The position numbers were made by a program, and so were the translations under genes. DNA of 64,000 bases, taken from NCBI RefSeq assembly GCF_009834875.1, contig NZ_WVHT01000003.1, positions 310,001-374,000 of the forward strand, in the 5' to 3' direction. Origin of the DNA: Hufsiella arboris (GTDB lineage Bacteria > Bacteroidota > Bacteroidia > Sphingobacteriales > Sphingobacteriaceae). This document shows positions 1-64,000 of the stretch, in pieces (positions within the stretch are counted from its first letter, which is position 1; every line of letters starts with the position of its first letter). The notes below the pieces were generated by a model that saw only the letters and a list, made by a program, of their open reading frames with translations, did no database searches and had not been told where the DNA came from.

Positions 1-185
1 GGAAAAGCAAGCGTTACCGCAGGTTTAGCCTGATTAGCCTGTGTTAAATTTAACGTTGTGGCTGACGCCGTAAGTTGTCCGGCCGGACTAACATCGGCCA
101 CCACCTGGGTTTCGTCTTTTTCGCACGACCATAAACTAACACTGATTAGTGCGAGTGCAATGGATTTTATAATCGATAATTTCAT
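1..185 (-). CDS. SusE-like outer-membrane lipoprotein, N-terminal part only
   Basis: The reading frame starts at an ATG (complement of 183-185) and runs off the left edge of the window. The visible 61 residues begin MKLSIIKSIALALISVSLWS followed by Cys, a clear lipoprotein signal with a lipobox. The continuation (QLTASATTLNLTQANQAKPA) matches the start of the SusE N-terminal Ig-like domain as I know it. SusE proteins are surface glycan-binding lipoproteins that support a SusC/SusD porter. The gene sits 15 nt after the SusD stop in the same orientation, so it is probably the third gene of a SusC-SusD-SusE operon. Only the N-terminus is visible, so length and binding modules are unknown. Confidence 0.75.
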   Translation of the reverse strand, partial: MKLSIIKSIALALISVSLWSCEKDETQVVADVSPAGQLTASATTLNLTQANQAKPAVTLAF

Positions 186-200
186 TGTATTAGCTGAATT

Positions 201-1784
201 TTAATAACCCGTATTTTGAACCAGATTTGGATTAGCAATTAAATCTGCTGTAGGAATTGGGTACAGATTGCGGTATGCCGGGATTCCGGCTCCCGATTTC
301 GCTCCGCCTTTATACGGCCAAACATAACTTGCATCCGTAAACTTGCCGTATCTAACTAAGTCCGTACGGCGGAAACCTTCCCAGTATAGCTCTCTTCCGC
401 GCTCATCTAAAAAGAAATCGGTTGTTAAAGCGCCTACACTACCCGATGCATTTCCATAAGCACGCTGACGTAAAGAGTTTACGTATGTTAAGGCCTGCGC
501 CTGGCTGCCACCGGATCCGCCGCGTAACACAGCTTCTCCGTAAATCAGGTATTGCTCAGCTAAACGGAATAAAGGAAAATCCAATGAAGCGAACGTTCCG
601 TTTAAAGAAGCAGGAGTTGTACCGGCCGAGGTAACGTTTTTAAATTTCGTCACACGCAGTCCATCGGTAAACACTCCGATCTCATCAACAGCTGACTTTG
701 TACCGAAGAAAACTCCTCGTTTATCAGCATTGCCATTAGGATCCGGGAACAGAGCCGGTAGATTCTGACGAGTTCTGTTTCCTCCCCATCCACCATTCGG
801 AACGCCGTATGATTTCGGATTCATATCGCCGTTTATAGCAGCGTTAATAATGAAAGTAGTTCCACCGTAATTGGTTCCTTTAGTACCGTCGTAATTGATC
901 GATAAAATTGTTTCCGGATTATTCGTGTCGTTATCAGCCAGAAATAAGTCTTTGTAATTAGGCTTTAGCGAGTAACCCGCATTGATAACTTTGCTTGAAT
1001 AGGTAATCGCTTCCGTGTTTTTAGCAGTGCCGGTATATACCTGAGCATTCAGATACAATCTTGCAAGCAACGCCCAGGCAGCTGCCTGATCGGCACGTCC
1101 ATACTCATTTGTACGGGGGGCTGCTAAGTCAGTTTCGATAGCCTTCAATTCTGATTCGATGTAACTAAACAATTCCTGCCGGCTGATTTGCTTTGGCGAA
1201 ACTTTGCCTATCGCATCATTTTCGGTAACAAACGGTGGATTTCCAAAACCGTCAATTAAAACCCAATATTGAAAGGCACGCAAAAAACGTGCTTCTGCGC
1301 GGTAACGATTAACATTTGTGAGTTCTGAGCCAGTAATTCCGCGGCCTGCCAGTTTTTCAGGAGTACTTTCACGAATAAATTCGTTGCATACGGTAATCTG
1401 GTAAACGGCACGTGAATATAATCCGCGAAGGAAAACGTTATCGGCCGACCATGTCGAATTATCCAATTCAGGGATCCCGATATCGCCCCATGAACATACT
1501 GCTTCATCAGTTGGTAATTCCTGTGCTGTCCAGAATAAACGGAGAAAATCTGAGAAACCCGCATTGATGCCGCCAAGGTCGCTATTGTCAGACCCGGTTG
1601 CGCTTGTTAATGCGTAGCTGGCGTATAATTTTACCAGTTCCTGCTTGTAACCTGCCGGTGTTGCATAAACCTTATCCGCCGTTAAATCATTGGTAGGCGT
1701 CAGGTTTAAGTCGTCTTTCGTACATGCATTGAGGGAAAATAACAGAACCCCGCTTGCGATAATTATTTTAAATGAATTCTTCAT
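201..1784 (-). CDS. RagB/SusD family nutrient-uptake outer-membrane lipoprotein
   Basis: SusD proteins are surface lipoproteins that form the lid on a SusC porter and bind the incoming glycan. The start at 1784 (527 aa) puts the lipobox (SGVLLFSLNAC) about 21 residues in. A longer frame to 1811 would place nine extra residues before the signal peptide and overlap the upstream SusC gene. Family features are the helical TPR-like scaffold (for example RAEARFLRAFQYWVLIDGFG) and the C-terminal block with ERGRELYWEGFRRTDLVRYG and PYKGG...YPIPTADLIANP. The gene lies 13 nt downstream of SusC and 15 nt upstream of SusE. The substrate cannot be told from sequence. No enzyme genes accompany this trio inside the window. 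Confidence 0.93.
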   Translation of the reverse strand: MKNSFKIIIASGVLLFSLNACTKDDLNLTPTNDLTADKVYATPAGYKQELVKLYASYALTSATGSDNSDLGGINAGFSDFLRLFWTAQELPTDEAVCSWGDIGIPELDNSTWSADNVFLRGLYSRAVYQITVCNEFIRESTPEKLAGRGITGSELTNVNRYRAEARFLRAFQYWVLIDGFGNPPFVTENDAIGKVSPKQISRQELFSYIESELKAIETDLAAPRTNEYGRADQAAAWALLARLYLNAQVYTGTAKNTEAITYSSKVINAGYSLKPNYKDLFLADNDTNNPETILSINYDGTKGTNYGGTTFIINAAINGDMNPKSYGVPNGGWGGNRTRQNLPALFPDPNGNADKRGVFFGTKSAVDEIGVFTDGLRVTKFKNVTSAGTTPASLNGTFASLDFPLFRLAEQYLIYGEAVLRGGSGGSQAQALTYVNSLRQRAYGNASGSVGALTTDFFLDERGRELYWEGFRRTDLVRYGKFTDASYVWPYKGGAKSGAGIPAYRNLYPIPTADLIANPNLVQNTGY

Positions 1785-1797
1785 TTTCGTTTCTTTA

Positions 1798-4755
1798 TTA
1801 AAAACCAACATTCACACCCAAAGTATAAGTTCGCGGACGAGGGTAAAGATTATAGTCAATACCAGAACTTAATTCAGGATCCAATCCTTTGTAATTAGTT
1901 ATTGTAAACACATTTTGGCAATTTGCCGATATACGCAATGTGGCCGGGCTGTTAGGCGATAATTTGCCAAAGTTATAAGCCAATCCCAAGTTGTCCATTT
2001 TCAGGAACGATGCGTTTTTAACGTAGTAATCGCTTAAAAACTCGTTCGATTGGAAGTTCGTGTTATAAATATCCGCGTCGGCGTTATTTATCAGGCCGCT
2101 CGGACTAAGCACGTTTGAACGGATTCCAAAATTTGAAGAAACGTTATCATAAACGTAGTTATCGATATTGGAACGCAACACAGCGCTTAATGTCCATTTT
2201 TTGTAATCCAAAGAAGTATTGAATCCAAAGAAGAACTTAGGATCAGGAGATTTGTAGAAATACTGATCACTTGTATTGATAACTCCATCGCCGTTCAGAT
2301 CTGCGTATACATTTTCAAGTGGCTTGCCGCTGGCATCATATACCTGTTTGTATACGTAAAATGATCCCGGAATTTCGTTAACTGAATTATATTTTAGCGT
2401 CGTTCCTGTAGCTCCTGTAATATCGCCTGCGGAAACTTTGCCTCCCGGATCAGGATATAAAGTAAGGTTTGTTACTTTACGTTTATTGTAAGTTCCGTTT
2501 ATTCCGATATTCCAGTGCAGGTTTTCAGTATTGATCGCATTGAAATTAATGCTCGCTTCGATACCTCTTACATCCATGTTACCAACGTTGGTGGTTAACA
2601 AGTTGCTAAAATTCGTTCCAACCGGAATGTTAACGGTACTTAAAAGATCTTCAGTTTTTTTGTAGTAAACATCTACAGCACCGAAAATTCGTCCGCGCAT
2701 AAATTCGTAATCGATACCCGCGTTGTAAGTGGTGGTCGTTTCCCATTTCAGGTCGGGATCATAAGCAGCTGGGCTGTAATAGTTATAAAAAGTATTTCCT
2801 ACCTGGTACTGACCGGTATTACTGCTTGAGTAATATTTTGACAAATAATCATAGTCTTTGATGCCGTCTTTATTACCTGTTTGCCCGTAGCTTAAGCGTA
2901 ATTTCAGATCAGAAATTGCTTTGCTGTTTTTCAGGAAGTCTTCGCCGATAACTCTCCAGGTAAACGCAGCTGACGGGAAGTAACCCCAGCGGTTATTTTC
3001 AGCAAACTTTGATGAACCGTCTGCACGCATTGTTCCTGACAGGATATATTTGTCGTTAAAAGTATAAATCAAACGTCCGTAGTACGATAATAATTTGTTA
3101 CGGTAAACATCATCAGGAAAAGACGGCGTTGTTAGAACCTCGCCAGTTCCTTTATAAGTTGGGAAATAGAACAGCGTGCGTGCGTTATCGTAGTAACCAT
3201 AACCAGCTGTTACGTCAAACTTACTTTTAATGCTTTCGACTGTTTTTACGTAATTCAAGTAAAACTCCGCGAATTTATCATGGTTAAGATTTTTTGAATT
3301 GGTAATCGAGCCGCTTGTTGCAGCGCTTTGTGCGGCATAAATTGGCACTCGGATAGAGCCGTATCCTTTGGATACGTCATAACCAACGTTCAAATTCGCA
3401 TGAAGTTCAGGTAAGAAATGCAAAGAATAATCGAGCTTTAAATTACCAAAGCTTCTTTCCGCATTTCCGTTGTTATCCTGCTGACGAATTAAAGCCACCG
3501 GATTTCTTGGAGCGTTCGGGTTTGGAACCGAACCCTGGATCCATTCATAATACCCGCCAAAAGCGTTATTTGCATATACAGGCTGAGTAGGATCAAATTG
3601 TATTGCTGAGCCGATGGCACCGCTGTTTGCGTAGTGATTTCCGGTCAAAGATCCTTTTACATTCAGATCAATCTTCAAATGATCAGTGAAAAGTTTTGGC
3701 GAAAGATTGATCGCGGCTGTCGCACGGTTAAATTTGTCGGTTATCAACAAGCCTTGCTGATCAAGATACCCGCCTGACACGCGATAAGGAACTCCTTTAA
3801 ACGAACCCGCTACGCTCAGATTATTATCCGTTGAAAATGCATTTTGATAGATCTCATCCTGCCAGTCGGTATTAGCTGTGCCTAATAGTGCCTTTTGAGT
3901 AGCGTTGCCGTTCGCGTTCACGAATTCCCGGATCTGATCTGCTGACAATACATCCACTTTTTTAGCGACGGTAGCGATGCCGTTATTGGTGCTAAAATTA
4001 ATGACCGGCGCTCCAGCTTTTCCTTTCTTCGTAGTGATCAATACCACACCATTAGATGCTCTTGAACCATAAATAGCTGTTGCATTGGCATCCTTTAAAA
4101 CGGTGAAAGTCTCGATATCATTGGGGTTGATTAAAGAAAGAGGGTTCGGCGCATTATCAATGGTATTGCCGCTAAAAGGAACACCATCAATTACGATTAA
4201 CGGATCATTGCTTGCATTAAGAGAAGCACCACCGCGGATACGTATCGTACTTCCGACACCAGGCTGGCCGCTGTTTGAAAGAACGTTAACTCCCGCAACC
4301 TTACCGGCTATTAACTGCTCAGGTGTTGTGATGGTTCCTTTCTGGAAATCTTTCGAGTTTACAGTTGCAACAGACCCGGTCAAATCCTTTTTCTGCTGGG
4401 TACCATAACCAATAACAACAACCTCATTCAGGTTTTGAGCGTTAGGCGCCAGCTTAACTGAAGTAGTTACAGCTCCGTTTACATCAACAGCAACTTCTTT
4501 TTGCTGGTAGCCAATAAAGCTTACTACTAATACTTGCTGTCCCTGTGGAACACCGCTCAGGCGAAATTGGCCGTTCGGGCCGGTAGACGTTCCTTTGGCT
4601 GCACCTTTTATAGCTACAGATGCGCCAGGAAGCGGTTGATTCGTTTCATCAATAACGGTTCCCGAAATGCTGCCGGTTTGAGCGTTTGCCATAACTGCAA
4701 AAGAACAAATCAGTAGTGTAAGGAATCCATTTCTGATTAAGTAAAATAAATTCAT
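1798..4755 (-). CDS. SusC/RagA family TonB-linked outer-membrane receptor
   Basis: This is a 985-residue beta-barrel importer powered by TonB that takes up oligosaccharides captured by its SusD partner. The start at 4755 gives the signal peptide MNLFYLIRNGFLTLL...ANAQ. The longer frame to 4836 would add 27 residues of low-quality, AT-rich translation. Visible order: signal peptide, a carboxypeptidase-regulatory-like domain (GSISGTVIDETNQPLPGASV), the SusC box (NEVVVIGYGTQQKKDLTGSV), the plug (DPLIVIDGVPF, DIETFTVLKDANATAIYGSR) and a barrel ending in aromatic GVNVGF. No STN domain is seen, so it probably does not signal to an anti-sigma factor. The 401-nt upstream region with LacI-type palindromes suggests control by the adjacent LacI protein. 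Confidence 0.95.
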   Translation of the reverse strand: MNLFYLIRNGFLTLLICSFAVMANAQTGSISGTVIDETNQPLPGASVAIKGAAKGTSTGPNGQFRLSGVPQGQQVLVVSFIGYQQKEVAVDVNGAVTTSVKLAPNAQNLNEVVVIGYGTQQKKDLTGSVATVNSKDFQKGTITTPEQLIAGKVAGVNVLSNSGQPGVGSTIRIRGGASLNASNDPLIVIDGVPFSGNTIDNAPNPLSLINPNDIETFTVLKDANATAIYGSRASNGVVLITTKKGKAGAPVINFSTNNGIATVAKKVDVLSADQIREFVNANGNATQKALLGTANTDWQDEIYQNAFSTDNNLSVAGSFKGVPYRVSGGYLDQQGLLITDKFNRATAAINLSPKLFTDHLKIDLNVKGSLTGNHYANSGAIGSAIQFDPTQPVYANNAFGGYYEWIQGSVPNPNAPRNPVALIRQQDNNGNAERSFGNLKLDYSLHFLPELHANLNVGYDVSKGYGSIRVPIYAAQSAATSGSITNSKNLNHDKFAEFYLNYVKTVESIKSKFDVTAGYGYYDNARTLFYFPTYKGTGEVLTTPSFPDDVYRNKLLSYYGRLIYTFNDKYILSGTMRADGSSKFAENNRWGYFPSAAFTWRVIGEDFLKNSKAISDLKLRLSYGQTGNKDGIKDYDYLSKYYSSSNTGQYQVGNTFYNYYSPAAYDPDLKWETTTTYNAGIDYEFMRGRIFGAVDVYYKKTEDLLSTVNIPVGTNFSNLLTTNVGNMDVRGIEASINFNAINTENLHWNIGINGTYNKRKVTNLTLYPDPGGKVSAGDITGATGTTLKYNSVNEIPGSFYVYKQVYDASGKPLENVYADLNGDGVINTSDQYFYKSPDPKFFFGFNTSLDYKKWTLSAVLRSNIDNYVYDNVSSNFGIRSNVLSPSGLINNADADIYNTNFQSNEFLSDYYVKNASFLKMDNLGLAYNFGKLSPNSPATLRISANCQNVFTITNYKGLDPELSSGIDYNLYPRPRTYTLGVNVGF

Positions 4756-5156
4756 TTTTAACTGGATTTTGTAAAAAAATAATTGGTTTTTAACTGTGTA
4801 CTTACTTGCCGATAAATTTAGATACCACAAAACCATTTCAAAATTTTGTACTAAATTTTAGAAAATCACAATATTTTATACTGATAAATGAAAATTTTCA
4901 AATCAAACAGTTGGTCAATTAGAATTGTATTCCCGACACATTTATTACACAAATAATTGAAAATCAAAATTTTAAAAATCAAAAAACATCTAAAAAGTGT
5001 AAGTTAAACACTATGTAAATTTGTCAATATTTTTCGGGAACGATACCGGGAACGTTCCCGAAAAATATTCAAGCAGATGGGTAGTTTTGATGGAATTCTG
5101 CGTAAAACGGCCTGTTGGCTGATATTTCTTATTCAGATTTAACCTTTCGTGTACAA
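4756..5156. promoter_or_regulatory. AT-rich intergenic region upstream of the susC operon
   Basis: This 401-nt stretch separates the LacI gene from the SusC gene, both on the minus strand, and should hold the SusC promoter. It is strongly AT-rich and has no credible gene. I found no clear minus-strand TAnnTTTG box. The only strong structure is the palindrome array at 5026-5069, about 270-315 nt upstream of the SusC start codon. Reading it as a regulatory region is an inference. Confidence 0.45.
5026..5069. promoter_or_regulatory. Candidate LacI-family operator array
   Basis: A perfect 17-bp inverted repeat has arms at 5026-5042 and 5053-5069 and a 10-nt spacer. Nested in it is a second perfect palindrome, CGGGAACGTTCCCG, at 5047-5060, with the central CG typical of LacI-family operators. 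The half-site CGGGAACG occurs at 5035-5042 and 5047-5054, a 12-nt period. The arms carry T-runs outside-left and A-runs outside-right, the reverse of an intrinsic terminator, so an operator is the better reading. It lies between the lacI-type gene and susC. The link to that regulator is inferred from position and symmetry. Confidence 0.6.
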
Positions 5157-6173
5157 TTAAATCTTGTCAGCGCTTGAGTCGCGCCTGAAGATGCGTGAAT
5201 TAAGAATCACGTGTTCGTTTACATGGGCAGTTGGCCCTTGCTCAAGTGATTTGAACAAAAGCTTTGCCGCACGGATACCCATTTCGAAGGCAGGCTGCGT
5301 AATTGTAGTAAGTGAGGGATTCAATAAGGGTGCGATCTCGAGGCTCGAAAAGCTAATCACTTTCATATCGTTTGGAATCCTGATTCCTTCATCCTGGCAT
5401 ACATAATAAGTTGCAAACGCCAAACGTTCAACGGACGCAAAAACACCATCGGGTTTTAAGGTATGAAAAGCCTCTTTAAGCAGCTTGTAGTTTTTTTTGT
5501 GATCGTTGCTGCAATCGATTATTAACTGGTCGTCTATCGCTACTTTATGTCGCTTCAAAGCATCTTCATAGCCCAGCATACGGGTTTTACCAATCGATAA
5601 GCTCTTGTTTACAACCAGGTAAGCGATTTTTTTGCATCCCCGTTTGATTAAATGTTCGGTGGCAGCATAACTGCTGTCGTAGTCGTTTGTGGTAACTTTA
5701 GCTGTATCAATATCTTCATAAACCCGGTCGAAAAAGACAAGCGGTATTTTTTTCTGACTAAACCTATTTAGATAAGTATGATCATTGGCTTCACCGGAAA
5801 CCGACATGATTACGCCGTCTGCCTTGCCGTTATGGAGATGGCTGATGAACGAAACTTCTTTCGAGTAATCGTCCTCGGTAGCAAGAATCAGGACATGATA
5901 ACCTTTTTCCCGCGATACCTGCTCGATTCCTTTGATAGCCTGCGCGAAAAAGTTATTTGCGAGCTCGGGAACCACAACCGCAATAGTTTTACTTTTTTGC
6001 TCGCGTAAATTACTGGCGTGATGATTAGGCTGGTAACTAAGTTCGCTGGCTCGCTTAAGAATCCGCTCTTTAGTCTCTTTATTAATATCGCTGTTTCCCC
6101 TGAAAGCCCTTGAAACCGTAGATGTTGATATGCCTAGTTCTTTAGCAAGCTTTTTGATATTAATACTGTCCAT
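5157..6173 (-). CDS. LacI family transcriptional regulator
   Basis: This 338-residue protein is of normal length for the family. Residues 1-60 hold the N-terminal helix-turn-helix and hinge (IKKLAKELGISTSTVSRAFR, then RASELSYQPNHHASNLREQ). A periplasmic-binding-protein-like effector domain follows (KTIAVVVPELANNFFAQAIK, ADGVIMSVSG, TTITQPAFEMGIRAAKLL). Such proteins bind palindromic operators with a central CG and release them on binding a sugar or sugar phosphate. It lies upstream of the SusC-SusD-SusE trio in the same orientation and next to a matching palindrome array, so local control of that trio and autoregulation are plausible. The effector cannot be predicted. Confidence 0.93.
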   Translation of the reverse strand: MDSINIKKLAKELGISTSTVSRAFRGNSDINKETKERILKRASELSYQPNHHASNLREQKSKTIAVVVPELANNFFAQAIKGIEQVSREKGYHVLILATEDDYSKEVSFISHLHNGKADGVIMSVSGEANDHTYLNRFSQKKIPLVFFDRVYEDIDTAKVTTNDYDSSYAATEHLIKRGCKKIAYLVVNKSLSIGKTRMLGYEDALKRHKVAIDDQLIIDCSNDHKKNYKLLKEAFHTLKPDGVFASVERLAFATYYVCQDEGIRIPNDMKVISFSSLEIAPLLNPSLTTITQPAFEMGIRAAKLLFKSLEQGPTAHVNEHVILNSRIFRRDSSADKI

Positions 6174-6206
6174 TTAATCCCAAATGTAAATAAACCATTC
6201 AAAGAT

Positions 6207-7577
6207 TTATAAAAGGATGCCTTTCATTAATAAAACAGCTATAGAAAAGTAGATAACAAGGCCGGTTACATCAACCAGTGTGGCGACAAACGGAGCTGAG
6301 GATGTTGCCGGATCGGCGCCAAGTTTTTTCAAGAGCAAGGGCAGCATAGATCCAGCCAACGAGCCCCACAAAACGACACCTATTAATGCAAGGCCCACCG
6401 TAAGGCCAACGAGAAACCAGTGTGGCCCGTAAATATTTGTAAACAAGGTCCATGCAAAAATCCGCATAAAGCCAATAATGCCTAGTGTTACGCCTAACAA
6501 TAATCCCGATAATATCTCGCGCCGCATTACGCGCCACCAGTCTTCTACGGTAATTTCACCTAAAGCCATCGCCTGGATAATCAGTGTTGAAGCTTGTGAT
6601 CCGCTATTACCTCCGCTGGAAATAATTAACGGAACAAACAAGGCGAGTACGACAGCCTTGGCTATCTGGTTTTCAAAAAAACCCATCGCAGTCGCTGTTA
6701 ACATTTCTCCTATAAAAAGTATAATAAGCCAGCCAACCCGCTTTTTGACTAGTCGTAGAAGCGGCATGTCAAGATAAGGCTCATCGAGAGCTTCGGTACC
6801 CCCGATCTTCTGTATATCTTCCGAATACTCTTCGTGAGCGATCCAAAGAATATCATCGATGGTTACAATGCCCAACAATATTCCTGTTTCATCGATAACA
6901 GGCAATGCTGTACGGTTATTCATCCGGAAAACATTAATGGCCTCTTCCTGCGGGTCGTTAACATGCAAAGCGATTAACCGGTTATCCATTAAGTCGCTCA
7001 TCTTCGTTTCCTGTTTAACCAGTAAGATTTCCCGAATACGGATATCGTCAAGTAAAACACCGTTTTCATCCAGGATGTAAATCACATCGATTGTTTCAGA
7101 ATTTTTGCCATACCGCCTGATGTGTGACAGAACCCTGGCAACATCCCAGTCCTTGTTAACAGCAACGTAATCAGGCGTCATTAAGCGGCCTACGCTGTCT
7201 TCTTTATAACCAAGCAGTGAAAGTGCCTCTTTTCTCTCGTCATGCGGCAAAAGGATGATAAGCTGCTTTACCACATCTCCATGCAATTCGCTAAAAAACG
7301 AAGTACGGTCATCCGGCGGGAGTTCATTAATTAATTCTGATATCTTGGCGCCGGAGAGCTTTTTGAAAATACGCTCCTGGGTAGGAAAATCAAGGATACG
7401 AAAAACGTTAACAGCACGATTTATCGACAGCGTTTCGATAAACTTCGCACCATATTCGGGCATTTCATCTACGAGCTGTTCAACTTCAGAAATATTTAGT
7501 TCATTGAGGAGCTTTTTAAGTTTACGGTCATTGCCACCTTCAAGCAGCATTTCAATTTCTTCAGTCAGTTGCTCCAT
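6207..7577 (-). CDS. mgtE: MgtE family magnesium transporter
   Basis: MgtE is a homodimeric Mg2+ channel whose cytosolic domains sense Mg2+ and gate the pore. The 456-residue protein shows the full plan: an N-terminal superhelical MgtE_N domain (LNELNISEVEQLVDEMPEYG, INELPPDDRTSFFSELHGD), two CBS domains (around VGRLMTPDYVAVNKDWDVA and NRTALPVIDETGILLGIVTI), then five membrane helices. The pore region carries SSGGNSGSQASTLIIQAMALGE and the C-terminal helix has DPATSSAPFVATLVDVTGL, both hallmark MgtE blocks. It lies 33 nt upstream of lacI, probably without functional relation to the sugar genes. Nothing looks truncated. Confidence 0.96.
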   Translation of the reverse strand: MEQLTEEIEMLLEGGNDRKLKKLLNELNISEVEQLVDEMPEYGAKFIETLSINRAVNVFRILDFPTQERIFKKLSGAKISELINELPPDDRTSFFSELHGDVVKQLIILLPHDERKEALSLLGYKEDSVGRLMTPDYVAVNKDWDVARVLSHIRRYGKNSETIDVIYILDENGVLLDDIRIREILLVKQETKMSDLMDNRLIALHVNDPQEEAINVFRMNNRTALPVIDETGILLGIVTIDDILWIAHEEYSEDIQKIGGTEALDEPYLDMPLLRLVKKRVGWLIILFIGEMLTATAMGFFENQIAKAVVLALFVPLIISSGGNSGSQASTLIIQAMALGEITVEDWWRVMRREILSGLLLGVTLGIIGFMRIFAWTLFTNIYGPHWFLVGLTVGLALIGVVLWGSLAGSMLPLLLKKLGADPATSSAPFVATLVDVTGLVIYFSIAVLLMKGILL

Positions 7578-7648
7578 CTTGATTTTTTAACTTATCCGGA
7601 GATTCTAGTCACATGGCAAACAGGCATTTATTAAAACACCTTCTGGGA

Positions 7649-8080
7649 TTACTTAATTTTTGCGCGGGCTGTTTTCACGTCAGCAGCAACAACGGCGCTG
7701 GCTTTATTACCGAAACTGTTACGCACATAGGTAAGTACATCGGCAATCTGTTTATCTGTTAAAAAGCTTTGCGAAGGCATTACATTTTCATAAGTATCAC
7801 CATTTATCTCCTCATGCGTATCAAGTCCCTTTAACAGGATATTGATCAGCTTTGTTTTTTCACCGAGAACCTGTGAGGTTTTAATCAGCGGAGGGTTTAA
7901 ATTGGGAACGCCGCCACCGTTAGCCTGATGGCAAGTTACGCAGTATTGTGTATAAACCGCCTTTCCAGCGGCGATAGATGAAACTGCAGTAACGCTGGTT
8001 TTTGCGGTTGACGCTTTTTTTGTCTGCGCATTGATACTAAAACATGTGGATAGAAAAACGAAAGCAAGAAAAAAACGCAT
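7649..8080 (-). CDS. Small secreted c-type cytochrome
   Basis: This 143-residue protein has a signal peptide (MRFFLAFVFLSTCFSINAQ), a low-complexity Ala/Ser/Thr linker and one class I cytochrome c domain. The haem-binding motif CVTCH is at about residues 47-51. The likely Met ligand lies in ENVMPSQSFL near residue 101, and the C-terminal helix is typical (LTDKQIADVLTYVRNSFG). It starts 2 nt after the stop of the upstream sugar dehydrogenase, so the two are almost surely co-transcribed. The simplest role is periplasmic electron acceptor for that enzyme, passing electrons to the respiratory chain. That role is inferred from context. Confidence 0.88.
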   Translation of the reverse strand: MRFFLAFVFLSTCFSINAQTKKASTAKTSVTAVSSIAAGKAVYTQYCVTCHQANGGGVPNLNPPLIKTSQVLGEKTKLINILLKGLDTHEEINGDTYENVMPSQSFLTDKQIADVLTYVRNSFGNKASAVVAADVKTARAKIK

Positions 8081-8082
8081 TA

Positions 8083-9330
8083 TTATTTTTGGTAAGATAT
8101 TTTATAGATCGTGCCTTTTACATCATCGGAAACATAAAGTGAACCATCTGGTCCCTGCGCTAATCCACATGGACGGTGCTGAGCTTCATTAGTGCTTACA
8201 ACCTTGTCTGTTCCTGCAAATCCTTTGGCAAAAATTTCCCAATCGCCGGCCGGTTTGCCGTCCTTGAATGGCACAAATGCTACAAAATACCCTTCTTGCT
8301 GAGGGCTGCGATTCCATGATCCATGGAAGGCAATGAATGCGCCATTCTTATATTTTTCCGGAAATTGACTGCCAGTATAAAACAGCAATGCGTTCGGTGC
8401 CATGTGGCCGGGAAAAGCAGCCGCAGGATCAATGTACTTATTATCTGCTTCTTTTTTGCCATCACCGCCATATTCGGGAGCAACGATTTTTTTCTTCTGA
8501 AGCTGATCATAATATAGATACGGCCAACCGGCATTATCGTCTTTTTTCAATTCGTACATACATTCAGCTGGCAATTCGGCTGATTGCTGCTCGGTATATA
8601 AATCGGGAAACAAATCATGTAACTGATCGCGTCCGTGCTGCATAACAAACAAGGTGTTTGTCTGTTTATTCCAGTCGAGACCTACTACGTTTCTTAAACC
8701 GGTAGCGTAACGTGTCCCATCGCCGTAGGTTTGATTAAGTTTATCAGCCTTGAATTGCCAGATACCACCGGCCGAATCAAGGATCGGGCAACCTTCACGT
8801 CCCATTGACCCTTTTTGGCGATCCTTTTGCTGGCAGGAATTTGAGTAAGCACCGATATTTACATATAAATTATCGTCGTTATCAAAAGCTATCGATTTTG
8901 AGTTGTGCTGGCCGCGGTCGATTAACCCGGTTACTACAGTTTCCGGCTTTGAGGGATCAGAAACCTGTTGCTGATCGTTTAATTTATATCGGAAAACTTC
9001 TTTATTGGACGAAGCATATAAATATCCGTCATGTATTGCGATTCCAGTTCCGCTATAGTTGCCGAAAGCAGGAGTCTGCTCGAAAGAATTTCCATTGCTT
9101 TTCAGCATGACAATACCGCCATTTTTTGATCTGTCCAGTTTCACAAAAAGATCGCCTTTTGAATTAAATGCGATATGCCGGGCTTTTCCCAACTTATCGG
9201 CAACCACCGATGCCTTAAAACCCGCTGGTAATGTAAGTCCGGGCGAGGCCTGTTGAGCATTAACGTATGAATGAGCCAGTAAAACTGTGCTCAACAAAAT
9301 GAATGTTTTTAAGATTTTCAAAGATTTCAT
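8083..9330 (-). CDS. PQQ-dependent sugar (aldose/sorbosone-type) dehydrogenase, secreted
   Basis: The 415-residue protein has a signal peptide ending in VNAQ and a six-bladed beta-propeller of the glucose/sorbosone dehydrogenase superfamily. Typical blocks are LPAGFKASVVADKLGKARHI, GQHNSKSIAFDNDDNLYVNI (its His fits the catalytic His of soluble PQQ glucose dehydrogenases), GWPYLYYD, FHGSWNRSPQQEGY and GPDGSLYVSDD. Family members oxidise aldoses or sorbosone-type sugars in the periplasm using PQQ. No PQQ biosynthesis genes are seen here, so the cofactor may come from elsewhere in the genome or from outside. The cytochrome c gene follows by 2 nt, supporting a dehydrogenase-cytochrome pair. Exact substrate unknown. 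Confidence 0.87.
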   Translation of the reverse strand: MKSLKILKTFILLSTVLLAHSYVNAQQASPGLTLPAGFKASVVADKLGKARHIAFNSKGDLFVKLDRSKNGGIVMLKSNGNSFEQTPAFGNYSGTGIAIHDGYLYASSNKEVFRYKLNDQQQVSDPSKPETVVTGLIDRGQHNSKSIAFDNDDNLYVNIGAYSNSCQQKDRQKGSMGREGCPILDSAGGIWQFKADKLNQTYGDGTRYATGLRNVVGLDWNKQTNTLFVMQHGRDQLHDLFPDLYTEQQSAELPAECMYELKKDDNAGWPYLYYDQLQKKKIVAPEYGGDGKKEADNKYIDPAAAFPGHMAPNALLFYTGSQFPEKYKNGAFIAFHGSWNRSPQQEGYFVAFVPFKDGKPAGDWEIFAKGFAGTDKVVSTNEAQHRPCGLAQGPDGSLYVSDDVKGTIYKISYQK

Positions 9331-9346
9331 GTCACTGGATTAAGCC

Positions 9347-9379
9347 TTGTTGATAACTAAATAAGATAAATTAAGTTTG
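9347..9379 (+). promoter_or_regulatory. Bacteroidota-type promoter for the esterase gene
   Basis: A TTG at 9350-9352 (with another at 9347-9349) is followed after 19 nt by TAAGTTTG at 9372-9379. This fits the known Bacteroidota consensus TTG-N17-23-TAnnTTTG. Transcription would start near 9386 and give a leader of about 90 nt before the ATG at 9478. It lies in the divergent gap between the sugar dehydrogenase and the esterase. Called by eye only. Confidence 0.5.
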
Positions 9380-9477
9380 AGATATGCTAATTCGCACGAA
9401 ACTAAATACAAATTTCAATAAGTGAAAAACCATGTTGAATTTTCAATCGTATTTAACTTACATTCTATCAATATTTT

Positions 9478-10644
9478 ATGAAAACTAACTATTTTATTCG
9501 CAAGTCTGACACGAAACTGTGTCACATTTTCATGGCATTGAGCCTATGTCTCATACTGGGATCTTCCTGCACGAGCGAACACAAACGTTCTGACAACACC
9601 GACAGCATTGACAGCTCTCACACCGTCGATACAATGGCTACCGCGACGCCGGAAGTAAAACCAAGTGGTGAAAAGCCTGAATGGGGTAAAGACATTAAGC
9701 CTGAAATGCAGGCAGTAATTGAAAAACTGGCGAGCTATAAGGATACGCCCATTCCGCAGCTGGTTCCGAAACAGGCCCGCAAAAATCACACACCGACAGA
9801 TGCCGTAAAAGATCTGATGAAGGAAAATCAGATTCCAATGCCCCCTTCAAAAGTCGACACGATGGGAAAAGAGATTGCGGTAACCGGGGGAAATATCCAC
9901 TTACGTATTTATACTCCTAAAAACAGCAACGGGCCATTTCCGGTAATCGTTTATTATCATGGCGGAGGTTTTGTAATCGCTAACCTCGACGTTTATGACG
10001 CATCGGCTAAAGGTTTGGCCGAACAAGTTGGCGCTGTAGTAGTTTCTGTCGCTTACCGGCTGGCTCCGGAACATAAATATCCAACTGCACATCACGACGC
10101 CTTTGCAGCCTACAAATGGGTAACTCAAAATGCGGCTTCTATAAAAGGTGATCCAAAGAAAATAGCAGTGGTTGGCGAAAGTGCCGGCGGAAACCTGGCT
10201 TGCAATGTAAGCATCATGGCCCGTGATAACAAAATCACTCAGCCGGTTCATGAGGTTTTAATTTATCCAGTTGCTAATTCTGACATGAACGCGGAATCAT
10301 ATCAAAAGTATGCAAACGCGAAACCTCTTGATAAAGCTATGATGATGTGGTTTGTAAAATACTATACTTACAGTCCGGAAGAGGCCAGAGCACCGATGAT
10401 ATCGCTGGTGAAAGCCAATCTTAAAGGATTGCCGCCTACAACAATCATTAATGCGGAGATAGATCCCCTTGAAAGCGAAGGAAAATTATTGGCAGATAAA
10501 ATGAAAGATGCCGGTGTGGACGTTAATCGTAAATTATATGACGGCGTAACCCATGAATTTTTCGGAATGGCAGCTATAGTGCCACAAGCCAAAGATGCGC
10601 AGGCTTTTGCCGCCGATCAGTTAAAAAAAGCGTTTGGCATGTAA
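9478..10644 (+). CDS. Lipoprotein alpha/beta hydrolase, hormone-sensitive-lipase family
   Basis: The 388-residue product carries a lipoprotein signal (MALSLCLILGSSC), a Ser/Thr/Asp-rich linker and an alpha/beta hydrolase fold. HGGGF (oxyanion hole, near residue 161) and GESAGGN (nucleophile Ser, near 235) define the HSL (bacterial type IV esterase) family. The Asp of INAEIDPLESEG and the His of DGVTHEFFGM complete the triad. Such enzymes hydrolyse short acyl esters; an acetyl or feruloyl esterase acting on glycans would fit the neighbourhood but is not shown. The ATG at 9478 is used. An internal Met at residue 19 would also give a good lipoprotein signal. It is one of very few plus-strand genes here and is transcribed alone. 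Confidence 0.88.
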   Translation: MKTNYFIRKSDTKLCHIFMALSLCLILGSSCTSEHKRSDNTDSIDSSHTVDTMATATPEVKPSGEKPEWGKDIKPEMQAVIEKLASYKDTPIPQLVPKQARKNHTPTDAVKDLMKENQIPMPPSKVDTMGKEIAVTGGNIHLRIYTPKNSNGPFPVIVYYHGGGFVIANLDVYDASAKGLAEQVGAVVVSVAYRLAPEHKYPTAHHDAFAAYKWVTQNAASIKGDPKKIAVVGESAGGNLACNVSIMARDNKITQPVHEVLIYPVANSDMNAESYQKYANAKPLDKAMMMWFVKYYTYSPEEARAPMISLVKANLKGLPPTTIINAEIDPLESEGKLLADKMKDAGVDVNRKLYDGVTHEFFGMAAIVPQAKDAQAFAADQLKKAFGM

Positions 10645-10668
10645 GGTCAAACTGATTAATAAGTTTTG

Positions 10669-10718
10669 AAACAGCCGCTTTTAAATAAAAAGGCGGCTGT
10701 TTTTATGAGCCGCCTTTT
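10669..10718. terminator. Overlapping bidirectional intrinsic terminators
   Basis: Two mutually exclusive hairpins share one arm between the convergent esterase and mutarotase genes. Arms 10669-10678 and 10693-10702 (AAACAGCCGC/GCGGCTGTTT), followed by more T residues, serve the plus strand. Arms 10688-10698 and 10708-10718 (AAAAGGCGGCT/AGCCGCCTTTT) serve the minus strand, where a T-run follows the stem. Confidence 0.8.
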
Positions 10719-10736
10719 AACAAAACAAGAAATACT

Positions 10737-11918
10737 TTATTTCTTAATCGAGAATTTATAAATCGACGAGGTTTTATAAGTCTGACCAGGCTTTAACTCG
10801 GTTGATGGATAGGTAGGCTGATTCGGAGAATCAGGGAAATGCTGCGTTTCCATGCAAAAGGCAGTACGGTGATCATCCTTGATACCATTTTTAAAGGTAT
10901 TTTGCGCCTGCATAAAATTTCCGGTGTAGAATTGCAAGCCAGGCTCCTGGGTTTCGATGTCCATTTGAATTCCTGACTTGTCACCAACTACAGTTGCCGC
11001 GTGGTGCATTGCGGGGCCGGCGTTATCCAGCACGTAGTTATGGTCAATACCTTTTCCATTTTTCAATTGAGTATTGTCTTCATTTATTTTCCCGCCAATA
11101 GCTGCTGGTTTTTGAAAATCAAACGGAGTGCCTGCAACAGGCTCGAATTTCCCCAGTGGAATCAAAACAGTGTCAACCGGTGTATACTTACTGGCATCGA
11201 TCTGCGCAATATGATTTAAAATAGTTCCGCTTCCTTCGCCATTCAAATTGAAATATGCGTGGTTTGTGAGGTTACACACTGTTGGTTTATCAGTTGTTGC
11301 CTCATATTCCATTTTTACAGCGTTATCATCAGTGAGAGTGTAAACAACCTTCACTTTCAAATTTCCTGGAAAACCCTCTTCTCCATCCTTTGACAGATAA
11401 GTAAATTCAACAGATTGATCATTCAACTGCTTTGCATCCCAGACTTTTGACTGAAAACCGTTTTTACCTCCATGCAGAGTCTGCCCGTTGTTATTTACCG
11501 AAAGATTGTATTCCTTGCCTTCCAGTGTAAATTTTCCTTTAGCAATACGATTACCGTACCGTCCGATTGTTGCACCGTAGTAAGCTTCTGTTGATTTCAG
11601 GTATCCTTCCACGCTGCCAAAACCTACAACTACGTCAGTCATTTTGCCATCTTTATCTGGTACGATGAGGCTAACAATACGGCCGCCGTAATTTGTGAAG
11701 GCAGCCTGCGCATTGTTTTTATTTTTCAGGATGTACAAATCAGTTTTTTTACCGTCTGTCGTTCCTTCAAAATTTGCCTTATCAGGTATTGCCGCTGTTT
11801 TTGCGCTGTCTGTTTGGACAGAATCTGCACCGTTTCCTGTTTGTTGATTACTGTTTTGATTGCAGCTCGCAAAAATTATCGCCGAAGCCGCCATCACTGC
11901 TAATGATTTTAAATTCAT
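10737..11918 (-). CDS. galM: Aldose 1-epimerase (galactose mutarotase), lipoprotein form
   Basis: The enzyme interconverts alpha and beta anomers of aldoses such as galactose, glucose or arabinose. The 393-residue protein has a lipoprotein signal (ASAIIFASC) and a Ser/Gln/Asn linker, so it is membrane-anchored and probably periplasmic, unlike cytosolic GalM. Family motifs are clear: NYGGRIVSLIVPDKDGK, TLHGGKNGF and NLTNHAYFNLNGEG (catalytic His residues), EPGLQFYTGNF and FCMETQHFPDSPNQP (catalytic Glu). It follows the GH43 gene by 102 nt in the same orientation. This supports a role in preparing released sugars for uptake or for the nearby sugar dehydrogenase. Confidence 0.93.
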   Translation of the reverse strand: MNLKSLAVMAASAIIFASCNQNSNQQTGNGADSVQTDSAKTAAIPDKANFEGTTDGKKTDLYILKNKNNAQAAFTNYGGRIVSLIVPDKDGKMTDVVVGFGSVEGYLKSTEAYYGATIGRYGNRIAKGKFTLEGKEYNLSVNNNGQTLHGGKNGFQSKVWDAKQLNDQSVEFTYLSKDGEEGFPGNLKVKVVYTLTDDNAVKMEYEATTDKPTVCNLTNHAYFNLNGEGSGTILNHIAQIDASKYTPVDTVLIPLGKFEPVAGTPFDFQKPAAIGGKINEDNTQLKNGKGIDHNYVLDNAGPAMHHAATVVGDKSGIQMDIETQEPGLQFYTGNFMQAQNTFKNGIKDDHRTAFCMETQHFPDSPNQPTYPSTELKPGQTYKTSSIYKFSIKK

Positions 11919-12020
11919 GGGTTAGTATTGATTGGTTTAATTATCTTAATAAATTTCAATTTCAGGTATTTTTCTGACAAACTATGTCGAAGCATTCATC
12001 CTTCACAGGAAAATATGCAT

Positions 12021-13058
12021 CTATTTACTTTCCGAGGGAACAGGCAGTTCGACACCTTCTTTAACCGGCTCCCCAAAATTAGGTGTTCCGTCTTCATTCC
12101 AGGTAAATTTCTGTGCTCTCGGCGAACGGAAACCACCGCAACCCAACCCTGGTTTATTATTGGCGTGATACAATATCCAGTCTTCAGTACCATCTGGCGA
12201 TTTAAAGAAAGAATTGTGACCGGGTGCATATACATTATGTTCCGGAGATTGTTTGAAAACCGGTTTTTCAGATTTTTTCCAGGAAGCAGGCTTTAATAAA
12301 TCACTACCAGCTGACGCACTTAGCAATCCCAGTGTATAAAAATCCGTCCAGCAGCCACTGGCAGAAAAGATGATGAAAATTTTATCGCCATGCCTTAAAA
12401 ACTGCGGACCTTCATTTACATCAACGTGCGGCGGATTCACATCGTCATGCAAATCACCAATAGTTTCCCATTTATAAGTCGGCACCGAGATCTTAACACG
12501 TTCGCCCGCTACCGTCCATGGATTTTTGAGCTTTGCAATAAATATTTCTTGCTTACCGTTCTTACTTCCTTCCCATCCTGACCATATCATATAAAGCTGG
12601 TTGTCAATTTCCGCTATATCGCCATCAATGGCCCACCTATTCGTTGAATCGCCGACTTTCCCTTTAAAAACCCATTCCCCTTTCATAGGGTCAGCTGATG
12701 AATTCTCCAGAACGTACATCCGGTGGTTGTCGTTTTTCCCGTCATCTGCTGCAAAATAAGCGTACCATTTTCCCTTGAGAAACAATACTTCAGGCGCCCA
12801 TATTTCTTTGGAATAATTGGTACCAGCCGGCGGCGTCCAAATGACTTTCTTAGGTGCGGTTTTCAAATCGGCGATGCTTTTGCTTTTCCATAAAACGATG
12901 TTATGGCCGGTCGTATTGGTGTAATAATAATATCCGTCTTTATAAAAACTATATGGATCGGCCCCGGACGGCAACAAGGGATTTGTGAAAGTTGCTTTCT
13001 GAGCCAGGCATGAGAGTACAAGTCCGAATAGAAGAACAGTGGATAGAATTTTTTTCAT
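12021..13058 (-). CDS. Glycoside hydrolase family 43 enzyme, secreted
   Basis: GH43 enzymes are inverting five-bladed beta-propeller arabinofuranosidases, xylosidases or arabinanases. The start at 13058 (345 aa) gives a clean signal peptide (MKKILSTVLLFGLVLSCLAQ); a longer frame to 13082 would overlap the upstream gene. The three expected acids are seen: Asp in LPSGADPYSFYKDGYYYYT (general base), Asp in WAIDGDIAEIDNQLYMIWSG (pKa modulator) and Glu in DVNEGPQFLRHGDK (general acid). The Cys before Leu-Ala-Gln could also be read as a lipobox (LVLSC). It begins 4 nt after the GH172 stop, so the two are co-translated and probably act on the same linkage set. L- versus D-arabinofuranoside specificity is not resolvable. 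Confidence 0.9.
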   Translation of the reverse strand: MKKILSTVLLFGLVLSCLAQKATFTNPLLPSGADPYSFYKDGYYYYTNTTGHNIVLWKSKSIADLKTAPKKVIWTPPAGTNYSKEIWAPEVLFLKGKWYAYFAADDGKNDNHRMYVLENSSADPMKGEWVFKGKVGDSTNRWAIDGDIAEIDNQLYMIWSGWEGSKNGKQEIFIAKLKNPWTVAGERVKISVPTYKWETIGDLHDDVNPPHVDVNEGPQFLRHGDKIFIIFSASGCWTDFYTLGLLSASAGSDLLKPASWKKSEKPVFKQSPEHNVYAPGHNSFFKSPDGTEDWILYHANNKPGLGCGGFRSPRAQKFTWNEDGTPNFGEPVKEGVELPVPSESK

Positions 13059-13062
13059 GATT

Positions 13063-14277
13063 TTAATTGATTTCCAGATCATTTTTCTCCGGAAGTTTTG
13101 GATAAGCTGAATGCGGTTCTTGCTGATACCAGTAAGAAACCGTTATGATATCTGATTTTTGCGGTAAATATCTTCCGCCGGACATCCATCCCAAATCCTG
13201 GATGGTTACCTTTAAATTTTTATCAAAGCGAATCGGATCCTGAATATGCCAGCGGTACATCCCGAAACGCTGTTGAGATGTATACAAGCCATCGGGGCGA
13301 ATTACCTGGTGCAATCCGGCATATGGCGTAGAAAATTCCTGGTATTGATGAGTGCGTTTATTTTCAAAATTATAAGATCCGCAAAAATAGTCTTCGGTTC
13401 CGGTGCCGACTATTGTAGCATTCTCCTTATCACCGTCCATAAAGAATTTAATTTCTCCTTCGCCCCACCAGCCGTTGTTATTAACACCGATTGCCATGTA
13501 TGTACCTACATATTGCCCCTTGCCGGTTACGCCGTCGAGAATTGTGTGAACAGAATTCTTAGTTGGTTTGCTTCGGCGATACTGCGCGTGAAAATATCCC
13601 TCGTCTGCAGCGACCGTTGTTAAGGTATAATCAACCTGGTAATACAAGCGCATCGCTTCATCCTTATTAATATTTTCCATGGTGATTTTACATTTTTTAC
13701 GAAAAGGCATTTGCCAGTACGAGTTAAATGCGCTGCCGGGATTTACTGTAACCGCAAGTGAGTTAAGCGGGGAGAAATCGTTCCAGGCCATACCAAAAAA
13801 AGCTCCCACCGGACATTCGATCGAAGGCTCTTTTTCATCATCCCAATAAACACGCATGATGGTAAAACTCCAGTTGCCGGTAGGTGTCATCCATATATGC
13901 TGGACAGCTCCCGGGCCCTCCATCTCTGCTATAGTTACGGTCTCGCCGGCGTTAATAATTATAAAGGGATTTACTTTCCACCCGGTGCCAAGATCTCTTG
14001 CTTCATTGGCAGCATTCGCCACATTCCGTTTGCCTTTATCCTTCACCGGATCAGCCAAAGCGCCTTTCCCTTTTGCGCCGGTAAAATTTTCCGGACTTAT
14101 GGACCGTGATTTCGCATCAGATAATTTGGAAAGATTTCCGAGGTTCATGTTCAACCCGTTGAACGGATGTTCCTGAGAAAAAGCCAACGACGCAAAGCAC
14201 GTGAAAATGCATAATAAAAAGAGGCCTCTCCAGCCTGCTGTTACTTTTTGAGAAACGGCGAAATACGTTACTTTCAT
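13063..14277 (-). CDS. GH172 (DUF2961) family glycoside hydrolase, secreted
   Basis: DUF2961 proteins are now family GH172, which includes a difructose dianhydride synthase/hydrolase (alpha-D-fructofuranosidase type) and exo-alpha-D-arabinofuranosidases. This 404-residue protein shows a signal peptide (LFLLCIFTCFASLAFSQ) and the diagnostic blocks: AEMEGPGAVQHIWMTPTG, YWDDEKEPSIECPVGAFFG, QMPFRKKCKITMENINKDEA, NNGWWGEGEIKFFMDGDKE and TIVGTGTEDYFCGSYNF. The Glu residues in GEGE and GTGTED are the likely catalytic pair. I prefer the ATG at 14277; a GTG at 14280 is the alternative. It is the first gene of a GH172-GH43 pair. A terminator-like hairpin at 14301-14328 sits just before the start and may control expression. 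Confidence 0.9.
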   Translation of the reverse strand: MKVTYFAVSQKVTAGWRGLFLLCIFTCFASLAFSQEHPFNGLNMNLGNLSKLSDAKSRSISPENFTGAKGKGALADPVKDKGKRNVANAANEARDLGTGWKVNPFIIINAGETVTIAEMEGPGAVQHIWMTPTGNWSFTIMRVYWDDEKEPSIECPVGAFFGMAWNDFSPLNSLAVTVNPGSAFNSYWQMPFRKKCKITMENINKDEAMRLYYQVDYTLTTVAADEGYFHAQYRRSKPTKNSVHTILDGVTGKGQYVGTYMAIGVNNNGWWGEGEIKFFMDGDKENATIVGTGTEDYFCGSYNFENKRTHQYQEFSTPYAGLHQVIRPDGLYTSQQRFGMYRWHIQDPIRFDKNLKVTIQDLGWMSGGRYLPQKSDIITVSYWYQQEPHSAYPKLPEKNDLEIN

Positions 14278-14300
14278 CACGGTGGTCTCTTTAATTCAAA

Positions 14301-14328
14301 AAGCTGTCGGCACCCCTACCGACAGCTT
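14301..14328 (-). terminator. Terminator-shaped hairpin in the GH172 leader
   Basis: The arms AAGCTGTCGG (14301-14310) and CCGACAGCTT (14319-14328) form a perfect 10-bp stem with an 8-nt loop. On the minus strand the stem is followed by a T-run and GAATT, the layout of an intrinsic terminator. It lies 344 nt after the DUF3823 stop and only 24 nt before the GH172 start. It may end the upstream operon or act as an attenuator for GH172. Confidence 0.65.
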
Positions 14329-14509
14329 CCAACCAATTATTAACCTATTACTACTAAAGGTTATTTTTAAACCGCCTGGGCAGTTTATATTTTCCATAGG
14401 CGTAAAAGCCTTTTTTTTCATGTGACGCTGACTTTGTCGTTTAATCGTTGGTTAGCCGCCAGCTCAATAATCCAAAGCTGGCAATTTTTACAATCAACAA
14501 AGAACTGTA

Positions 14510-14538
14510 TCGTATCAATATTTCAACAAAAAGTATCA
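14510..14538 (-). promoter_or_regulatory. Shared 29-nt regulatory element, copy A
   Basis: On the plus strand this reads TCGTATCAAT, one variable base, then TTTCAACAAAAAGTATCA. It matches copy B (35131-35159) at 24 of 29 positions. It lies about 233 nt upstream of the GH172 start, in the same orientation relative to minus-strand genes as the other copies. A binding site for the AraC-type regulator encoded at 40733-41551 is inferred, not shown. Confidence 0.5.
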
Positions 14539-14622
14539 TTTTGCATTCCCTCGTTAAGCTTGTTTCGGATTCCTAACAAACTTATTTTATCATATTAATC
14601 ATGTTTGCTATAAATCGTATTG

Positions 14623-14670
14623 TGACTTTTGTAATAACTACCGGCAAGCCGGTAGTTATTACAAAAGTCA
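14623..14670. repeat. Perfect 23-bp inverted repeat after the DUF3823 gene
   Basis: Arms 14623-14645 and 14648-14670 are exact reverse complements with a 2-nt spacer (inner part CTACCGGC aa GCCGGTAG). The structure begins 3 nt after the DUF3823 stop codon. It has no following T-run, so it is not a textbook intrinsic terminator. It may stabilise the 3' end of the SusC-SusD-DUF3823 transcript or help end transcription. Confidence 0.75.
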
Positions 14671-14672
14671 AT

Positions 14673-15356
14673 CTATTTGAGCTGGATTTTCTCAGGCGCA
14701 GAATATGCTAACTCCGGAACACCGATGGTTTTAACACCAACCCTCGCATAAACAGCTTCACCATTTGCCAGCGATGCCGGGATTGTAGCAGTAATTGTCA
14801 ACTGCTGGTTAATATCCTGGATATTAGCGGCTGGAACTACAGTCGCCGCATCCTGGTTTAATTCATCTACCAGTGCTGTTTTATAAATATACAACTTTAC
14901 AAACTCAAGATTTTTTGTTGTATTGACACGTTGAATATTAACAGTGCTTGTTACAGTTAAATTATTGCGCTGATAAGCAGCACTTTTTACCAGAAAATAC
15001 GGATCAACAGGAACATCGACAACAGTATTTCCTTTTACAGTGATTTTTATAGAATCGGTATTGTCTGCCCAGGGACCAACGCCTCTCTGACGAGTTAATA
15101 AATACTCGCCGTCAAACAGCCTGGCGGAAAAAGATCCATCCTGCGCAACATAAACCGGAATTTTACTGAAGAAATCATATCCATGTTGCCACAATTCGAG
15201 TTGAACACCATTAGAACGCAGTCCAATCGGCGTGCTCTGGTAAACCACACGACCTGTCAGCATTGATTCCGGCGCTTCATAATTATCCTTTTTACACGCT
15301 GTAATAGCTATAGCAGCAATAGCAAACAGCCCTATAATATTTCTAATAATTTTCAT
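14673..15356 (-). CDS. DUF3823 domain lipoprotein, SusE-position accessory protein
   Basis: This 227-residue lipoprotein (signal GLFAIAAIAITAC then KKDNYEAP) matches the DUF3823 family as I know it. A first beta-sandwich has TGRVVYQSTPIGLRSNGVQL, ELWQHGYDFF and DGSFSARLFDGEY; a second Ig-like half ends in YARVGVKTIGVPELAYS. DUF3823 proteins stand directly after SusD in many loci and are presumed surface glycan-binding or accessory proteins of the SusCD complex. The gene begins 7 nt after the SusD stop. A paralogue with the same layout is encoded at 28872-29573. No catalytic motif is seen and the exact role is unknown. Confidence 0.85.
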   Translation of the reverse strand: MKIIRNIIGLFAIAAIAITACKKDNYEAPESMLTGRVVYQSTPIGLRSNGVQLELWQHGYDFFSKIPVYVAQDGSFSARLFDGEYLLTRQRGVGPWADNTDSIKITVKGNTVVDVPVDPYFLVKSAAYQRNNLTVTSTVNIQRVNTTKNLEFVKLYIYKTALVDELNQDAATVVPAANIQDINQQLTITATIPASLANGEAVYARVGVKTIGVPELAYSAPEKIQLK

Positions 15357-15363
15357 GATTCAT

Positions 15364-17244
15364 TTAGTTAAATGGATTTGGAACAATTTTCGGATTGTTA
15401 TTTAACACACTTTGATCAAATGACGAATAATAGTTAAACAACTGGAAAAACCTTGGCGCTCCAAAACGTGGCGCTCTAAGCTTATCAAATACAATTTTTC
15501 CATCTCTCGGATCACCCGGACGAACAACTCTGTAAGGGTATAATGCATAAACAACATCTTCCGGGTTGGATTCTGTTCCGTTCCATACTTTATCCGCTAT
15601 TCTCCAGCGTTTTAAATCCCAAAGGCGATGATCTTCAAATGCAAGTTCTGACCTTCTCTCTTTACGCACTTTTTCGAGCGTTAAGGTTGCAGATGAGTAA
15701 TTGTTTGCCCCAAATCCAGCACGCTCTCTTATCGCGTTGGTATATGTTAGCGCATCAGAAATCTGGCCTAATTCAAACGCTGCTTCGGCAGCATTGAGAT
15801 AAATTTCGCCTAAACGAAACCATACCCACCAAACATCGCTTTGAATACCACGTGTTGATGTTCCTGCACCAGAATCAATGTATTTCCTTAAATAAAATCC
15901 AGTGTTGGATACTTCCATAATTGAACGGTGGGGGCCTGACGGTGCTACCAGCAATTTTCCGTCGGTATAAGCAGAACCCAAATCTGCCGACTCAACTGTT
16001 TGATAAGCGTTGGTTGCAGCATCCCATTTTTTAACGCCTGCCTGCATATCAATTGCCAGACCTTTAAAGCTGGCACCTGGAAAAATTACGGTTCCATAAA
16101 GCCTAGCGTCTTTATTAGCGAACAAGTCTGTCGTTTTATCAAAATAAATGTAATCGCTGTTATCAGGGGTTCTGATTTTCAAAGTTCCCGCTGTTCCGTC
16201 GAGATTATCATAGCTTTCTACCAGATTTAGTGAAGGCGTAATATTCGATGAGCTTAAATTATCTTCACGGATTCCGCGAGCGATATTGTCATAGGTAAAG
16301 CCATGCTTTTTAGCCTTTGATGTCAGGAAGTCGCGTACAAAAATCACCTCCTTATTATTAGCTTTCTTCACAATCGCTTCGTAGAAGTTTTCGCCCGGGT
16401 TTGGATTTCCCTTGTAAAGTGAATAGGCTCCGCTGTTGATAATTGCTTTTGAAGCATCCAATGATTTTTGGAAATATTCGTTGGCTCTTGACGCAGGTAT
16501 TCCCACCTCGCCCCCGGCAGTAACAACGCTTGGCGTAAGCAAAGCATTATATTTTGCGATTGTTGCGGCATATAACATCGCGCGACTTTTTAACGCGAGA
16601 CAAGTATATTTATTGGCACGACCAGTACTTCCTCCATTTGCGATCACATCCTGGATAGCATCCATTTCACTAGCGATAAAGTCATAAACTTCAGCTTCTT
16701 TTGCCCTTGGTTGTTGCAAAGGACTTGGATCGCCGCTGTAATCATAGATTAATTGCGATGTCACTAAAGGTACGCCGCCCATCCTTTTTACCATTTCAAA
16801 GTATTGGTATGCCCTGATAAATCTAAACTCGGCTTTCAGCTGGGTTTTCTGCTCGTCGGTTAACGATGAGCCTCCATATTTATCAACATTGTCGATAGCC
16901 AGATTTAAATCCCTGATGAAGCCATAATCATATAAACGCCACCAGTCACGGCCATAAGATGGAATATCGTTACGCCATTGGTCGTTTGAATTTCCTGACC
17001 ACAACGCATCGTCGTAAACCGACATATTTCGCCATTGAGATCCAGCCTGGTCAGTCAAACCCTGATCAGTAGGCATCCGGTTATAATAGTTGGCAAGCAG
17101 TCCCACGATAAGTTTCGGGTCCTTCCACAAATCCTCGTCGGTAACAATACTGACCGGTTCACGTTCTAAAAAATCTTTTTTGCAAGAAACGGAGCTTAAA
17201 AGAAGCCCTACACCCACAATGATGTATTTTGATATATTTTTCAT
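15364..17244 (-). CDS. RagB/SusD family glycan-binding lipoprotein
   Basis: This 626-residue SusD homologue has a lipoprotein signal (IIVGVGLLLSSVSC then KKDFLEREP). The long, divergent N-terminal half includes RDWWRLYDYGFIRDLNLAID and KAEFRFIRAYQYFEMVKRMG. The C-terminal part has WFRLGEIYLNAAEAAFELGQ, RKERRSELAFEDHRLWDLKR and a PYRVVRPGDPRDGKIVF block. It is longer than classic SusD and belongs to the type paired with DUF3823 proteins. It follows the SusC gene by 10 nt and precedes DUF3823 by 7 nt, so the three form one operon. It resembles the SusD at 29590-31557 in layout and motifs. Ligand not predictable. Confidence 0.94.
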   Translation of the reverse strand: MKNISKYIIVGVGLLLSSVSCKKDFLEREPVSIVTDEDLWKDPKLIVGLLANYYNRMPTDQGLTDQAGSQWRNMSVYDDALWSGNSNDQWRNDIPSYGRDWWRLYDYGFIRDLNLAIDNVDKYGGSSLTDEQKTQLKAEFRFIRAYQYFEMVKRMGGVPLVTSQLIYDYSGDPSPLQQPRAKEAEVYDFIASEMDAIQDVIANGGSTGRANKYTCLALKSRAMLYAATIAKYNALLTPSVVTAGGEVGIPASRANEYFQKSLDASKAIINSGAYSLYKGNPNPGENFYEAIVKKANNKEVIFVRDFLTSKAKKHGFTYDNIARGIREDNLSSSNITPSLNLVESYDNLDGTAGTLKIRTPDNSDYIYFDKTTDLFANKDARLYGTVIFPGASFKGLAIDMQAGVKKWDAATNAYQTVESADLGSAYTDGKLLVAPSGPHRSIMEVSNTGFYLRKYIDSGAGTSTRGIQSDVWWVWFRLGEIYLNAAEAAFELGQISDALTYTNAIRERAGFGANNYSSATLTLEKVRKERRSELAFEDHRLWDLKRWRIADKVWNGTESNPEDVVYALYPYRVVRPGDPRDGKIVFDKLRAPRFGAPRFFQLFNYYSSFDQSVLNNNPKIVPNPFN

Positions 17245-17254
17245 CTCTGTTTTC

Positions 17255-20200
17255 TTAAAGTGTTAAATTGAATCCAAACGTGTAGATTTTTTGCTGAGGA
17301 TAAACCAGGCCATTTGTTGAAGCTATTTCAGGATCAATCTGGTAATCTTTTACGTTGTCAAATGAAAATAAATTCGATCCGTTCGCATAAACTCTTAAAG
17401 CAGTAATATGTACTTTACTTATAAGTTTCTTTGGGAATGAGTAGCCTAATTCCAGGTTTTTCAAACGGAAATAGCGAATGTTGGTCGTCCAGAAATCATT
17501 GCGATCATTTCCATCTAACGGGCTACGGAAAATCGAGAGTCCTGTATTATCTTTTCTCAACGCCGGATAAGTTCCAGGAATCCATTCACTAGCAGGATTA
17601 TAAGGATCGGCCTGATGCCAGCGATCGTTCAACATGTATGCCGGCGAGTTACCGTTATTTTGGAACGGATATTTTAGCTCCCAGTCTCTGAAATAGGTTT
17701 GCATACCAGCACCTGCAAAATCCGCAATAAGTGAAATACCTTTCCAGCTTACCCTTGCATTAACGCCATAATTGAAATACGGCAATGCACCCTCTGCGTA
17801 ACCAATTGGTTTCTGGTCGAGGTTATTGATTATACCGTCACCGTTTAGATCTTCATATATCAGATCTCCAGGCAACAGCGTTCTGTTTCCCTGTCCGTCG
17901 ATGTTAACAGGATAGTCATTAATTTCCTGCTGTGATTTAAATTGACCAATAATATGATGTCCCCAGTTAATAGCCTGCCAACGGTCGGTGCCGTTATTGC
18001 GATATTGATCGTACGAATTTCCAAAACGAGGCTTGTAGATATAATCATTTTTTGTACGACCTAAAGTCGCGTTACCACCAATTGAAAAATCAACTTGCCC
18101 GATAGTATTGCTGTATGTTATAAAGCCATCCAGCCCTCTTGTGATATCAGAGTTCAAGTTTTCCTGAGGTAAAGCGTATCCTACTTCTGAAGGCAATACC
18201 ACGTCATATCGCGCTGCAGGGAATCCCGAGCGTTTGCGTTGGAAAACATCGAACTGGCCGGTAATATGTTTCACTACCGTAAAGTCAATACCTATGTTCG
18301 CCATTCTGTTTCTTATCCATGATAAGTTAGTTGTAGGTAATCCTCTTGGCTGAACGCCGTTATAATAAATTCCGTCGAATACAGCGTTACCGGCGTTTGT
18401 GTTATATCCGCCGAGATAAGCAAACGGCGATGGGCTGTAATAATTCCCGTTCCCGTCCTGTAAAGATGTTCCCGTTTCACCGTATGAAACACGAAATTTC
18501 AGCTCGTTAACAACCTTGCCAATGCTTTCAAGGAAGAATCTTTCCTGAGAAATACGCCATCCGGCAGAAACACCGGGAAAAAAACCATAACGGCTGCCCC
18601 CCTGGTAAAGGAAAGAACCGTCGACCCGAGCTACACCCTCCAGCAAATACTTCTTTTTATAATCATAATTTAAACGCATTGCATAACCTTCGAACGCTTC
18701 TTCGTAATGAGAATCGCCTAAATAATCGAGGTCAGCAAATAGCTGGGTGGTAATGATGTTATTGGGAGGAACTGAGTGAAGAGCGATATAATCGTTGCTT
18801 GACTCACGTCTTTCGGCTGCCGCCAACGCGGAAATATTATGATCACCGAGTTGTTTCGCATAGCTGACTTGTAATTGGGAAAACTCAGAAATAACATTCC
18901 TTTTGTGCTTTTCCCTCCATGGATTCTGGTTACCATACAATGCACCGTTTGGAGCCCGGTCGTTATATTTACCAGTCGTCGGATCAAATATGTAGGCTGG
19001 ATAAGTGTATTCGAACCCGTCGAAATCTTCGTTGTAATAGTCGTAAGAGTACAATCCTTTGATTGACAAGCCAAATTTAAAATCGTATTGAGCGTTCAGC
19101 TTGGCTCCTGCACCGCGTGTAACATCGTCTATGTAACCGGTTATGTCATTGGTATACGTTGCAGGGTTTACATTTACGTTGTGCGTTTGATTAATATATG
19201 CAGGGTTATTATTTGCGTAAGCGGTTTCTGTTGGCCACATACTGCCGATACTTAGCAATGGATTGAAATAATCATCTAAACCGGGAACACCTACATTATG
19301 CCGTTTTTCAACGCGGCCGCTAAGCTGAGCCCCAACGGTAAATCCTTTTAAAATAGTGCTTGAAAGATTTGCCTGAATATTTGTTCTGTTAAAATTGAAG
19401 TCCTTAATAATTGCATCCTGATTTAAATGTCCGACAGATAAATAATAAGATGATTTTTCGGTACTGCCGGAAGCATTGGCATTTAGCGAGTATTGCGGCA
19501 CATTTGGCCTTGTTACGAACTTGTAATAATCGTTGCTTTGATAGCCTGGCTCAGTGCCAGCTTGCCATTTTGCATACTCTTCCGGGCTGTACAGTAGTGC
19601 AGGATTTCTGCCAAGATTCTGCTCTGATTCAAGCCGCCCCCGCACGTATTCGGCCGCATTTCCAGGATATGGAAACCTTGTGAAGTTTTGTAAACCGTAA
19701 TAACTGTTTACATTAAGCGCAGGTTTATCGCCTTTTTTTCCCTTTTTGGTAGTTACCAATACAACACCATTACCTGCAGCTAACCCGTAAATTGAGGCTG
19801 ATGCATCTTTAAGAACAGTGATACTTTCAATATCATCTAAACCAAGTTGGTTAAATGCATTTACTCCCGAAATTCCCGTATTATAGCCAAATGCATCCGT
19901 TCCGTTACTGGTACTGTATGCAACTCCGTCAATCACATATAATGGGTTTCCGAGATTTCTGATCTGCAGGCTCGCTCCATTTCCGGGACGTGAATCCATT
20001 GTTCGAGCTGTTACGCCTGGAACTTTCCCAACAAGCGCACTTGTTGCCGCAACTGCAGGGGTGCGTACAATGTCTTCGGACCTGATGTTGCTTATCGCCC
20101 CCGAAATAGTGGCTTTTTTCTGGGTACCGTATGCTACAACAACTACTTCATTAAGCTGGTTGTTGGCATCGGCCTTTAAACGAACATTGAGCGTTGCTTG

Positions 20201-20527
20201 TGAATTGACCGCGATTTTTTGAGTAACGTACCCGATATAAGAATAAACGAGCACTGCGTCGTTTGGCACCGTTATACTGTAATTTCCGTTAACGTCGCTA
20301 ACGGCTCCTTTTGTACCACCTTCTACTTTGATACTTACGCCCGGTAAAATTTCACCGTTTTCATCTGTTATCTTACCCTTCACAGTAATATCAGCCAGCC
20401 AGGTTCCACTGTTCTCATAGGTTATTTTTATACCCGCATAACTTGAAGGAACCGTTAAGACGATGGCCATTGCGGGCAAGACAATAGCATGCAATGCCGC
20501 TATTGCAGCAAATCTTAAAAATTTCAT
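17255..20527 (-). CDS. SusC/RagA family TonB-linked outer-membrane receptor
   Basis: This TonB-dependent glycan importer has 1090 residues. Visible order: an atypically long N-terminus with a hydrophobic segment (FAAIAALHAIVLPAMAIVL) and SSYAG, a carboxypeptidase-regulatory domain (VKGKITDENGEILPGVSIKV), the SusC box (NEVVVVAYGTQKKATISGAI), the plug (NPLYVIDGVAY, DDIESITVLKDASASIYG) and the barrel with C-terminal YTFGFNLTL. It is clearly paralogous to the SusC at 31581-34853: equal length, same plug motifs, and near-parallel C-terminal blocks (LELGYSFPKKLISKV here, LELGYSLPKKWISKV there). It heads a SusC-SusD-DUF3823 operon. Unlike its paralogue, its upstream region has no copy of the 29-nt shared element. 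Confidence 0.95.
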   Translation of the reverse strand: MKFLRFAAIAALHAIVLPAMAIVLTVPSSYAGIKITYENSGTWLADITVKGKITDENGEILPGVSIKVEGGTKGAVSDVNGNYSITVPNDAVLVYSYIGYVTQKIAVNSQATLNVRLKADANNQLNEVVVVAYGTQKKATISGAISNIRSEDIVRTPAVAATSALVGKVPGVTARTMDSRPGNGASLQIRNLGNPLYVIDGVAYSTSNGTDAFGYNTGISGVNAFNQLGLDDIESITVLKDASASIYGLAAGNGVVLVTTKKGKKGDKPALNVNSYYGLQNFTRFPYPGNAAEYVRGRLESEQNLGRNPALLYSPEEYAKWQAGTEPGYQSNDYYKFVTRPNVPQYSLNANASGSTEKSSYYLSVGHLNQDAIIKDFNFNRTNIQANLSSTILKGFTVGAQLSGRVEKRHNVGVPGLDDYFNPLLSIGSMWPTETAYANNNPAYINQTHNVNVNPATYTNDITGYIDDVTRGAGAKLNAQYDFKFGLSIKGLYSYDYYNEDFDGFEYTYPAYIFDPTTGKYNDRAPNGALYGNQNPWREKHKRNVISEFSQLQVSYAKQLGDHNISALAAAERRESSNDYIALHSVPPNNIITTQLFADLDYLGDSHYEEAFEGYAMRLNYDYKKKYLLEGVARVDGSFLYQGGSRYGFFPGVSAGWRISQERFFLESIGKVVNELKFRVSYGETGTSLQDGNGNYYSPSPFAYLGGYNTNAGNAVFDGIYYNGVQPRGLPTTNLSWIRNRMANIGIDFTVVKHITGQFDVFQRKRSGFPAARYDVVLPSEVGYALPQENLNSDITRGLDGFITYSNTIGQVDFSIGGNATLGRTKNDYIYKPRFGNSYDQYRNNGTDRWQAINWGHHIIGQFKSQQEINDYPVNIDGQGNRTLLPGDLIYEDLNGDGIINNLDQKPIGYAEGALPYFNYGVNARVSWKGISLIADFAGAGMQTYFRDWELKYPFQNNGNSPAYMLNDRWHQADPYNPASEWIPGTYPALRKDNTGLSIFRSPLDGNDRNDFWTTNIRYFRLKNLELGYSFPKKLISKVHITALRVYANGSNLFSFDNVKDYQIDPEIASTNGLVYPQQKIYTFGFNLTL

Positions 20528-20818
20528 AATGTTTAATTTTTAGTGAATCGAATTGGTTAATTAACAATCCTGATCAATTGGCTAAATAAGGATTGACTCG
20601 ACTAATAATACTATCCGCTAGTAATGTGTGTTTTCATATTAATAATTGGCTTGATTTATAATTGTCTAATATACACTAATTTTATAAATGTAAATATTAC
20701 ACTTAAAAAAAATTAAAAAAAATTATTACGTGAGATTGCGCGCTGCTTTTAAACCTAGCACGATTGGCAGTATGCCGATCCGCTATTTTAACGCACAGTT
20801 AGATGGAGTTCAACAGAC
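20528..20818. other. Intergenic region between two polysaccharide operons
   Basis: This 291-nt AT-rich gap separates the last gene of the eight-gene operon (GH43) from the next SusC gene, both on the minus strand. It should contain the SusC promoter. I see no gene, no convincing TAnnTTTG box and no copy of the 29-nt element. A short 7-bp inverted repeat (CAATCCT/AGGATTG, 20565-20595) could be chance. Confidence 0.4.
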
Positions 20819-21799
20819 TTACTTAGCCTGCCGCTCATTTTTGAGAAAATAAAAGCTTTCAGGAGCTATCATTAAGACGTCTGCATCCTGTTTCGTACTA
20901 GACCACTTTGCATCGATAATTGCTGTCAGCCGTGGTGACACTGTTTTATCAGAATAATGAGTATGAAAAACGTATTTCAGATGACCGTTCTTATCTTTAA
21001 AAAAATCACCGTGGCCCGTTCCATTTTGATGAATGTTCACACGACTTATGACAGGATTGCCTGCAAATTTCTTCCACGGACCAAATGGCGACCGAGATGT
21101 CGCATAACCGACAGCGTAATCTATATTTCTGAAATCATTGGCTGAATAGAAAAGATAATATAAGTTGTTGTGTTTTAACACTGTTGGTCCTTCTGTAACC
21201 GGCCAGTTTGTTCCGGCTGTATTTTCCCAGGGTTCATCTCCTGCAATGCATTCTCTGACAGTTGTCGAATCAATATCAGACAAATCATTTTTTAATTGTG
21301 CTACGAAAATCCGGTTTCCGTTCGTCAGTCGGACGTGATACAGATATAACTTACCGTCGCTGTCTTTGAAAATAAAAGGATCAATCTGTTTTCCGCTTCC
21401 AGACAATGGCTTTTTTATTTTTTGCTTAAACGGACCAAGCGGACTATTACTCTCGGCTATCGCAATTTGTTCATCGGCAGTGTACGCCATGTAGTATTTG
21501 TCCGCCGACTTAAATATCTGTGGCGCCCAAAACCCTTTTGTACCGAAGCTATCGCCAATGTAAAGTGCATGTCCTTGTGTTTTACCAACAGGACCGGACC
21601 AGTTTTTTAAATCGTTTGACTTATATACCAAAAACCCCTTGGGGCTGTTAGTGCCGTACAAATAGTAAGTGCCCTTGTCCAAAAAAATTGTTGGATCGGC
21701 CAGGCGGATTGTATCAGAAAAAATAGTGCTCCTCGCCTTCCCGGAGGAAGCGAAAAGCACTATCATCAACAGAATAAAAAAATATCGGATTCTGTGCAT
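20819..21799 (-). CDS. Glycoside hydrolase family 43 enzyme, secreted
   Basis: The 326-residue protein has a signal peptide (IRYFFILLMIVLFASSGKA) and a GH43 five-bladed propeller. The three catalytic acids are visible: Asp in IRLADPTIFLDKGTYYLYG, Asp in KQIDPFIFKDSDGKLYLYH and Glu in WPVTEGPTVLKHNNLYYLF. GH43 covers alpha-L-arabinofuranosidases, beta-xylosidases, arabinanases and exo-galactanases, and the exact activity cannot be read. Its ATG overlaps the stop of the upstream DUF4965 gene by one base (TAATG), showing translational coupling. It is the last gene of the run that begins with SusC at 34853. Confidence 0.9.
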   Translation of the reverse strand: MHRIRYFFILLMIVLFASSGKARSTIFSDTIRLADPTIFLDKGTYYLYGTNSPKGFLVYKSNDLKNWSGPVGKTQGHALYIGDSFGTKGFWAPQIFKSADKYYMAYTADEQIAIAESNSPLGPFKQKIKKPLSGSGKQIDPFIFKDSDGKLYLYHVRLTNGNRIFVAQLKNDLSDIDSTTVRECIAGDEPWENTAGTNWPVTEGPTVLKHNNLYYLFYSANDFRNIDYAVGYATSRSPFGPWKKFAGNPVISRVNIHQNGTGHGDFFKDKNGHLKYVFHTHYSDKTVSPRLTAIIDAKWSSTKQDADVLMIAPESFYFLKNERQAK

Positions 21800-24252
21800 T
21801 AACGCTTGTTCAGTTTGCCGTCAAGAACTTTCATGAAATAACCGCCTACTACGCTTCTGGCCTGAAAGCCTACCTGCTTGCCATCCGTAGTTTCGTGCCA
21901 ATCGCCTAACGGTACACGTGTCGGCGTTTCAATTGCGTATTTTTTTAGAGGAGAAACAAATTTTTCAAAAGTTTCGTTGTCTCCGGCCAGCGTCGCCGTC
22001 CATAAAATCCAGTCGGACTTGGTATAAGTTTTACGGCTGTCAAGCGGCAATCCAAAATCGTTTTGCTTAGTGAGATAGAATTTAACTTCTTTTTCAGCAA
22101 CTTCTTTAGGAAAAATTCCGAGATTAAGGACCTTGTCCCAAACCAAGTTATATTTCTGGCTCCAGGTACCCTTTTTATCAAATGTCAATGCATAATGATC
22201 CCCGTCGTCAGCCATTTTCATCCAGCGTAAAGCCATATCTTTAGCCATCGCCTTGTATTTAGCCGCTGTTTGCTTTTCACCTAATTGCTCGGCAAGCATC
22301 GCATAACATCCGATACCGACGATCGCTTTCACTGACAAATTCGCGTTACGCGCAAGGTGTCCGGCAAAGTCATCGGTACATAACTGATTGGCTGGATCGA
22401 AACCTTCTTTACTTAAAAATTCAACCCAGGTGCTGAGTGTTTTCCAATGTTTTTTTGCATAGTTCGCGTTGCCTTCTACTTTCGCTATCGCCGCGGTAAG
22501 AATGACCATATTTCCCGATTCTTCTACAGGCATATCTTCGCCGTAGGTTTGGCCGTTTGCTAAAGGATATGTCCCTAAATCGTGGGCAGCAAATGGCTTT
22601 TTCCACTTCCCGCTTTCACTGTAATAAAAAATGCCGTTCATCATCCCCTTTAACAGATCCGGATTATAGATAAGATATAAAGGAGCCGACGGGTAAGTTA
22701 TATCAACGGTATTTATCGATCCGTTACTGAAATTTTCCTTTGAAAGAAACAGTAGTTCTCCCTGCGGACTTCTGACCAATTTGTGAGCTGAAATTGACTG
22801 ACGATAAGCTAGCACGCATAAATCAGCGTAATCGGCGCCACCGCTGGCAGCAGTTGAAGACTGCACTTGCTTATTTAACGCATCACATTTAGCTAATACC
22901 GTTTTGTATTCAGCATTTGCAAGATTTAATTGTTTATCTATTGTCTGTGTAGCGTCGTTCTTCCACCACGGCTTCAGATTCGTGCCGAAATATTGTACAG
23001 AATATATATCGTCGTAAGCAAGCATAACGTACTGCTCTTTCTGAGTTCCAGATACCACTCCCATATCTATCGCAGTATTTAAAGCCAGCGACTTCCCTTC
23101 TGTTTCTGTAGACGCTTTCCTGTTTCCTAAAAAATTAATTTCAGCATTAGTTGCCGTAGTAATTGTTTGTGTAACAGCGGACGACTTTGGCGCTGCAACA
23201 TACATATAGCCCCAATCAATTCTAACATCGTCTCCTTTTTCTTTGAGAACAGGCTGAGTTTTGGTTCCGGCTTTGAGCACCGACAGATTTCCGCTTTGAT
23301 AGGCTGTAGCTGTAACCGGTTGTGCTGCGTAATTCACTGCAAGATCGGACGAAGCGCTGAACATTACCTGGACGTTATGTGATGCCCCATCATTCGATGA
23401 TGTTTTAAATATCACATATGATACCGGCCGCGACATTAGCGAAAGATCATTCATCAGCAATGGCGATGTGAAGCAAACATTCAGATCGACATTTCCGCAA
23501 GTAAAATCATATTGCGTTTGCGTTGCGTTTATAGACACATTCTTCTGCCGAGCAAGAACTATCGCATCCGATTCCGGATTTTTCTTTTCGTAAACCAGGC
23601 CAGCGTCTATCCATTGGCCGCCGCCGGTATTTGTTACATGAATTGCCAATACATTTTTCCCTGTTTTAAGCTTTTTCAATCCGGCATCCGATAAAGGAAC
23701 ATAGATAAATTTGCCGTTGAAACATTCGCAATCATATATTTTTTCACCGTTGAGGTAAACTTCTGCATTGTCATCGTGCCTGATTTTAAGGTTCACTTTT
23801 TCGAACTCAGTGCTGCTCAGATCAAATTCGCGGCGAAGCCAGATTTCTTTCGTCCGCCATTGAGTTGTAGCCGATCCATCGCCATAAGGCGCCATCCCGG
23901 TTTTCCATTTTGAATCGTCAAAGCCTGGGCTTTCCCATCCGCTTCCCGGATCGGTTTCTGAAAGTTTTGATGTGTATGACGATTCGTCGGCAGCCGGGGC
24001 AATGCTTTCATATAAAACTTCTTTTCCGCCTAAAAACCGGTATACCTTTCCGTCTACTTTAATCAAACCATTTAAGGCTTGGTTAGTGCCTGTCCAGTGT
24101 TTGGTAGGTGATGCGTTCAGATTATCGGTAAACGACCATATACTAAAGTAGGGATCGTGATTAATCAAAGGATAAGCCGGTGCCTTGCGTTGTTGCGCAT
24201 AGCTCGTTAAAACCGCAAAAAATAAAAGAAGAAAAATTCTGATCTGTTTCAT
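21799..24252 (-). CDS. Glutaminase-A-like DUF4965/DUF5127/DUF1793 secreted protein
   Basis: The 817-residue protein starts with a signal peptide (IFLLLFFAVLTSYAQ) and RKAPAYPLINHDPYFSIWSF, the hallmark opening (DUF4964) of the bacterial and fungal glutaminase-A-like family. A stretch of roughly residues 90-225 looks like an inserted galactose-binding jelly roll (EVYLNGEKIYDCECFNGKF, KTGKNVLAIHVTNTGGGQWI). The DUF5127 region follows, then the C-terminal six-hairpin-like DUF4965/DUF1793 domain (YADLCVLAYRQSISAHKLV, NGQTYGEDMPVEESGNMVIL, PLGDWHETTDGKQVGFQARS). The real substrate of such proteins in polysaccharide loci is uncertain; the (alpha/alpha)6 fold fits a glycosidase better than a glutaminase. 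It is coupled to both neighbours by one-base overlaps. Confidence 0.85.
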   Translation of the reverse strand: MKQIRIFLLLFFAVLTSYAQQRKAPAYPLINHDPYFSIWSFTDNLNASPTKHWTGTNQALNGLIKVDGKVYRFLGGKEVLYESIAPAADESSYTSKLSETDPGSGWESPGFDDSKWKTGMAPYGDGSATTQWRTKEIWLRREFDLSSTEFEKVNLKIRHDDNAEVYLNGEKIYDCECFNGKFIYVPLSDAGLKKLKTGKNVLAIHVTNTGGGQWIDAGLVYEKKNPESDAIVLARQKNVSINATQTQYDFTCGNVDLNVCFTSPLLMNDLSLMSRPVSYVIFKTSSNDGASHNVQVMFSASSDLAVNYAAQPVTATAYQSGNLSVLKAGTKTQPVLKEKGDDVRIDWGYMYVAAPKSSAVTQTITTATNAEINFLGNRKASTETEGKSLALNTAIDMGVVSGTQKEQYVMLAYDDIYSVQYFGTNLKPWWKNDATQTIDKQLNLANAEYKTVLAKCDALNKQVQSSTAASGGADYADLCVLAYRQSISAHKLVRSPQGELLFLSKENFSNGSINTVDITYPSAPLYLIYNPDLLKGMMNGIFYYSESGKWKKPFAAHDLGTYPLANGQTYGEDMPVEESGNMVILTAAIAKVEGNANYAKKHWKTLSTWVEFLSKEGFDPANQLCTDDFAGHLARNANLSVKAIVGIGCYAMLAEQLGEKQTAAKYKAMAKDMALRWMKMADDGDHYALTFDKKGTWSQKYNLVWDKVLNLGIFPKEVAEKEVKFYLTKQNDFGLPLDSRKTYTKSDWILWTATLAGDNETFEKFVSPLKKYAIETPTRVPLGDWHETTDGKQVGFQARSVVGGYFMKVLDGKLNKR

Positions 24253-24902
24253 TACTGAGATATATAAATTAACATATCCTTAAGACTGGATAAGCTGGTA
24301 AAATTTGCGTGCTTTTCGCTGATGTATTGCCTGATCTGTTTTTCCTTGTCGGGAAACGCTTTTAAAAACTGCTTTTGACTATTTGCCTTGATAAACGAAT
24401 TCCCTGATTTGAGCCAATATTCATCCGCCGGAACAACTTTGAATTCATCCGGTAATTTGAGGTCATAAATTGCTTTGCCTCCATTATTACTTGGTAAACT
24501 CGACAGTGCTGTCGCTCCAGATGTCTGCGTGGTTGATCCGTAACCAACGGACGTGCCAGGCAAACTTACCGTAGATTTATGCTGAATATATAATGCCAGT
24601 GTCGCTACGTTTACTTTCTCAAAAAATCGCTCACCTGCGGGGATAAAACTTTTGCCTTTTATGACCACGCTGTCAATAGATGCCAGTTCCGCCAAGGCCA
24701 AATTTTTCCCATTCAGGCTAAATATCATTTCCTGGGTAACAGTGTTGTAATTCAACGGTACAGATTCCTTGTTTCCATCGGCTTTATAAACGGTGCCTGT
24801 GATAAATTCAGGAAAAACATAATGAGAAACGCCGGCAGTTTCCTGCGGATAAGCGGTCGCCAGCGTTAGCCATAACAGTCCGGTAAACATTATATATTTC
24901 AT
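24252..24902 (-). CDS. Secreted protein of unknown function embedded in the glycosidase operon
   Basis: I cannot assign this 216-residue protein to a named family. It has a signal peptide (MKYIMFTGLLWLTLATAYPQ). A beta-rich N-terminal half follows (VFPEFITGTVYKADGNKESV, VPLNYNTVTQEMIFSLNGK, SIDSVVIKGKSFIPAG). A Ser/Thr/Gly-rich linker near residues 118-140 leads to a charged helical C-terminus (FLKAFPDKEKQIRQYISEKH). I know similar small exported proteins from other Bacteroidota without an assigned role. Its start lies 1 nt after the GH127/146 stop and its stop overlaps the DUF4965 start by one base (TAATG). Tight coupling suggests a stoichiometric partner of one of these enzymes. Confidence 0.75.
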   Translation of the reverse strand: MKYIMFTGLLWLTLATAYPQETAGVSHYVFPEFITGTVYKADGNKESVPLNYNTVTQEMIFSLNGKNLALAELASIDSVVIKGKSFIPAGERFFEKVNVATLALYIQHKSTVSLPGTSVGYGSTTQTSGATALSSLPSNNGGKAIYDLKLPDEFKVVPADEYWLKSGNSFIKANSQKQFLKAFPDKEKQIRQYISEKHANFTSLSSLKDMLIYISQ

Positions 24903-24903
24903 A

Positions 24904-26952
24904 TCAATTATTTTCCACGGTGGGGAAAGCCGAGATCCTTAAGCGTGCTCCGCCCATTGGAACCAATGTCAAAGGTTTCACCGGTTGATTTGTAACAACC
25001 GGGCTTTGCGGTAAAACGCCACACAAGCCATACTGATCAATTGTCCATGAAGTTATTTGCCTTCCTTTACCAATTAATTCGATTGGTGCGTTTTTATTTG
25101 TAAAGGGATTATTATCTGCCGGCCAGCCCTTTTTAACGATCTCTAAAGATTTTAATGGATTAGCTTTATCAATAATCAACCCGTAATTCCAGTTAGATGC
25201 AGGGTGTATTTCAAACGACGGCCACTTTTGAGGATCCGCTCCCTGTTGCCATTTGGAATCGCCAATGGCCGTTTCCTTACTGTCTTTCTCAACAAGCTTT
25301 TCATCGATTTTAAGAGAGTAAGTCAGCGGACCGTAATTTACACTAACGCTGTTCTTATTACGCTGCCATTCTCTGACTTTTAGCTCCATCGGTAACTGCA
25401 ACGTTATTTTATCGCCGTTTTTCCAGGTGTTTGAGATTTTTACGTAGTTCCCGCTTCCCGAAAAAGCGATCTTTTTTCCGTTAAGTTCCAGGCTTGCATT
25501 TTTGCACCATGAAGGAATACGAAGGTAAAGCGGAAAAGCGACCGGCTTTGGTGTGTTGACCAGAAATTCGACCTTATCTTCAAAGGGGTAATGTGTTAAC
25601 TCCTGAAGTTGAACCTCTGTTCCGCCCGCAACTTTTGCATTAACTTCGTTTTGAGAATATAACTGAACTGCCAGCCCGTTATCAGGTGTAGCCGACCAGC
25701 TATTTTCGATATAATAAACCCAACCAGCCGAATGGTTGTGCTGGCAGCATCGGCTGCTAAACGGATTCATCATCAAAAACGGGCCTTCATTAGCAATTCC
25801 GGGACTATGATTTTTGCTGTCGCTGATAACCATATTTGGCGCCGTTAAATAACGTAAAGCACGATAGTCTGGCATAAAAGCGGCAGGAAAAGTATTAAAT
25901 GCAACATCCTCGCAATTATCCGCCCATAATGGATCGCCGGTAAAATTTAGTAAATACTGGTCAGATGTCATTTGTTCGACCATGCCGCATGTTTCTACTG
26001 CCTGCCGGGGATCATCATACCCCTTCCGCGCGTTTTCATCCGAGCCAAACATACCGCCGGGAACTTGCCCGTAGATATCTCTTACAAGGCGAAAATTGTC
26101 ATACGTTGCCTGGAGGTCTTTCTTGTCATGGCTTTGAAGATAATAAGTAGCCGGCTCCCTAAAGCATTGCGCAATGTTCACGTTATGCCAATTAGGCAAA
26201 TTGTTTGTCTGACGCCAGTTCGCAGTATTCTTATCGATTTTTGTTGCGAGGTCTAGTAAAAATTTCTCGCCGGTATGATTATAAAGCCAGTAAACACTCA
26301 GCATGTTATCGCCGCCACGGCTGTTTTCCCAATAATCTTCCAGGAACAAGCTATCTGGTATCGATAATTCATACTTGAAATATTTACTCATAAAACTGAG
26401 TACGCGCGAATCTTTCGAATATTCATAGTAAGACTGCAGGCACCAAAGCATTGGCATGTTGGTCCATAAATCCCGCTTACCAGCGCCCTTTTCAACTGCC
26501 GGGCCAAAATCTCCGTTATCGCGCTGGTTAGTTAAAACGGCATCGATCCAGAATTTCGCCTCGTTAATTATTTTCTGATCGCCAAGAACATAGCCGATGT
26601 CGGCATAACCTTTAAGCCAGTAAGGTAGTTCTTCCCAGCCATATTTACCTTTCCCTTCTTTATTTAGCCAGGCATTATCTTCCTTACTCAACCATATACT
26701 GATCTCTCCTAAATTTCCTGTTAAGCCGTCACGCTGCAATTCGAGCATTTTTTTCAGCCAGCCATCAGGCTTTACTGAAGTAACCGGAAGCTTAACAAAA
26801 AATTGATTTTGAAGAGGCGCTTTGTTGGATGGATACCATTTATTGATTCCTGTATTAGTAGCATTAACCAGTTGCGCTTTTGGCTGTGCGCTGGCATGCA
26901 TAAACTGGGTGCTGATCAATAAGGCAGAAGATATTACTACTTTAAAATTCAT
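24904..26952 (-). CDS. GH127/GH146-type beta-L-arabinofuranosidase (DUF1680), secreted
   Basis: These enzymes release beta-linked L-arabinofuranose using a Zn-bound cysteine as nucleophile. The 682-residue protein has a signal peptide (ISSALLISTQFMHASAQ), an (alpha/alpha)6 barrel and C-terminal beta domains. The Zn/catalytic set known from the family is fully present: Glu and Cys in QAVETCGMVEQMT and the double Cys in SSRCCQHNHSAGW. Other family blocks are ELPYWLKGYADIGYVLGDQ and ENSRGGDNMLSVYWLYNHTG. The second Cys-pair region implies a functional enzyme. The gene lies 23 nt after GH2 and 1 nt before the unknown gene. GH127 versus GH146 cannot be settled by eye. Confidence 0.87.
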   Translation of the reverse strand: MNFKVVISSALLISTQFMHASAQPKAQLVNATNTGINKWYPSNKAPLQNQFFVKLPVTSVKPDGWLKKMLELQRDGLTGNLGEISIWLSKEDNAWLNKEGKGKYGWEELPYWLKGYADIGYVLGDQKIINEAKFWIDAVLTNQRDNGDFGPAVEKGAGKRDLWTNMPMLWCLQSYYEYSKDSRVLSFMSKYFKYELSIPDSLFLEDYWENSRGGDNMLSVYWLYNHTGEKFLLDLATKIDKNTANWRQTNNLPNWHNVNIAQCFREPATYYLQSHDKKDLQATYDNFRLVRDIYGQVPGGMFGSDENARKGYDDPRQAVETCGMVEQMTSDQYLLNFTGDPLWADNCEDVAFNTFPAAFMPDYRALRYLTAPNMVISDSKNHSPGIANEGPFLMMNPFSSRCCQHNHSAGWVYYIENSWSATPDNGLAVQLYSQNEVNAKVAGGTEVQLQELTHYPFEDKVEFLVNTPKPVAFPLYLRIPSWCKNASLELNGKKIAFSGSGNYVKISNTWKNGDKITLQLPMELKVREWQRNKNSVSVNYGPLTYSLKIDEKLVEKDSKETAIGDSKWQQGADPQKWPSFEIHPASNWNYGLIIDKANPLKSLEIVKKGWPADNNPFTNKNAPIELIGKGRQITSWTIDQYGLCGVLPQSPVVTNQPVKPLTLVPMGGARLRISAFPTVENN

Positions 26953-26975
26953 AGATATTACAAATTAAACCGCGG

Positions 26976-28811
26976 TTAGTCCGCAAGTGTCGTTTGTGTC
27001 AGCTTGTCGTTTATATTTTTCAACTGGCCTAACGGAACCTTCATCACACGATCGTAAGTCATAAAACCATTTATCTCTCCTTCCACATCAGTTGTTTGCG
27101 TATAAACCGCCGCTGAAAGTCCTTTTTTGGATAATTCGAGCAGGCTGTTTACAAATGTCGTATACCGGTCAAACATCTCCTGCGGAGTTTTGAAGCTCTG
27201 ATAGCCCCAGTTATTTTTTTGTTGCCAGGTATGACCTTCAACGGGTAGTCCCAAGCCACCAAACTCACCTAAAACAACGGCTCTTTTTGAGCCAAAAAGT
27301 TTTGCGTCAGGCATAGCGGGTTCCGGGTAATTATGTAGGTCGATGATATGTCCGGTGTCGTAAAAATTGCCGCCGCTTGCGCTGTTAACCAGGCGGGATG
27401 GATCTTTCTTCATCGTCCATGATGAAATATCTTCGGTTTTGAACTGACCCCATGCTTCATTGAAAGGCGTCCATACTACAATGCTTGGAACATTGTAAAG
27501 AGAATTCATAATCGCGTTCCATTCCTTACGGTAATAGCCTTCTGATTCGGCGGTCCGATTCTGATCGGTTGCCCGACCAATTATTCCCGGACGCGGGTCC
27601 CAGCGGTTTCCTAAATCACCGCTCGGCATATCCTGCCAAACCAGCATGCCAGCCTTATCGCAGTAATAATACCACCGGGCCGGCTCAACTTTTATATGTT
27701 TACGGATCATGTTAAAACCCATCGCCTTGGTTTGATCTACATCAAACTTTAAAGCTTCATCGGTGGGTGCTGTATATAAACCGTCTGGCCACCAGCCTTG
27801 ATCAAGCGGGCCAAACTGGAAAACGAATTTATCATTCAGCATCATGCGCTGAACACCATCTTTATCAGCGGCAATTGAGATTTTCCGCATGGCGAAGTAG
27901 CTCTTCACCTCGTCTACCGTTTTACCACCACGTATAACTGATATCTTCAGATTATAAAGAAATGGATTTTTAGTATCCCATAATTTCGCATCCGGAATTT
28001 TTAGTATCGCGGTTTCGCCTGAATTGATCGAGCTTTCAGCTATTTTATTTTGTCCGTCAAGGGCTGCGATAACTATTTTGTCGCCCTTTTGCGCGTTCCA
28101 AACTAAAGGAGTAACAGAAACAGATTTTTGATCGACATCCGGCGTTTGTTTGGTCGAAATCACATATGTTTTAGGAACGCCTTCCAGCCAGACTGTTTGC
28201 CAGATACCCGTTACCGGTGTATACCAAATGCCTTCGGGCTTCGATACTTGTTTACCTCTTGGCTGTGGCCCTTTGTCGGTTGGATCCCAGACCTTCACAA
28301 TGATTTCCTGGTTGCCGCCCTTTAAATATGGCGTAATATTGAAGCTGAAAGGATCGAATCCACCCTCATGATCTCCCGCTTTTTTCCCATTTACAAATAC
28401 TTCGGTGCGCCAATCTACCGCACCAAAATGAAGCAGGACTGTTTTGCCTTTTAACCCGGACGATACTGCGAAACTTCTTTTATACCATAAAATACTGTCT
28501 TTTCCAACTGTACGTCCGACACCTGAAAGCGACGACTCTACAGCAAATGGCACCAAAATTTTGCCTTCAAAACCGGATGGTTTAGATGTGGCCGACACTG
28601 GTACTATCGAATAATCCCATAGTCCATTTAAATTTTGCCAGTCGTTACGCACAAACTGTGGCCTCGGGTATTCAGGTAATGTTTTTTGCGGATCAACTTT
28701 GGATGCCCATTCAGACTGAATTTTGCCTGGCAGCGGTTTCCAATTTGAGGTTTGCGCCCTGGTTTCTGTGACTAAATAAAACAGGAAAAGGATAGCAAAG
28801 AGTTTTTTCAT
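26976..28811 (-). CDS. Glycoside hydrolase family 2 enzyme, secreted
   Basis: GH2 enzymes are retaining beta-galactosidases, beta-glucuronidases, beta-mannosidases or related exo-enzymes. The start at 28811 (611 aa) gives the signal peptide MKKLFAILFLFYLVTETRAQ; a longer frame to 28868 would run through a terminator-like hairpin. Domain order: N-terminal jelly roll (RPQFVRNDWQNLNGLWDYSI, DWRTEVFVNGKKAGDHEGGF), immunoglobulin-like domain, then the TIM barrel. The acid/base Glu is in VVWTPFNEAWGQF and the nucleophile Glu in AVVLGEFGGLGLPVEGH. It is shorter than LacZ and lacks its last domains. It follows DUF3823 by 60 nt. Confidence 0.92.
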   Translation of the reverse strand: MKKLFAILFLFYLVTETRAQTSNWKPLPGKIQSEWASKVDPQKTLPEYPRPQFVRNDWQNLNGLWDYSIVPVSATSKPSGFEGKILVPFAVESSLSGVGRTVGKDSILWYKRSFAVSSGLKGKTVLLHFGAVDWRTEVFVNGKKAGDHEGGFDPFSFNITPYLKGGNQEIIVKVWDPTDKGPQPRGKQVSKPEGIWYTPVTGIWQTVWLEGVPKTYVISTKQTPDVDQKSVSVTPLVWNAQKGDKIVIAALDGQNKIAESSINSGETAILKIPDAKLWDTKNPFLYNLKISVIRGGKTVDEVKSYFAMRKISIAADKDGVQRMMLNDKFVFQFGPLDQGWWPDGLYTAPTDEALKFDVDQTKAMGFNMIRKHIKVEPARWYYYCDKAGMLVWQDMPSGDLGNRWDPRPGIIGRATDQNRTAESEGYYRKEWNAIMNSLYNVPSIVVWTPFNEAWGQFKTEDISSWTMKKDPSRLVNSASGGNFYDTGHIIDLHNYPEPAMPDAKLFGSKRAVVLGEFGGLGLPVEGHTWQQKNNWGYQSFKTPQEMFDRYTTFVNSLLELSKKGLSAAVYTQTTDVEGEINGFMTYDRVMKVPLGQLKNINDKLTQTTLAD

Positions 28812-28841
28812 AAAAATTTGCGACTGGGAGAATACAAGAAA

Positions 28842-28866
28842 GAGCCGCCCACTAAAGGAGCGGCTC
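28842..28866 (-). terminator. Terminator-like hairpin between DUF3823 and GH2
   Basis: The arms GAGCCGC (28842-28848) and GCGGCTC (28860-28866) form a 7-bp GC-rich stem with an 11-nt loop. On the minus strand TTTCTTG follows the stem. It begins 5 nt after the DUF3823 stop and lies inside the long operon. It may be a partial terminator or RNA-processing site that lowers enzyme expression relative to SusCD. Confidence 0.55.
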
Positions 28867-28871
28867 ATTGT

Positions 28872-29573
28872 TTAAAAAGAAACTTTGACCAGAGGCGAGA
28901 ACATCATATCTTCTACACCTGCTATTCTAACTCCGATACGTGCAAAAACGTAGTTCTGTGTCGGAGTCATTGCCGGAATGTCGGCAGTAAGTGAAATGTT
29001 ATTTGGATCTAAAATTGCTGAACCAGCAATATCCGCACTGGCAATATTATTTCCACCAGAAACAAATTGCGTTTTATTAAGATACAAGTATACACGATCA
29101 ATATCACGACCGTTAACGGCGTCTGTTATGATCTTTTCCAGCTTAAAGTTTGCGGTAACTTTCTGGCTGGCGGCTGTAATTTGTGAGTTGCGGATCATAT
29201 AGAAAGGCATAACTTCTATGTCCATCGTCTGGCTGCCGCTCATAGTGACCGCCACGGTATCAGGCCGGCCCGCCGCATTTTGTTTCCACAAAAATGGCCC
29301 TTGATTAGGCGGTATAGTTAGTTTATAATTCCCGTTAAATAACAACTGAGAAAACGAACCATCTTGGCCTATGGATAAAGATATAGCTGCGTTCTTACCG
29401 AATCCAGGTTGCCATAGTTCAAAATTAACCTGGTTGTATTCGACACCGATCGGCTCTCCTTTATACACAATCCGCCCAGAAAAGGTATCTGACGGGGCAT
29501 CGTAATTATCCTTTTTACAGGCCGAAAAACCCGCCAAAAGAAATAATGCTATATATTGAATTTTCACTTTCAT
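28872..29573 (-). CDS. DUF3823 domain lipoprotein, SusE-position accessory protein
   Basis: The 233-residue protein starts at 29573, giving the lipoprotein signal MKVKIQYIALFLLAGFSAC; a longer frame to 29681 would overlap SusD by about 90 nt. The same domain plan as 14673-15356 is seen: TFSGRIVYKGEPIGVEYNQV, FELWQPGFGKNAA, GQDGSFSQLLFNGNYKLTIP, and a C-terminal Ig-like half ending YVFARIGVRIAGVEDMMFS. The lipobox context (SAC/TAC KKDNYxAP) is nearly identical in the two paralogues. It sits 16 nt after SusD. A surface accessory protein of the SusCD complex is the likely role, based on its position and lack of catalytic motifs. Confidence 0.85.
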   Translation of the reverse strand: MKVKIQYIALFLLAGFSACKKDNYDAPSDTFSGRIVYKGEPIGVEYNQVNFELWQPGFGKNAAISLSIGQDGSFSQLLFNGNYKLTIPPNQGPFLWKQNAAGRPDTVAVTMSGSQTMDIEVMPFYMIRNSQITAASQKVTANFKLEKIITDAVNGRDIDRVYLYLNKTQFVSGGNNIASADIAGSAILDPNNISLTADIPAMTPTQNYVFARIGVRIAGVEDMMFSPLVKVSF

Positions 29574-29589
29574 GATTTTGATTATAGAG

Positions 29590-31557
29590 TTATTGATTTG
29601 GCTGCCTGACAAGTTTAGGATTTGAAGAACGCAGGGCATCGTCGATAGCAGAATAGTAATTTCCAAAAAGAAATCTGTCATAGCCTGTTACTTGGTTCGG
29701 TAATACTTCTCTGTACAACCATTTGCCGTCGTTAGGGCTTCCCGGACTATAATATTTATAAGGCCATAATCCCCATGGCTGCGTATTCCGTTTAGTCGCC
29801 TTGCCAATATTGCTTAGCAGGTCTGCTGAGCTCATTGTATTTCCATCCCAAACGATATGGGCAATCCTCCAGCGTTTCATATCAAATAAGATATGTCCTT
29901 CAAAAGCCAGTTCTACACGCCGCTCATGAGCGATGCGGTCAAAATCAATTGTCGCCAAAGGTGTTGTCAGACCTGCACGGGCACGAACCTGATTTATGTA
30001 GCCAAGAGCAACCCCTGGCTGGCCTAATTCAAAAGCAGCTTCTGCGGCATTTAATAAAACTTCCCCGTAACGATAACGAATAAAAGAAACGTCGCTACCC
30101 CGTCCTCTTCTTCCCGAACCAACCGTTGGATCAAGGTATTTCCGGATATAGAAACCTGTTTGCGACCGTAATTCAAGTCCGTTGATAGGACCATCTGTGC
30201 CAACAACTTGAACTGGAGTACTTGTTCCCGGCAGCGGCTTCAAATTTCCGGCTACATCGCTAGTTGTAATATTGCCGCTGGCATCTATGTATCCAGCCCA
30301 GATATCAACACGCTTTCCCTTAAACAAGCCGTTTGGAATAATAACAGTACCTTCCAACCGTGCGTCTCTTCCAGCAAATATATCCTGTTGATTAGTGTAA
30401 TAGACAGGATTTCCCGATACATCTTTTGTTGGAAGGGGAGCATACGTATTATCCAACTTCTCAAATGCTTCAACAAGATTTAGCGAAGGATTGATACGGC
30501 CCGCATCGCCACCCTCATCGGAGATGGAATAAGGCTGATCATTAGTAGTAAAACCATGAACCTTGCCACCATTTGCTTTAAAGTCCTCCACATAAATCGC
30601 TTCTTGGTTTGTACCGCTTTTATCCAAGAAAATTGCGGCAAAGTTTTCTGACAGATTAGGCAAAACCTGGTACAATTTGTAAGGTCCTGCAGAACCATTT
30701 ATTATCTCTTGTGCAGCTGCCAGGGCCTTAGTGTAATATCCGTTTGCCATGTTGATGGGAATTCCTACTTCGCCTCCTGACAATGAGACCTGCGGAGTTC
30801 CAGCCCCATATTTTGCTATTGAACCTGCATAAAGCGCTGCTCTGCATTCCATAGCCAATGCGGCGGCTTTGGTGGCCCTGGCTTTAATATTTACATCTTT
30901 TGGCAACTGGTCTTTTATCGCCTCAGCCTCACTAATCACAAAATCATAAATTTCGGATTCTTTTGCCCGTGGCATTTGAAGTTCAGGAATGTTGTTACCG
31001 TCGTATGCTAGCGGGTCAGTTACTAATGGAACTCCGCCCATACGTTTCACCATCTCGAAATAGTAGTTAGCACGTAAAAAGCGACCCTCTGCTGTATATC
31101 GATCTTTTTCAACATTGGTTAAAGCTGTTGACGCTGCTAAACGCTTGAGGTATAAATTAAGATCGCGTATATATCCATAATCCCATGTGGCCCAGGAATT
31201 GTATCCCCAACCCGTATTTTTCACTATAAAATACGAGCCATTTTCTGAAGGAAAGCTTTCTCCAAAATCCGCAAAAGTTCGCCATCCCGGTTCGTAAGCC
31301 GTATTAACAGACATGTTATACGGATTATTTGATGTAGGATTATTCGGATCGTAATTTGGGTGACCGTCTAAACTCGAAAAGTCAAGCGATCGGTTGTAAA
31401 GATCGCCGACGACAGATAATACAAGTGCAGGGTCAGAAAAAGCAACGTCTTCCGGAATAACGCTGGTTGGTGGTACGTCTAAAAAATCACTGTCTTTTTT
31501 ACACCCGGCAAAACTAATAAGTAGCGCGGAAAGTGTAATCGATAATATCTTTTTCAT
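29590..31557 (-). CDS. RagB/SusD family glycan-binding lipoprotein
   Basis: This 655-residue SusD homologue has a lipoprotein signal (SALLISFAGC then KKDSDFLDVPP). Recognisable blocks are WDYGIRD-type (TWDYGYIRDLNLYLKRLAAS), GRFLRANYYFEMVKRMGGVP, RYRYGEVLLNAAEAAFELGQ and RIAHERRVELAFEGHILFDM. The C-terminal KYYSPGSPNDGKWLYREVLP parallels the PYRVVRPGDPRDGK block of the SusD at 15364-17244, showing the two are paralogues. It follows SusC by 23 nt and precedes DUF3823 by 16 nt. It would deliver the glycan to the SusC at 31581-34853. Ligand unknown. Confidence 0.94.
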   Translation of the reverse strand: MKKILSITLSALLISFAGCKKDSDFLDVPPTSVIPEDVAFSDPALVLSVVGDLYNRSLDFSSLDGHPNYDPNNPTSNNPYNMSVNTAYEPGWRTFADFGESFPSENGSYFIVKNTGWGYNSWATWDYGYIRDLNLYLKRLAASTALTNVEKDRYTAEGRFLRANYYFEMVKRMGGVPLVTDPLAYDGNNIPELQMPRAKESEIYDFVISEAEAIKDQLPKDVNIKARATKAAALAMECRAALYAGSIAKYGAGTPQVSLSGGEVGIPINMANGYYTKALAAAQEIINGSAGPYKLYQVLPNLSENFAAIFLDKSGTNQEAIYVEDFKANGGKVHGFTTNDQPYSISDEGGDAGRINPSLNLVEAFEKLDNTYAPLPTKDVSGNPVYYTNQQDIFAGRDARLEGTVIIPNGLFKGKRVDIWAGYIDASGNITTSDVAGNLKPLPGTSTPVQVVGTDGPINGLELRSQTGFYIRKYLDPTVGSGRRGRGSDVSFIRYRYGEVLLNAAEAAFELGQPGVALGYINQVRARAGLTTPLATIDFDRIAHERRVELAFEGHILFDMKRWRIAHIVWDGNTMSSADLLSNIGKATKRNTQPWGLWPYKYYSPGSPNDGKWLYREVLPNQVTGYDRFLFGNYYSAIDDALRSSNPKLVRQPNQ

Positions 31558-31580
31558 TAGAATCTTTTCTGTGTGAATAA

Positions 31581-34500
31581 TTAAAATGTAAGGTTGATTC
31601 CAAAGTTGATCACCTTATTTTGCGGGAACTGAAGCCCGTTATCATCGGCCACCTCCGGATCAACATTATATTCTTTCAAATTATCAAACGAGAACAGGTT
31701 ATATGCATTAGCGTAAAGTCGTGCCCGCTGAGCTCCTACTTTGCTGATCCATTTCTTTGGCAAACTGTAGCCTAGTTCCAGCGTTCTTGCACGCAAATAC
31801 CTCACATTATGCAACCAGAACGTTGAATTTCGTTGCCCGTCGAGTTCATAGTCACTGTGGCCAAAACCCGGATTGTAACGATTTGCAGGATATTTTCCTG
31901 GTACCCAAGCACTGTTAGGATCATACATATCTGCGCGGTGCCATCTGTCTTCAAAAATGGAATTTAGGTTTCCGTTATTCTGAAATGCCCACCTTGTCTC
32001 CCAGTTTTGGAACCAGGTATAGCCTGAGCCTCCCGAAAAATCAGCATGGAAATCGAAATTATTCCAGGAAAGAGCGAGATTAAATCCAAAGTTAATATTC
32101 GGCTGAGTACCGTAACCATAACCTATGGGTCGTTCATCGTAATCGTTAATAACTCCGTCACCGTTTTGATCCTTATATTTTAAGTCGCCAGGTAATAGTG
32201 TCGTGTTTCCTCTGCCGTCGATATTCACGGGATAATTGTTTATTTCATCCATCGACTGGAACTGTCCGTCAACTACGTATCCCCAATCGATATGAGAATA
32301 CCTGTTTTCTGTAGAGGTTCGATATTGATCCCAGGAATTAAAATAAACCGGATTATAAGAGGTTAGATTTTTTTGCCGGCTATAACTAAAATTACCCCCA
32401 ACCTGGAAATTTACTTTTCCAAAGGCTGTATTATAAGCCAAAGAAACTTCACCTCCTTGTTGAGAATCACTGTTTAGATTTTCCGCAGGCAGTCCATAAC
32501 CCAATTCAACAGGTAAGAGAATATCATTCCTGACTCCTTTTAAACCTGTACGCTTGCGATAAAAATAATCCAGCGATCCGCTTAATTTATTGTTTAAAAG
32601 CACATAGTCAACTCCAATATCTGTGATTTTACTTTTTAACCACGAAATCTGTGTTACCGGAACACCTTTATCCCGTGAAACGGTTACGCCATTTCCATCA
32701 AGTACAGAAATGTTCTGATTGAAGTTATCGCCGTACGTGTAACCTGGCAGATAGGCATACGGAGGTACAATAGGCCCTGGATTATTAGGATCGCTTGTAG
32801 GGTCCCTGTCATCTCCGAGTACACCATAAGATCCACGTATTTTCAAATCATTCAGAACGCTGTTTTCTCCTAACAGATTTTTCATCCAAGGCTCTTCTGT
32901 GATTCTCCATCCTGCAGATACACCGGGAAACCATCCAACACGCTGGTCCGGAGCAAATAAATACGAAGCATCGCGACGGCCGGATAACTCTACGTAGTAT
33001 CTATTTGCAAAATTATAGTTGATTCTTCCAATATAACCGGTACGTGCTTCCTGATCATCCCGATCCTGATAAGTATCGGCAGTAGGGAAATAAATTAATG
33101 GAAGATTATTCGATACTGGTGATGCATGGATCCAGTTCCTTAAATGGCGCAATTTAATACGCTCAGCAACGAGAGTACCTCCAACAGTATGCTTGCCGAA
33201 TGTATTGTTGTAATTTATCTGGGCCTGCCAGGTGTTATTAAACTCTTTACGCTGCTCGCGCTCTCTCCATGGATTTGTAGCTCCTCCGGTTACTTTGTAA
33301 GTATCATCAGTGGGTTGATAAGTGTATGCTTTATAAGTATATTCATGATTGTTCAATACGTAATCAGCCAGATAATAAGAGTAAACACCTCTTACCGCTA
33401 AGCCTTTAACGCCAGGTATATCGTAGTCTGCAGAAAAGTTAGTTTGCAGTACCCGCCAATCACCCCTTAGTTTTCCAGAAATTTTTTCGTTTAAGAATGC
33501 ATAATTTGACTCCAGGTGAGGGCCAAGGTCATTCAGGTATTCCGGATTGTCATTAGCATAGGGCCTTTCCAGCGGTGTGTTTCTCAAAACCGCTAGCCTG
33601 GAAAGGAAGTAATCGTCTCCACCCGGCACACCAGGATTTTGCCTGGTTTCAATTCGCCCGTTTATTTGTGCATTTAACTTTAAACCCTTAGCGATTTTTG
33701 CACCGATATTTGACTGAATGTTAGACCGGTTAAATTTATATTCACGGCCAAGCACCGAATTTTGAAATAAATTGGTTCCTGATACATAGTAATTTATTTT
33801 ATCGGTACCTCCGGTAAAGTTTACGTTTACCTGGTTTTGTGGAGCGCCATTATTCAATACATAATCGCGCCAGTTAAAGCTGCGGTATAAAGGACCAGCA
33901 CTTTCTCCTTGTTTATATTTATCCAGCTCTGCTTGAGTAATGTTTGTCGACCCATAACTATTAATCTCCGCATCGGCACGATAGCGCATATAATCATAAG
34001 AGTTGCTGGTTACTTCCGGGAAACGATACCAATCCTGGAAGCCGGCATAAGCATCAATATTTACCTTACTACCACTATTATTTGCACCTTGTTTAGTTGT
34101 TACCACCACTACCCCGTTAGCAGCACGCACACCGTAAATCGCAGCCGATGCATCTTTCAGTACTGTAATACTTTCGATATCTGCCGGCGATAGGTTATTG
34201 AACTGCCCCTGATCCTGCTGAATTCCGTCAATTACATAGAGCGGCGTTCCCATGTTACGTATCTGGATATTTGCACTTGCTCCCGGACGGCCGTCAGGCA
34301 TACGGAATGTTACGCCAGGAATTTTTCCTGCCAATGTCGAACTTACCGTCGAGCCAGCGTGAACGCGATCAATATCTTTACTGGTAACGCTTGACACAGC
34401 TCCGGTAATTGAGCCTTTTTTCTGCCGGCCATAACCAGTAACAACTACTTCTTCCAATCCTTTAGCCTCTTCCTTGAGTTGAATTTCGATATTAGCACGG

Positions 34501-34853
34501 TTGTTAACCCTGATCTCCTGTGTAACATAACCTATGTACACAACCTGCAAAACGGCATTACCAGGAACATTGAGCGTAAATTTACCGTCAGCATCGGTTG
34601 AGACACCCTGATTGCTCCCCTTCACTTTAATACTTACACCAACAAGTGGTTCTCCTTTTTCAGAAGTAACCCGGCCTGTAACAGGCGCCTTTTTATCTGA
34701 TGATTTAGATTCGCCTGCAAGCTTTTTCGCTGAACTTGTCAAGCTATTTGCATGAACGAAACCTCCGGAAATGGTAATTGCAATGATTAGTATCCTGACA
34801 ACACTAATACTTATTGCAAACCTTCCCAAAGGCGCATATTCTTTTAATTTCAT
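31581..34853 (-). CDS. SusC/RagA family TonB-linked outer-membrane receptor
   Basis: The start at 34853 gives 1090 residues, exactly the length of the paralogue at 17255-20527; a frame to 34913 would add 20 implausible residues. Order: N-terminal hydrophobic signal (ISISVVRILIIAITISGGFVHA), carboxypeptidase-regulatory domain (VTGRVTSEKGEPLVGVSIKV), SusC box (LEEVVVTGYGRQKKGSITGA), plug (TPLYVIDGIQQDQGQFNNLS, ADIESITVLKDASAAIYGVR) and a barrel ending FGINLTF. It heads a run of eight minus-strand genes ending at 20819, the main enzyme-bearing locus here. The 316-nt upstream region holds copy B of the 29-nt shared element, which ties it to the sensor system at 37545-41551. Confidence 0.95.
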   Translation of the reverse strand: MKLKEYAPLGRFAISISVVRILIIAITISGGFVHANSLTSSAKKLAGESKSSDKKAPVTGRVTSEKGEPLVGVSIKVKGSNQGVSTDADGKFTLNVPGNAVLQVVYIGYVTQEIRVNNRANIEIQLKEEAKGLEEVVVTGYGRQKKGSITGAVSSVTSKDIDRVHAGSTVSSTLAGKIPGVTFRMPDGRPGASANIQIRNMGTPLYVIDGIQQDQGQFNNLSPADIESITVLKDASAAIYGVRAANGVVVVTTKQGANNSGSKVNIDAYAGFQDWYRFPEVTSNSYDYMRYRADAEINSYGSTNITQAELDKYKQGESAGPLYRSFNWRDYVLNNGAPQNQVNVNFTGGTDKINYYVSGTNLFQNSVLGREYKFNRSNIQSNIGAKIAKGLKLNAQINGRIETRQNPGVPGGDDYFLSRLAVLRNTPLERPYANDNPEYLNDLGPHLESNYAFLNEKISGKLRGDWRVLQTNFSADYDIPGVKGLAVRGVYSYYLADYVLNNHEYTYKAYTYQPTDDTYKVTGGATNPWREREQRKEFNNTWQAQINYNNTFGKHTVGGTLVAERIKLRHLRNWIHASPVSNNLPLIYFPTADTYQDRDDQEARTGYIGRINYNFANRYYVELSGRRDASYLFAPDQRVGWFPGVSAGWRITEEPWMKNLLGENSVLNDLKIRGSYGVLGDDRDPTSDPNNPGPIVPPYAYLPGYTYGDNFNQNISVLDGNGVTVSRDKGVPVTQISWLKSKITDIGVDYVLLNNKLSGSLDYFYRKRTGLKGVRNDILLPVELGYGLPAENLNSDSQQGGEVSLAYNTAFGKVNFQVGGNFSYSRQKNLTSYNPVYFNSWDQYRTSTENRYSHIDWGYVVDGQFQSMDEINNYPVNIDGRGNTTLLPGDLKYKDQNGDGVINDYDERPIGYGYGTQPNINFGFNLALSWNNFDFHADFSGGSGYTWFQNWETRWAFQNNGNLNSIFEDRWHRADMYDPNSAWVPGKYPANRYNPGFGHSDYELDGQRNSTFWLHNVRYLRARTLELGYSLPKKWISKVGAQRARLYANAYNLFSFDNLKEYNVDPEVADDNGLQFPQNKVINFGINLTF

Positions 34854-35169
34854 AATGATTTTTGAATTTGGTTGAATTAAAATTGATCTGAATGCAATCC
34901 TAATTGTAGGCAATTTTTAATATCTGATATTAATGCCTCTTCCTCGTTAATCGTAAAGTTTTAATCTCATATGGTTAATTGGTTAGTGGTTTTTTTTGTC
35001 ATAACATACCCATTAAGGCTATCAGAGAGCAAGCCCTGATAAGTCTTTTTTTTGAATAGTTACTTAGTTATAAGTGTGGTTCTAATTGATAATCAAATGA
35101 AAACTTTTTGAGATTTAAAACCAATCCATATTGTATCAATCTTTCTTCAAAAAGTCTCAAAATGAGCAG
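34854..35169. promoter_or_regulatory. Upstream region of the eight-gene polysaccharide operon
   Basis: This 316-nt AT-rich gap lies between the GH43-like gene and SusC, both on the minus strand. It has no gene. It contains copy B of the shared element (35131-35160), and a 9-bp inverted repeat (35103-35111 with 35147-35155) partly overlaps that copy. No clear TAnnTTTG box was found on the minus strand. Confidence 0.5.
35131..35160 (-). promoter_or_regulatory. Shared 29-nt regulatory element, copy B
   Basis: On the plus strand it reads TTGTATCAAT, one variable base, then TTTCTTCAAAAAGTCTCAA. It matches copy A (14510-14538) at 24 of 29 positions and copy C (37471-37500) at 25 of 30. It lies about 278 nt upstream of the SusC start at 34853 and 10 nt after the GH43-like stop. 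It is a candidate binding site for the AraC-type response regulator encoded nearby. Confidence 0.5.
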
Positions 35170-36183
35170 TTAGCCGCTGGCGAGCCAAAAATCGAACGGT
35201 TTGTCGCGATCGCACACCAAAGTGCCGTTTTTGAACTCCAGTTCTGCGACGTGAATGGATGTTCGTTTATTGGAATACGAATAGGTGTGATCCGCATCCA
35301 GCTCACCTTCCGAATGAACTTTTCGTCCGGGATGGGTAAAGTAAAATATGTAAGCTTTATTTCCGGTTACAACCACATCTGCATGCGCGCCGGTTGGAGT
35401 ATCTTCGGGTCTGTGCCCCGGTACGTCAAGAACCATTCCTTGCTTTACCCAATTTTTTGCATCTTTTGAGCGGTAAACACGCTGGCCTTTCCACTCATCA
35501 GTGATCATCCAGTACCAATCATTGAAAAAGAAAACTTTTGGCCCCTCATGCGGATTGCCTGCAATGGCAGGCTCCTTTTGAAGCACCCAGTTTGTCAGAT
35601 CCGCGCTTTCGGCCGTCATCGTTATACTGCCTCTTGTACTGTCTTTATACCAGATATGCCACTTGCCATGCGGAAGTTTGCAAACGGTCGCGTCAATTAC
35701 ATCATCCGACGAAAGTTTCAGCCGGCCCTTATAAATCCATTTCCAAAGATCTTTGCTGGTATAATGAATAATATGTGCCTGCCCGCCCCAGTGATTTCTT
35801 ACTCCCTCGATGTATGCCACGAACATGTGGTAAGTTCCGTTATCGTAAATTACTTCCGGCGCCCAAAAGGTATTTTGACCTGTCTCAAATTCGAGTTCTA
35901 ATGCACCTTTATAAACAAAACTTTGCCCGTTGTCTTTTGAAACAGCGACGCCTATTTTCGTGCCGTAACAGAAAGCAACATCGTCCGACTGAACATTTGC
36001 ACGGCGTTGGGTATACATCATCCACCAGCTCTTTTCCTGCTGGTTATATACAACTACCGGGTCAGCTGCCCCGTCATAAATAGGGTCTCTGAACAACGGT
36101 GACGCTGCTTTATGCTCTTGCGCTTTCGAACAAAAGGCGCACAACAACCCCAGCAGCAATATGGTAGAACTTTTCAATTTCAT
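35170..36183 (-). CDS. GH43-like five-bladed beta-propeller glycosidase, secreted
   Basis: The 337-residue protein has a signal peptide (STILLLGLLCAFCSKAQ) and a five-bladed propeller of the GH43 type. The three expected acids are present: Asp in IYDGAADPVVVYNQQEKSWW, Asp in SSDDVIDATVCKLPHGKWHI and Glu in GNPHEGPKVFFFNDWYWMIT. Blade repeats with W and Y/F (WWMMYTQRR, FWAPEVIYDNGTYHMFVAYI) support this. It is more divergent than the two clear GH43 proteins here, so another propeller clan member is possible. It follows GH5 by 25 nt, and the two form a pair transcribed away from the sensor gene. Substrate unknown. Confidence 0.78.
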   Translation of the reverse strand: MKLKSSTILLLGLLCAFCSKAQEHKAASPLFRDPIYDGAADPVVVYNQQEKSWWMMYTQRRANVQSDDVAFCYGTKIGVAVSKDNGQSFVYKGALELEFETGQNTFWAPEVIYDNGTYHMFVAYIEGVRNHWGGQAHIIHYTSKDLWKWIYKGRLKLSSDDVIDATVCKLPHGKWHIWYKDSTRGSITMTAESADLTNWVLQKEPAIAGNPHEGPKVFFFNDWYWMITDEWKGQRVYRSKDAKNWVKQGMVLDVPGHRPEDTPTGAHADVVVTGNKAYIFYFTHPGRKVHSEGELDADHTYSYSNKRTSIHVAELEFKNGTLVCDRDKPFDFWLASG

Positions 36184-36208
36184 AGGTCATGTTGTTGAAT
36201 AGCGCCTA

Positions 36209-37363
36209 TTATTTCTTGTTTACTTGCGATGTTATTTGAGTTATAAATGCCGTCTCTTCCTTTTTATAAGGAGATCCGTCTTTTTGAAATATATCATGGA
36301 ACCAAAGCGGCGGTTCGGCGGTATAGGTTTTTGTCCAGCTGTCCCAGGGGAATATCGTTTGTGTTTTTCCGTTTACAAAGCCCCAGTTATACATGGCTAC
36401 ATGGTATTTTGCGGCAATCGGAAGAAACCCCTGGAAAGTGCTTCCATTTGGGCGGGCCATGTATTCGGTACACAACAGCGGTTTTCCGTATTTCTCCAGC
36501 TGCACAATTCGCTTTTCAAAATCTTCGGGGTGATCATAATTGTGAAAAGACACGACGTCTGATTCGTGAATCTGAAGTTTTTCAATTGGCTTCAGCCTGG
36601 ATGTATCTGACCAGTCGCCGGCCCAAATACCCGATGTAAGCGGCTGACTAGGATTGGAAGATCGTGCCCATTGAAATGTTTTTCTAAGCAGAGGGATTAC
36701 CAAATCAACTTTATTAGGCAGTTCAACTTTTTCATAAGATGCACCAGTCATGTTATCAGGCTCGTTCCACACGTCCCACCCCAATACTCTTTTGTCCTGC
36801 GAGAACTTTGCAACAATCCTTTTAACGTAATTTTCTAACCTGGGATATTGCGTCGAATCTTTTAGCGCATTTTGTCCGGGGCTCTGCACCCACCCTGAAT
36901 TGTGGACAAAAGGCTTGGGTTGGCGCTGTTTACCCGTTTTAGGGAATGGATCCCAGCATGAATCGAAAATAACAAGTAAAGGTTTTATGTGATGCCGGTC
37001 GGCCAGGGAAAGGAACACATCAACCCTGTTATAAAAGCCGGTTGAATCTTGCTCAAATGCGAGATCGTGAAGAAAGACACGCATTGTGTTCATTCCTATT
37101 TTTTCAGCGTACCCGAGCTCTTTATCGATGGTAAGCGTATCGAAAGAATCAGCCTGCCACATTTCAAGCTGATTTATCGCGGTACTGGGAATAAAGTTTG
37201 CCCCGATAAGCCACGGTTGTTTTGAATACCAGCTGGTTGCCTGTTGAGGCGTCCAAACAACACGTTCGGTATTCGTCGCCTGGTTATTAACAGACGACTG
37301 CCTGCAAGCCGTAATAGCAATGAATAATGTTAAAATTACCCCTGAAAAGTATTTCTTTTTCAT
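36209..37363 (-). CDS. GH5-like (clan GH-A) glycosidase, lipoprotein
   Basis: The 384-residue protein carries a lipoprotein signal (GVILTLFIAITAC then RQSS). A TIM barrel typical of clan GH-A and closest to GH5 follows. The acid/base Glu is in VLGWDVWNEPDNMTG, the nucleophile Glu in GKPLLCTEYMARPNGSTFQG. Strand and aromatic motifs include AEKIGMNTMRVFLHDLAFEQ and YNWGFVNGKTQTIFPWDSW. GH5 covers endo- and exo-beta-glycanases; the active mode cannot be predicted. The gene is divergent from the sensor kinase at 37545 and shares its 181-nt upstream region, which contains copy C of the shared element 108 nt before this start. Confidence 0.85.
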   Translation of the reverse strand: MKKKYFSGVILTLFIAITACRQSSVNNQATNTERVVWTPQQATSWYSKQPWLIGANFIPSTAINQLEMWQADSFDTLTIDKELGYAEKIGMNTMRVFLHDLAFEQDSTGFYNRVDVFLSLADRHHIKPLLVIFDSCWDPFPKTGKQRQPKPFVHNSGWVQSPGQNALKDSTQYPRLENYVKRIVAKFSQDKRVLGWDVWNEPDNMTGASYEKVELPNKVDLVIPLLRKTFQWARSSNPSQPLTSGIWAGDWSDTSRLKPIEKLQIHESDVVSFHNYDHPEDFEKRIVQLEKYGKPLLCTEYMARPNGSTFQGFLPIAAKYHVAMYNWGFVNGKTQTIFPWDSWTKTYTAEPPLWFHDIFQKDGSPYKKEETAFITQITSQVNKK

Positions 37364-37470
37364 TTAAATCGACTTAGGTCCTTAAATTAAACTAGTAGTT
37401 GGTTAACATGGCTGGCACTTTTGTGCCCGTTTCAAATATGAAATTAAGTGAATTACTTAACTCTATTCAT

Positions 37471-37500
37471 TTGTATCAATTTTTCTTCAATTCTTCTCAA
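37471..37500. promoter_or_regulatory. Shared 29-nt regulatory element, copy C
   Basis: On the plus strand it reads TTGTATCAATTTTTCTTCAA followed by TTCTTCTCAA, 25 of 30 positions identical to copy B. It lies in the 181-nt divergent gap, 45 nt before the sensor start and 108 nt before the GH5 start. This suits both autoregulation of the sensor and control of the GH5 pair. The function is inferred from conservation and position. Confidence 0.5.
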
Positions 37501-37544
37501 CTTTCAAATAACGGAACAGCAGCTAATACCGTTATCACCTATAT

Positions 37545-40500
37545 TTGAAACAACCAATTAACTTGTTATTGAAAAATATTTTCACCCTGTTTTTCTTATT
37601 ATCTTTTTTTATTGGCGAAAAAGTCTTTTCTCAACCATACTACTTTAGAAGGTACCAGGTAGAAAATGGCTTATCACATAACACCGTATTCTGTAGTATG
37701 CAGGATTCTGACGGATTTATGTGGTTTGGCACCAAGGATGGCTTAAACCGCTTTGATGGCTATTCGTTTAAGACATTCCGGTACGATTCTGAAAAGCCAG
37801 GGAGCTTAAGTGAGGGTCCGATCTACAGCCTATATTCAGACAAAAAGAAACGACTTTGGGTAGGCACATTTAACGGCCTGTATATTTACAATCCTGCTAA
37901 AGAAAACTTCAGTCTTGTAAAGGCTACATCCCGGATGTCGATCAGTGAGATTCATGCAGATAACGCCGGCAATCTTTGGATTATATGCGATTACCATATT
38001 TACAGATATGAAATAGATTCGCATATTCTGACCAAGTATGAATTCAAACCCTTTTATGCGGTTACCTCTTTCTGCCTTTCCAGCGATAATAAATTTTGGG
38101 TTGGTTCCGTTTCCGGACATATTCTCAACTTTAATCCGCAAAAAAAGACCAGTAAAGTTTACGACATCTTCCAAGATTTGGATATAAGCGACGCAAAACT
38201 TGTTTCTGAAATAACTGAAACTGAAACTGGTGATTTTTTAATCGGCACACAAAGCCAGGGCGTAAAGTTGTTTAATCCCCGAAATGGCTCCGTCAAAAAC
38301 ATCGTAACATACAATACAAGCAAATCGAAAATTTACGTTCGCGATATACACCGTTTTTCCAATCATGAGTTTTGGATAGGTTCGGAATCCGGGATTTATA
38401 TCTACAATGAATCTACGGGTCAAGTTACTAACCTGACAAAACAAAGTAACGATCCCTATTCGATATCAGATAATGCTGTTTATTCACTGTATGCAGATCG
38501 TGAAGGGGGCATTTGGGCCGGAACCTATTTCGGAGGTGTTTGCTACTATTCGGACAATTACTCGGTATTTTCGAAATATTTTCCACGGATTGGCGCAAAT
38601 TCAATAAGCGGAAATGATGTAAGAGAAATTTGCCAGGATAAGTATGGAAATTTATGGATTGGCACCGAGGATGCCGGCCTAAATAAGCTGGACGCAAAAA
38701 CCGGCCTTATTACACAATTTCTACCGGATGGCAGCAAAGAAAGCATTTCGTATTCAAACATCCACGCGTTGATGGCCGATGGCGACAAACTTTGGATCGG
38801 AACATTTGAACATGGGCTCGACATCATGGACATTAACACCGGAAAAGTTATCAAGCATTACTCAACCGATAATCAACCGGCCTTCCATTCTAACTTTTTC
38901 CTGACGTTTTACAAAACGCGCGACGGGACGATTCTCACCGGCACAAGCGCTGGCTTGTTTAAATATAATCCCAAAACCGATTCATTTTCCGCTATTCCCA
39001 ACTTGCCCTTTGTCTTCTATCACTCTATTCTGGAAGACTCGGGCGGCACTATTTGGACTGGCACATTCGGATATGGCGCTTTTACCTTTAAACTGTCCGA
39101 TCCAAAACCCAGTCATTACGGATATGAGCCAGGAAAAACCGATGGCGTAAGCAATTATAACGTAAACAGCATTTTTGAAGACAGTGAAAAACGCATCTGG
39201 CTGACAACCGACGGCGGCGGCCTTGATTTATTTAATCCGGCTTCGAAAACGTTTAAAATTTATACGATAAAAAACGGCTTACCAAGTAACCTGCTTTTTA
39301 AAATTCAGGAAGATTCAGACAAAAAATTATGGATCAGCAGCACACGCGGACTCATTAAATTCGACCCGAAAAGCGAAAAAACAAAAACTTACCGCCGTGC
39401 AAACGGCCTGCTGACAGATCAGTTTAACTATAACTCGTCATACAAAGACGCTGCTGGCCGGCTGTATTTCGGAAGCGTGAAAGGAATGATCAGCTTCGAT
39501 CCCAAACAGCTACGGGAAACCGAAGCAAAGCCACCTGTATTCTTTACCGGCTTCCAGGTTAACAATGCAGACCTTCCTATCGAAAAAGATTCACCCCTTA
39601 AAAAATCAATTGCACTAACCGACACAATTGTATTGGATTACAACCAATCAACTTTTAGCATCGACTTTGCCGCGCTGAGTTTCATCGCTCCAGACATGAA
39701 TGAATACGCATACAGAATGTCGGGCCTATATAAAGACTGGTCCTATTTGAATACTAACCGAAAGGTTTATTTCACCAAGCTGGCTGCCGGCGAATATGTT
39801 TTTGAAGTAAAGGCGTTGATGTATGGAAGTAATAGCTGGAGTACAAAGAATCCAACGCTGCTGATAAAAGTTTTACCGCCGATCTGGGAAAGCAAATTAG
39901 CTTATGTTTTATATACTATCCTGTTCATAAGCTTAATCTGGTATCTCATAGTCAGTTACCATAAGCGGCAAATTGTAAAGAACAAACGGTTGATGGAGAT
40001 TTTCGAGAATAAAAAAGAAAAGGAAATTTACCAGGCCAAGATCGAATTTTTCACCAACGTAGCGCATGAAATACGTACGCCGCTAACACTGATCAAGGGG
40101 CCTATGGAAAAGGTTATTAAGCATGCCGACGAAAATCCGGCGATCCAGAAAAATCTGCTGATCATGGATAAAAACACTGACCGGCTGTTAACATTAACCA
40201 ATCAGTTACTTGATTTTAGAAAGACAGAGGCGAACGGGTATTCTTTGAATTTCGTTAAAGCCTCGATTACAGATTTGTTGCAAGACGTATGGATAGGCTT
40301 CCAGGCGGCCGCCGAAGAAAAAGAGATTCGTTACGAAATAGAGCTTCCGCAAAAGAATTTATTGGCTTATATAGATACCGAAGCTTTTACCAAAATCATC
40401 AGCAACCTGCTTGATAATGGATTAAAGTACGGTAAAAGCCATGTTATCCTGAAATTGCTCGCGGCTCAAAGTAAAAGTGAATTTTTCAGCATTCAAGTGT

Positions 40501-40748
40501 GGAGCGATGGTAAGCTAATTCCGCTTGAACTTCACAAAAAAATATTCGAGCCTTTTTTCCGGGCAAAAGAAACAGAGAAGAAAAAAGGTACCGGAATCGG
40601 CCTTTCTATTTCTCGTTCATTAGCAGAATTGCATAAAGGCTCGCTCGAGCTCATAAAATCTGCAGGTGGATTTAATATATTTGAACTTAAACTACCAATA
40701 CACCAACTAATCGAATTTAACCTAAAAGGAACATGGAAAAAACATTAA
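37545..40748 (+). CDS. Reg_prop sensor histidine kinase, kinase half of a split hybrid two-component system
   Basis: The 1067-residue protein resembles the front of a hybrid two-component sensor (HTCS). A signal peptide (FTLFFLLSFFIGEKVFSQ) precedes about 14 Reg_prop repeats of two periplasmic propellers (GLSHNTVFCSMQDSDGFMWF, GNLWIGTEDAGLNKLD, KRIWLTTDGGGLDLFNP). A Y_Y_Y domain follows (YAYRMSGLYKDWSYL), then one membrane helix (near residues 795-815), HisKA (FFTNVAHEIRTPLTLIKGPM, His near 841) and HATPase_c (NLLDNGLKYGK, GTGIGLSISRSL). Such sensors bind oligosaccharides directly. No ATG fits the signal peptide. The frame opens at TTG 37545, and TTG 37569 (giving MKNIFTLFFLL) is equally plausible. 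Receiver and DNA-binding domains are in the next gene, which overlaps by 16 nt. Confidence 0.92.
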   Translation: MKQPINLLLKNIFTLFFLLSFFIGEKVFSQPYYFRRYQVENGLSHNTVFCSMQDSDGFMWFGTKDGLNRFDGYSFKTFRYDSEKPGSLSEGPIYSLYSDKKKRLWVGTFNGLYIYNPAKENFSLVKATSRMSISEIHADNAGNLWIICDYHIYRYEIDSHILTKYEFKPFYAVTSFCLSSDNKFWVGSVSGHILNFNPQKKTSKVYDIFQDLDISDAKLVSEITETETGDFLIGTQSQGVKLFNPRNGSVKNIVTYNTSKSKIYVRDIHRFSNHEFWIGSESGIYIYNESTGQVTNLTKQSNDPYSISDNAVYSLYADREGGIWAGTYFGGVCYYSDNYSVFSKYFPRIGANSISGNDVREICQDKYGNLWIGTEDAGLNKLDAKTGLITQFLPDGSKESISYSNIHALMADGDKLWIGTFEHGLDIMDINTGKVIKHYSTDNQPAFHSNFFLTFYKTRDGTILTGTSAGLFKYNPKTDSFSAIPNLPFVFYHSILEDSGGTIWTGTFGYGAFTFKLSDPKPSHYGYEPGKTDGVSNYNVNSIFEDSEKRIWLTTDGGGLDLFNPASKTFKIYTIKNGLPSNLLFKIQEDSDKKLWISSTRGLIKFDPKSEKTKTYRRANGLLTDQFNYNSSYKDAAGRLYFGSVKGMISFDPKQLRETEAKPPVFFTGFQVNNADLPIEKDSPLKKSIALTDTIVLDYNQSTFSIDFAALSFIAPDMNEYAYRMSGLYKDWSYLNTNRKVYFTKLAAGEYVFEVKALMYGSNSWSTKNPTLLIKVLPPIWESKLAYVLYTILFISLIWYLIVSYHKRQIVKNKRLMEIFENKKEKEIYQAKIEFFTNVAHEIRTPLTLIKGPMEKVIKHADENPAIQKNLLIMDKNTDRLLTLTNQLLDFRKTEANGYSLNFVKASITDLLQDVWIGFQAAAEEKEIRYEIELPQKNLLAYIDTEAFTKIISNLLDNGLKYGKSHVILKLLAAQSKSEFFSIQVWSDGKLIPLELHKKIFEPFFRAKETEKKKGTGIGLSISRSLAELHKGSLELIKSAGGFNIFELKLPIHQLIEFNLKGTWKKH

Positions 40749-41551
40749 GTGTTTCGCTAAAAGACACCCCTCCTGAGAGCGAAAAACCGGTTGTCCTTCT
40801 CGTGGACGACAATGAAGAGATTTTGGAATTTGTTTCAGATGACCTTAGTGAAAAATACACGGTCATTACGGCACATGACGGAAAAGAAGCGCTGGAAATT
40901 TTACACAATCAAATCGCCCATCTTGTTATCAGTGATGTAATGATGCCTGAAATGGACGGCTTTGAGCTGTGTGAAACAATTAAATCGAGCTTTGAACTAA
41001 GCCACATCCCGGTTATTTTGCTGACGGCGAAAAATACTTTGCAATCTAAAATTGAAGGCTTGGAATTAGGTGCTGATGCGTATATCGAAAAACCTTTTTC
41101 GCCCGAATACCTGCAGGTCCAGGTATCCTGCCTGTTGAAAAACCGCGACAAGATCAAGCAATATTTTGCCAATTCGCCGTTGGTGCATATAAAAAGCATC
41201 GCATATTCTAAATCAGATGAAACCTTTCTGGAAAAACTGAACGACTCGATTCATAAAAATCTTTCGAATATCGAACTCGATGTTGAACATTTGGCTGACG
41301 CTATGAATATGAGCCGGCCGACTTTGTATCGCAAAATCAAATCAATTTCTGACCTTACACCGAACGAACTTATTAACCTGGCCAGGCTTAAAAAGGCTGC
41401 CGAGCTACTGAACGAGGGAACGATGAAAATTTATGAAATATCCGACATGGTTGGCTACAGTTCGCAGACGCATTTCGGCCGAAATTTTTTAAAGCAGTTC
41501 GGAATGTCGCCATCTGATTATATGAACCAGAAACAAGCAGAGAAACATTAA
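40733..41551 (+). CDS. Response regulator with AraC-type DNA-binding domain, output half of the split hybrid system
   Basis: The 272-residue protein has an N-terminal receiver (PVVLLVDDNEEILEFVSDDL; phospho-acceptor Asp near residue 68 in HLVISDVMMPEMDGFELC; Lys in ADAYIEKPFSPEYL). An AraC-family helix-turn-helix pair follows (MSRPTLYRKIKSISDLTPNE, GYSSQTHFGRNFLKQFGMSP). These are the two C-terminal domains of a normal HTCS, here encoded separately. The ATG at 40733 overlaps the kinase gene by 16 nt in the -1 frame and has a good ribosome-binding sequence (AAAAGGA) 4 nt upstream. It likely regulates the neighbouring glycosidase operons through the shared 29-nt element. It ends tail-to-tail with a 4-nt overlap on the PHP-like gene. 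Confidence 0.93.
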   Translation: MEKTLSVSLKDTPPESEKPVVLLVDDNEEILEFVSDDLSEKYTVITAHDGKEALEILHNQIAHLVISDVMMPEMDGFELCETIKSSFELSHIPVILLTAKNTLQSKIEGLELGADAYIEKPFSPEYLQVQVSCLLKNRDKIKQYFANSPLVHIKSIAYSKSDETFLEKLNDSIHKNLSNIELDVEHLADAMNMSRPTLYRKIKSISDLTPNELINLARLKKAAELLNEGTMKIYEISDMVGYSSQTHFGRNFLKQFGMSPSDYMNQKQAEKH

Positions 41552-43605
41552 TTACCGATAAAAATTGTTTGGCTGAATGCTCCGTTAGCTGCAACGTCCC
41601 AAACTTCGACTCTCGCCCATTTTCGCCCTTTCAAATTCAAATTGTAATGGAAGGTTTGCTTACCGAATGCGCGGGTATCACTCAAGTCGATCTTTTCACG
41701 GTAAACTTTTACTCCATCGCCGGAAATTATTTCGGCAAAATTTAACGGGAAAGTCCAGTCAATTTGAAGGTCGACCTTTGCTATTCCGGTCGCGGATATT
41801 TTACTTACCGTAAAATCCGGAATTAGTATCTCTCCTGTCGTTGAGAAAAACTTGCCGGTTTTCATAACGTCCAGAATTGGCTGCCAGCTTTCATTATATT
41901 TAGGCAAACGGTCCAGCTTCAGATAATTGATGTTCAAATGCGCGTACATTTCATTTTCCGGCTCTATGGTAAATAGATCCGCTTCGGATATCATGTGCTT
42001 TTTGTATCCCCAGTTATTCATATCATCAAGTAGATCCAACGCCCGTTTTCCGAGGCGCGGTTGTGAAAGATCAGCAGGCAAGGCCTTCCAGGCAGCGCCC
42101 AGGAAATGCTGAGATTTAAAAAACGGTTCATCTTTATACGTATCAGGAAAGCCGGTAGATCCCTTGGTGCGCGGATGTGCAGTCCATGCAAGGCCATTTT
42201 CAGCTTCAAGCAATTTCAGCATGTCTTCTTTATCGCCGATATGATATACTTTCCCAAAGCCCGGCATCTCCTGAACAAATGGAACCGATGACGGCCTGGA
42301 CATGACCCAATAAACCGGCTTGGGAAATATATCCAGCCAATGGCCACCAAAAAATTCGTTGGGTTCTTCTCCTGGTAACAGTAAAAATTCGTTGTCCGAA
42401 AGCCGCCGGCATTGTTCAAAAAGATCCTTCAATTCCGATAGCCTCAGACTGTCCGGCCCTTTCGGATGAGCGGTATAATGAAATTCCGCCAAATGAACTA
42501 TATCAATTCCGCTGTTTTTAAATACGTTAATAAAGCTTGGTACTTGAGGGACCGGTTTTCCTGCCCTGACAACTTTCATGATAAATTCATTATGAAAATG
42601 GCTGGCCATCGTTTTGTAGCCATCCAGTTTTTTGTAAGAATCATTATGCGTCAATTTCTTTACCTGCGTTAGCCCATCCACAGCATCTTTGTCGCTTAAC
42701 AAGCAGAAAAATCCAAGTCGCTGCTTAGTTTTTGGAGGCGCGTTGAACCATGGCACAAAGCGATGATCACCGTTTAAATCCTGGCGGATTCCGATTGCAT
42801 AACCATCGACCATCTTCCTATACTGGCTGCCAAACCAGGTAAATTTCAAATTAAAAGCTTCGTCAAGCGGATAAAAATATTGATGAGGCGCCGGAAAGAT
42901 TGCCAGCGAACCGGCAGTGCTGCTGGCAGTAATCGCCCGATATTTTACTGCCTGATTTTGCGCTGTGTCGGCACTGTTTACCGCCACTGACGTATCAGAA
43001 TCTGATGTTTTAACCCAGCTGATCTTTTTCCAGTCCTTTGATTTGCTGACGACGCCCGCATCATACAAAATTGCTGTCGAATCGACCTGAGTAGTTACAA
43101 CCGCGGCGACATTAAACAAAGGGCTTCCATTATAAACGGTAAGTTCCAGCTCGCCTGTAAACCCCGGAGCACTCATGCCGGCAATAGTTACAGTCGTCCG
43201 GCTGCCGTGTTTGTTAACCTTTGTTGTTCCTTTATTAAAATTGATTTTATAAGATTGATGCGGCTTTAAAGGGACCTTGTCGAAGAATATATTCCAGCCA
43301 TTTTGAGAGATCAGGTCCCGTTTACCCACTGAAAGAATAAAAACGGGGTCAAGTGATTTTGAAATTACAGTTCGCTGCTTGCCGGCAGAAATGGCTATTT
43401 CTTTTAAAAGAGGATTTCCATTTAACAGATCAAGGTCGATCTCCCCGATTTTACCTTGACCGCAAGGCCATTTTATATGAATTAGTTTATTTTGATAGAT
43501 GACTGACGATTGGTTCTGTTTATCGGCCTGTGCATCCTGCTTTTTAACTTGTGCAAACGTAATTGACGAAATAAACAGAAACAGGCAGATGACGCTTTCT
43601 TTCAT
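41548..43605 (-). CDS. Secreted PHP-like (CehA/McbA-type) putative metallohydrolase
   Basis: The 685-residue protein has a signal peptide (ICLFLFISSITFAQ), about 300 residues of beta-rich N-terminal sequence of unknown type, and a C-terminal half with PHP-like metal-site signatures. These are HFHNEF (His-x-His), LAEFHYTAHPKG, LLPGEEPNEFFGGHW, GLAWTAHPRTKGS and MISEADLFTIEPENEMY. CehA/McbA-type PHP proteins are metal-dependent hydrolases, some active on esters or phosphodiesters, but secreted members in polysaccharide loci have no settled role. The assignment is by motif reading only. It is convergent with the response regulator (4-nt overlap) and is transcribed alone from a 274-nt upstream gap. 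Confidence 0.6.
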   Translation of the reverse strand: MKESVICLFLFISSITFAQVKKQDAQADKQNQSSVIYQNKLIHIKWPCGQGKIGEIDLDLLNGNPLLKEIAISAGKQRTVISKSLDPVFILSVGKRDLISQNGWNIFFDKVPLKPHQSYKINFNKGTTKVNKHGSRTTVTIAGMSAPGFTGELELTVYNGSPLFNVAAVVTTQVDSTAILYDAGVVSKSKDWKKISWVKTSDSDTSVAVNSADTAQNQAVKYRAITASSTAGSLAIFPAPHQYFYPLDEAFNLKFTWFGSQYRKMVDGYAIGIRQDLNGDHRFVPWFNAPPKTKQRLGFFCLLSDKDAVDGLTQVKKLTHNDSYKKLDGYKTMASHFHNEFIMKVVRAGKPVPQVPSFINVFKNSGIDIVHLAEFHYTAHPKGPDSLRLSELKDLFEQCRRLSDNEFLLLPGEEPNEFFGGHWLDIFPKPVYWVMSRPSSVPFVQEMPGFGKVYHIGDKEDMLKLLEAENGLAWTAHPRTKGSTGFPDTYKDEPFFKSQHFLGAAWKALPADLSQPRLGKRALDLLDDMNNWGYKKHMISEADLFTIEPENEMYAHLNINYLKLDRLPKYNESWQPILDVMKTGKFFSTTGEILIPDFTVSKISATGIAKVDLQIDWTFPLNFAEIISGDGVKVYREKIDLSDTRAFGKQTFHYNLNLKGRKWARVEVWDVAANGAFSQTIFIGN

Positions 43606-43771
43606 AAAATAGGTGCTTGGCTATAATGGTGATTTAAAAATCTATTTTTTAACCAAGCTTTACAACTCTGCAAATGCAAATCAACCAATTAGAGAAGATT
43701 GTATTAATGAATGAGACGAATAAGCGAATGTTGATGGGGGCCGGTCAATATAAATGACGAGTTATTTTTTT

Positions 43772-43835
43772 AAAACGACCCGTCGTTTTAACCAAAACGT
43801 CCCGTCGTTTTTTTAAAAACAACGGGACGTTTTTT
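43772..43835. terminator. Repeat-built terminator cluster
   Basis: The 18-nt unit AAAACGnCCCGTCGTTTT occurs twice in tandem (43772-43789 and 43794-43811, period 22 nt). An inverted copy at 43822-43833 forms a 12-bp stem with 43794-43805, flanked by T-runs on the plus side. The first unit is itself an 8-bp hairpin (AAAACGAC cc GTCGTTTT). On the minus strand this lies about 45 nt after the phosphodiesterase stop and probably ends that operon. Confidence 0.6.
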
Positions 43836-43879
43836 GCTACTTAAAAAGGTTTTAAGCAGCTATAGACTTACCTGCCTGA

Positions 43880-45238
43880 TTATTCCAAAAGTTCAGTATG
43901 TAACCTTCCCTGCATACCTGGCAGATCGATTCCTGAAAGTTTTACAATCAACGGCGCCACATCTATCATATCCAGTTTTTCAGCCACAGCACCCTTCTTT
44001 AAACCCGGACCAAATGCGACAAATCCTGTTTGAATTTGCTTGTGATCAGGAAAAAACCCATGGGTGCCTTTTACCTTGTCAAATGTTTCAATAATCTTAT
44101 TCGTTTTGCTACCAAAGGTTGTTCCGTTTATCCCGGTTAAGGCCAGTGGACTATTAGGATCAGCCCCAATTGCAGTCATCTTATTTTTATCAATAATCGC
44201 GAAATAGCGCTTAACCGAATCAGGACAATTTTCAAGTATAAGCTTTACTTTTTCAAGAGTCTGTTTGTCGTTCGGGTCTTTCAAATGTAAAAACGACGAT
44301 CCGCCTGAGCTGTGAAACTGCGCTTTCCAATCACCGGTTTTTACGTCGTTGATTAAGCCATTTTCCTTTAGCAAATAATTAGGATTGAATGAACGGTAAA
44401 TATTTTCAAAGCCATGATCTCCTAAAATCACAATTAATGTACTATCGGCAATACCTGCCCGATTAACCGATTCGACAAGTGTTTTGATGCACCTGTCTGC
44501 ACCGGCTACAGATGCCCGAACCATGTATGATTCACGGCCGTCCTGATGTTCATAATGATCAGTGCAAGCAAGGTGCAGCGCTGTAAATCCCGGTTTGTAA
44601 GTCCTGATCAGGTAACCTGCAATCCTTGCTACGTTCTCGTCCTGAACCAGCTCATCATGCTCGGCGGCAAGATCGTCGGCTTGCAGCACGCCGGTAGCAT
44701 TCTTTTGAATTTCTTCCCATAAACCTGCAGGCGCTGTTGCTGCTGCAGTATATGGCCGTGAATCCGACATATCCTTGTAGTTCCAGTATTCAGGAATACG
44801 GTAATCGATTGGTGCCTGAAACGTGACCGGCCAGCGAACGCAGGCAGTTTTGCGTCCGGCTTTATGCATGGCATCCCAAAGCGTCGGCACTTTGATCAGC
44901 TTGTAATCCCACAGCCATTTCCCGGTAGCTCCTTCCGGTTCGAATGGTGTATTGTAATAAATTCCGTGTTTTGCCGGCGTTACACCAGTCACCATCGTCG
45001 TATGGTCTGGATAAGTAACCGACGGAAAAACAGGGTTCAGGCCTTCGGCAGCAACACCATTTTTCATAAGTTGCCTCACGGTAGGCATGCCGTAAGTACT
45101 GTCCAGGTAAAACTCCGGGCGAAATCCATCAATAGTAACAAGTATTACATGCTGAGCAGGCGCATTCTGGGCCGAAGAATCTATGTTGATTAATAACAGG
45201 AAACTAAGTGCAAAAAGTAAATGAGTGATTTTTTTCAT
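43880..45238 (-). CDS. Secreted type I phosphodiesterase/nucleotide pyrophosphatase (alkaline phosphatase superfamily)
   Basis: The 452-residue protein has a signal peptide (HLLFALSFLLLINIDSSAQ) and the NPP fold. Metal and catalytic motifs are in order: VILVTIDGFRPEF (Asp), FPSVTYPDHTTMVTGVTPAKHG (metal-activated Thr nucleophile; motif shown in two parts as FPSVTYPDH and TTMVTG), CTDHYEHQDG (Asp, His), VILGDHGFENI (Asp-His) and GTHGFFPDHKQ (His). Such enzymes hydrolyse phosphodiester or pyrophosphate bonds of nucleotides, lipids or teichoic-like polymers. It lies 18 nt after the Oar-like receptor gene in the same orientation. A phosphate- or nucleotide-scavenging pair is plausible but the substrate is not known. 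Confidence 0.9.
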   Translation of the reverse strand: MKKITHLLFALSFLLLINIDSSAQNAPAQHVILVTIDGFRPEFYLDSTYGMPTVRQLMKNGVAAEGLNPVFPSVTYPDHTTMVTGVTPAKHGIYYNTPFEPEGATGKWLWDYKLIKVPTLWDAMHKAGRKTACVRWPVTFQAPIDYRIPEYWNYKDMSDSRPYTAAATAPAGLWEEIQKNATGVLQADDLAAEHDELVQDENVARIAGYLIRTYKPGFTALHLACTDHYEHQDGRESYMVRASVAGADRCIKTLVESVNRAGIADSTLIVILGDHGFENIYRSFNPNYLLKENGLINDVKTGDWKAQFHSSGGSSFLHLKDPNDKQTLEKVKLILENCPDSVKRYFAIIDKNKMTAIGADPNSPLALTGINGTTFGSKTNKIIETFDKVKGTHGFFPDHKQIQTGFVAFGPGLKKGAVAEKLDMIDVAPLIVKLSGIDLPGMQGRLHTELLE

Positions 45239-45256
45239 TTGTAAACAGTGAAAATA

Positions 45257-48200
45257 TTAAAAGCCATAACGCAGGCCGAGCTGCACTTGATAAGGATTTC
45301 CGCTCAACGATGACACACCGGCATTGGTATTTACCGCGTATTTGTAATTATTGGTTGCCGGGTCGAATCCCTTGATCGTGTAGATGCTGGTCGCGCCGAG
45401 GTTATGGTTAACGCCCCATGATTTATTAAGCAGGTTGGCAACGTTAAAAAGGTCTGCCGAAATCTCTACGTACTGCTTTTTGTAAGTATGTACTTTTTTC
45501 ATCAAGCGAAGATCGAATACACCGTAAAAAGGATTCTCACCCCCGTTCCGTTCGGCGATTTTTCCATAGCTTCTGCGGATGTAATCTTTCATACCCTTTT
45601 CAACGTTTTCGTTGTTCAGAATTGCATTGATACCATCTTTTAAGTATTGCGGTGTCGATGCACTGTTTGGATCATAGACGTAAGCTAAATCATTAGTTGC
45701 TACAAAATCCCCGTTCATATTGCCATTTACAAAAAGCGAATAGCGTGTGCCGCTGATTCCGGAAAAGCGCAAGCCCGCACTGATTCCCCAAAAGGTTGGC
45801 GCCGTTCCATACACAACGATCTTATTTTTGAATTGATTATCCGAGTAGGATAAGCCGCCAAGATTACGCGGATCATCTTTGACATACTGAACCAATGTAG
45901 CTGTATTGGCTACGTTACCATTGTACGAGGTATTATCTTTTGATTGATTCAAAGTATAGGAAACCGCTATTTCGCCATCTTTATAGTAACGGTAATCTCC
46001 ATCGATCACAAAAGCCATCTGATTTACTTTCCCGCTGCTTTCCAGTTGCAGAACACGCCCAACTTCCGTGGTTTTACGACCTTTTGTCCAGTCGGCAGAA
46101 CCATTGCTTGTATTAATCGTCGAAGCAGGAACGTAAACGCCGCGATTGTCTTCAGCAGCGATACGGAAATAAGGTTCATCCACCATATTCCTGTCCAGGT
46201 AGGTATAATTGTTACGGCCTAAAGTCAGGTATCCATTAACACTCATCCGGAAATTCGGTGTAAAGAAATGAGAGTACGAGGCATTGGCTTTATAAACTGT
46301 GGGCACTTTCGCGTCCTTTCCGTTCATGTTAATAGTAGCCATTTTCGGAATCTCCTGGTTGTTGATCAGGTCGATGCCGGGAGCCGTCGAAGGATCCTGC
46401 CTGTAGGAAGGAAAGTTTGGAGCCGGAACAAGGTTACCGGTCACATCTACACTCAGAATGTGCGAACCATCGAACAACATGTTGTTGATCATCGAATATG
46501 GGTTCAGCGCTGACCCAAGAATTCCACCACCAACACGTATGATGTCCTTTCCGTTTTGTTTCAGATCCCATGTTGCCTGAATGCGGGGCTGAACCTGTAA
46601 AGTAGCGAGTTTATTGGAAGTATTCAGGCCGAGCGTGCGATTGACAGCTTCGTTAAAGTTAGCCTGATCGAGGTAATCGGTGTAATCCACACGGACGCCG
46701 GCTGTAACATCGAAACCCGGAAACAATGCCGTTTGAACCTGCCCGTAAACGTTTGGTGCTAGGATATTGAATTTAATATTCCAATCATTCGTCAAATAGA
46801 TATCTCTCGCAAAGCGATATGCCGAAAGATTGTTGAAATTTTCAAGGCCCGTGAAGTAGTAACGACCGTTGGTTTCACTTCCGTAGATTGAATTCTGGTT
46901 TGTGAATGTCAATCCCCCACCAAAGGTGAAATTATACTTTCCGGTGTTCCAGTAAACATTATCCGTTAACTGGATAACGTTGTTGTTGAAATAGTCATTT
47001 CCGTATCGCTGTCCGCCGAGTTGAATTGCGGTTGTATAAGTGCTGCCGTCTGCCGCTGTTGAAGAAATATTCTGAACAATAGCTCTTGGAATGTTGCTGG
47101 CAGGAAGCTGGTCGTTTGCGAAAAGTTTATTGTATTCCCAATAATGCTGAAGTTTTAATTCATTTGTGAGATTTGAATTGATCGATGTACGAAGCGAAGC
47201 AAGAACACTGTTGTTCATACTTTTCCGGCTGCTGTACACTTCGTAGATATTAATTGCGGTATTGTCTCCATCCGACTGGTTGTCCATATCGTAGATAAAA
47301 TTATCACGAATGGTCAACAAGCTTTTTTGTCCTAACTGCCAGTCGATACGTGCAAACCCGGCATGGGTATTTTTAAACCGGTCAAACTGGCCTACCTGCG
47401 GTGAACTGGCAACGCCGTATTTACCACGTGCAATTGCGAGATAATTATCCAGCGTAGACTGTGTTACGTTATAACGCTTTTCGTCAGCCGGAGATTGAAT
47501 GTTGGCAATATACAACGGACGCGAATCGGCCTGGTGATCCCAGGCAATGAAGAAGTGCGCTTTATCTTTGATGATCGGCCCGCCGAGCGAGAATCCGTAC
47601 TGGTAAGTTGAGAATTGCTGATTACGCTTCTGTCCGTTCAATCCATATGGACTCGAAAGCCAGTTTGTACGCATATATGTAAAGGCGCTTCCCGACAGTG
47701 TGTTTGTTCCCGACCGGGTAACAGTACTTACCGTTCCGCCACCTGCATTTCCATAAGTAACATCGTACTGGTTGGTTACTACCTGGAACTCGCGAACTGC
47801 TTCCATGGAGATGGAGTATGCGCCCGTAGGCAAACCGCCGGATATCGTTCCGCGAGCGGCCATGCCATCAATGGTGTAGTTCGTCGCCGAAGCCAACTGA
47901 CCGGAAAGGCTTTGGCCCGCGCTCAGCGGTGAAAGGTCCGTAAGCGAGTTAAAGTTCCGGCCGTTAACCGGAAGCTTGGCAATATCCTTTGCCGTGATCG
48001 CGGTTGAGGCGCCAATGTTCTCAACCTTATTACGCAGCGATCCAGCGGAAACCACAACGGCCTGAAGTTCCTGCGTCCGCTCCTGCATTTTGAAACTTAC
48101 CTGCAAAAGTTCGCCCTGGTTTAAGGCAAATCCGGTTTGCTTCTGGCTGGCCATCCCAACCATGTCGATGGTCACCGAGTAAGGTGATCCAAGCGGTAAT

Positions 48201-48430
48201 TCCTTTAAAAGGAATTCACCTTTTTCATTTGTAACTCCTTTGGCAACGAAACCCGTAGATTCGTTTTTGACAGTTACCGAGGCACGGCTTAAAGCTGCAC
48301 CATCCGGACCTGTTACTTTACCTGTAACGCCGGCCAGGTTGGCCTGCCCCAGGCATTGGATCGCAATGAAGCACATTACCGTGCTCAGGATGCTTAATTT
48401 CTTTAAAAGATTACCCTTGTTGACTAACAT
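45257..48430 (-). CDS. Oar-like TonB-dependent receptor
   Basis: The 1057-residue protein has a signal peptide (LSILSTVMCFIAIQCLGQ) and a carboxypeptidase-regulatory-like domain (LAGVTGKVTGPDGAALSRAS, KGEFLLKELPLGSPYSVTI). An Oar-type plug follows (IGASTAITAKDIAKLPVNGR, NFNSLTDLSPL, YTIDGMAARGTISGGLPTGA, VREFQVVTNQYDVTYGNAGG) and a large barrel ending VQLGLRYGF. It lacks the SusC box and has no SusD partner, so it is not a SusCD porter. Oar-like receptors import or export poorly defined ligands; some have been linked to outer-membrane or protease export functions. It is followed by the phosphodiesterase after 18 nt, suggesting uptake of that enzyme's product. Confidence 0.92.
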   Translation of the reverse strand: MLVNKGNLLKKLSILSTVMCFIAIQCLGQANLAGVTGKVTGPDGAALSRASVTVKNESTGFVAKGVTNEKGEFLLKELPLGSPYSVTIDMVGMASQKQTGFALNQGELLQVSFKMQERTQELQAVVVSAGSLRNKVENIGASTAITAKDIAKLPVNGRNFNSLTDLSPLSAGQSLSGQLASATNYTIDGMAARGTISGGLPTGAYSISMEAVREFQVVTNQYDVTYGNAGGGTVSTVTRSGTNTLSGSAFTYMRTNWLSSPYGLNGQKRNQQFSTYQYGFSLGGPIIKDKAHFFIAWDHQADSRPLYIANIQSPADEKRYNVTQSTLDNYLAIARGKYGVASSPQVGQFDRFKNTHAGFARIDWQLGQKSLLTIRDNFIYDMDNQSDGDNTAINIYEVYSSRKSMNNSVLASLRTSINSNLTNELKLQHYWEYNKLFANDQLPASNIPRAIVQNISSTAADGSTYTTAIQLGGQRYGNDYFNNNVIQLTDNVYWNTGKYNFTFGGGLTFTNQNSIYGSETNGRYYFTGLENFNNLSAYRFARDIYLTNDWNIKFNILAPNVYGQVQTALFPGFDVTAGVRVDYTDYLDQANFNEAVNRTLGLNTSNKLATLQVQPRIQATWDLKQNGKDIIRVGGGILGSALNPYSMINNMLFDGSHILSVDVTGNLVPAPNFPSYRQDPSTAPGIDLINNQEIPKMATINMNGKDAKVPTVYKANASYSHFFTPNFRMSVNGYLTLGRNNYTYLDRNMVDEPYFRIAAEDNRGVYVPASTINTSNGSADWTKGRKTTEVGRVLQLESSGKVNQMAFVIDGDYRYYKDGEIAVSYTLNQSKDNTSYNGNVANTATLVQYVKDDPRNLGGLSYSDNQFKNKIVVYGTAPTFWGISAGLRFSGISGTRYSLFVNGNMNGDFVATNDLAYVYDPNSASTPQYLKDGINAILNNENVEKGMKDYIRRSYGKIAERNGGENPFYGVFDLRLMKKVHTYKKQYVEISADLFNVANLLNKSWGVNHNLGATSIYTIKGFDPATNNYKYAVNTNAGVSSLSGNPYQVQLGLRYGF

Positions 48431-48571
48431 TTTGACTGCAGTTTGATTGCAGGCAAAAGTGAAGGAGGCATGTTATCGTGCCTTTAAATCCGTGTTAACA
48501 TTTGAGCTGTGCAGGGTTATATTTTCATTAAGGAGGTATTAAATTAAGTGTTCCGATCTTATTGTTCAATT

Positions 48572-49534
48572 CTATTTCACCGGCAGATTGAATACAACGG
48601 ATAAATCGTGACTGCCTTTGCCAACGCCAGTAGGACGCCCGGTGTTAAAACTGTAGCAATAACCGAATTTCAAACTGTTCGTTTTGCTCACGTTATATTG
48701 AATAAGCGGACGAATAATTGACTGTGTCGAATGATCGTCGCTTGTATTGGTACTTTTCAAATCAATAATATCCTGCCTGAAAGCGATGCCAAAAGTTATC
48801 GTCTTTGCCATTTCGAGCATTGCATTCAGCTCGAAGGCGGTATTACCACCGAATGTTTTTATAAAAAGAAAAGACGGCTGAAACCCGAAGCCATTTGAAT
48901 ATTCAAGGTTGGCTCCCAGCAGAGCGTACATATTTATTTTCCGAAACATTGGGGGAACCTGGTATTGATAATCCTCTTTATTGCTGTACACCGATATCAG
49001 GTTGTCAAATGATAACCCCCCGTAAAACTTCGAAGAGTACTCTAACCTGATACCCGCTCTTGCATCGAGTTTAGAGCTGTAAACATTGTTCATTGCTGCC
49101 GGATCATTTTCCGTAACGGTTTGTAACTGCACCATCGAAATATCGAATTGCTGAAAACCAATTCCCACGCCTGACGACATTTTAAGATCAGACGAAAGAT
49201 CTACGTGATATGCATAATTAGCATAAGCAACGGTATAACTGTCATTACCGAACCGGCTGCGCGTAAGATTAAGGCCCCAGCCTGATTTATTATTGGCGAA
49301 CAAACCGTCCACATCAGTCGAAATCGTATATGAATTCGATGCCTGCCCGGATTCATTCATTTGGTAATAGGCATTCGCGTTTAAGCGGCCGTCCGTTCCC
49401 ACAAACGATGGGTTGACATAAACCTTGCTAAAAATGTACTGCCCCCCAAGAAGATCAGCCTGGGCAAAACTCTTGCCGGATAGCAACAAACACATCACGG
49501 TGCCCGCCGCAGTTAATTTTAATAATCTTTTCAT
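48572..49534 (-). CDS. PorP/SprF family type IX secretion outer-membrane protein
   Basis: PorP/SprF proteins are beta-barrel outer-membrane partners that secure secretion or surface attachment of specific T9SS substrates. The 320-residue protein has a signal peptide (LTAAGTVMCLLLSGKSFAQ) and the family opening ADLLGGQYIFSKVYVNPSFV, with GTDGRLNANAYYQMNESG and barrel strands to the end (SHDLSVVFNLPVK). The ATG at 49534 is preferred; the codon before it is GTG. It starts 3 nt after the stop of the 2321-residue giant protein. The pair is thus co-translated, like the SprB-SprF pair of flavobacteria, and its cargo is probably that giant. Confidence 0.9.
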   Translation of the reverse strand: MKRLLKLTAAGTVMCLLLSGKSFAQADLLGGQYIFSKVYVNPSFVGTDGRLNANAYYQMNESGQASNSYTISTDVDGLFANNKSGWGLNLTRSRFGNDSYTVAYANYAYHVDLSSDLKMSSGVGIGFQQFDISMVQLQTVTENDPAAMNNVYSSKLDARAGIRLEYSSKFYGGLSFDNLISVYSNKEDYQYQVPPMFRKINMYALLGANLEYSNGFGFQPSFLFIKTFGGNTAFELNAMLEMAKTITFGIAFRQDIIDLKSTNTSDDHSTQSIIRPLIQYNVSKTNSLKFGYCYSFNTGRPTGVGKGSHDLSVVFNLPVK

Positions 49535-49537
49535 CAC

Positions 49538-52500
49538 TTAGTATGCGATTGTTATGTAACCCTTAAATACATGTTCTACACCATCGCTGCCGGTTGCCCG
49601 CAGGATATATCCGTACGAGCCCATCGGCAGGTGATCGCCTGACCAGTCGTTCTGGTAGTTAACCTTGTAATAAACTTTGTTGTAACTTTTATTATAGATT
49701 ACCAGCACATTCGATTTGTAGTAATCGTTCAGACCACCGATCACGAATTGGTCATTGATGCCATCGCCGTTTGGTGTGAATAAACCCGGAATAAATAGCT
49801 TTGAGGCCAGGTCGGCGCGCTTATCCAGTACCGATATCTGAACAGGAATTAAGGAATTATTTGCCAGGGATGGATCATTGTTTGAACTCACCATGCCCCT
49901 GCCTAATTGAAAAATACCGACTTTATTACTCCTCAACCTGACTGTAATGGCTTGTTCAATAGCGGGATTCATGGAAGCAAGCGTGTAGGAAAACGACCGG
50001 TTCGTGGGTTCGAAAACCAGACCGGTTTGATCCGATGACACATAGTCGAAAGCCGTAGTTAAAGTATCGGCGAACCGGACATTCAGCGCCACATCCGGAC
50101 CGTTATTTTTAAGTTTATAAGTAAAGGCCACGGTATCGCCTAAATTGATCTGGTCACGGCTTACTGAAGCAGTAACCTGTACATCAGCCCTACCGTCCAC
50201 ATAGAAGATCCGTGGCTGTTCAACCGTTCCATCGATCTTATCCTGCTGCTGAACTATTTCCGAACTGATATGATCCGGAGTGCCGGGACCCATTATCTTG
50301 TTCCCGGATTTTACACCAGCGATAATTTGATGCTTTCCTGCCTGCCCTGAGGCGATAGTAATTGGAAACACCTTATTTTGTTGTTTGTCGAATATCTTCA
50401 CCTCAACATTCTTTCCATCCTGATCGTCATTACCATAAACCGGAATAAAGGCGATCGCTTGTCCATCTGTCATTTTTGTAAGCTGTGCCACAGAAACAAC
50501 CTGGCCTTCGATATAAACCCTTATTTCGTATCTCGACGGGTCGTTCACCTGGTTGCCATCCTGCACAATTACCGCGGTGACTGACATGTTATTTTTAAAG
50601 TCTATCGTGTTAACCTTTACATTCGGATCTGTAGTGCTGCTTACCGAAGTTTGAGGATTGTTCACCTCGACCGGCGTTCCTGCAACAGGATTTGTTAGCG
50701 CCTGGATGAAATCACTTTCGCTTTCTTTGTCAGCCGGAGCAAAAGCCGGAACCGTTATTCCGTTGTTACTTAAAAATCTGTAGCCTTTACCCGGACGCAG
50801 GTATTTCAGGCTTCCCGACCAGCTTTGCGTTGATGCGTTGTATTGAGAGAATTCTTCCTGGCTCATCACGACATCTTTATCGGCCGGTTTAAAGTTTTTG
50901 AAGTAGCTTTTCACATCGATGTTCATGCTCATCGGGTAACCCATCCAATTCCAGCCTTTATTGAGCTGAACCAGGACCTGCTGTTGCTGTGGCTGTCCCA
51001 ATACCCGAAGAGTATCGTCATGGGCCACGCTGATCATATAACTGGAGATCAGACTGATGCTGTCTAAATTTCCTACCCAACCCATTTTCTGTGAATACTG
51101 GCTATAAGCGTTGTTTCTCAGCGTTTTAATTACATCTCCGGGAGTAGATTTAAGCGATTTCAATACATTCTTTACAGACATATCCGGGTTCTTTGAATTG
51201 AGCGATACCCAGTTCCAGCCTTTTTTGAGGATGATGCTTTGGATCACTCCTTCCGCGTGGGCAATGTATGGATTGGTAACGTCGCCGACTATGCCTCCGG
51301 AGATAAAATCAAGCCTTTCTTTTGATTGATATTCAACACCGGGATAAGCGTCCCACAAACGGAAAGTCAGTTGCTCGACATTTGGATTGTTTGAATAAGC
51401 CGTTACGTAAGCGACATATTTTTGCTGCGTTTCATCAAATTCAACCTGCGCCACGCCACGGCATTGTTCGCCCACAAACACAGCGATCTTATCGCGTGAA
51501 TCTTTTGAAATAAGCGTATCCGTTTCGTTCCGGCTGAATTGGGAAGTGATATTCATCGAATAGCGAAAGTTCGCCGGGTTAACTTTCCAATCAGGCGGAG
51601 TGCGCAGTACGCTCACTTCAACATATAGGTTTTGCGGTTTATTATTTACCATAGCAACCACTGTGTCCGTGTAGATTGCAGTGTTAAGGCTCCTGTCAAT
51701 TGAAAAGTCAATATTCACCTCGCCAAACGGCAGCACTTTCCCGCTCTTTACGGTCGGCTTCAGCCATTGCGGATATTTAACCAGCGAAAACGATTGATTT
51801 AGCGCCGTTTTGTTTTTGATCTTCGCGCTGAATGATCCGCCCACATTTTCGATCGAATTGATCGCAACATTTGCCGGATCCCAATAAACCGGGCTACGGT
51901 TCACTACGAAAGACCAATTGATTGTGTCAGTTATCAGGTTGCCGGTATTATCCCGAAGATTCTGAAGACTGGCCACAAGTTCCACGTTTTCATAATCATT
52001 GATCAGCGTTTCAGGCACGGTACGGATCTCGATATTTTTTCCGTTGCAAATCAAGGTCGCCGGGATTTCCTTGCCGTTATCTTTGCGTGTCAGTTTTGCC
52101 AGTACGGGATTTACTTTATCATCGCAGGAAAGGTCCTTGTTAAACACGACACCGATATAATCTCCAATTCGTAAAATGCCGTCTTTCGGACTTGGAAGAC
52201 CGAAAGCCACTGCTGAAACCCGATCAATTTTGCCGCGGTAGACGGGTGAATAATTCACATCCACGCCAGCACAAACTGCAACCGCTCTCAGTTCATATTC
52301 ACCGTCATCAAGGCCTTTCACATTGAATGTATAGTTATAATACTTTTCATTGAGCTGACTTTTTGGAACGGTTACAACAGTTTGCCATTGAGAATTCAGA
52401 AAGAGTGTATTTAATTTCCTGTATTCAAGGCTTACAGTAGTTAGAGGAGATCCGGCAGAGGCATCGTATTTGCTGAAAGCAACGTACAATTCGTCATTGT

Positions 52501-55500
52501 TCGATTGATTTACAAGCCAGTTGTTTCCGGGACGGAACAGATCTACTTCGCTGCATTTATTCTGGAAATATGCGTTTATACTCACCCGCGGATGGGTTTC
52601 AACACCACCGCTACCTTCGATCACGTCATCCAGCGTGTTATCGCAGGTTGAAAACATCACCAAAGAAAGATTTTCATAAACGCTCGACGAAGGTCCGCGA
52701 AAAACTTCTACCGGCAGATTGTACGATTTTCCTGTCGGGATGGTGAACGTTGCTTGCCCGTTTACCGCGTCCTGGCCGGCAACCAGCACGCGGGCGCCGT
52801 TCGGATTGCTCAACGGATCGAGTTTAACTGCATACTCAACTGTTTCGTCACTTTCACTACGGTTTGCAATCGTAATACTGAACTTTGCAGATTGATCGGC
52901 GGGAACATTCCGCTGTTCATTTGTACCGTTTATGGTTACGGCCGGCAGGTGGCGATATTGGGTATAATCTTCATGCGGACAGCTTGATGAGCCAGTCACC
53001 GTTTTGAAGATCGGGGTTCCGTAGCGGCGGTCTTCAAACAATCCGACAGAAAAGAAATCGCCAAGGTCATTATCCTCCATATGGTAGGAAACCGTTTTGG
53101 TATTTTGTGTAGATGACCCGGAACCTTTTGTATCCAGCATCCGGACAGTCATCAGTGCACCGGCTTCAAGCGAGTTGAAATCGCCTGCGTGAATGCCAAG
53201 GCCGATCTTTGCCTCGGTGTTCACGTACACTGAAAATTCTGTCGACGTTTCTGTGAGCGTGTCAATGGTTAAAGTGTTATCATACAAAGCGCCGGCGCTG
53301 AATGAAATATTGCCACCCACAACGCCTTTGATCTGATCCGGCAACGTTCGCACCGTCGGGTTCTTCCGGGCTTTGTCATTATCATCCAGCGCTTTGTTCC
53401 ATGCTTCAAGGTTCGCCTGGTTTTCGAGCATTTCTTTATTCAACTGAACAAGGGTGGCATCTGTGATACTTGTTGAACCGTTCTTCTTTTGAAGTTGCGC
53501 ATCGTTAAACTTACTTTTTGACAAACCGAGTATCGTTTGCAGTTGAGGAATGAGTGTATGTTTAATATGGTATTCGGTATATAGATAAGTGGAATTGAAG
53601 CCAGTGTAATCCGCAGCGAAGGAGGTATCGCGATCCATGTCTTTTTTAGCCGGATTGTATTTTAATACATCTGTAAGAGCATACTCCATATTCAGCGATG
53701 CTCCAACATACAGGTCGCCGTCTTCACCCACCAAAGTTTCTTCTCCGGAGGTTGAAAAATCCTCGTTAAACGTAAAGGTGAAATTTGTTGTGCTTGATGA
53801 AGTATTGTCACGTCCGGCCTCGAGCTTTGCACCAACATAAACGTCCGCGCCGATCTTTCCGATGAAAGGCACATCCGTTCCTGCACCTACTTTTGCATCG
53901 ACATAAGCGCCGGCACCGCCGCCTACCTGGTATTGTGTGCTGACCGACGTAGCGAATGTTGTTCCTTTGCTGATCTTAGCAGACGAAAGGTCTCCGGGCG
54001 GATCATGAAGAATAAAGAATGGTATCTGGGGCGTTTTGGTAAGGAAAGTTGAATTGCGCGGACGCTCGCCTTCCACAACGACGATGATCTCTTTTGAAAC
54101 AGATTTATCGCCAACAACCGCAACAAGCTGAAGCTTCTTCTCATACGGCGACTCAAGAACAGGCTTGCCGATTTTCAATTGATACTTTACCAACCCGCCA
54201 ACGCCGATCTTTATCGCTTGTCTTTCGCCTCTATCCGACACCGCATCGTATACATACACGGTTCCGCTATCCAACGGACAATCGTATTGAATGCCTTTGT
54301 ACTCGTAATGCTCAAATAAACGAATATTCAGGATTGGGTTGTCGTTTTGCGCGGCCAGGTATTTCTTTTTCGGACCGAAATCCTTCAACTGAAAAACATC
54401 TGCGTCGTTCACATCGAGCTTAAGATCTTTGTGATAGATGAAAGCCAGCTCATGCGGCAACAACGCTTTAGATGTAGTAACCTTAGTTATCGTAGTGTCT
54501 TTTCCCGGAGCAATGGTGTCAATTCTACCAGAAGGAAGTGTAACCGTTTTTGGCGGTGTATGAATAGTTTCAGTTTTTGATGTACTCAGTGTCGTTGTAT
54601 CTCGTTGCGCCAGATTAACCTGCAGCGGGCCATAATTCTTTTTGAAATATTCCAGCTTATTGTCGTCAGGCCCGATGTTGGTGAAGATGCCGGTGATCTC
54701 CACCTCGAAATCCGTAGCGGGCAATACCAACGTCTTGATACCGTTGGTCGCGCCAGAAGGCGGATTATTTGTTTGTCCGTCCGCATAAATCGTGTAGCTT
54801 TTATTCAGGTTCGCAGCTGCTGAAGTACTCGGATTCCAGCCAGTTCTTTTACCACGGAGAGATACCAGAATATTATCTCCGATTGGTGCGTTACAACCAG
54901 CCTGGATTTTGATATTCAGCGTGTCAGTTTTGCGATCCTCAAAGTCAATTCCGTTTACAGCCGAATTCATGACGATCGACTTCACACTGTCGGCAGTACC
55001 GCCACCTTTAAAAATAATCGGATGGTTCTTAAATCTTGTCTTTACCAGGTAAGTGCCAGCATCATAAATTGTAACCGAGTATGATCCATCCGCTTTCGTT
55101 TTAATCCCCGAGCTTTTACCGTTCACAAAGATCTCCGCTCCTTCAACCGGCAATATAACCGGTACTTCTGCATTATTCGGATAGTAAACTTTTCCGCTGA
55201 TTGATAGTGCAGTGGTATCCGTAAAATCAACTGCCGACGCGGTTGCGCTGTTAATATCCAGCTTTCGTACCAGCTTATCGGGATTAAATTTATGATCCGA
55301 GTAAGATGGCGTCACCGTAAAGGAAGCTTCATTTGCTCCGAAATATATTTCTCTTAATTCGTAGTAACCTGCTGCATCTGTGGTTGTTGTATACGTCCTT
55401 AATATTCCTTCAACGGTGCCATTCGCTGTAACCGTTACCCCAGATACACCGGAATTTTGCTTGCTGCGGACGTTGCCCGAAATTTTACCAATGGCTTTTT

Positions 55501-56503
55501 TGTATCCTGAATCTGCTTTTTCGACGAACACCTCTGATCCGTTGATCGGAAGAATCGAATACTTGTAAGTCTTACCCGGAACACCATCAAAATCGGAATA
55601 CGATTTGGAAGTTTTGTTTAATACAGCAAGCTCCTCGCCGTCCCTGAAAACCTTGATATCTGTTGCAAACTTGGAAAGATCGCTCCAGGTTAAAATAACT
55701 TTATTGTATTCTCCGTCTGAAGCGGTGAAAGTATTTGAGTATACAAAGTTGTTCACAGCATTCGAAGGATCGGATTTTTGGTCACCCCAACTGGAGCGGC
55801 CCGTGGCGTTAAGCTGCGTTTTTACGGTATAAGTATGCGTAGTATTTGTAACCGGAGAGTTGTCGCGATATGTCCTCGCTGTTCCGACAGCGGTGCCTAT
55901 CAACGTTCCGTCGCGATAGATTCCATATTCAATATAGCTATCGGGAACATTACTCCCCTTCTGCCAGGCAAGATCGATGTACGTTACATCTCTGTTGATT
56001 ACACTAGTCAGATTTAAGGGTTTCTTTAAAGCTGCCGTTGTAACGCTGATGTCTCCGGAGCTGTTATCAAAGTTTTTACTTTCGGTAACACAGCTTCCGT
56101 ATACAGCAGGCGACGTACATCCGTCGCCATCCTTGTGTACTGATAGTGTCCAGGTTTGACTATAACCAGGACCGAGTATTACCAGCTTTGAAGCATTGTC
56201 CTGGTCGTTGCTGACAGCATCACTGAACGATAAACTATTGCTCTTTACCCCTCCTTTTACAGTTTGTCCGGTTGTTTTCCCCCATTTCCAGTTCGTACTG
56301 CCTTTGTCCTCCGGGTACTTCGCCATATCACCGAAGGAAAACGTGCCCTGGTAATCGCTTCCACCAGCGTCATAACTATAATTCTGCGCTTTCGACTGGC
56401 TGAAAAATGCTAGGAAACTTAATACAAGCAGCAAATTCCGAAAGTAACTGCCGGAATTCCGAAACGCTAACTGTTGAATAACAGAGGGTAAAGTTCTTGC
56501 CAT
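49538..56503 (-). CDS. Giant secreted multidomain protein with T9SS type B sorting domain
   Basis: This 2321-residue protein has a signal peptide ending SKAQ near residue 40, after a long n-region. I read: fibronectin-like modules at about 160-335 (SYIEYGIYRDGTLIGTAVGT), two carboxypeptidase-regulatory modules at about 340-530 (GKISGNVRSKQNSGVSGVTV, LSISGKVYYPNNAEVPVILP), and a long middle region I do not recognise (about 530-1350). A SbsA/BIG_5-like domain follows at about 1440-1540 (PKDGILRIGDYIGVVFNKDL), two GWNW modules near 1763 and 1849, and a DUF11 domain at about 2105-2235 (LGDTVAFTYKLKNNGPDVAL). The C-terminus is a CHU_C-type sorting domain (FTPNGDGINDQFVIGGL). It should be exported by T9SS to the surface, perhaps as an adhesin or surface fibre. 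Confidence 0.88.
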   Translation of the reverse strand: MARTLPSVIQQLAFRNSGSYFRNLLLVLSFLAFFSQSKAQNYSYDAGGSDYQGTFSFGDMAKYPEDKGSTNWKWGKTTGQTVKGGVKSNSLSFSDAVSNDQDNASKLVILGPGYSQTWTLSVHKDGDGCTSPAVYGSCVTESKNFDNSSGDISVTTAALKKPLNLTSVINRDVTYIDLAWQKGSNVPDSYIEYGIYRDGTLIGTAVGTARTYRDNSPVTNTTHTYTVKTQLNATGRSSWGDQKSDPSNAVNNFVYSNTFTASDGEYNKVILTWSDLSKFATDIKVFRDGEELAVLNKTSKSYSDFDGVPGKTYKYSILPINGSEVFVEKADSGYKKAIGKISGNVRSKQNSGVSGVTVTANGTVEGILRTYTTTTDAAGYYELREIYFGANEASFTVTPSYSDHKFNPDKLVRKLDINSATASAVDFTDTTALSISGKVYYPNNAEVPVILPVEGAEIFVNGKSSGIKTKADGSYSVTIYDAGTYLVKTRFKNHPIIFKGGGTADSVKSIVMNSAVNGIDFEDRKTDTLNIKIQAGCNAPIGDNILVSLRGKRTGWNPSTSAAANLNKSYTIYADGQTNNPPSGATNGIKTLVLPATDFEVEITGIFTNIGPDDNKLEYFKKNYGPLQVNLAQRDTTTLSTSKTETIHTPPKTVTLPSGRIDTIAPGKDTTITKVTTSKALLPHELAFIYHKDLKLDVNDADVFQLKDFGPKKKYLAAQNDNPILNIRLFEHYEYKGIQYDCPLDSGTVYVYDAVSDRGERQAIKIGVGGLVKYQLKIGKPVLESPYEKKLQLVAVVGDKSVSKEIIVVVEGERPRNSTFLTKTPQIPFFILHDPPGDLSSAKISKGTTFATSVSTQYQVGGGAGAYVDAKVGAGTDVPFIGKIGADVYVGAKLEAGRDNTSSSTTNFTFTFNEDFSTSGEETLVGEDGDLYVGASLNMEYALTDVLKYNPAKKDMDRDTSFAADYTGFNSTYLYTEYHIKHTLIPQLQTILGLSKSKFNDAQLQKKNGSTSITDATLVQLNKEMLENQANLEAWNKALDDNDKARKNPTVRTLPDQIKGVVGGNISFSAGALYDNTLTIDTLTETSTEFSVYVNTEAKIGLGIHAGDFNSLEAGALMTVRMLDTKGSGSSTQNTKTVSYHMEDNDLGDFFSVGLFEDRRYGTPIFKTVTGSSSCPHEDYTQYRHLPAVTINGTNEQRNVPADQSAKFSITIANRSESDETVEYAVKLDPLSNPNGARVLVAGQDAVNGQATFTIPTGKSYNLPVEVFRGPSSSVYENLSLVMFSTCDNTLDDVIEGSGGVETHPRVSINAYFQNKCSEVDLFRPGNNWLVNQSNNDELYVAFSKYDASAGSPLTTVSLEYRKLNTLFLNSQWQTVVTVPKSQLNEKYYNYTFNVKGLDDGEYELRAVAVCAGVDVNYSPVYRGKIDRVSAVAFGLPSPKDGILRIGDYIGVVFNKDLSCDDKVNPVLAKLTRKDNGKEIPATLICNGKNIEIRTVPETLINDYENVELVASLQNLRDNTGNLITDTINWSFVVNRSPVYWDPANVAINSIENVGGSFSAKIKNKTALNQSFSLVKYPQWLKPTVKSGKVLPFGEVNIDFSIDRSLNTAIYTDTVVAMVNNKPQNLYVEVSVLRTPPDWKVNPANFRYSMNITSQFSRNETDTLISKDSRDKIAVFVGEQCRGVAQVEFDETQQKYVAYVTAYSNNPNVEQLTFRLWDAYPGVEYQSKERLDFISGGIVGDVTNPYIAHAEGVIQSIILKKGWNWVSLNSKNPDMSVKNVLKSLKSTPGDVIKTLRNNAYSQYSQKMGWVGNLDSISLISSYMISVAHDDTLRVLGQPQQQQVLVQLNKGWNWMGYPMSMNIDVKSYFKNFKPADKDVVMSQEEFSQYNASTQSWSGSLKYLRPGKGYRFLSNNGITVPAFAPADKESESDFIQALTNPVAGTPVEVNNPQTSVSSTTDPNVKVNTIDFKNNMSVTAVIVQDGNQVNDPSRYEIRVYIEGQVVSVAQLTKMTDGQAIAFIPVYGNDDQDGKNVEVKIFDKQQNKVFPITIASGQAGKHQIIAGVKSGNKIMGPGTPDHISSEIVQQQDKIDGTVEQPRIFYVDGRADVQVTASVSRDQINLGDTVAFTYKLKNNGPDVALNVRFADTLTTAFDYVSSDQTGLVFEPTNRSFSYTLASMNPAIEQAITVRLRSNKVGIFQLGRGMVSSNNDPSLANNSLIPVQISVLDKRADLASKLFIPGLFTPNGDGINDQFVIGGLNDYYKSNVLVIYNKSYNKVYYKVNYQNDWSGDHLPMGSYGYILRATGSDGVEHVFKGYITIAY

Positions 56504-56544
56504 AATATTAGGTTTAAATCGCCGGTAAAGGCGGCTTTGAACGT

Positions 56545-56552
56545 CAAAACTA
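56545..56552 (-). promoter_or_regulatory. Possible -7 promoter box for the giant-protein operon
   Basis: On the minus strand this reads TAGTTTTG, an exact TAnnTTTG box, 42 nt before the ATG of the giant protein. No matching TTG -33 box is seen at the usual spacing, so the call is weak. Confidence 0.3.
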
Positions 56553-56637
56553 TGGCACTGATTGTACTGAAAATCAGGAATGTATGTAAACGCCGGAACT
56601 ATGTATGCAAACGACTGGTCTTCGGTTGCAGCATTCC

Positions 56638-57408
56638 TTATAAGAAGCTAAAGTTTCTAAAAAACTCTTCTTTATAGTTTCGGCCAAGTGGAATATCATA
56701 AGGCCCGAGAATGATCGAGTAATCATTGAAAGTTTGCAAACGATTAAGATTGATCGCATATGATCTATGCACACGTACAAACTGAGGATGACTGAATTTT
56801 TCGAGCACATGCTGCAGGCTGTTGCGCAAAGCATATTTTTTATCACTTGTATGAATGTACGTATGATTGCTGTCTGCTTCAAGGTAATAAACATCGCTTA
56901 ACAGGATTTTCACGAAGCGATAATTCTGTTTGACAAACACTGCATCGTTAAAATATAAGATGGTTTCATTACCCGGCTCTTTTACTTTAGGTGCATCTAT
57001 TGAAACGACCTTAGCTTCTTTACTCTTCCTAACTGCAAACTGATGCAGGGCCATTTCTATCGCTATACGCAGATTGGCTGGCTGATAAGGCTTGGTTAAG
57101 TAGGCGGCCGGCATGGTGTCTTTCGCCCGGTCAATAGTATTCTTATCGCCAAACGCAGTTAGATAGATAAACGGAATCTCTTTTACTACGCTGATCTTTC
57201 GCGCCGTCTCTATGCCATCCCAGTCGCCTTTTATGTGAATATCTAACAGTACCAGGTCGATACCCTGGCTTTTGATAACTTCGAGCGCTTCGGGCCCGTT
57301 ATCGACAATTCCGACTACCGTGTAACCGTCCGCCTGCAGGCTTTCTTCAAGACCCATTGCCAGGATTCCCTCGTCTTCTACGATTAAGATATTTACGGCT
57401 TCATTCAT
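56638..57408 (-). CDS. LytTR family response regulator
   Basis: The 256-residue protein has an N-terminal receiver (NILIVEDEGILAMGLEESLQ; phospho-acceptor Asp56 in DLVLLDIHIKGDWDG; Lys in AAYLTKPYQPANLRIAI). A C-terminal LytTR DNA-binding domain follows (VYYLEADSNHTYIHTSDKKY, PQFVRVHRSYAINLNRLQTF). The LytTR end (ILGPYDIPLGRNYKEEFFRN) is complete. It starts 3 nt after the histidine kinase stop, forming a cognate pair. Because it lies between two T9SS giant-protein/PorP pairs in the same orientation, it may control one or both. Its binding sites were not recognised. Confidence 0.93.
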   Translation of the reverse strand: MNEAVNILIVEDEGILAMGLEESLQADGYTVVGIVDNGPEALEVIKSQGIDLVLLDIHIKGDWDGIETARKISVVKEIPFIYLTAFGDKNTIDRAKDTMPAAYLTKPYQPANLRIAIEMALHQFAVRKSKEAKVVSIDAPKVKEPGNETILYFNDAVFVKQNYRFVKILLSDVYYLEADSNHTYIHTSDKKYALRNSLQHVLEKFSHPQFVRVHRSYAINLNRLQTFNDYSIILGPYDIPLGRNYKEEFFRNFSFL

Positions 57409-57411
57409 AAA

Positions 57412-59202
57412 TTATGCAGTTTTCTTCCATTTACTCAAGGGAATATTTATGTTGAGCACCGCGCCATCCTGGTTTTGCAAGTCGCAGCTTCCGCCCAGTT
57501 GTTTTGAAAGAACTTTAACCAATTTTATCCCGAACGACTTCTGCGGCTGGTTCCATATGCTTAATGGTAATCCAGGACCATTATCGCTGACGGACAGCTC
57601 AAGGCCGTTTTGACTCTTTAAAGAAACAGACAAAACCGGGTTTGAAACATTGGCGAATGCATATTTAAACGAATTGGTTATCCATTCATTGATGATCAAT
57701 CCCAAAGGCAGCGCCACGTCGACGTCAAGCTCTTCCACTTCGACATCAATACGGATTTCGACCCGGTCATCCGCATAGCCAAAAGACTGCATGATGCTTC
57801 CTATGAGATCGGTAATGTATTCCTTCATGTTCACCATATTCGGATTTTCCTGTTGGTAAAGGCTGCGGTGAATAAGCGACATCGCCTCAATACGCTGCTG
57901 CCCGATCCGGATAGCTTGCCGAGATTCTTCATCCGTCAAACGGTTCGATTGCAGGCTCAGCAAGCTGGTTACTATTTGGAGGTTGTTTTTTACGCGATGA
58001 TGCAGTTCTTTCATCAACACCTGGAGTTTTTCCGACTGGCGGGTGATCTCACGGTTACTTCGCTTGATCATCCTGAACTGGTAGAAGAGCAGCCCAAGCA
58101 ATAAAATGAACACAGACAGCCCGACTATAAAAGCGATGATCACTGAGGACTGCCAGCGATTTTTCTTTCCGAGTAGAAGGATTTTCTGGCTATTGCGTTC
58201 CGTTTCATATTTAACCTGAAGTTCGCTCATCTGGCGGGTGTTGTTCAGCACATTCAGCGAATCCTGCATACTGCTGAATTGGCGGTAATATCCGAAAGCC
58301 CGTTTATAATCGCCGATATAACCGAAATATTGATACAGTGCACGCATGATCTCCATCTCACGAAATGGATTTTTTATCACGCGAGTGAGTTCCAGCGATT
58401 TGGTCAGGTAATCTAATCCTGCTTTATAATCATTATGTCTGTAGCTCGCAATGGCCAGCCAGCAATATGCATAGGTTAGTGATAAGCGGCGATTGTATTT
58501 GAAGCAAAGCGGGATACTTTTGTTGCCGTAATACATGGCTTGTTTGTAATTCCCTCCCTCGGCATAGTACTGGCAGATATTATCGTAATAGGCGATGCGA
58601 TTACTTTCATATTTACGGTTGCTTTCAGCAATTCGCAAACCGCGAAGATGCAAGGCAAGTGATTGCCGGATAAGCGTACTGTCATTAACATCACTTCCTT
58701 TTGCTTTGCTGAACATGGCCTGCAGGCGAATCATGTAGATAATGTTCACCGTATCCTTTAAGCGCTTTGCAGCCTCCAGACCTTTATTAGCGGCATCAAA
58801 AGCAAAGGCATAATTTCCTTTTTCTTTATGGATGTTACCGATAATTGAATATATGATGGGAAGCTTTGCGTCGAATTGATAGAAGTTGGCGTCTTTGAGT
58901 GCCTTTACAGCCATCTTCATCCCCTCTTCGTGATCGGTAACACGCCAGAAATATTTCGCTTTAAGCACCTCCGACTCAACTTTTGCTTCAGGATAAGCAG
59001 CATATTTAGCCAGCGAATCGCTAAGTGCAAGCATGCTATCCGGTGTTTCGATAACACCATTGCCAATGTCGATGAGCTGCCTTATTCGTTTACGCGCGTC
59101 GTCATCTCCATCATTTAAAGCTTCTCTCCCTGACCTACCGGTACAAGCTGTAAACAAAATAAATCCGAAAACTAAAGCTTTTGTGTACAGCCTGATATTC
59201 AT
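57412..59202 (-). CDS. TPR-containing sensor histidine kinase, HisKA_2 type
   Basis: The 596-residue protein begins with a signal that ends in a lipobox-like LFTAC followed by TGRSG. A long helical TPR region follows (about residues 40-345; IYSIIGNIHKEKGNYAFAFD, YAEGGNYKQAMYYGNKSIPL). One membrane helix (IIAFIVGLSVFILLLGLLFY, about 355-375) and a short coiled coil lead to HisKA_2 (MKELHHRVKNNLQIVTSLLS, His near 399) and HATPase_c (LGLIINEWITNSFKYAF, VSDNGPGLP). The TPR part would lie in the periplasm. HisKA_2 kinases commonly pair with LytTR-type regulators, as here (3-nt gap). The lipobox is unusual for a membrane-spanning kinase. Its signal is unknown. Confidence 0.92.
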   Translation of the reverse strand: MNIRLYTKALVFGFILFTACTGRSGREALNDGDDDARKRIRQLIDIGNGVIETPDSMLALSDSLAKYAAYPEAKVESEVLKAKYFWRVTDHEEGMKMAVKALKDANFYQFDAKLPIIYSIIGNIHKEKGNYAFAFDAANKGLEAAKRLKDTVNIIYMIRLQAMFSKAKGSDVNDSTLIRQSLALHLRGLRIAESNRKYESNRIAYYDNICQYYAEGGNYKQAMYYGNKSIPLCFKYNRRLSLTYAYCWLAIASYRHNDYKAGLDYLTKSLELTRVIKNPFREMEIMRALYQYFGYIGDYKRAFGYYRQFSSMQDSLNVLNNTRQMSELQVKYETERNSQKILLLGKKNRWQSSVIIAFIVGLSVFILLLGLLFYQFRMIKRSNREITRQSEKLQVLMKELHHRVKNNLQIVTSLLSLQSNRLTDEESRQAIRIGQQRIEAMSLIHRSLYQQENPNMVNMKEYITDLIGSIMQSFGYADDRVEIRIDVEVEELDVDVALPLGLIINEWITNSFKYAFANVSNPVLSVSLKSQNGLELSVSDNGPGLPLSIWNQPQKSFGIKLVKVLSKQLGGSCDLQNQDGAVLNINIPLSKWKKTA

Positions 59203-59336
59203 TTGGTTAGCGACGCGAAATCTCGCTTTAACAAATATCCTTTTTTTTAACTTAAGTAAAAGCGATATAACAAATAAAACAAAGTATGAAAAACGGATTA
59301 TTAAAATGTTCTTATTTTTATTCTAAAACCTAACAA

Positions 59337-60359
59337 TTAATAGAAATCCGAACACTTAACCGATTCGGCAAACTGCCTGTATCCTCCATTGCGATTCGGA
59401 AAGCTGACTTCGTAACCAATGCTTCCTTCAGTAGTTCCTGTGGTATTTCCGTATCCCAGCCGGGACGTTGTCGCATCGTGACTTACCCCCAACCTGATCT
59501 TTTCATCGCGATAGGAACCTGAGAAAATATCGAATATTAGTGAAACGACAACGGCATCCGGTCCGCCCTGGCTATTGTTACGATACCAAATTCCTGCATT
59601 CAGCGCATTTTTCTTTACCTGCAATCCCGCACTGTAAGCTATTGATTTGCTTTGGCTATACACCACCACCGAGGGGATTGCGTACAAATTATCCTCATCA
59701 TATCCGCCGGCGATCAGTCCAAGACGATAACTCATATAAGCCGTTGTGCGCATAGGTAATGGCGACTTCATTCCTGTAAAGGATTCATTTGGCTTGTTGA
59801 GATGCTGTACTGCGCCTCCCGCCATGAAATTGCCAACAACAAGGTTGATACCGGCTCCTGAATCGAAATAATAGCGATTATTGTATTGCAGCGGTCCGGC
59901 GGAACTGGCGGCTCCTGGAACTATACCCGTGTGAACATCCAACTGGTCGGAAAACACAAGCTTCGTCTCGTCAATCCTGTTGTTGGTAATCCCTGCTTGC
60001 AGTCCGAACGAAAGATTGAAATTATCTGAACCTACTGCATAGGAATAAACACCTGCAATGTTGTTTTTTGTCCAGAAAGCCGTTCCCTCGCTGGTGTGAT
60101 TTACAATTAACCCGATGCCGCTGTTAAATTCCGGTAACTGGTAATCAAGGGAAGCTGTCATGTAGTTGAGTGTTCCCGGGACGGCTGTCCATTGGTTTCT
60201 ATAAATAAAGTTCACCCGCAAATCTCCTTTGAACTGACCGTTAAGTGCCGGGTTCAAATACACGGGTGCGTTGTAAAACTGGGAATAAATATGGTCCTGT
60301 GCCCTGCCCGTCAATATACCGAACAAGCACAAAAAACCAACTGCAAATCTCCTCTTCAT
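59337..60359 (-). CDS. PorP/SprF family type IX secretion outer-membrane protein
   Basis: The 340-residue protein has a signal peptide (FAVGFLCLFGILTGRAQ) and the family opening DHIYSQFYNAPVYLNPALNG. FKGDLRVNFIYRNQWTAVPG, YQLPEFNSGIGLIVNHTSEG and GSDNFNLSFGLQAGITNNRI follow. It is the classic PorP/SprF form and only distantly similar to the protein at 48572-49534. It starts 2 nt after the stop of the PKD-repeat giant, so it is probably dedicated to surface placement of that protein. A 134-nt gap separates it from the sensor kinase downstream. Confidence 0.93.
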   Translation of the reverse strand: MKRRFAVGFLCLFGILTGRAQDHIYSQFYNAPVYLNPALNGQFKGDLRVNFIYRNQWTAVPGTLNYMTASLDYQLPEFNSGIGLIVNHTSEGTAFWTKNNIAGVYSYAVGSDNFNLSFGLQAGITNNRIDETKLVFSDQLDVHTGIVPGAASSAGPLQYNNRYYFDSGAGINLVVGNFMAGGAVQHLNKPNESFTGMKSPLPMRTTAYMSYRLGLIAGGYDEDNLYAIPSVVVYSQSKSIAYSAGLQVKKNALNAGIWYRNNSQGGPDAVVVSLIFDIFSGSYRDEKIRLGVSHDATTSRLGYGNTTGTTEGSIGYEVSFPNRNGGYRQFAESVKCSDFY

Positions 60360-60361
60360 AC

Positions 60362-63300
60362 TTATCGGATTAAATGAATAACTCCCACCCTTTTGGGCTC
60401 CTTGCCGTCATATGCCATACCTTTCCACTCGGAACCGTTTTTAAATTTCGCTTTGATTTCCCAGACATAAACGCCCTGCGGTGCCGGTATGCCGTTCATC
60501 ATGCCGTCCCAGCCCTCTGTTGGTGTTCCTGTATCGTCGAGAGCGGTGCTTTCCCACAATTGCTGCCCCCATTTATTGAATACACGCATCCGCCATTCGC
60601 TCATGCCGGTTGCCTTAACACGGAATACGCTTAGTTCCGGCGAACGGCTTCCTGGTATAAAAGCGTTTGGCACGAACAGCTTTCCTTCGACGCTGTTGAT
60701 CTTCACCATTTTCGCTATCGTATCGGCGCAACCATTTTTATTCATAACGATCAGCCGTACGTTGAAATATCCCGTATCGGTATAGGCATGTGTCGGACTT
60801 TGCAATGTTGAGAAAGTGCCATCTCCGAAATCCCAGCGCCATTTATTGGGCCTTTCCGGCGACTTATCCTGGAAAACGAAGCTATATTTCGGCACAGTTA
60901 TTTCTGTTCCGGGATCGACATCGAATGCAGCCTTTGGTTTCGGATAAACATTAATGTAGTCTGGCAAAACGAGGGTATCGGTACAACCGTAGGCGGAAGT
61001 TGCAATTATTTTCACCGTGAACGGCGAGCCCACATGATCGTAAATATGTACCGGGTTTACTTCGGTTGAATAAGTTCCGTCGCCAAACTCCCAGCGATAA
61101 CTTTTAGCATTTTTCGTTTGGTTATTAAATACTACCGCGATTTTGCCACAGCCTTCTGTCGGCGCCGCTGTGATTTTAAATTCCGGATTCGGGTAAACTT
61201 CAACAGAATCAATAGCGTAATTCTCGGCGCAGCCATTGGAAGCGGTTACTTTTACCCGGTATTTTCCAGGCTGTTTGTAAATGTGTTTGAAGATTTCCGG
61301 CGCCGTACTGCTTTGCTCAACGCTTCCGTCACCGAAATCATAGACATAAGTTTTCGCACGGACACTGTTGTTCTTGAATTCGGTGTAAAATGGTGCACAG
61401 CCTTTTCGCTCGCCAACCACTACCACACTGGCAACTACATCATTCGGGAATACTCGAATGCTGTAGCTGGCAGAGTCAATACCGCATTCGTTTTGCGCAA
61501 CCATCGTAACCTTGAAATTTTTCAAAATATTGGTGGTGTAGATATGGCTGACAGTGCGTGTGTCGTCGTATGTTTCCGCAGGTGTGCCATCGCCAAACTT
61601 GAAGGTGTATTTGTTGCCGGTTCCGGGTGAAAGATTTGTAAAATTCACTTTGAACGGCGAACATCCTGAAAGATTATCAGGCGTAAAAATTGCGATCGGT
61701 TTTGGTCTCACCCACACTGTGTCAGTTACACTTTTTGATCCGCAGCTTGGCGTCGCCGAGGTTAAAGTGACGAAGTATAAACTGTCGCGGCCATCTGTAC
61801 GCGCATCGAATGTTACGGCATCCGGATAGGTTTTATCCGAAGTTTGTCCGTTACCAAAATCCCAATGGAAAGTTACATCGTCAAAAGAACTGCTCTTATT
61901 ATCAAATTGAACCGTCAGCGGGCCGCAGCCTTTTTTTACGCTCATTGTAAACTTCGGTGTCACGTTTGAGCGTGTGCCGAATGTATGTTCATAGCTTACA
62001 CTGTCGCAGCCGAACTTACTGATCGCAACCAGTTTAATTACCACGCCGGTTGTAGTGAAGGTATTGATTGTATAACCTGGAAAAGTGATTCCTTTGCCGA
62101 TATATCTTCCATCAGCGTACCAGTGATAGTCTCCGTTGCCATCTGCAAAATCAACGACACGGATGTTGCTAGCATCGATAGCGAAAGGAACGCAGCCTTT
62201 TTCTTCAGTGTAGGTGTAATTAGCTTTTGGAAGAGGGTTCACTGTGATAGTGATGATGTTACTTTCGAGTGGAACAGTACATTGCCCGGATTTAATAACA
62301 CGTTTGAATTTGGTGGTTTTAGTGAGCGCATCAGGCTGGTAAGAAGCAGTATTAGCGCCGAAAATGTTTTTAAATCCTGTTCCGTCGCCAATATCTTTTT
62401 GCCACTGGTAGGTATAATTACCGTCGCCACCCGTTGGCGCCTGAATCTCGGTTAATGGAAGCGGAACTTTTGCATAACACACTGATTGATCAGTGCCGAC
62501 CACATTATTCGACAATGCAGGCTGAACTGTTACTGTTTTAACTGTACTAACACTCAGGCATTGCCCGGAAGTAACCGTCCGACGAAATGATGTTGTTTGT
62601 GTAAGACCTGTTACGATCAGGCTCTGGTTCGTTTCACCGGGGATCACCGTCCAGCTCAGGCTGTCGGTACTGCTTTCCCATTTAAATTCATAATTTATAT
62701 TATCGCCACCGGTTGGTTTTTCACCATTGATCGTCACGTCCGATCCCGAGCAAACGGTTGGCACTGCGGAAATTTTGTTTTCTAAAGGTGCAAGGTTTGT
62801 GATCGTAACGGCATCTTCGGTATAACCGCATTGTTCGTTAGAAATCCGCCAAACAAAATTGTAGATCTTTCCGGCAATTAAGCCGCTGGCTTTCGCATCC
62901 GGAATAGTATCATTATCAAAAGTAATTTCCGAGCGCGAAGGAGAAAGCGTCCATTTACCTTTTGATCCGGCATTAGCCGAATTTCCATGTAATTGATAGG
63001 TTGTTTGTGCACATAGTGTTTCATCCTCCCCGGCTTTGGCCTGGATTGGCGGATCGTTGACTGTTATCGTCGTGATAGTCGATGAGTCAGGGTTGCATAC
63101 GCCATTTTGAACCCAGGCACGGTATTCCCGTGTTTTTGTTAAACCGGAGTAGTTGATAAATACGTTGGTTCGAAAAACCCGCGTCCAGTTCGAGTCACCT
63201 TTGTCTCTGTATTCCCAATAAATAGGTGTACCAATATACCGGTCGAGGTTAATCCGCCGTTCTGCCGCATCACCTGAACACACAATGTAATTTGAAGTTG

Positions 63301-64000
63301 TTTCTCCACCTTTGCTCGGCTCGTTTACAACAACGCTGATTCCAGTTGTGTACACAGGCTGACAGTTCGGACCGAGGCTTTTTATTTTAACACGATAGAA
63401 AAGTGTGTTCTGGATGTTGGTGAAAGTATGTGTATCACTAGTCTCAGCAATAATAATCGGATTAGTAAAACTTGCGTTGTCAGACGTCTCCCACTGTTCA
63501 ATCACTCCTTTGCTGTATCCTGCCAATCTTAAAGTAGATGGATCTCCTTTACAAACTATAGCCGGAGATGGGGTAACCGCACCTGCTAGCGGTTGCGGAT
63601 AGACCTGGAAGGTATCACGTGCTGCGGTGGTAACACATGGAGCATCAACCGCATCATTGTATAACTGCCAGCTAAGAATATATTCACCCGGAATCAGGTT
63701 ACTGATACTGGTGTTGTATTGCGTATCGTCGGCGATGGCAGCATTACCGCCGGTGGGCTGGCTTTCTATTTTCCACTTCCCGGTTTCATTGTAGACCGAA
63801 CGCGGCTGATTGGCTCTTATTAACCGGTTGTTGTTCGCCGTTTCTGTATTATCACAGACATCTGCAATCGCAGTAATCTGAGCCACCATTTTCGGCCTGA
63901 TCGTAATCCTGACATCATCAGGTTTAGAAGGACACGGTGCTTGCCCGTTTAAGGTCCAGGCAAACGTGTAGGCATTACCGGGAGTAAGATTTTTAGCGAT
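60362..64000 (-). CDS. Giant PKD-repeat surface protein with T9SS type B sorting domain (N-terminus outside window)
   Basis: The frame is open to the right edge: 37 codons beyond the first in-window Met (63889) encode in-frame sequence (LTPGNAYTFAWTLNGQAPC), so the true start lies outside. The visible 1212 residues hold SprB-type/Ig-like repeats first (ITINPDD-like PTGGDNINYEFKWESSTDSL, APTGGDGNYTYQWQKDIGDG). Five clear PKD domains follow, plus a weaker sixth (VTFHWDFGNGQTSD, YRWEFGDGTYSTEVNPVHIY, RWDFGDGTFSTLQSPTHAYT). It ends in the gliding-motility-associated type B sorting domain (KLFVPNAFIPGSRSPELSVF, MRVFNKWGQQLWEST, GVYVWEIKAKF). Such proteins are exported by T9SS and form adhesins or gliding fibres. 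A PorP/SprF gene follows after 2 nt. Confidence 0.93.
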   Translation of the reverse strand: MAKNLTPGNAYTFAWTLNGQAPCPSKPDDVRITIRPKMVAQITAIADVCDNTETANNNRLIRANQPRSVYNETGKWKIESQPTGGNAAIADDTQYNTSISNLIPGEYILSWQLYNDAVDAPCVTTAARDTFQVYPQPLAGAVTPSPAIVCKGDPSTLRLAGYSKGVIEQWETSDNASFTNPIIIAETSDTHTFTNIQNTLFYRVKIKSLGPNCQPVYTTGISVVVNEPSKGGETTSNYIVCSGDAAERRINLDRYIGTPIYWEYRDKGDSNWTRVFRTNVFINYSGLTKTREYRAWVQNGVCNPDSSTITTITVNDPPIQAKAGEDETLCAQTTYQLHGNSANAGSKGKWTLSPSRSEITFDNDTIPDAKASGLIAGKIYNFVWRISNEQCGYTEDAVTITNLAPLENKISAVPTVCSGSDVTINGEKPTGGDNINYEFKWESSTDSLSWTVIPGETNQSLIVTGLTQTTSFRRTVTSGQCLSVSTVKTVTVQPALSNNVVGTDQSVCYAKVPLPLTEIQAPTGGDGNYTYQWQKDIGDGTGFKNIFGANTASYQPDALTKTTKFKRVIKSGQCTVPLESNIITITVNPLPKANYTYTEEKGCVPFAIDASNIRVVDFADGNGDYHWYADGRYIGKGITFPGYTINTFTTTGVVIKLVAISKFGCDSVSYEHTFGTRSNVTPKFTMSVKKGCGPLTVQFDNKSSSFDDVTFHWDFGNGQTSDKTYPDAVTFDARTDGRDSLYFVTLTSATPSCGSKSVTDTVWVRPKPIAIFTPDNLSGCSPFKVNFTNLSPGTGNKYTFKFGDGTPAETYDDTRTVSHIYTTNILKNFKVTMVAQNECGIDSASYSIRVFPNDVVASVVVVGERKGCAPFYTEFKNNSVRAKTYVYDFGDGSVEQSSTAPEIFKHIYKQPGKYRVKVTASNGCAENYAIDSVEVYPNPEFKITAAPTEGCGKIAVVFNNQTKNAKSYRWEFGDGTYSTEVNPVHIYDHVGSPFTVKIIATSAYGCTDTLVLPDYINVYPKPKAAFDVDPGTEITVPKYSFVFQDKSPERPNKWRWDFGDGTFSTLQSPTHAYTDTGYFNVRLIVMNKNGCADTIAKMVKINSVEGKLFVPNAFIPGSRSPELSVFRVKATGMSEWRMRVFNKWGQQLWESTALDDTGTPTEGWDGMMNGIPAPQGVYVWEIKAKFKNGSEWKGMAYDGKEPKRVGVIHLIR

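Follow-up and report, generated by a model that had tools for sequence, protein, structure and literature searches.

A two-component system with a predicted LytTR operator beside one giant type IX cargo operon in a Bacteroidota genome

Background

To our knowledge, how Bacteroidota time the display of individual giant surface proteins of the type IX secretion system (T9SS) is largely unknown. The window analysed here, a stretch of 64,000 nucleotides from contig C23 of a 4.80-Mb Bacteroidota genome (G000), exhibits two giant genes, each followed by a PorP/SprF-family gene, with a two-component system (TCS) between the two pairs. Does this TCS control both giants, one of them, or neither? A first-pass annotation had read the six genes as one self-contained module, in which the TCS co-regulates the two giants or switches between them. 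A search of the open-access literature yielded no account of a LytTR system that is dedicated to a cargo of the T9SS.

Results

All six genes lie on the minus strand, in the transcription order giant1, PorP1, kinase, LytTR regulator, giant2 and PorP2. The intergenic spacings are 2, 134, 3, 134 and 0 nt, the last being 3 nt if PorP2 begins at ATG instead of GTG. The order, the single strand and the spacings given in the first-pass annotation (2, 134, 3, 134 and 3 nt) are borne out by the gene coordinates, and its family assignments (a PKD giant, two PorP/SprF proteins, a HisKA_2 kinase and a LytTR regulator) by Pfam and NCBIfam.

The C-terminal part of giant1 occupies positions 60362 to 64000; the gene extends past the window end, to 69085 in window numbering (L009:2362-11085), and encodes a 2907-aa PKD-repeat protein. 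PorP1 (59337 to 60359) is the PorP/SprF-family outer-membrane shuttle assigned to giant1 (PF11751, 146 bits; TIGR03519, 164 bits). Giant2 (49538 to 56503) is a 2321-aa T9SS cargo with CarboxypepD_reg, DUF11 and a C-terminal CHU_C type B sorting domain (61 bits, cut-off 27), its TIGR04131 score of 28.8 being under the cut-off of 35. PorP2 (48572 to 49537; TIGR03519, 136 bits), the cognate shuttle of giant2, is presumably co-transcribed with it. Both PorP proteins pass the TIGR03519 cut-off of 90.6 bits. A type B sorting domain had been assigned to both giants. This holds for giant2; the giant1 C-terminus, which PorP1 adjoins, stays below the CHU_C cut-off (24.9 versus 27) and has no TIGR04131 match. 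The pairing of each giant with its own PorP/SprF partner stands, and the pairs look like cognate units.

The sensor kinase (57412 to 59202) exhibits a lipobox N-terminus, a TPR region, one transmembrane helix, and HisKA_2 and HATPase_c domains. The features expected of a HisKA_2 kinase (phospho-acceptor histidine, HATPase_c domain and membrane segment) are all present. The following gene (56638 to 57408) encodes a LytTR-type response regulator, with REC (PF00072, 74 bits) and LytTR DNA-binding (PF04397, 69 bits) domains. The 134-nt gap between PorP1 and the kinase (59203 to 59336) probably holds the promoter of the TCS itself.

Ten PorP/SprF genes are present in the genome, and most of the other eight immediately follow or adjoin a gene for a cargo protein whose end is T9SS-like. 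No TCS was seen directly before the cargo at these eight loci, at two of which the fetched stretch or the contig ends inside the cargo gene; a HisKA_3/LuxR pair is located about 1.3 kb downstream at one of them. Since giant-PorP pairs are common and no TCS was seen in that place at the other PorP loci, the TCS is the unusual feature of the present locus.

Giant1 orthologs occur in 76 of the 186 complete genomes of the family. PorP1 follows giant1, without a TCS, in four of the eight giant1 neighbourhoods examined (G172, G149, G045 and G004), and both the TCS and giant2 are absent from all eight. The genome G004 carries giant1 on contig C33 and giant2 on contig C8. The six-gene order, the conservation of which had been named as a check on the first-pass reading, was not found in any relative searched. 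With giant1-PorP1 and giant2-PorP2 occurring separately and the order not found in relatives, the six genes do not form one self-contained module. The locus is composed of two adjoining modules: the predicted regulated unit kinase-LytTR-operator-giant2-PorP2 (48572 to 59202), and the giant1-PorP1 pair, an independent unit outside it. A second system, composed of a LytS-type kinase and a LytTR regulator, lies beyond the window end and is divergent from giant1, at a distance of 352 nt upstream (L009:11438-13279; 69438 to 71279 in window numbering). This system was considered as a conserved partner of giant1 and rejected, having no homologue in the eight giant1 neighbourhoods.

The gap between the LytTR gene and giant2 holds the direct repeat GTTTGCATACAT-N9-GTTTACATACAT (56580 to 56612, minus strand; GTTTGCATACAT-AGTTCCGGC-GTTTACATACAT in full), which we predict to be a LytTR operator. 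A LytTR site consists of two 9-bp direct repeats separated by 10-13 bp; such sites are in most cases located upstream of the -35 element and activating (PMC11347149). The predicted operator conforms to this pattern of two direct repeats of about 9 bp, with repeats of 12 bp and a period of 21 bp. When the preceding base is counted, 12 of 13 positions match at the 21-bp period, a value equalled by none of 2000 dinucleotide shuffles. The operator is a single site in the 4.8-Mb genome at up to three mismatches. Nothing comparable is found in the PorP1-kinase gap or in the 352 nt upstream of giant1. Matching promoters had been suggested for the two gaps of 134 nt, together with a search of both for LytTR-type direct repeats. 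The gaps are equal in length and different in content, the search being positive on the giant2 side and negative on the kinase side.

Behind their LytTR genes, the related TCS loci of G057, G007 and Agriterribacter humi (Chitinophagaceae) exhibit a repeat of TTYRCATACA that again has a period of 21 bp, in G007 as three half-sites in register. These repeats are the best or the sole site in their own genomes; three-mismatch operator-like sites elsewhere in the genomes are at about the level of a reversed control pattern. The operator is absent from giant2 loci that lack this TCS (G004, G134, G107, G003 and six more remote ones). No such repeat was seen near the TCS of G378 or that of G633, both more remote, and the LytTR homologues of G044, G206, G164, G097 and G251 have no operator. 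In the genome G001 (same genus), a HisKA_2-LytTR pair that is more distantly related lies with a CHU_C protein and with a divergent LRR protein ending in a type A tail; one operator of this kind points in each direction.

The consensus of the Bacteroidetes -7 element is TAnnTTTG (PMC6414381). The predicted -7 box of giant2, TAGTTTTG (56545 to 56552, minus strand), begins exactly 27 nt after the operator and lies 41 nt before the giant2 ATG. At this same spacing the box matches the consensus at 6 of 6 positions in the window genome and in G057, and at 5 of 6 in A. humi. In all three it is the best match within 10-59 nt, with shuffle P values of 0.0005, 0.001 and 0.006, respectively. The box of G007 is weak (4/6, P 0.05), and that of the LRR gene in G001 is found at 38 nt, a shift of about one turn of the helix. 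The -33 region before the giant2 -7 box looks poor. This geometry fits a LytTR activator acting upstream of a weak -33 region, activation being the most likely polarity.

The TCS is found in 4 of 399 family genomes at E < 1e-80 and is rarer than giant1. Kinase relatives (44-47%) occur in G007, G057, G378 and A. humi, and the lipobox start is common to the kinases of the window genome, G057, G007 and A. humi. The TCS adjoins giant2-family genes in G057, G007, G849 and G928; together with the window genome, these are the genomes with a giant2-family protein behind the operator. In G057 giant2-PorP2 directly follows the LytTR gene, and the kinase is divergent. In G007 the kinase and LytTR genes precede a 3265-aa protein colinear with giant2 (24-29% identity over three segments). 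The TCS of A. humi precedes a 537-aa lipoprotein, with no giant; this protein was considered as a giant2 relative and rejected, as it gave no significant match.

The giant2-PorP2 pair is kept in G057, G004, G134, G107 and G003. G004 and G057 belong to the same genus and carry it at the same chromosomal site, with the TCS beside giant2 in G057 and a TPR-HTH protein in G004. The other genomes lacking this TCS exhibit a distant TPR-HTH protein, divergent, in G134, a HisKA_3/LuxR pair in G003 and no regulator in G107. From these varied neighbours, giant2 appears to tend towards having some local regulator, not always this TCS, a pattern seen in few genomes.

LytTR relatives (40-48%) gathered from 195 genomes of the Chitinophagaceae, the family of A. 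humi, served as a held-out set. With a PWM score over 20 as the criterion of a match, the repeat is found in 5 of 19 new loci and in 0 of 400 shuffled loci. All five matches have a period of 21 and lie on the LytTR strand. The four discovery loci, from which both the PWM and the search pattern were derived, are themselves counted among the positives overall. Widening the region added G928 to the repeat carriers; the majority of the remoter Chitinophagaceae loci score under the PWM threshold. The -7 box is found at 27 nt in three of the five held-out matches (G954, G881 and G941) and, for its second pair, in G928; in G849 it is not at 27 nt. A motif-free period scan of 22 regions behind LytTR genes singles out 21 bp (z = 9.1, next 2.1); without the four discovery loci, the mean is 8.44 at 21 bp versus 7.33 at the next best period. 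The operator carriers do not form one clade in the LytTR tree, which is weakly supported and requires three changes.

Behind the operator, G849 and G928 encode giant2-family proteins (27-34% identity) ending in a type A tail, and G954, G881 and G941 have an operator and promoter with no obvious gene. Giant2-family passengers carry the type A tail in Chitinophagaceae (L174:5433-11936, L176:4832-10687), and type B with PorP in the window's family. The secretion signal appears to have been exchanged on one and the same passenger.

Discussion

We consider it highly probable that the kinase-LytTR pair is a cis-acting TCS dedicated to the giant2-PorP2 operon, most likely activating it through the repeat. 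The periplasmic TPR domain of the kinase, held by a lipid anchor and one transmembrane helix, would receive the presumed input. The kinase would then phosphorylate LytTR, and phosphorylated LytTR would bind the two 12-bp direct repeats, which the 21-bp period places on the same face of the helix. From this position, 27 nt ahead of the -7 box and with a poor -33 element, it would recruit RNA polymerase, switching on the giant type IX cargo and the cognate shuttle at the same time. The gene order, the repeat, its uniqueness, its co-occurrence with the TCS and the fixed geometry are read directly from the sequence; the binding, the polarity, the co-transcription and the signal are predictions. 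For one cargo operon, the regulator, the predicted operator and the promoter geometry are located with single-base precision, and the prediction transfers to relatives.

The adjacency of all genes on one strand and the equal gap lengths are what favours a TCS that co-regulates giant1 and giant2 or switches between them, as the first-pass annotation had it. We regard this as very improbable: the genome has one operator, neither the kinase-side gap nor the 352-nt stretch ahead of giant1 holds a repeat, giant1-PorP1 is found without the TCS in four relatives checked, and the six-gene order was found in no relative. What survives of the idea that the TCS regulates surface proteins is a predicted LytTR repeat before the neighbouring giant2; control or switching of both giants does not. 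It is similarly hard to credit that the repeat belongs to another regulator and stands behind the LytTR gene by an accident of gene order. The binding of the operator is a prediction and some LytTR relatives have no repeat, but the repeat follows the TCS rather than giant2 and has the LytTR geometry.

A variant of the preferred explanation keeps the same regulator and operator and lets LytTR repress giant2. The operator ends 27 nt before the -7 box and therefore reaches close to the -33 region, which it would overlap or abut, and a repressing LytTR protein, CoxC, is known (PMC11347149). Repression nevertheless seems unlikely, as the poor -33 element resembles activator-dependent promoters and most LytTR regulators activate (PMC11347149). 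That an unrelated TCS merely came to lie beside a T9SS gene pair we hold to be extremely improbable: no regulator was seen directly upstream of the cargo at the eight other PorP loci, so that such linkage is no general rule, but five genomes, drawn from two families, share the linkage to giant2-family genes, the operator lying in between.

The dedicated, probably activating TCS may be compared with known systems. AgrA, YpdB, BtsR and RcoM/CoxC are likewise REC-LytTR or LytTR proteins; the direct repeats that they bind are spaced by about two turns of the helix and in most cases lie upstream of -35 (PMC11347149, PMC5552118). The present system differs from these in its HisKA_2 lipoprotein-TPR kinase, which is not of the LytS type, in the repeat TTYRCATACA, in the Bacteroidetes promoter and in the fixed 27-nt spacing. 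PorX-PorY-SigP also exerts two-component control in a type IX context; however, PorX is devoid of a DNA-binding domain, both PorX and PorY are orphans, and their targets are the machine genes (PMC11320123). Here a DNA-binding regulator, with a LytTR domain and paired with a kinase, lies beside one cargo gene. SprB-SprF and the other type B/PorP-SprF pairs of Flavobacterium johnsoniae are arranged as here, a giant type B cargo being followed by its own PorP/SprF gene, but the available portions of the two reports describe no dedicated TCS or operator for them, unlike the giant2 locus (PMC12618676, PMC9143113). In F. johnsoniae, 9 of the 12 type B genes adjoin a PorP/SprF gene, cognate pairs are functional, and the type B cargoes are known or predicted adhesins (PMC12618676). 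Giant2 is compared with SprB in gene arrangement; a gliding adhesin of the SprB kind is defined by its movement over the cell surface and by the dependence of gliding on it.

More tentatively, the locus could be one instance of a portable sense-and-display cassette, a reading that we consider possible and not yet probable. In such a cassette, a promoter with the -7 box 27 nt behind the operator, together with a LytTR regulator and a TPR kinase held by a lipid anchor, would drive a giant2-family protein across two families. The cargo's sorting signal would be exchangeable (type B with its own PorP, or type A), and in relatives different sensors would take the place of the regulator beside giant2. 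The kinase may respond to envelope or secretion status and so feed back on display.

Several minor observations were made at related loci. Homologues of the TPR sensor of the kinase end in a weak HisKA remnant, with no HATPase and no adjacent regulator (L045:9340-10725, L046:9707-11101). An operator-like repeat with two mismatches, possibly due to chance, precedes a LuxR-type regulator and two T9SS-type surface proteins in G003 (L134:8527-8559). At four Chitinophagaceae loci (L170, L171, L172:12950-13078 and L173:12960-13093, minus strand) the operator behind LytTR precedes no clear gene, and three of them have the -7 box at exactly 27 nt. L172 and L173 exhibit a terminator-like hairpin and a T run about 100 nt further on, with no Rfam match; Rfam gave nothing at gathering score on the window and four loci. 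A LytTR-controlled small RNA behind these two operators is possible. Other local regulators, TPR-HTH proteins and a HisKA_3/LuxR pair, take the neighbour place of giant2 at L063:17579-19450, L059:8333-10066 and L065:4635-8329. In the two species of the same genus, G057 and G004 (L043/L063), the S10 ribosomal operon is interrupted by the giant2 block, which lies between rpsJ and rplC, and in G001 (L132) another T9SS surface-protein block with a LytTR system adjoins rplC.
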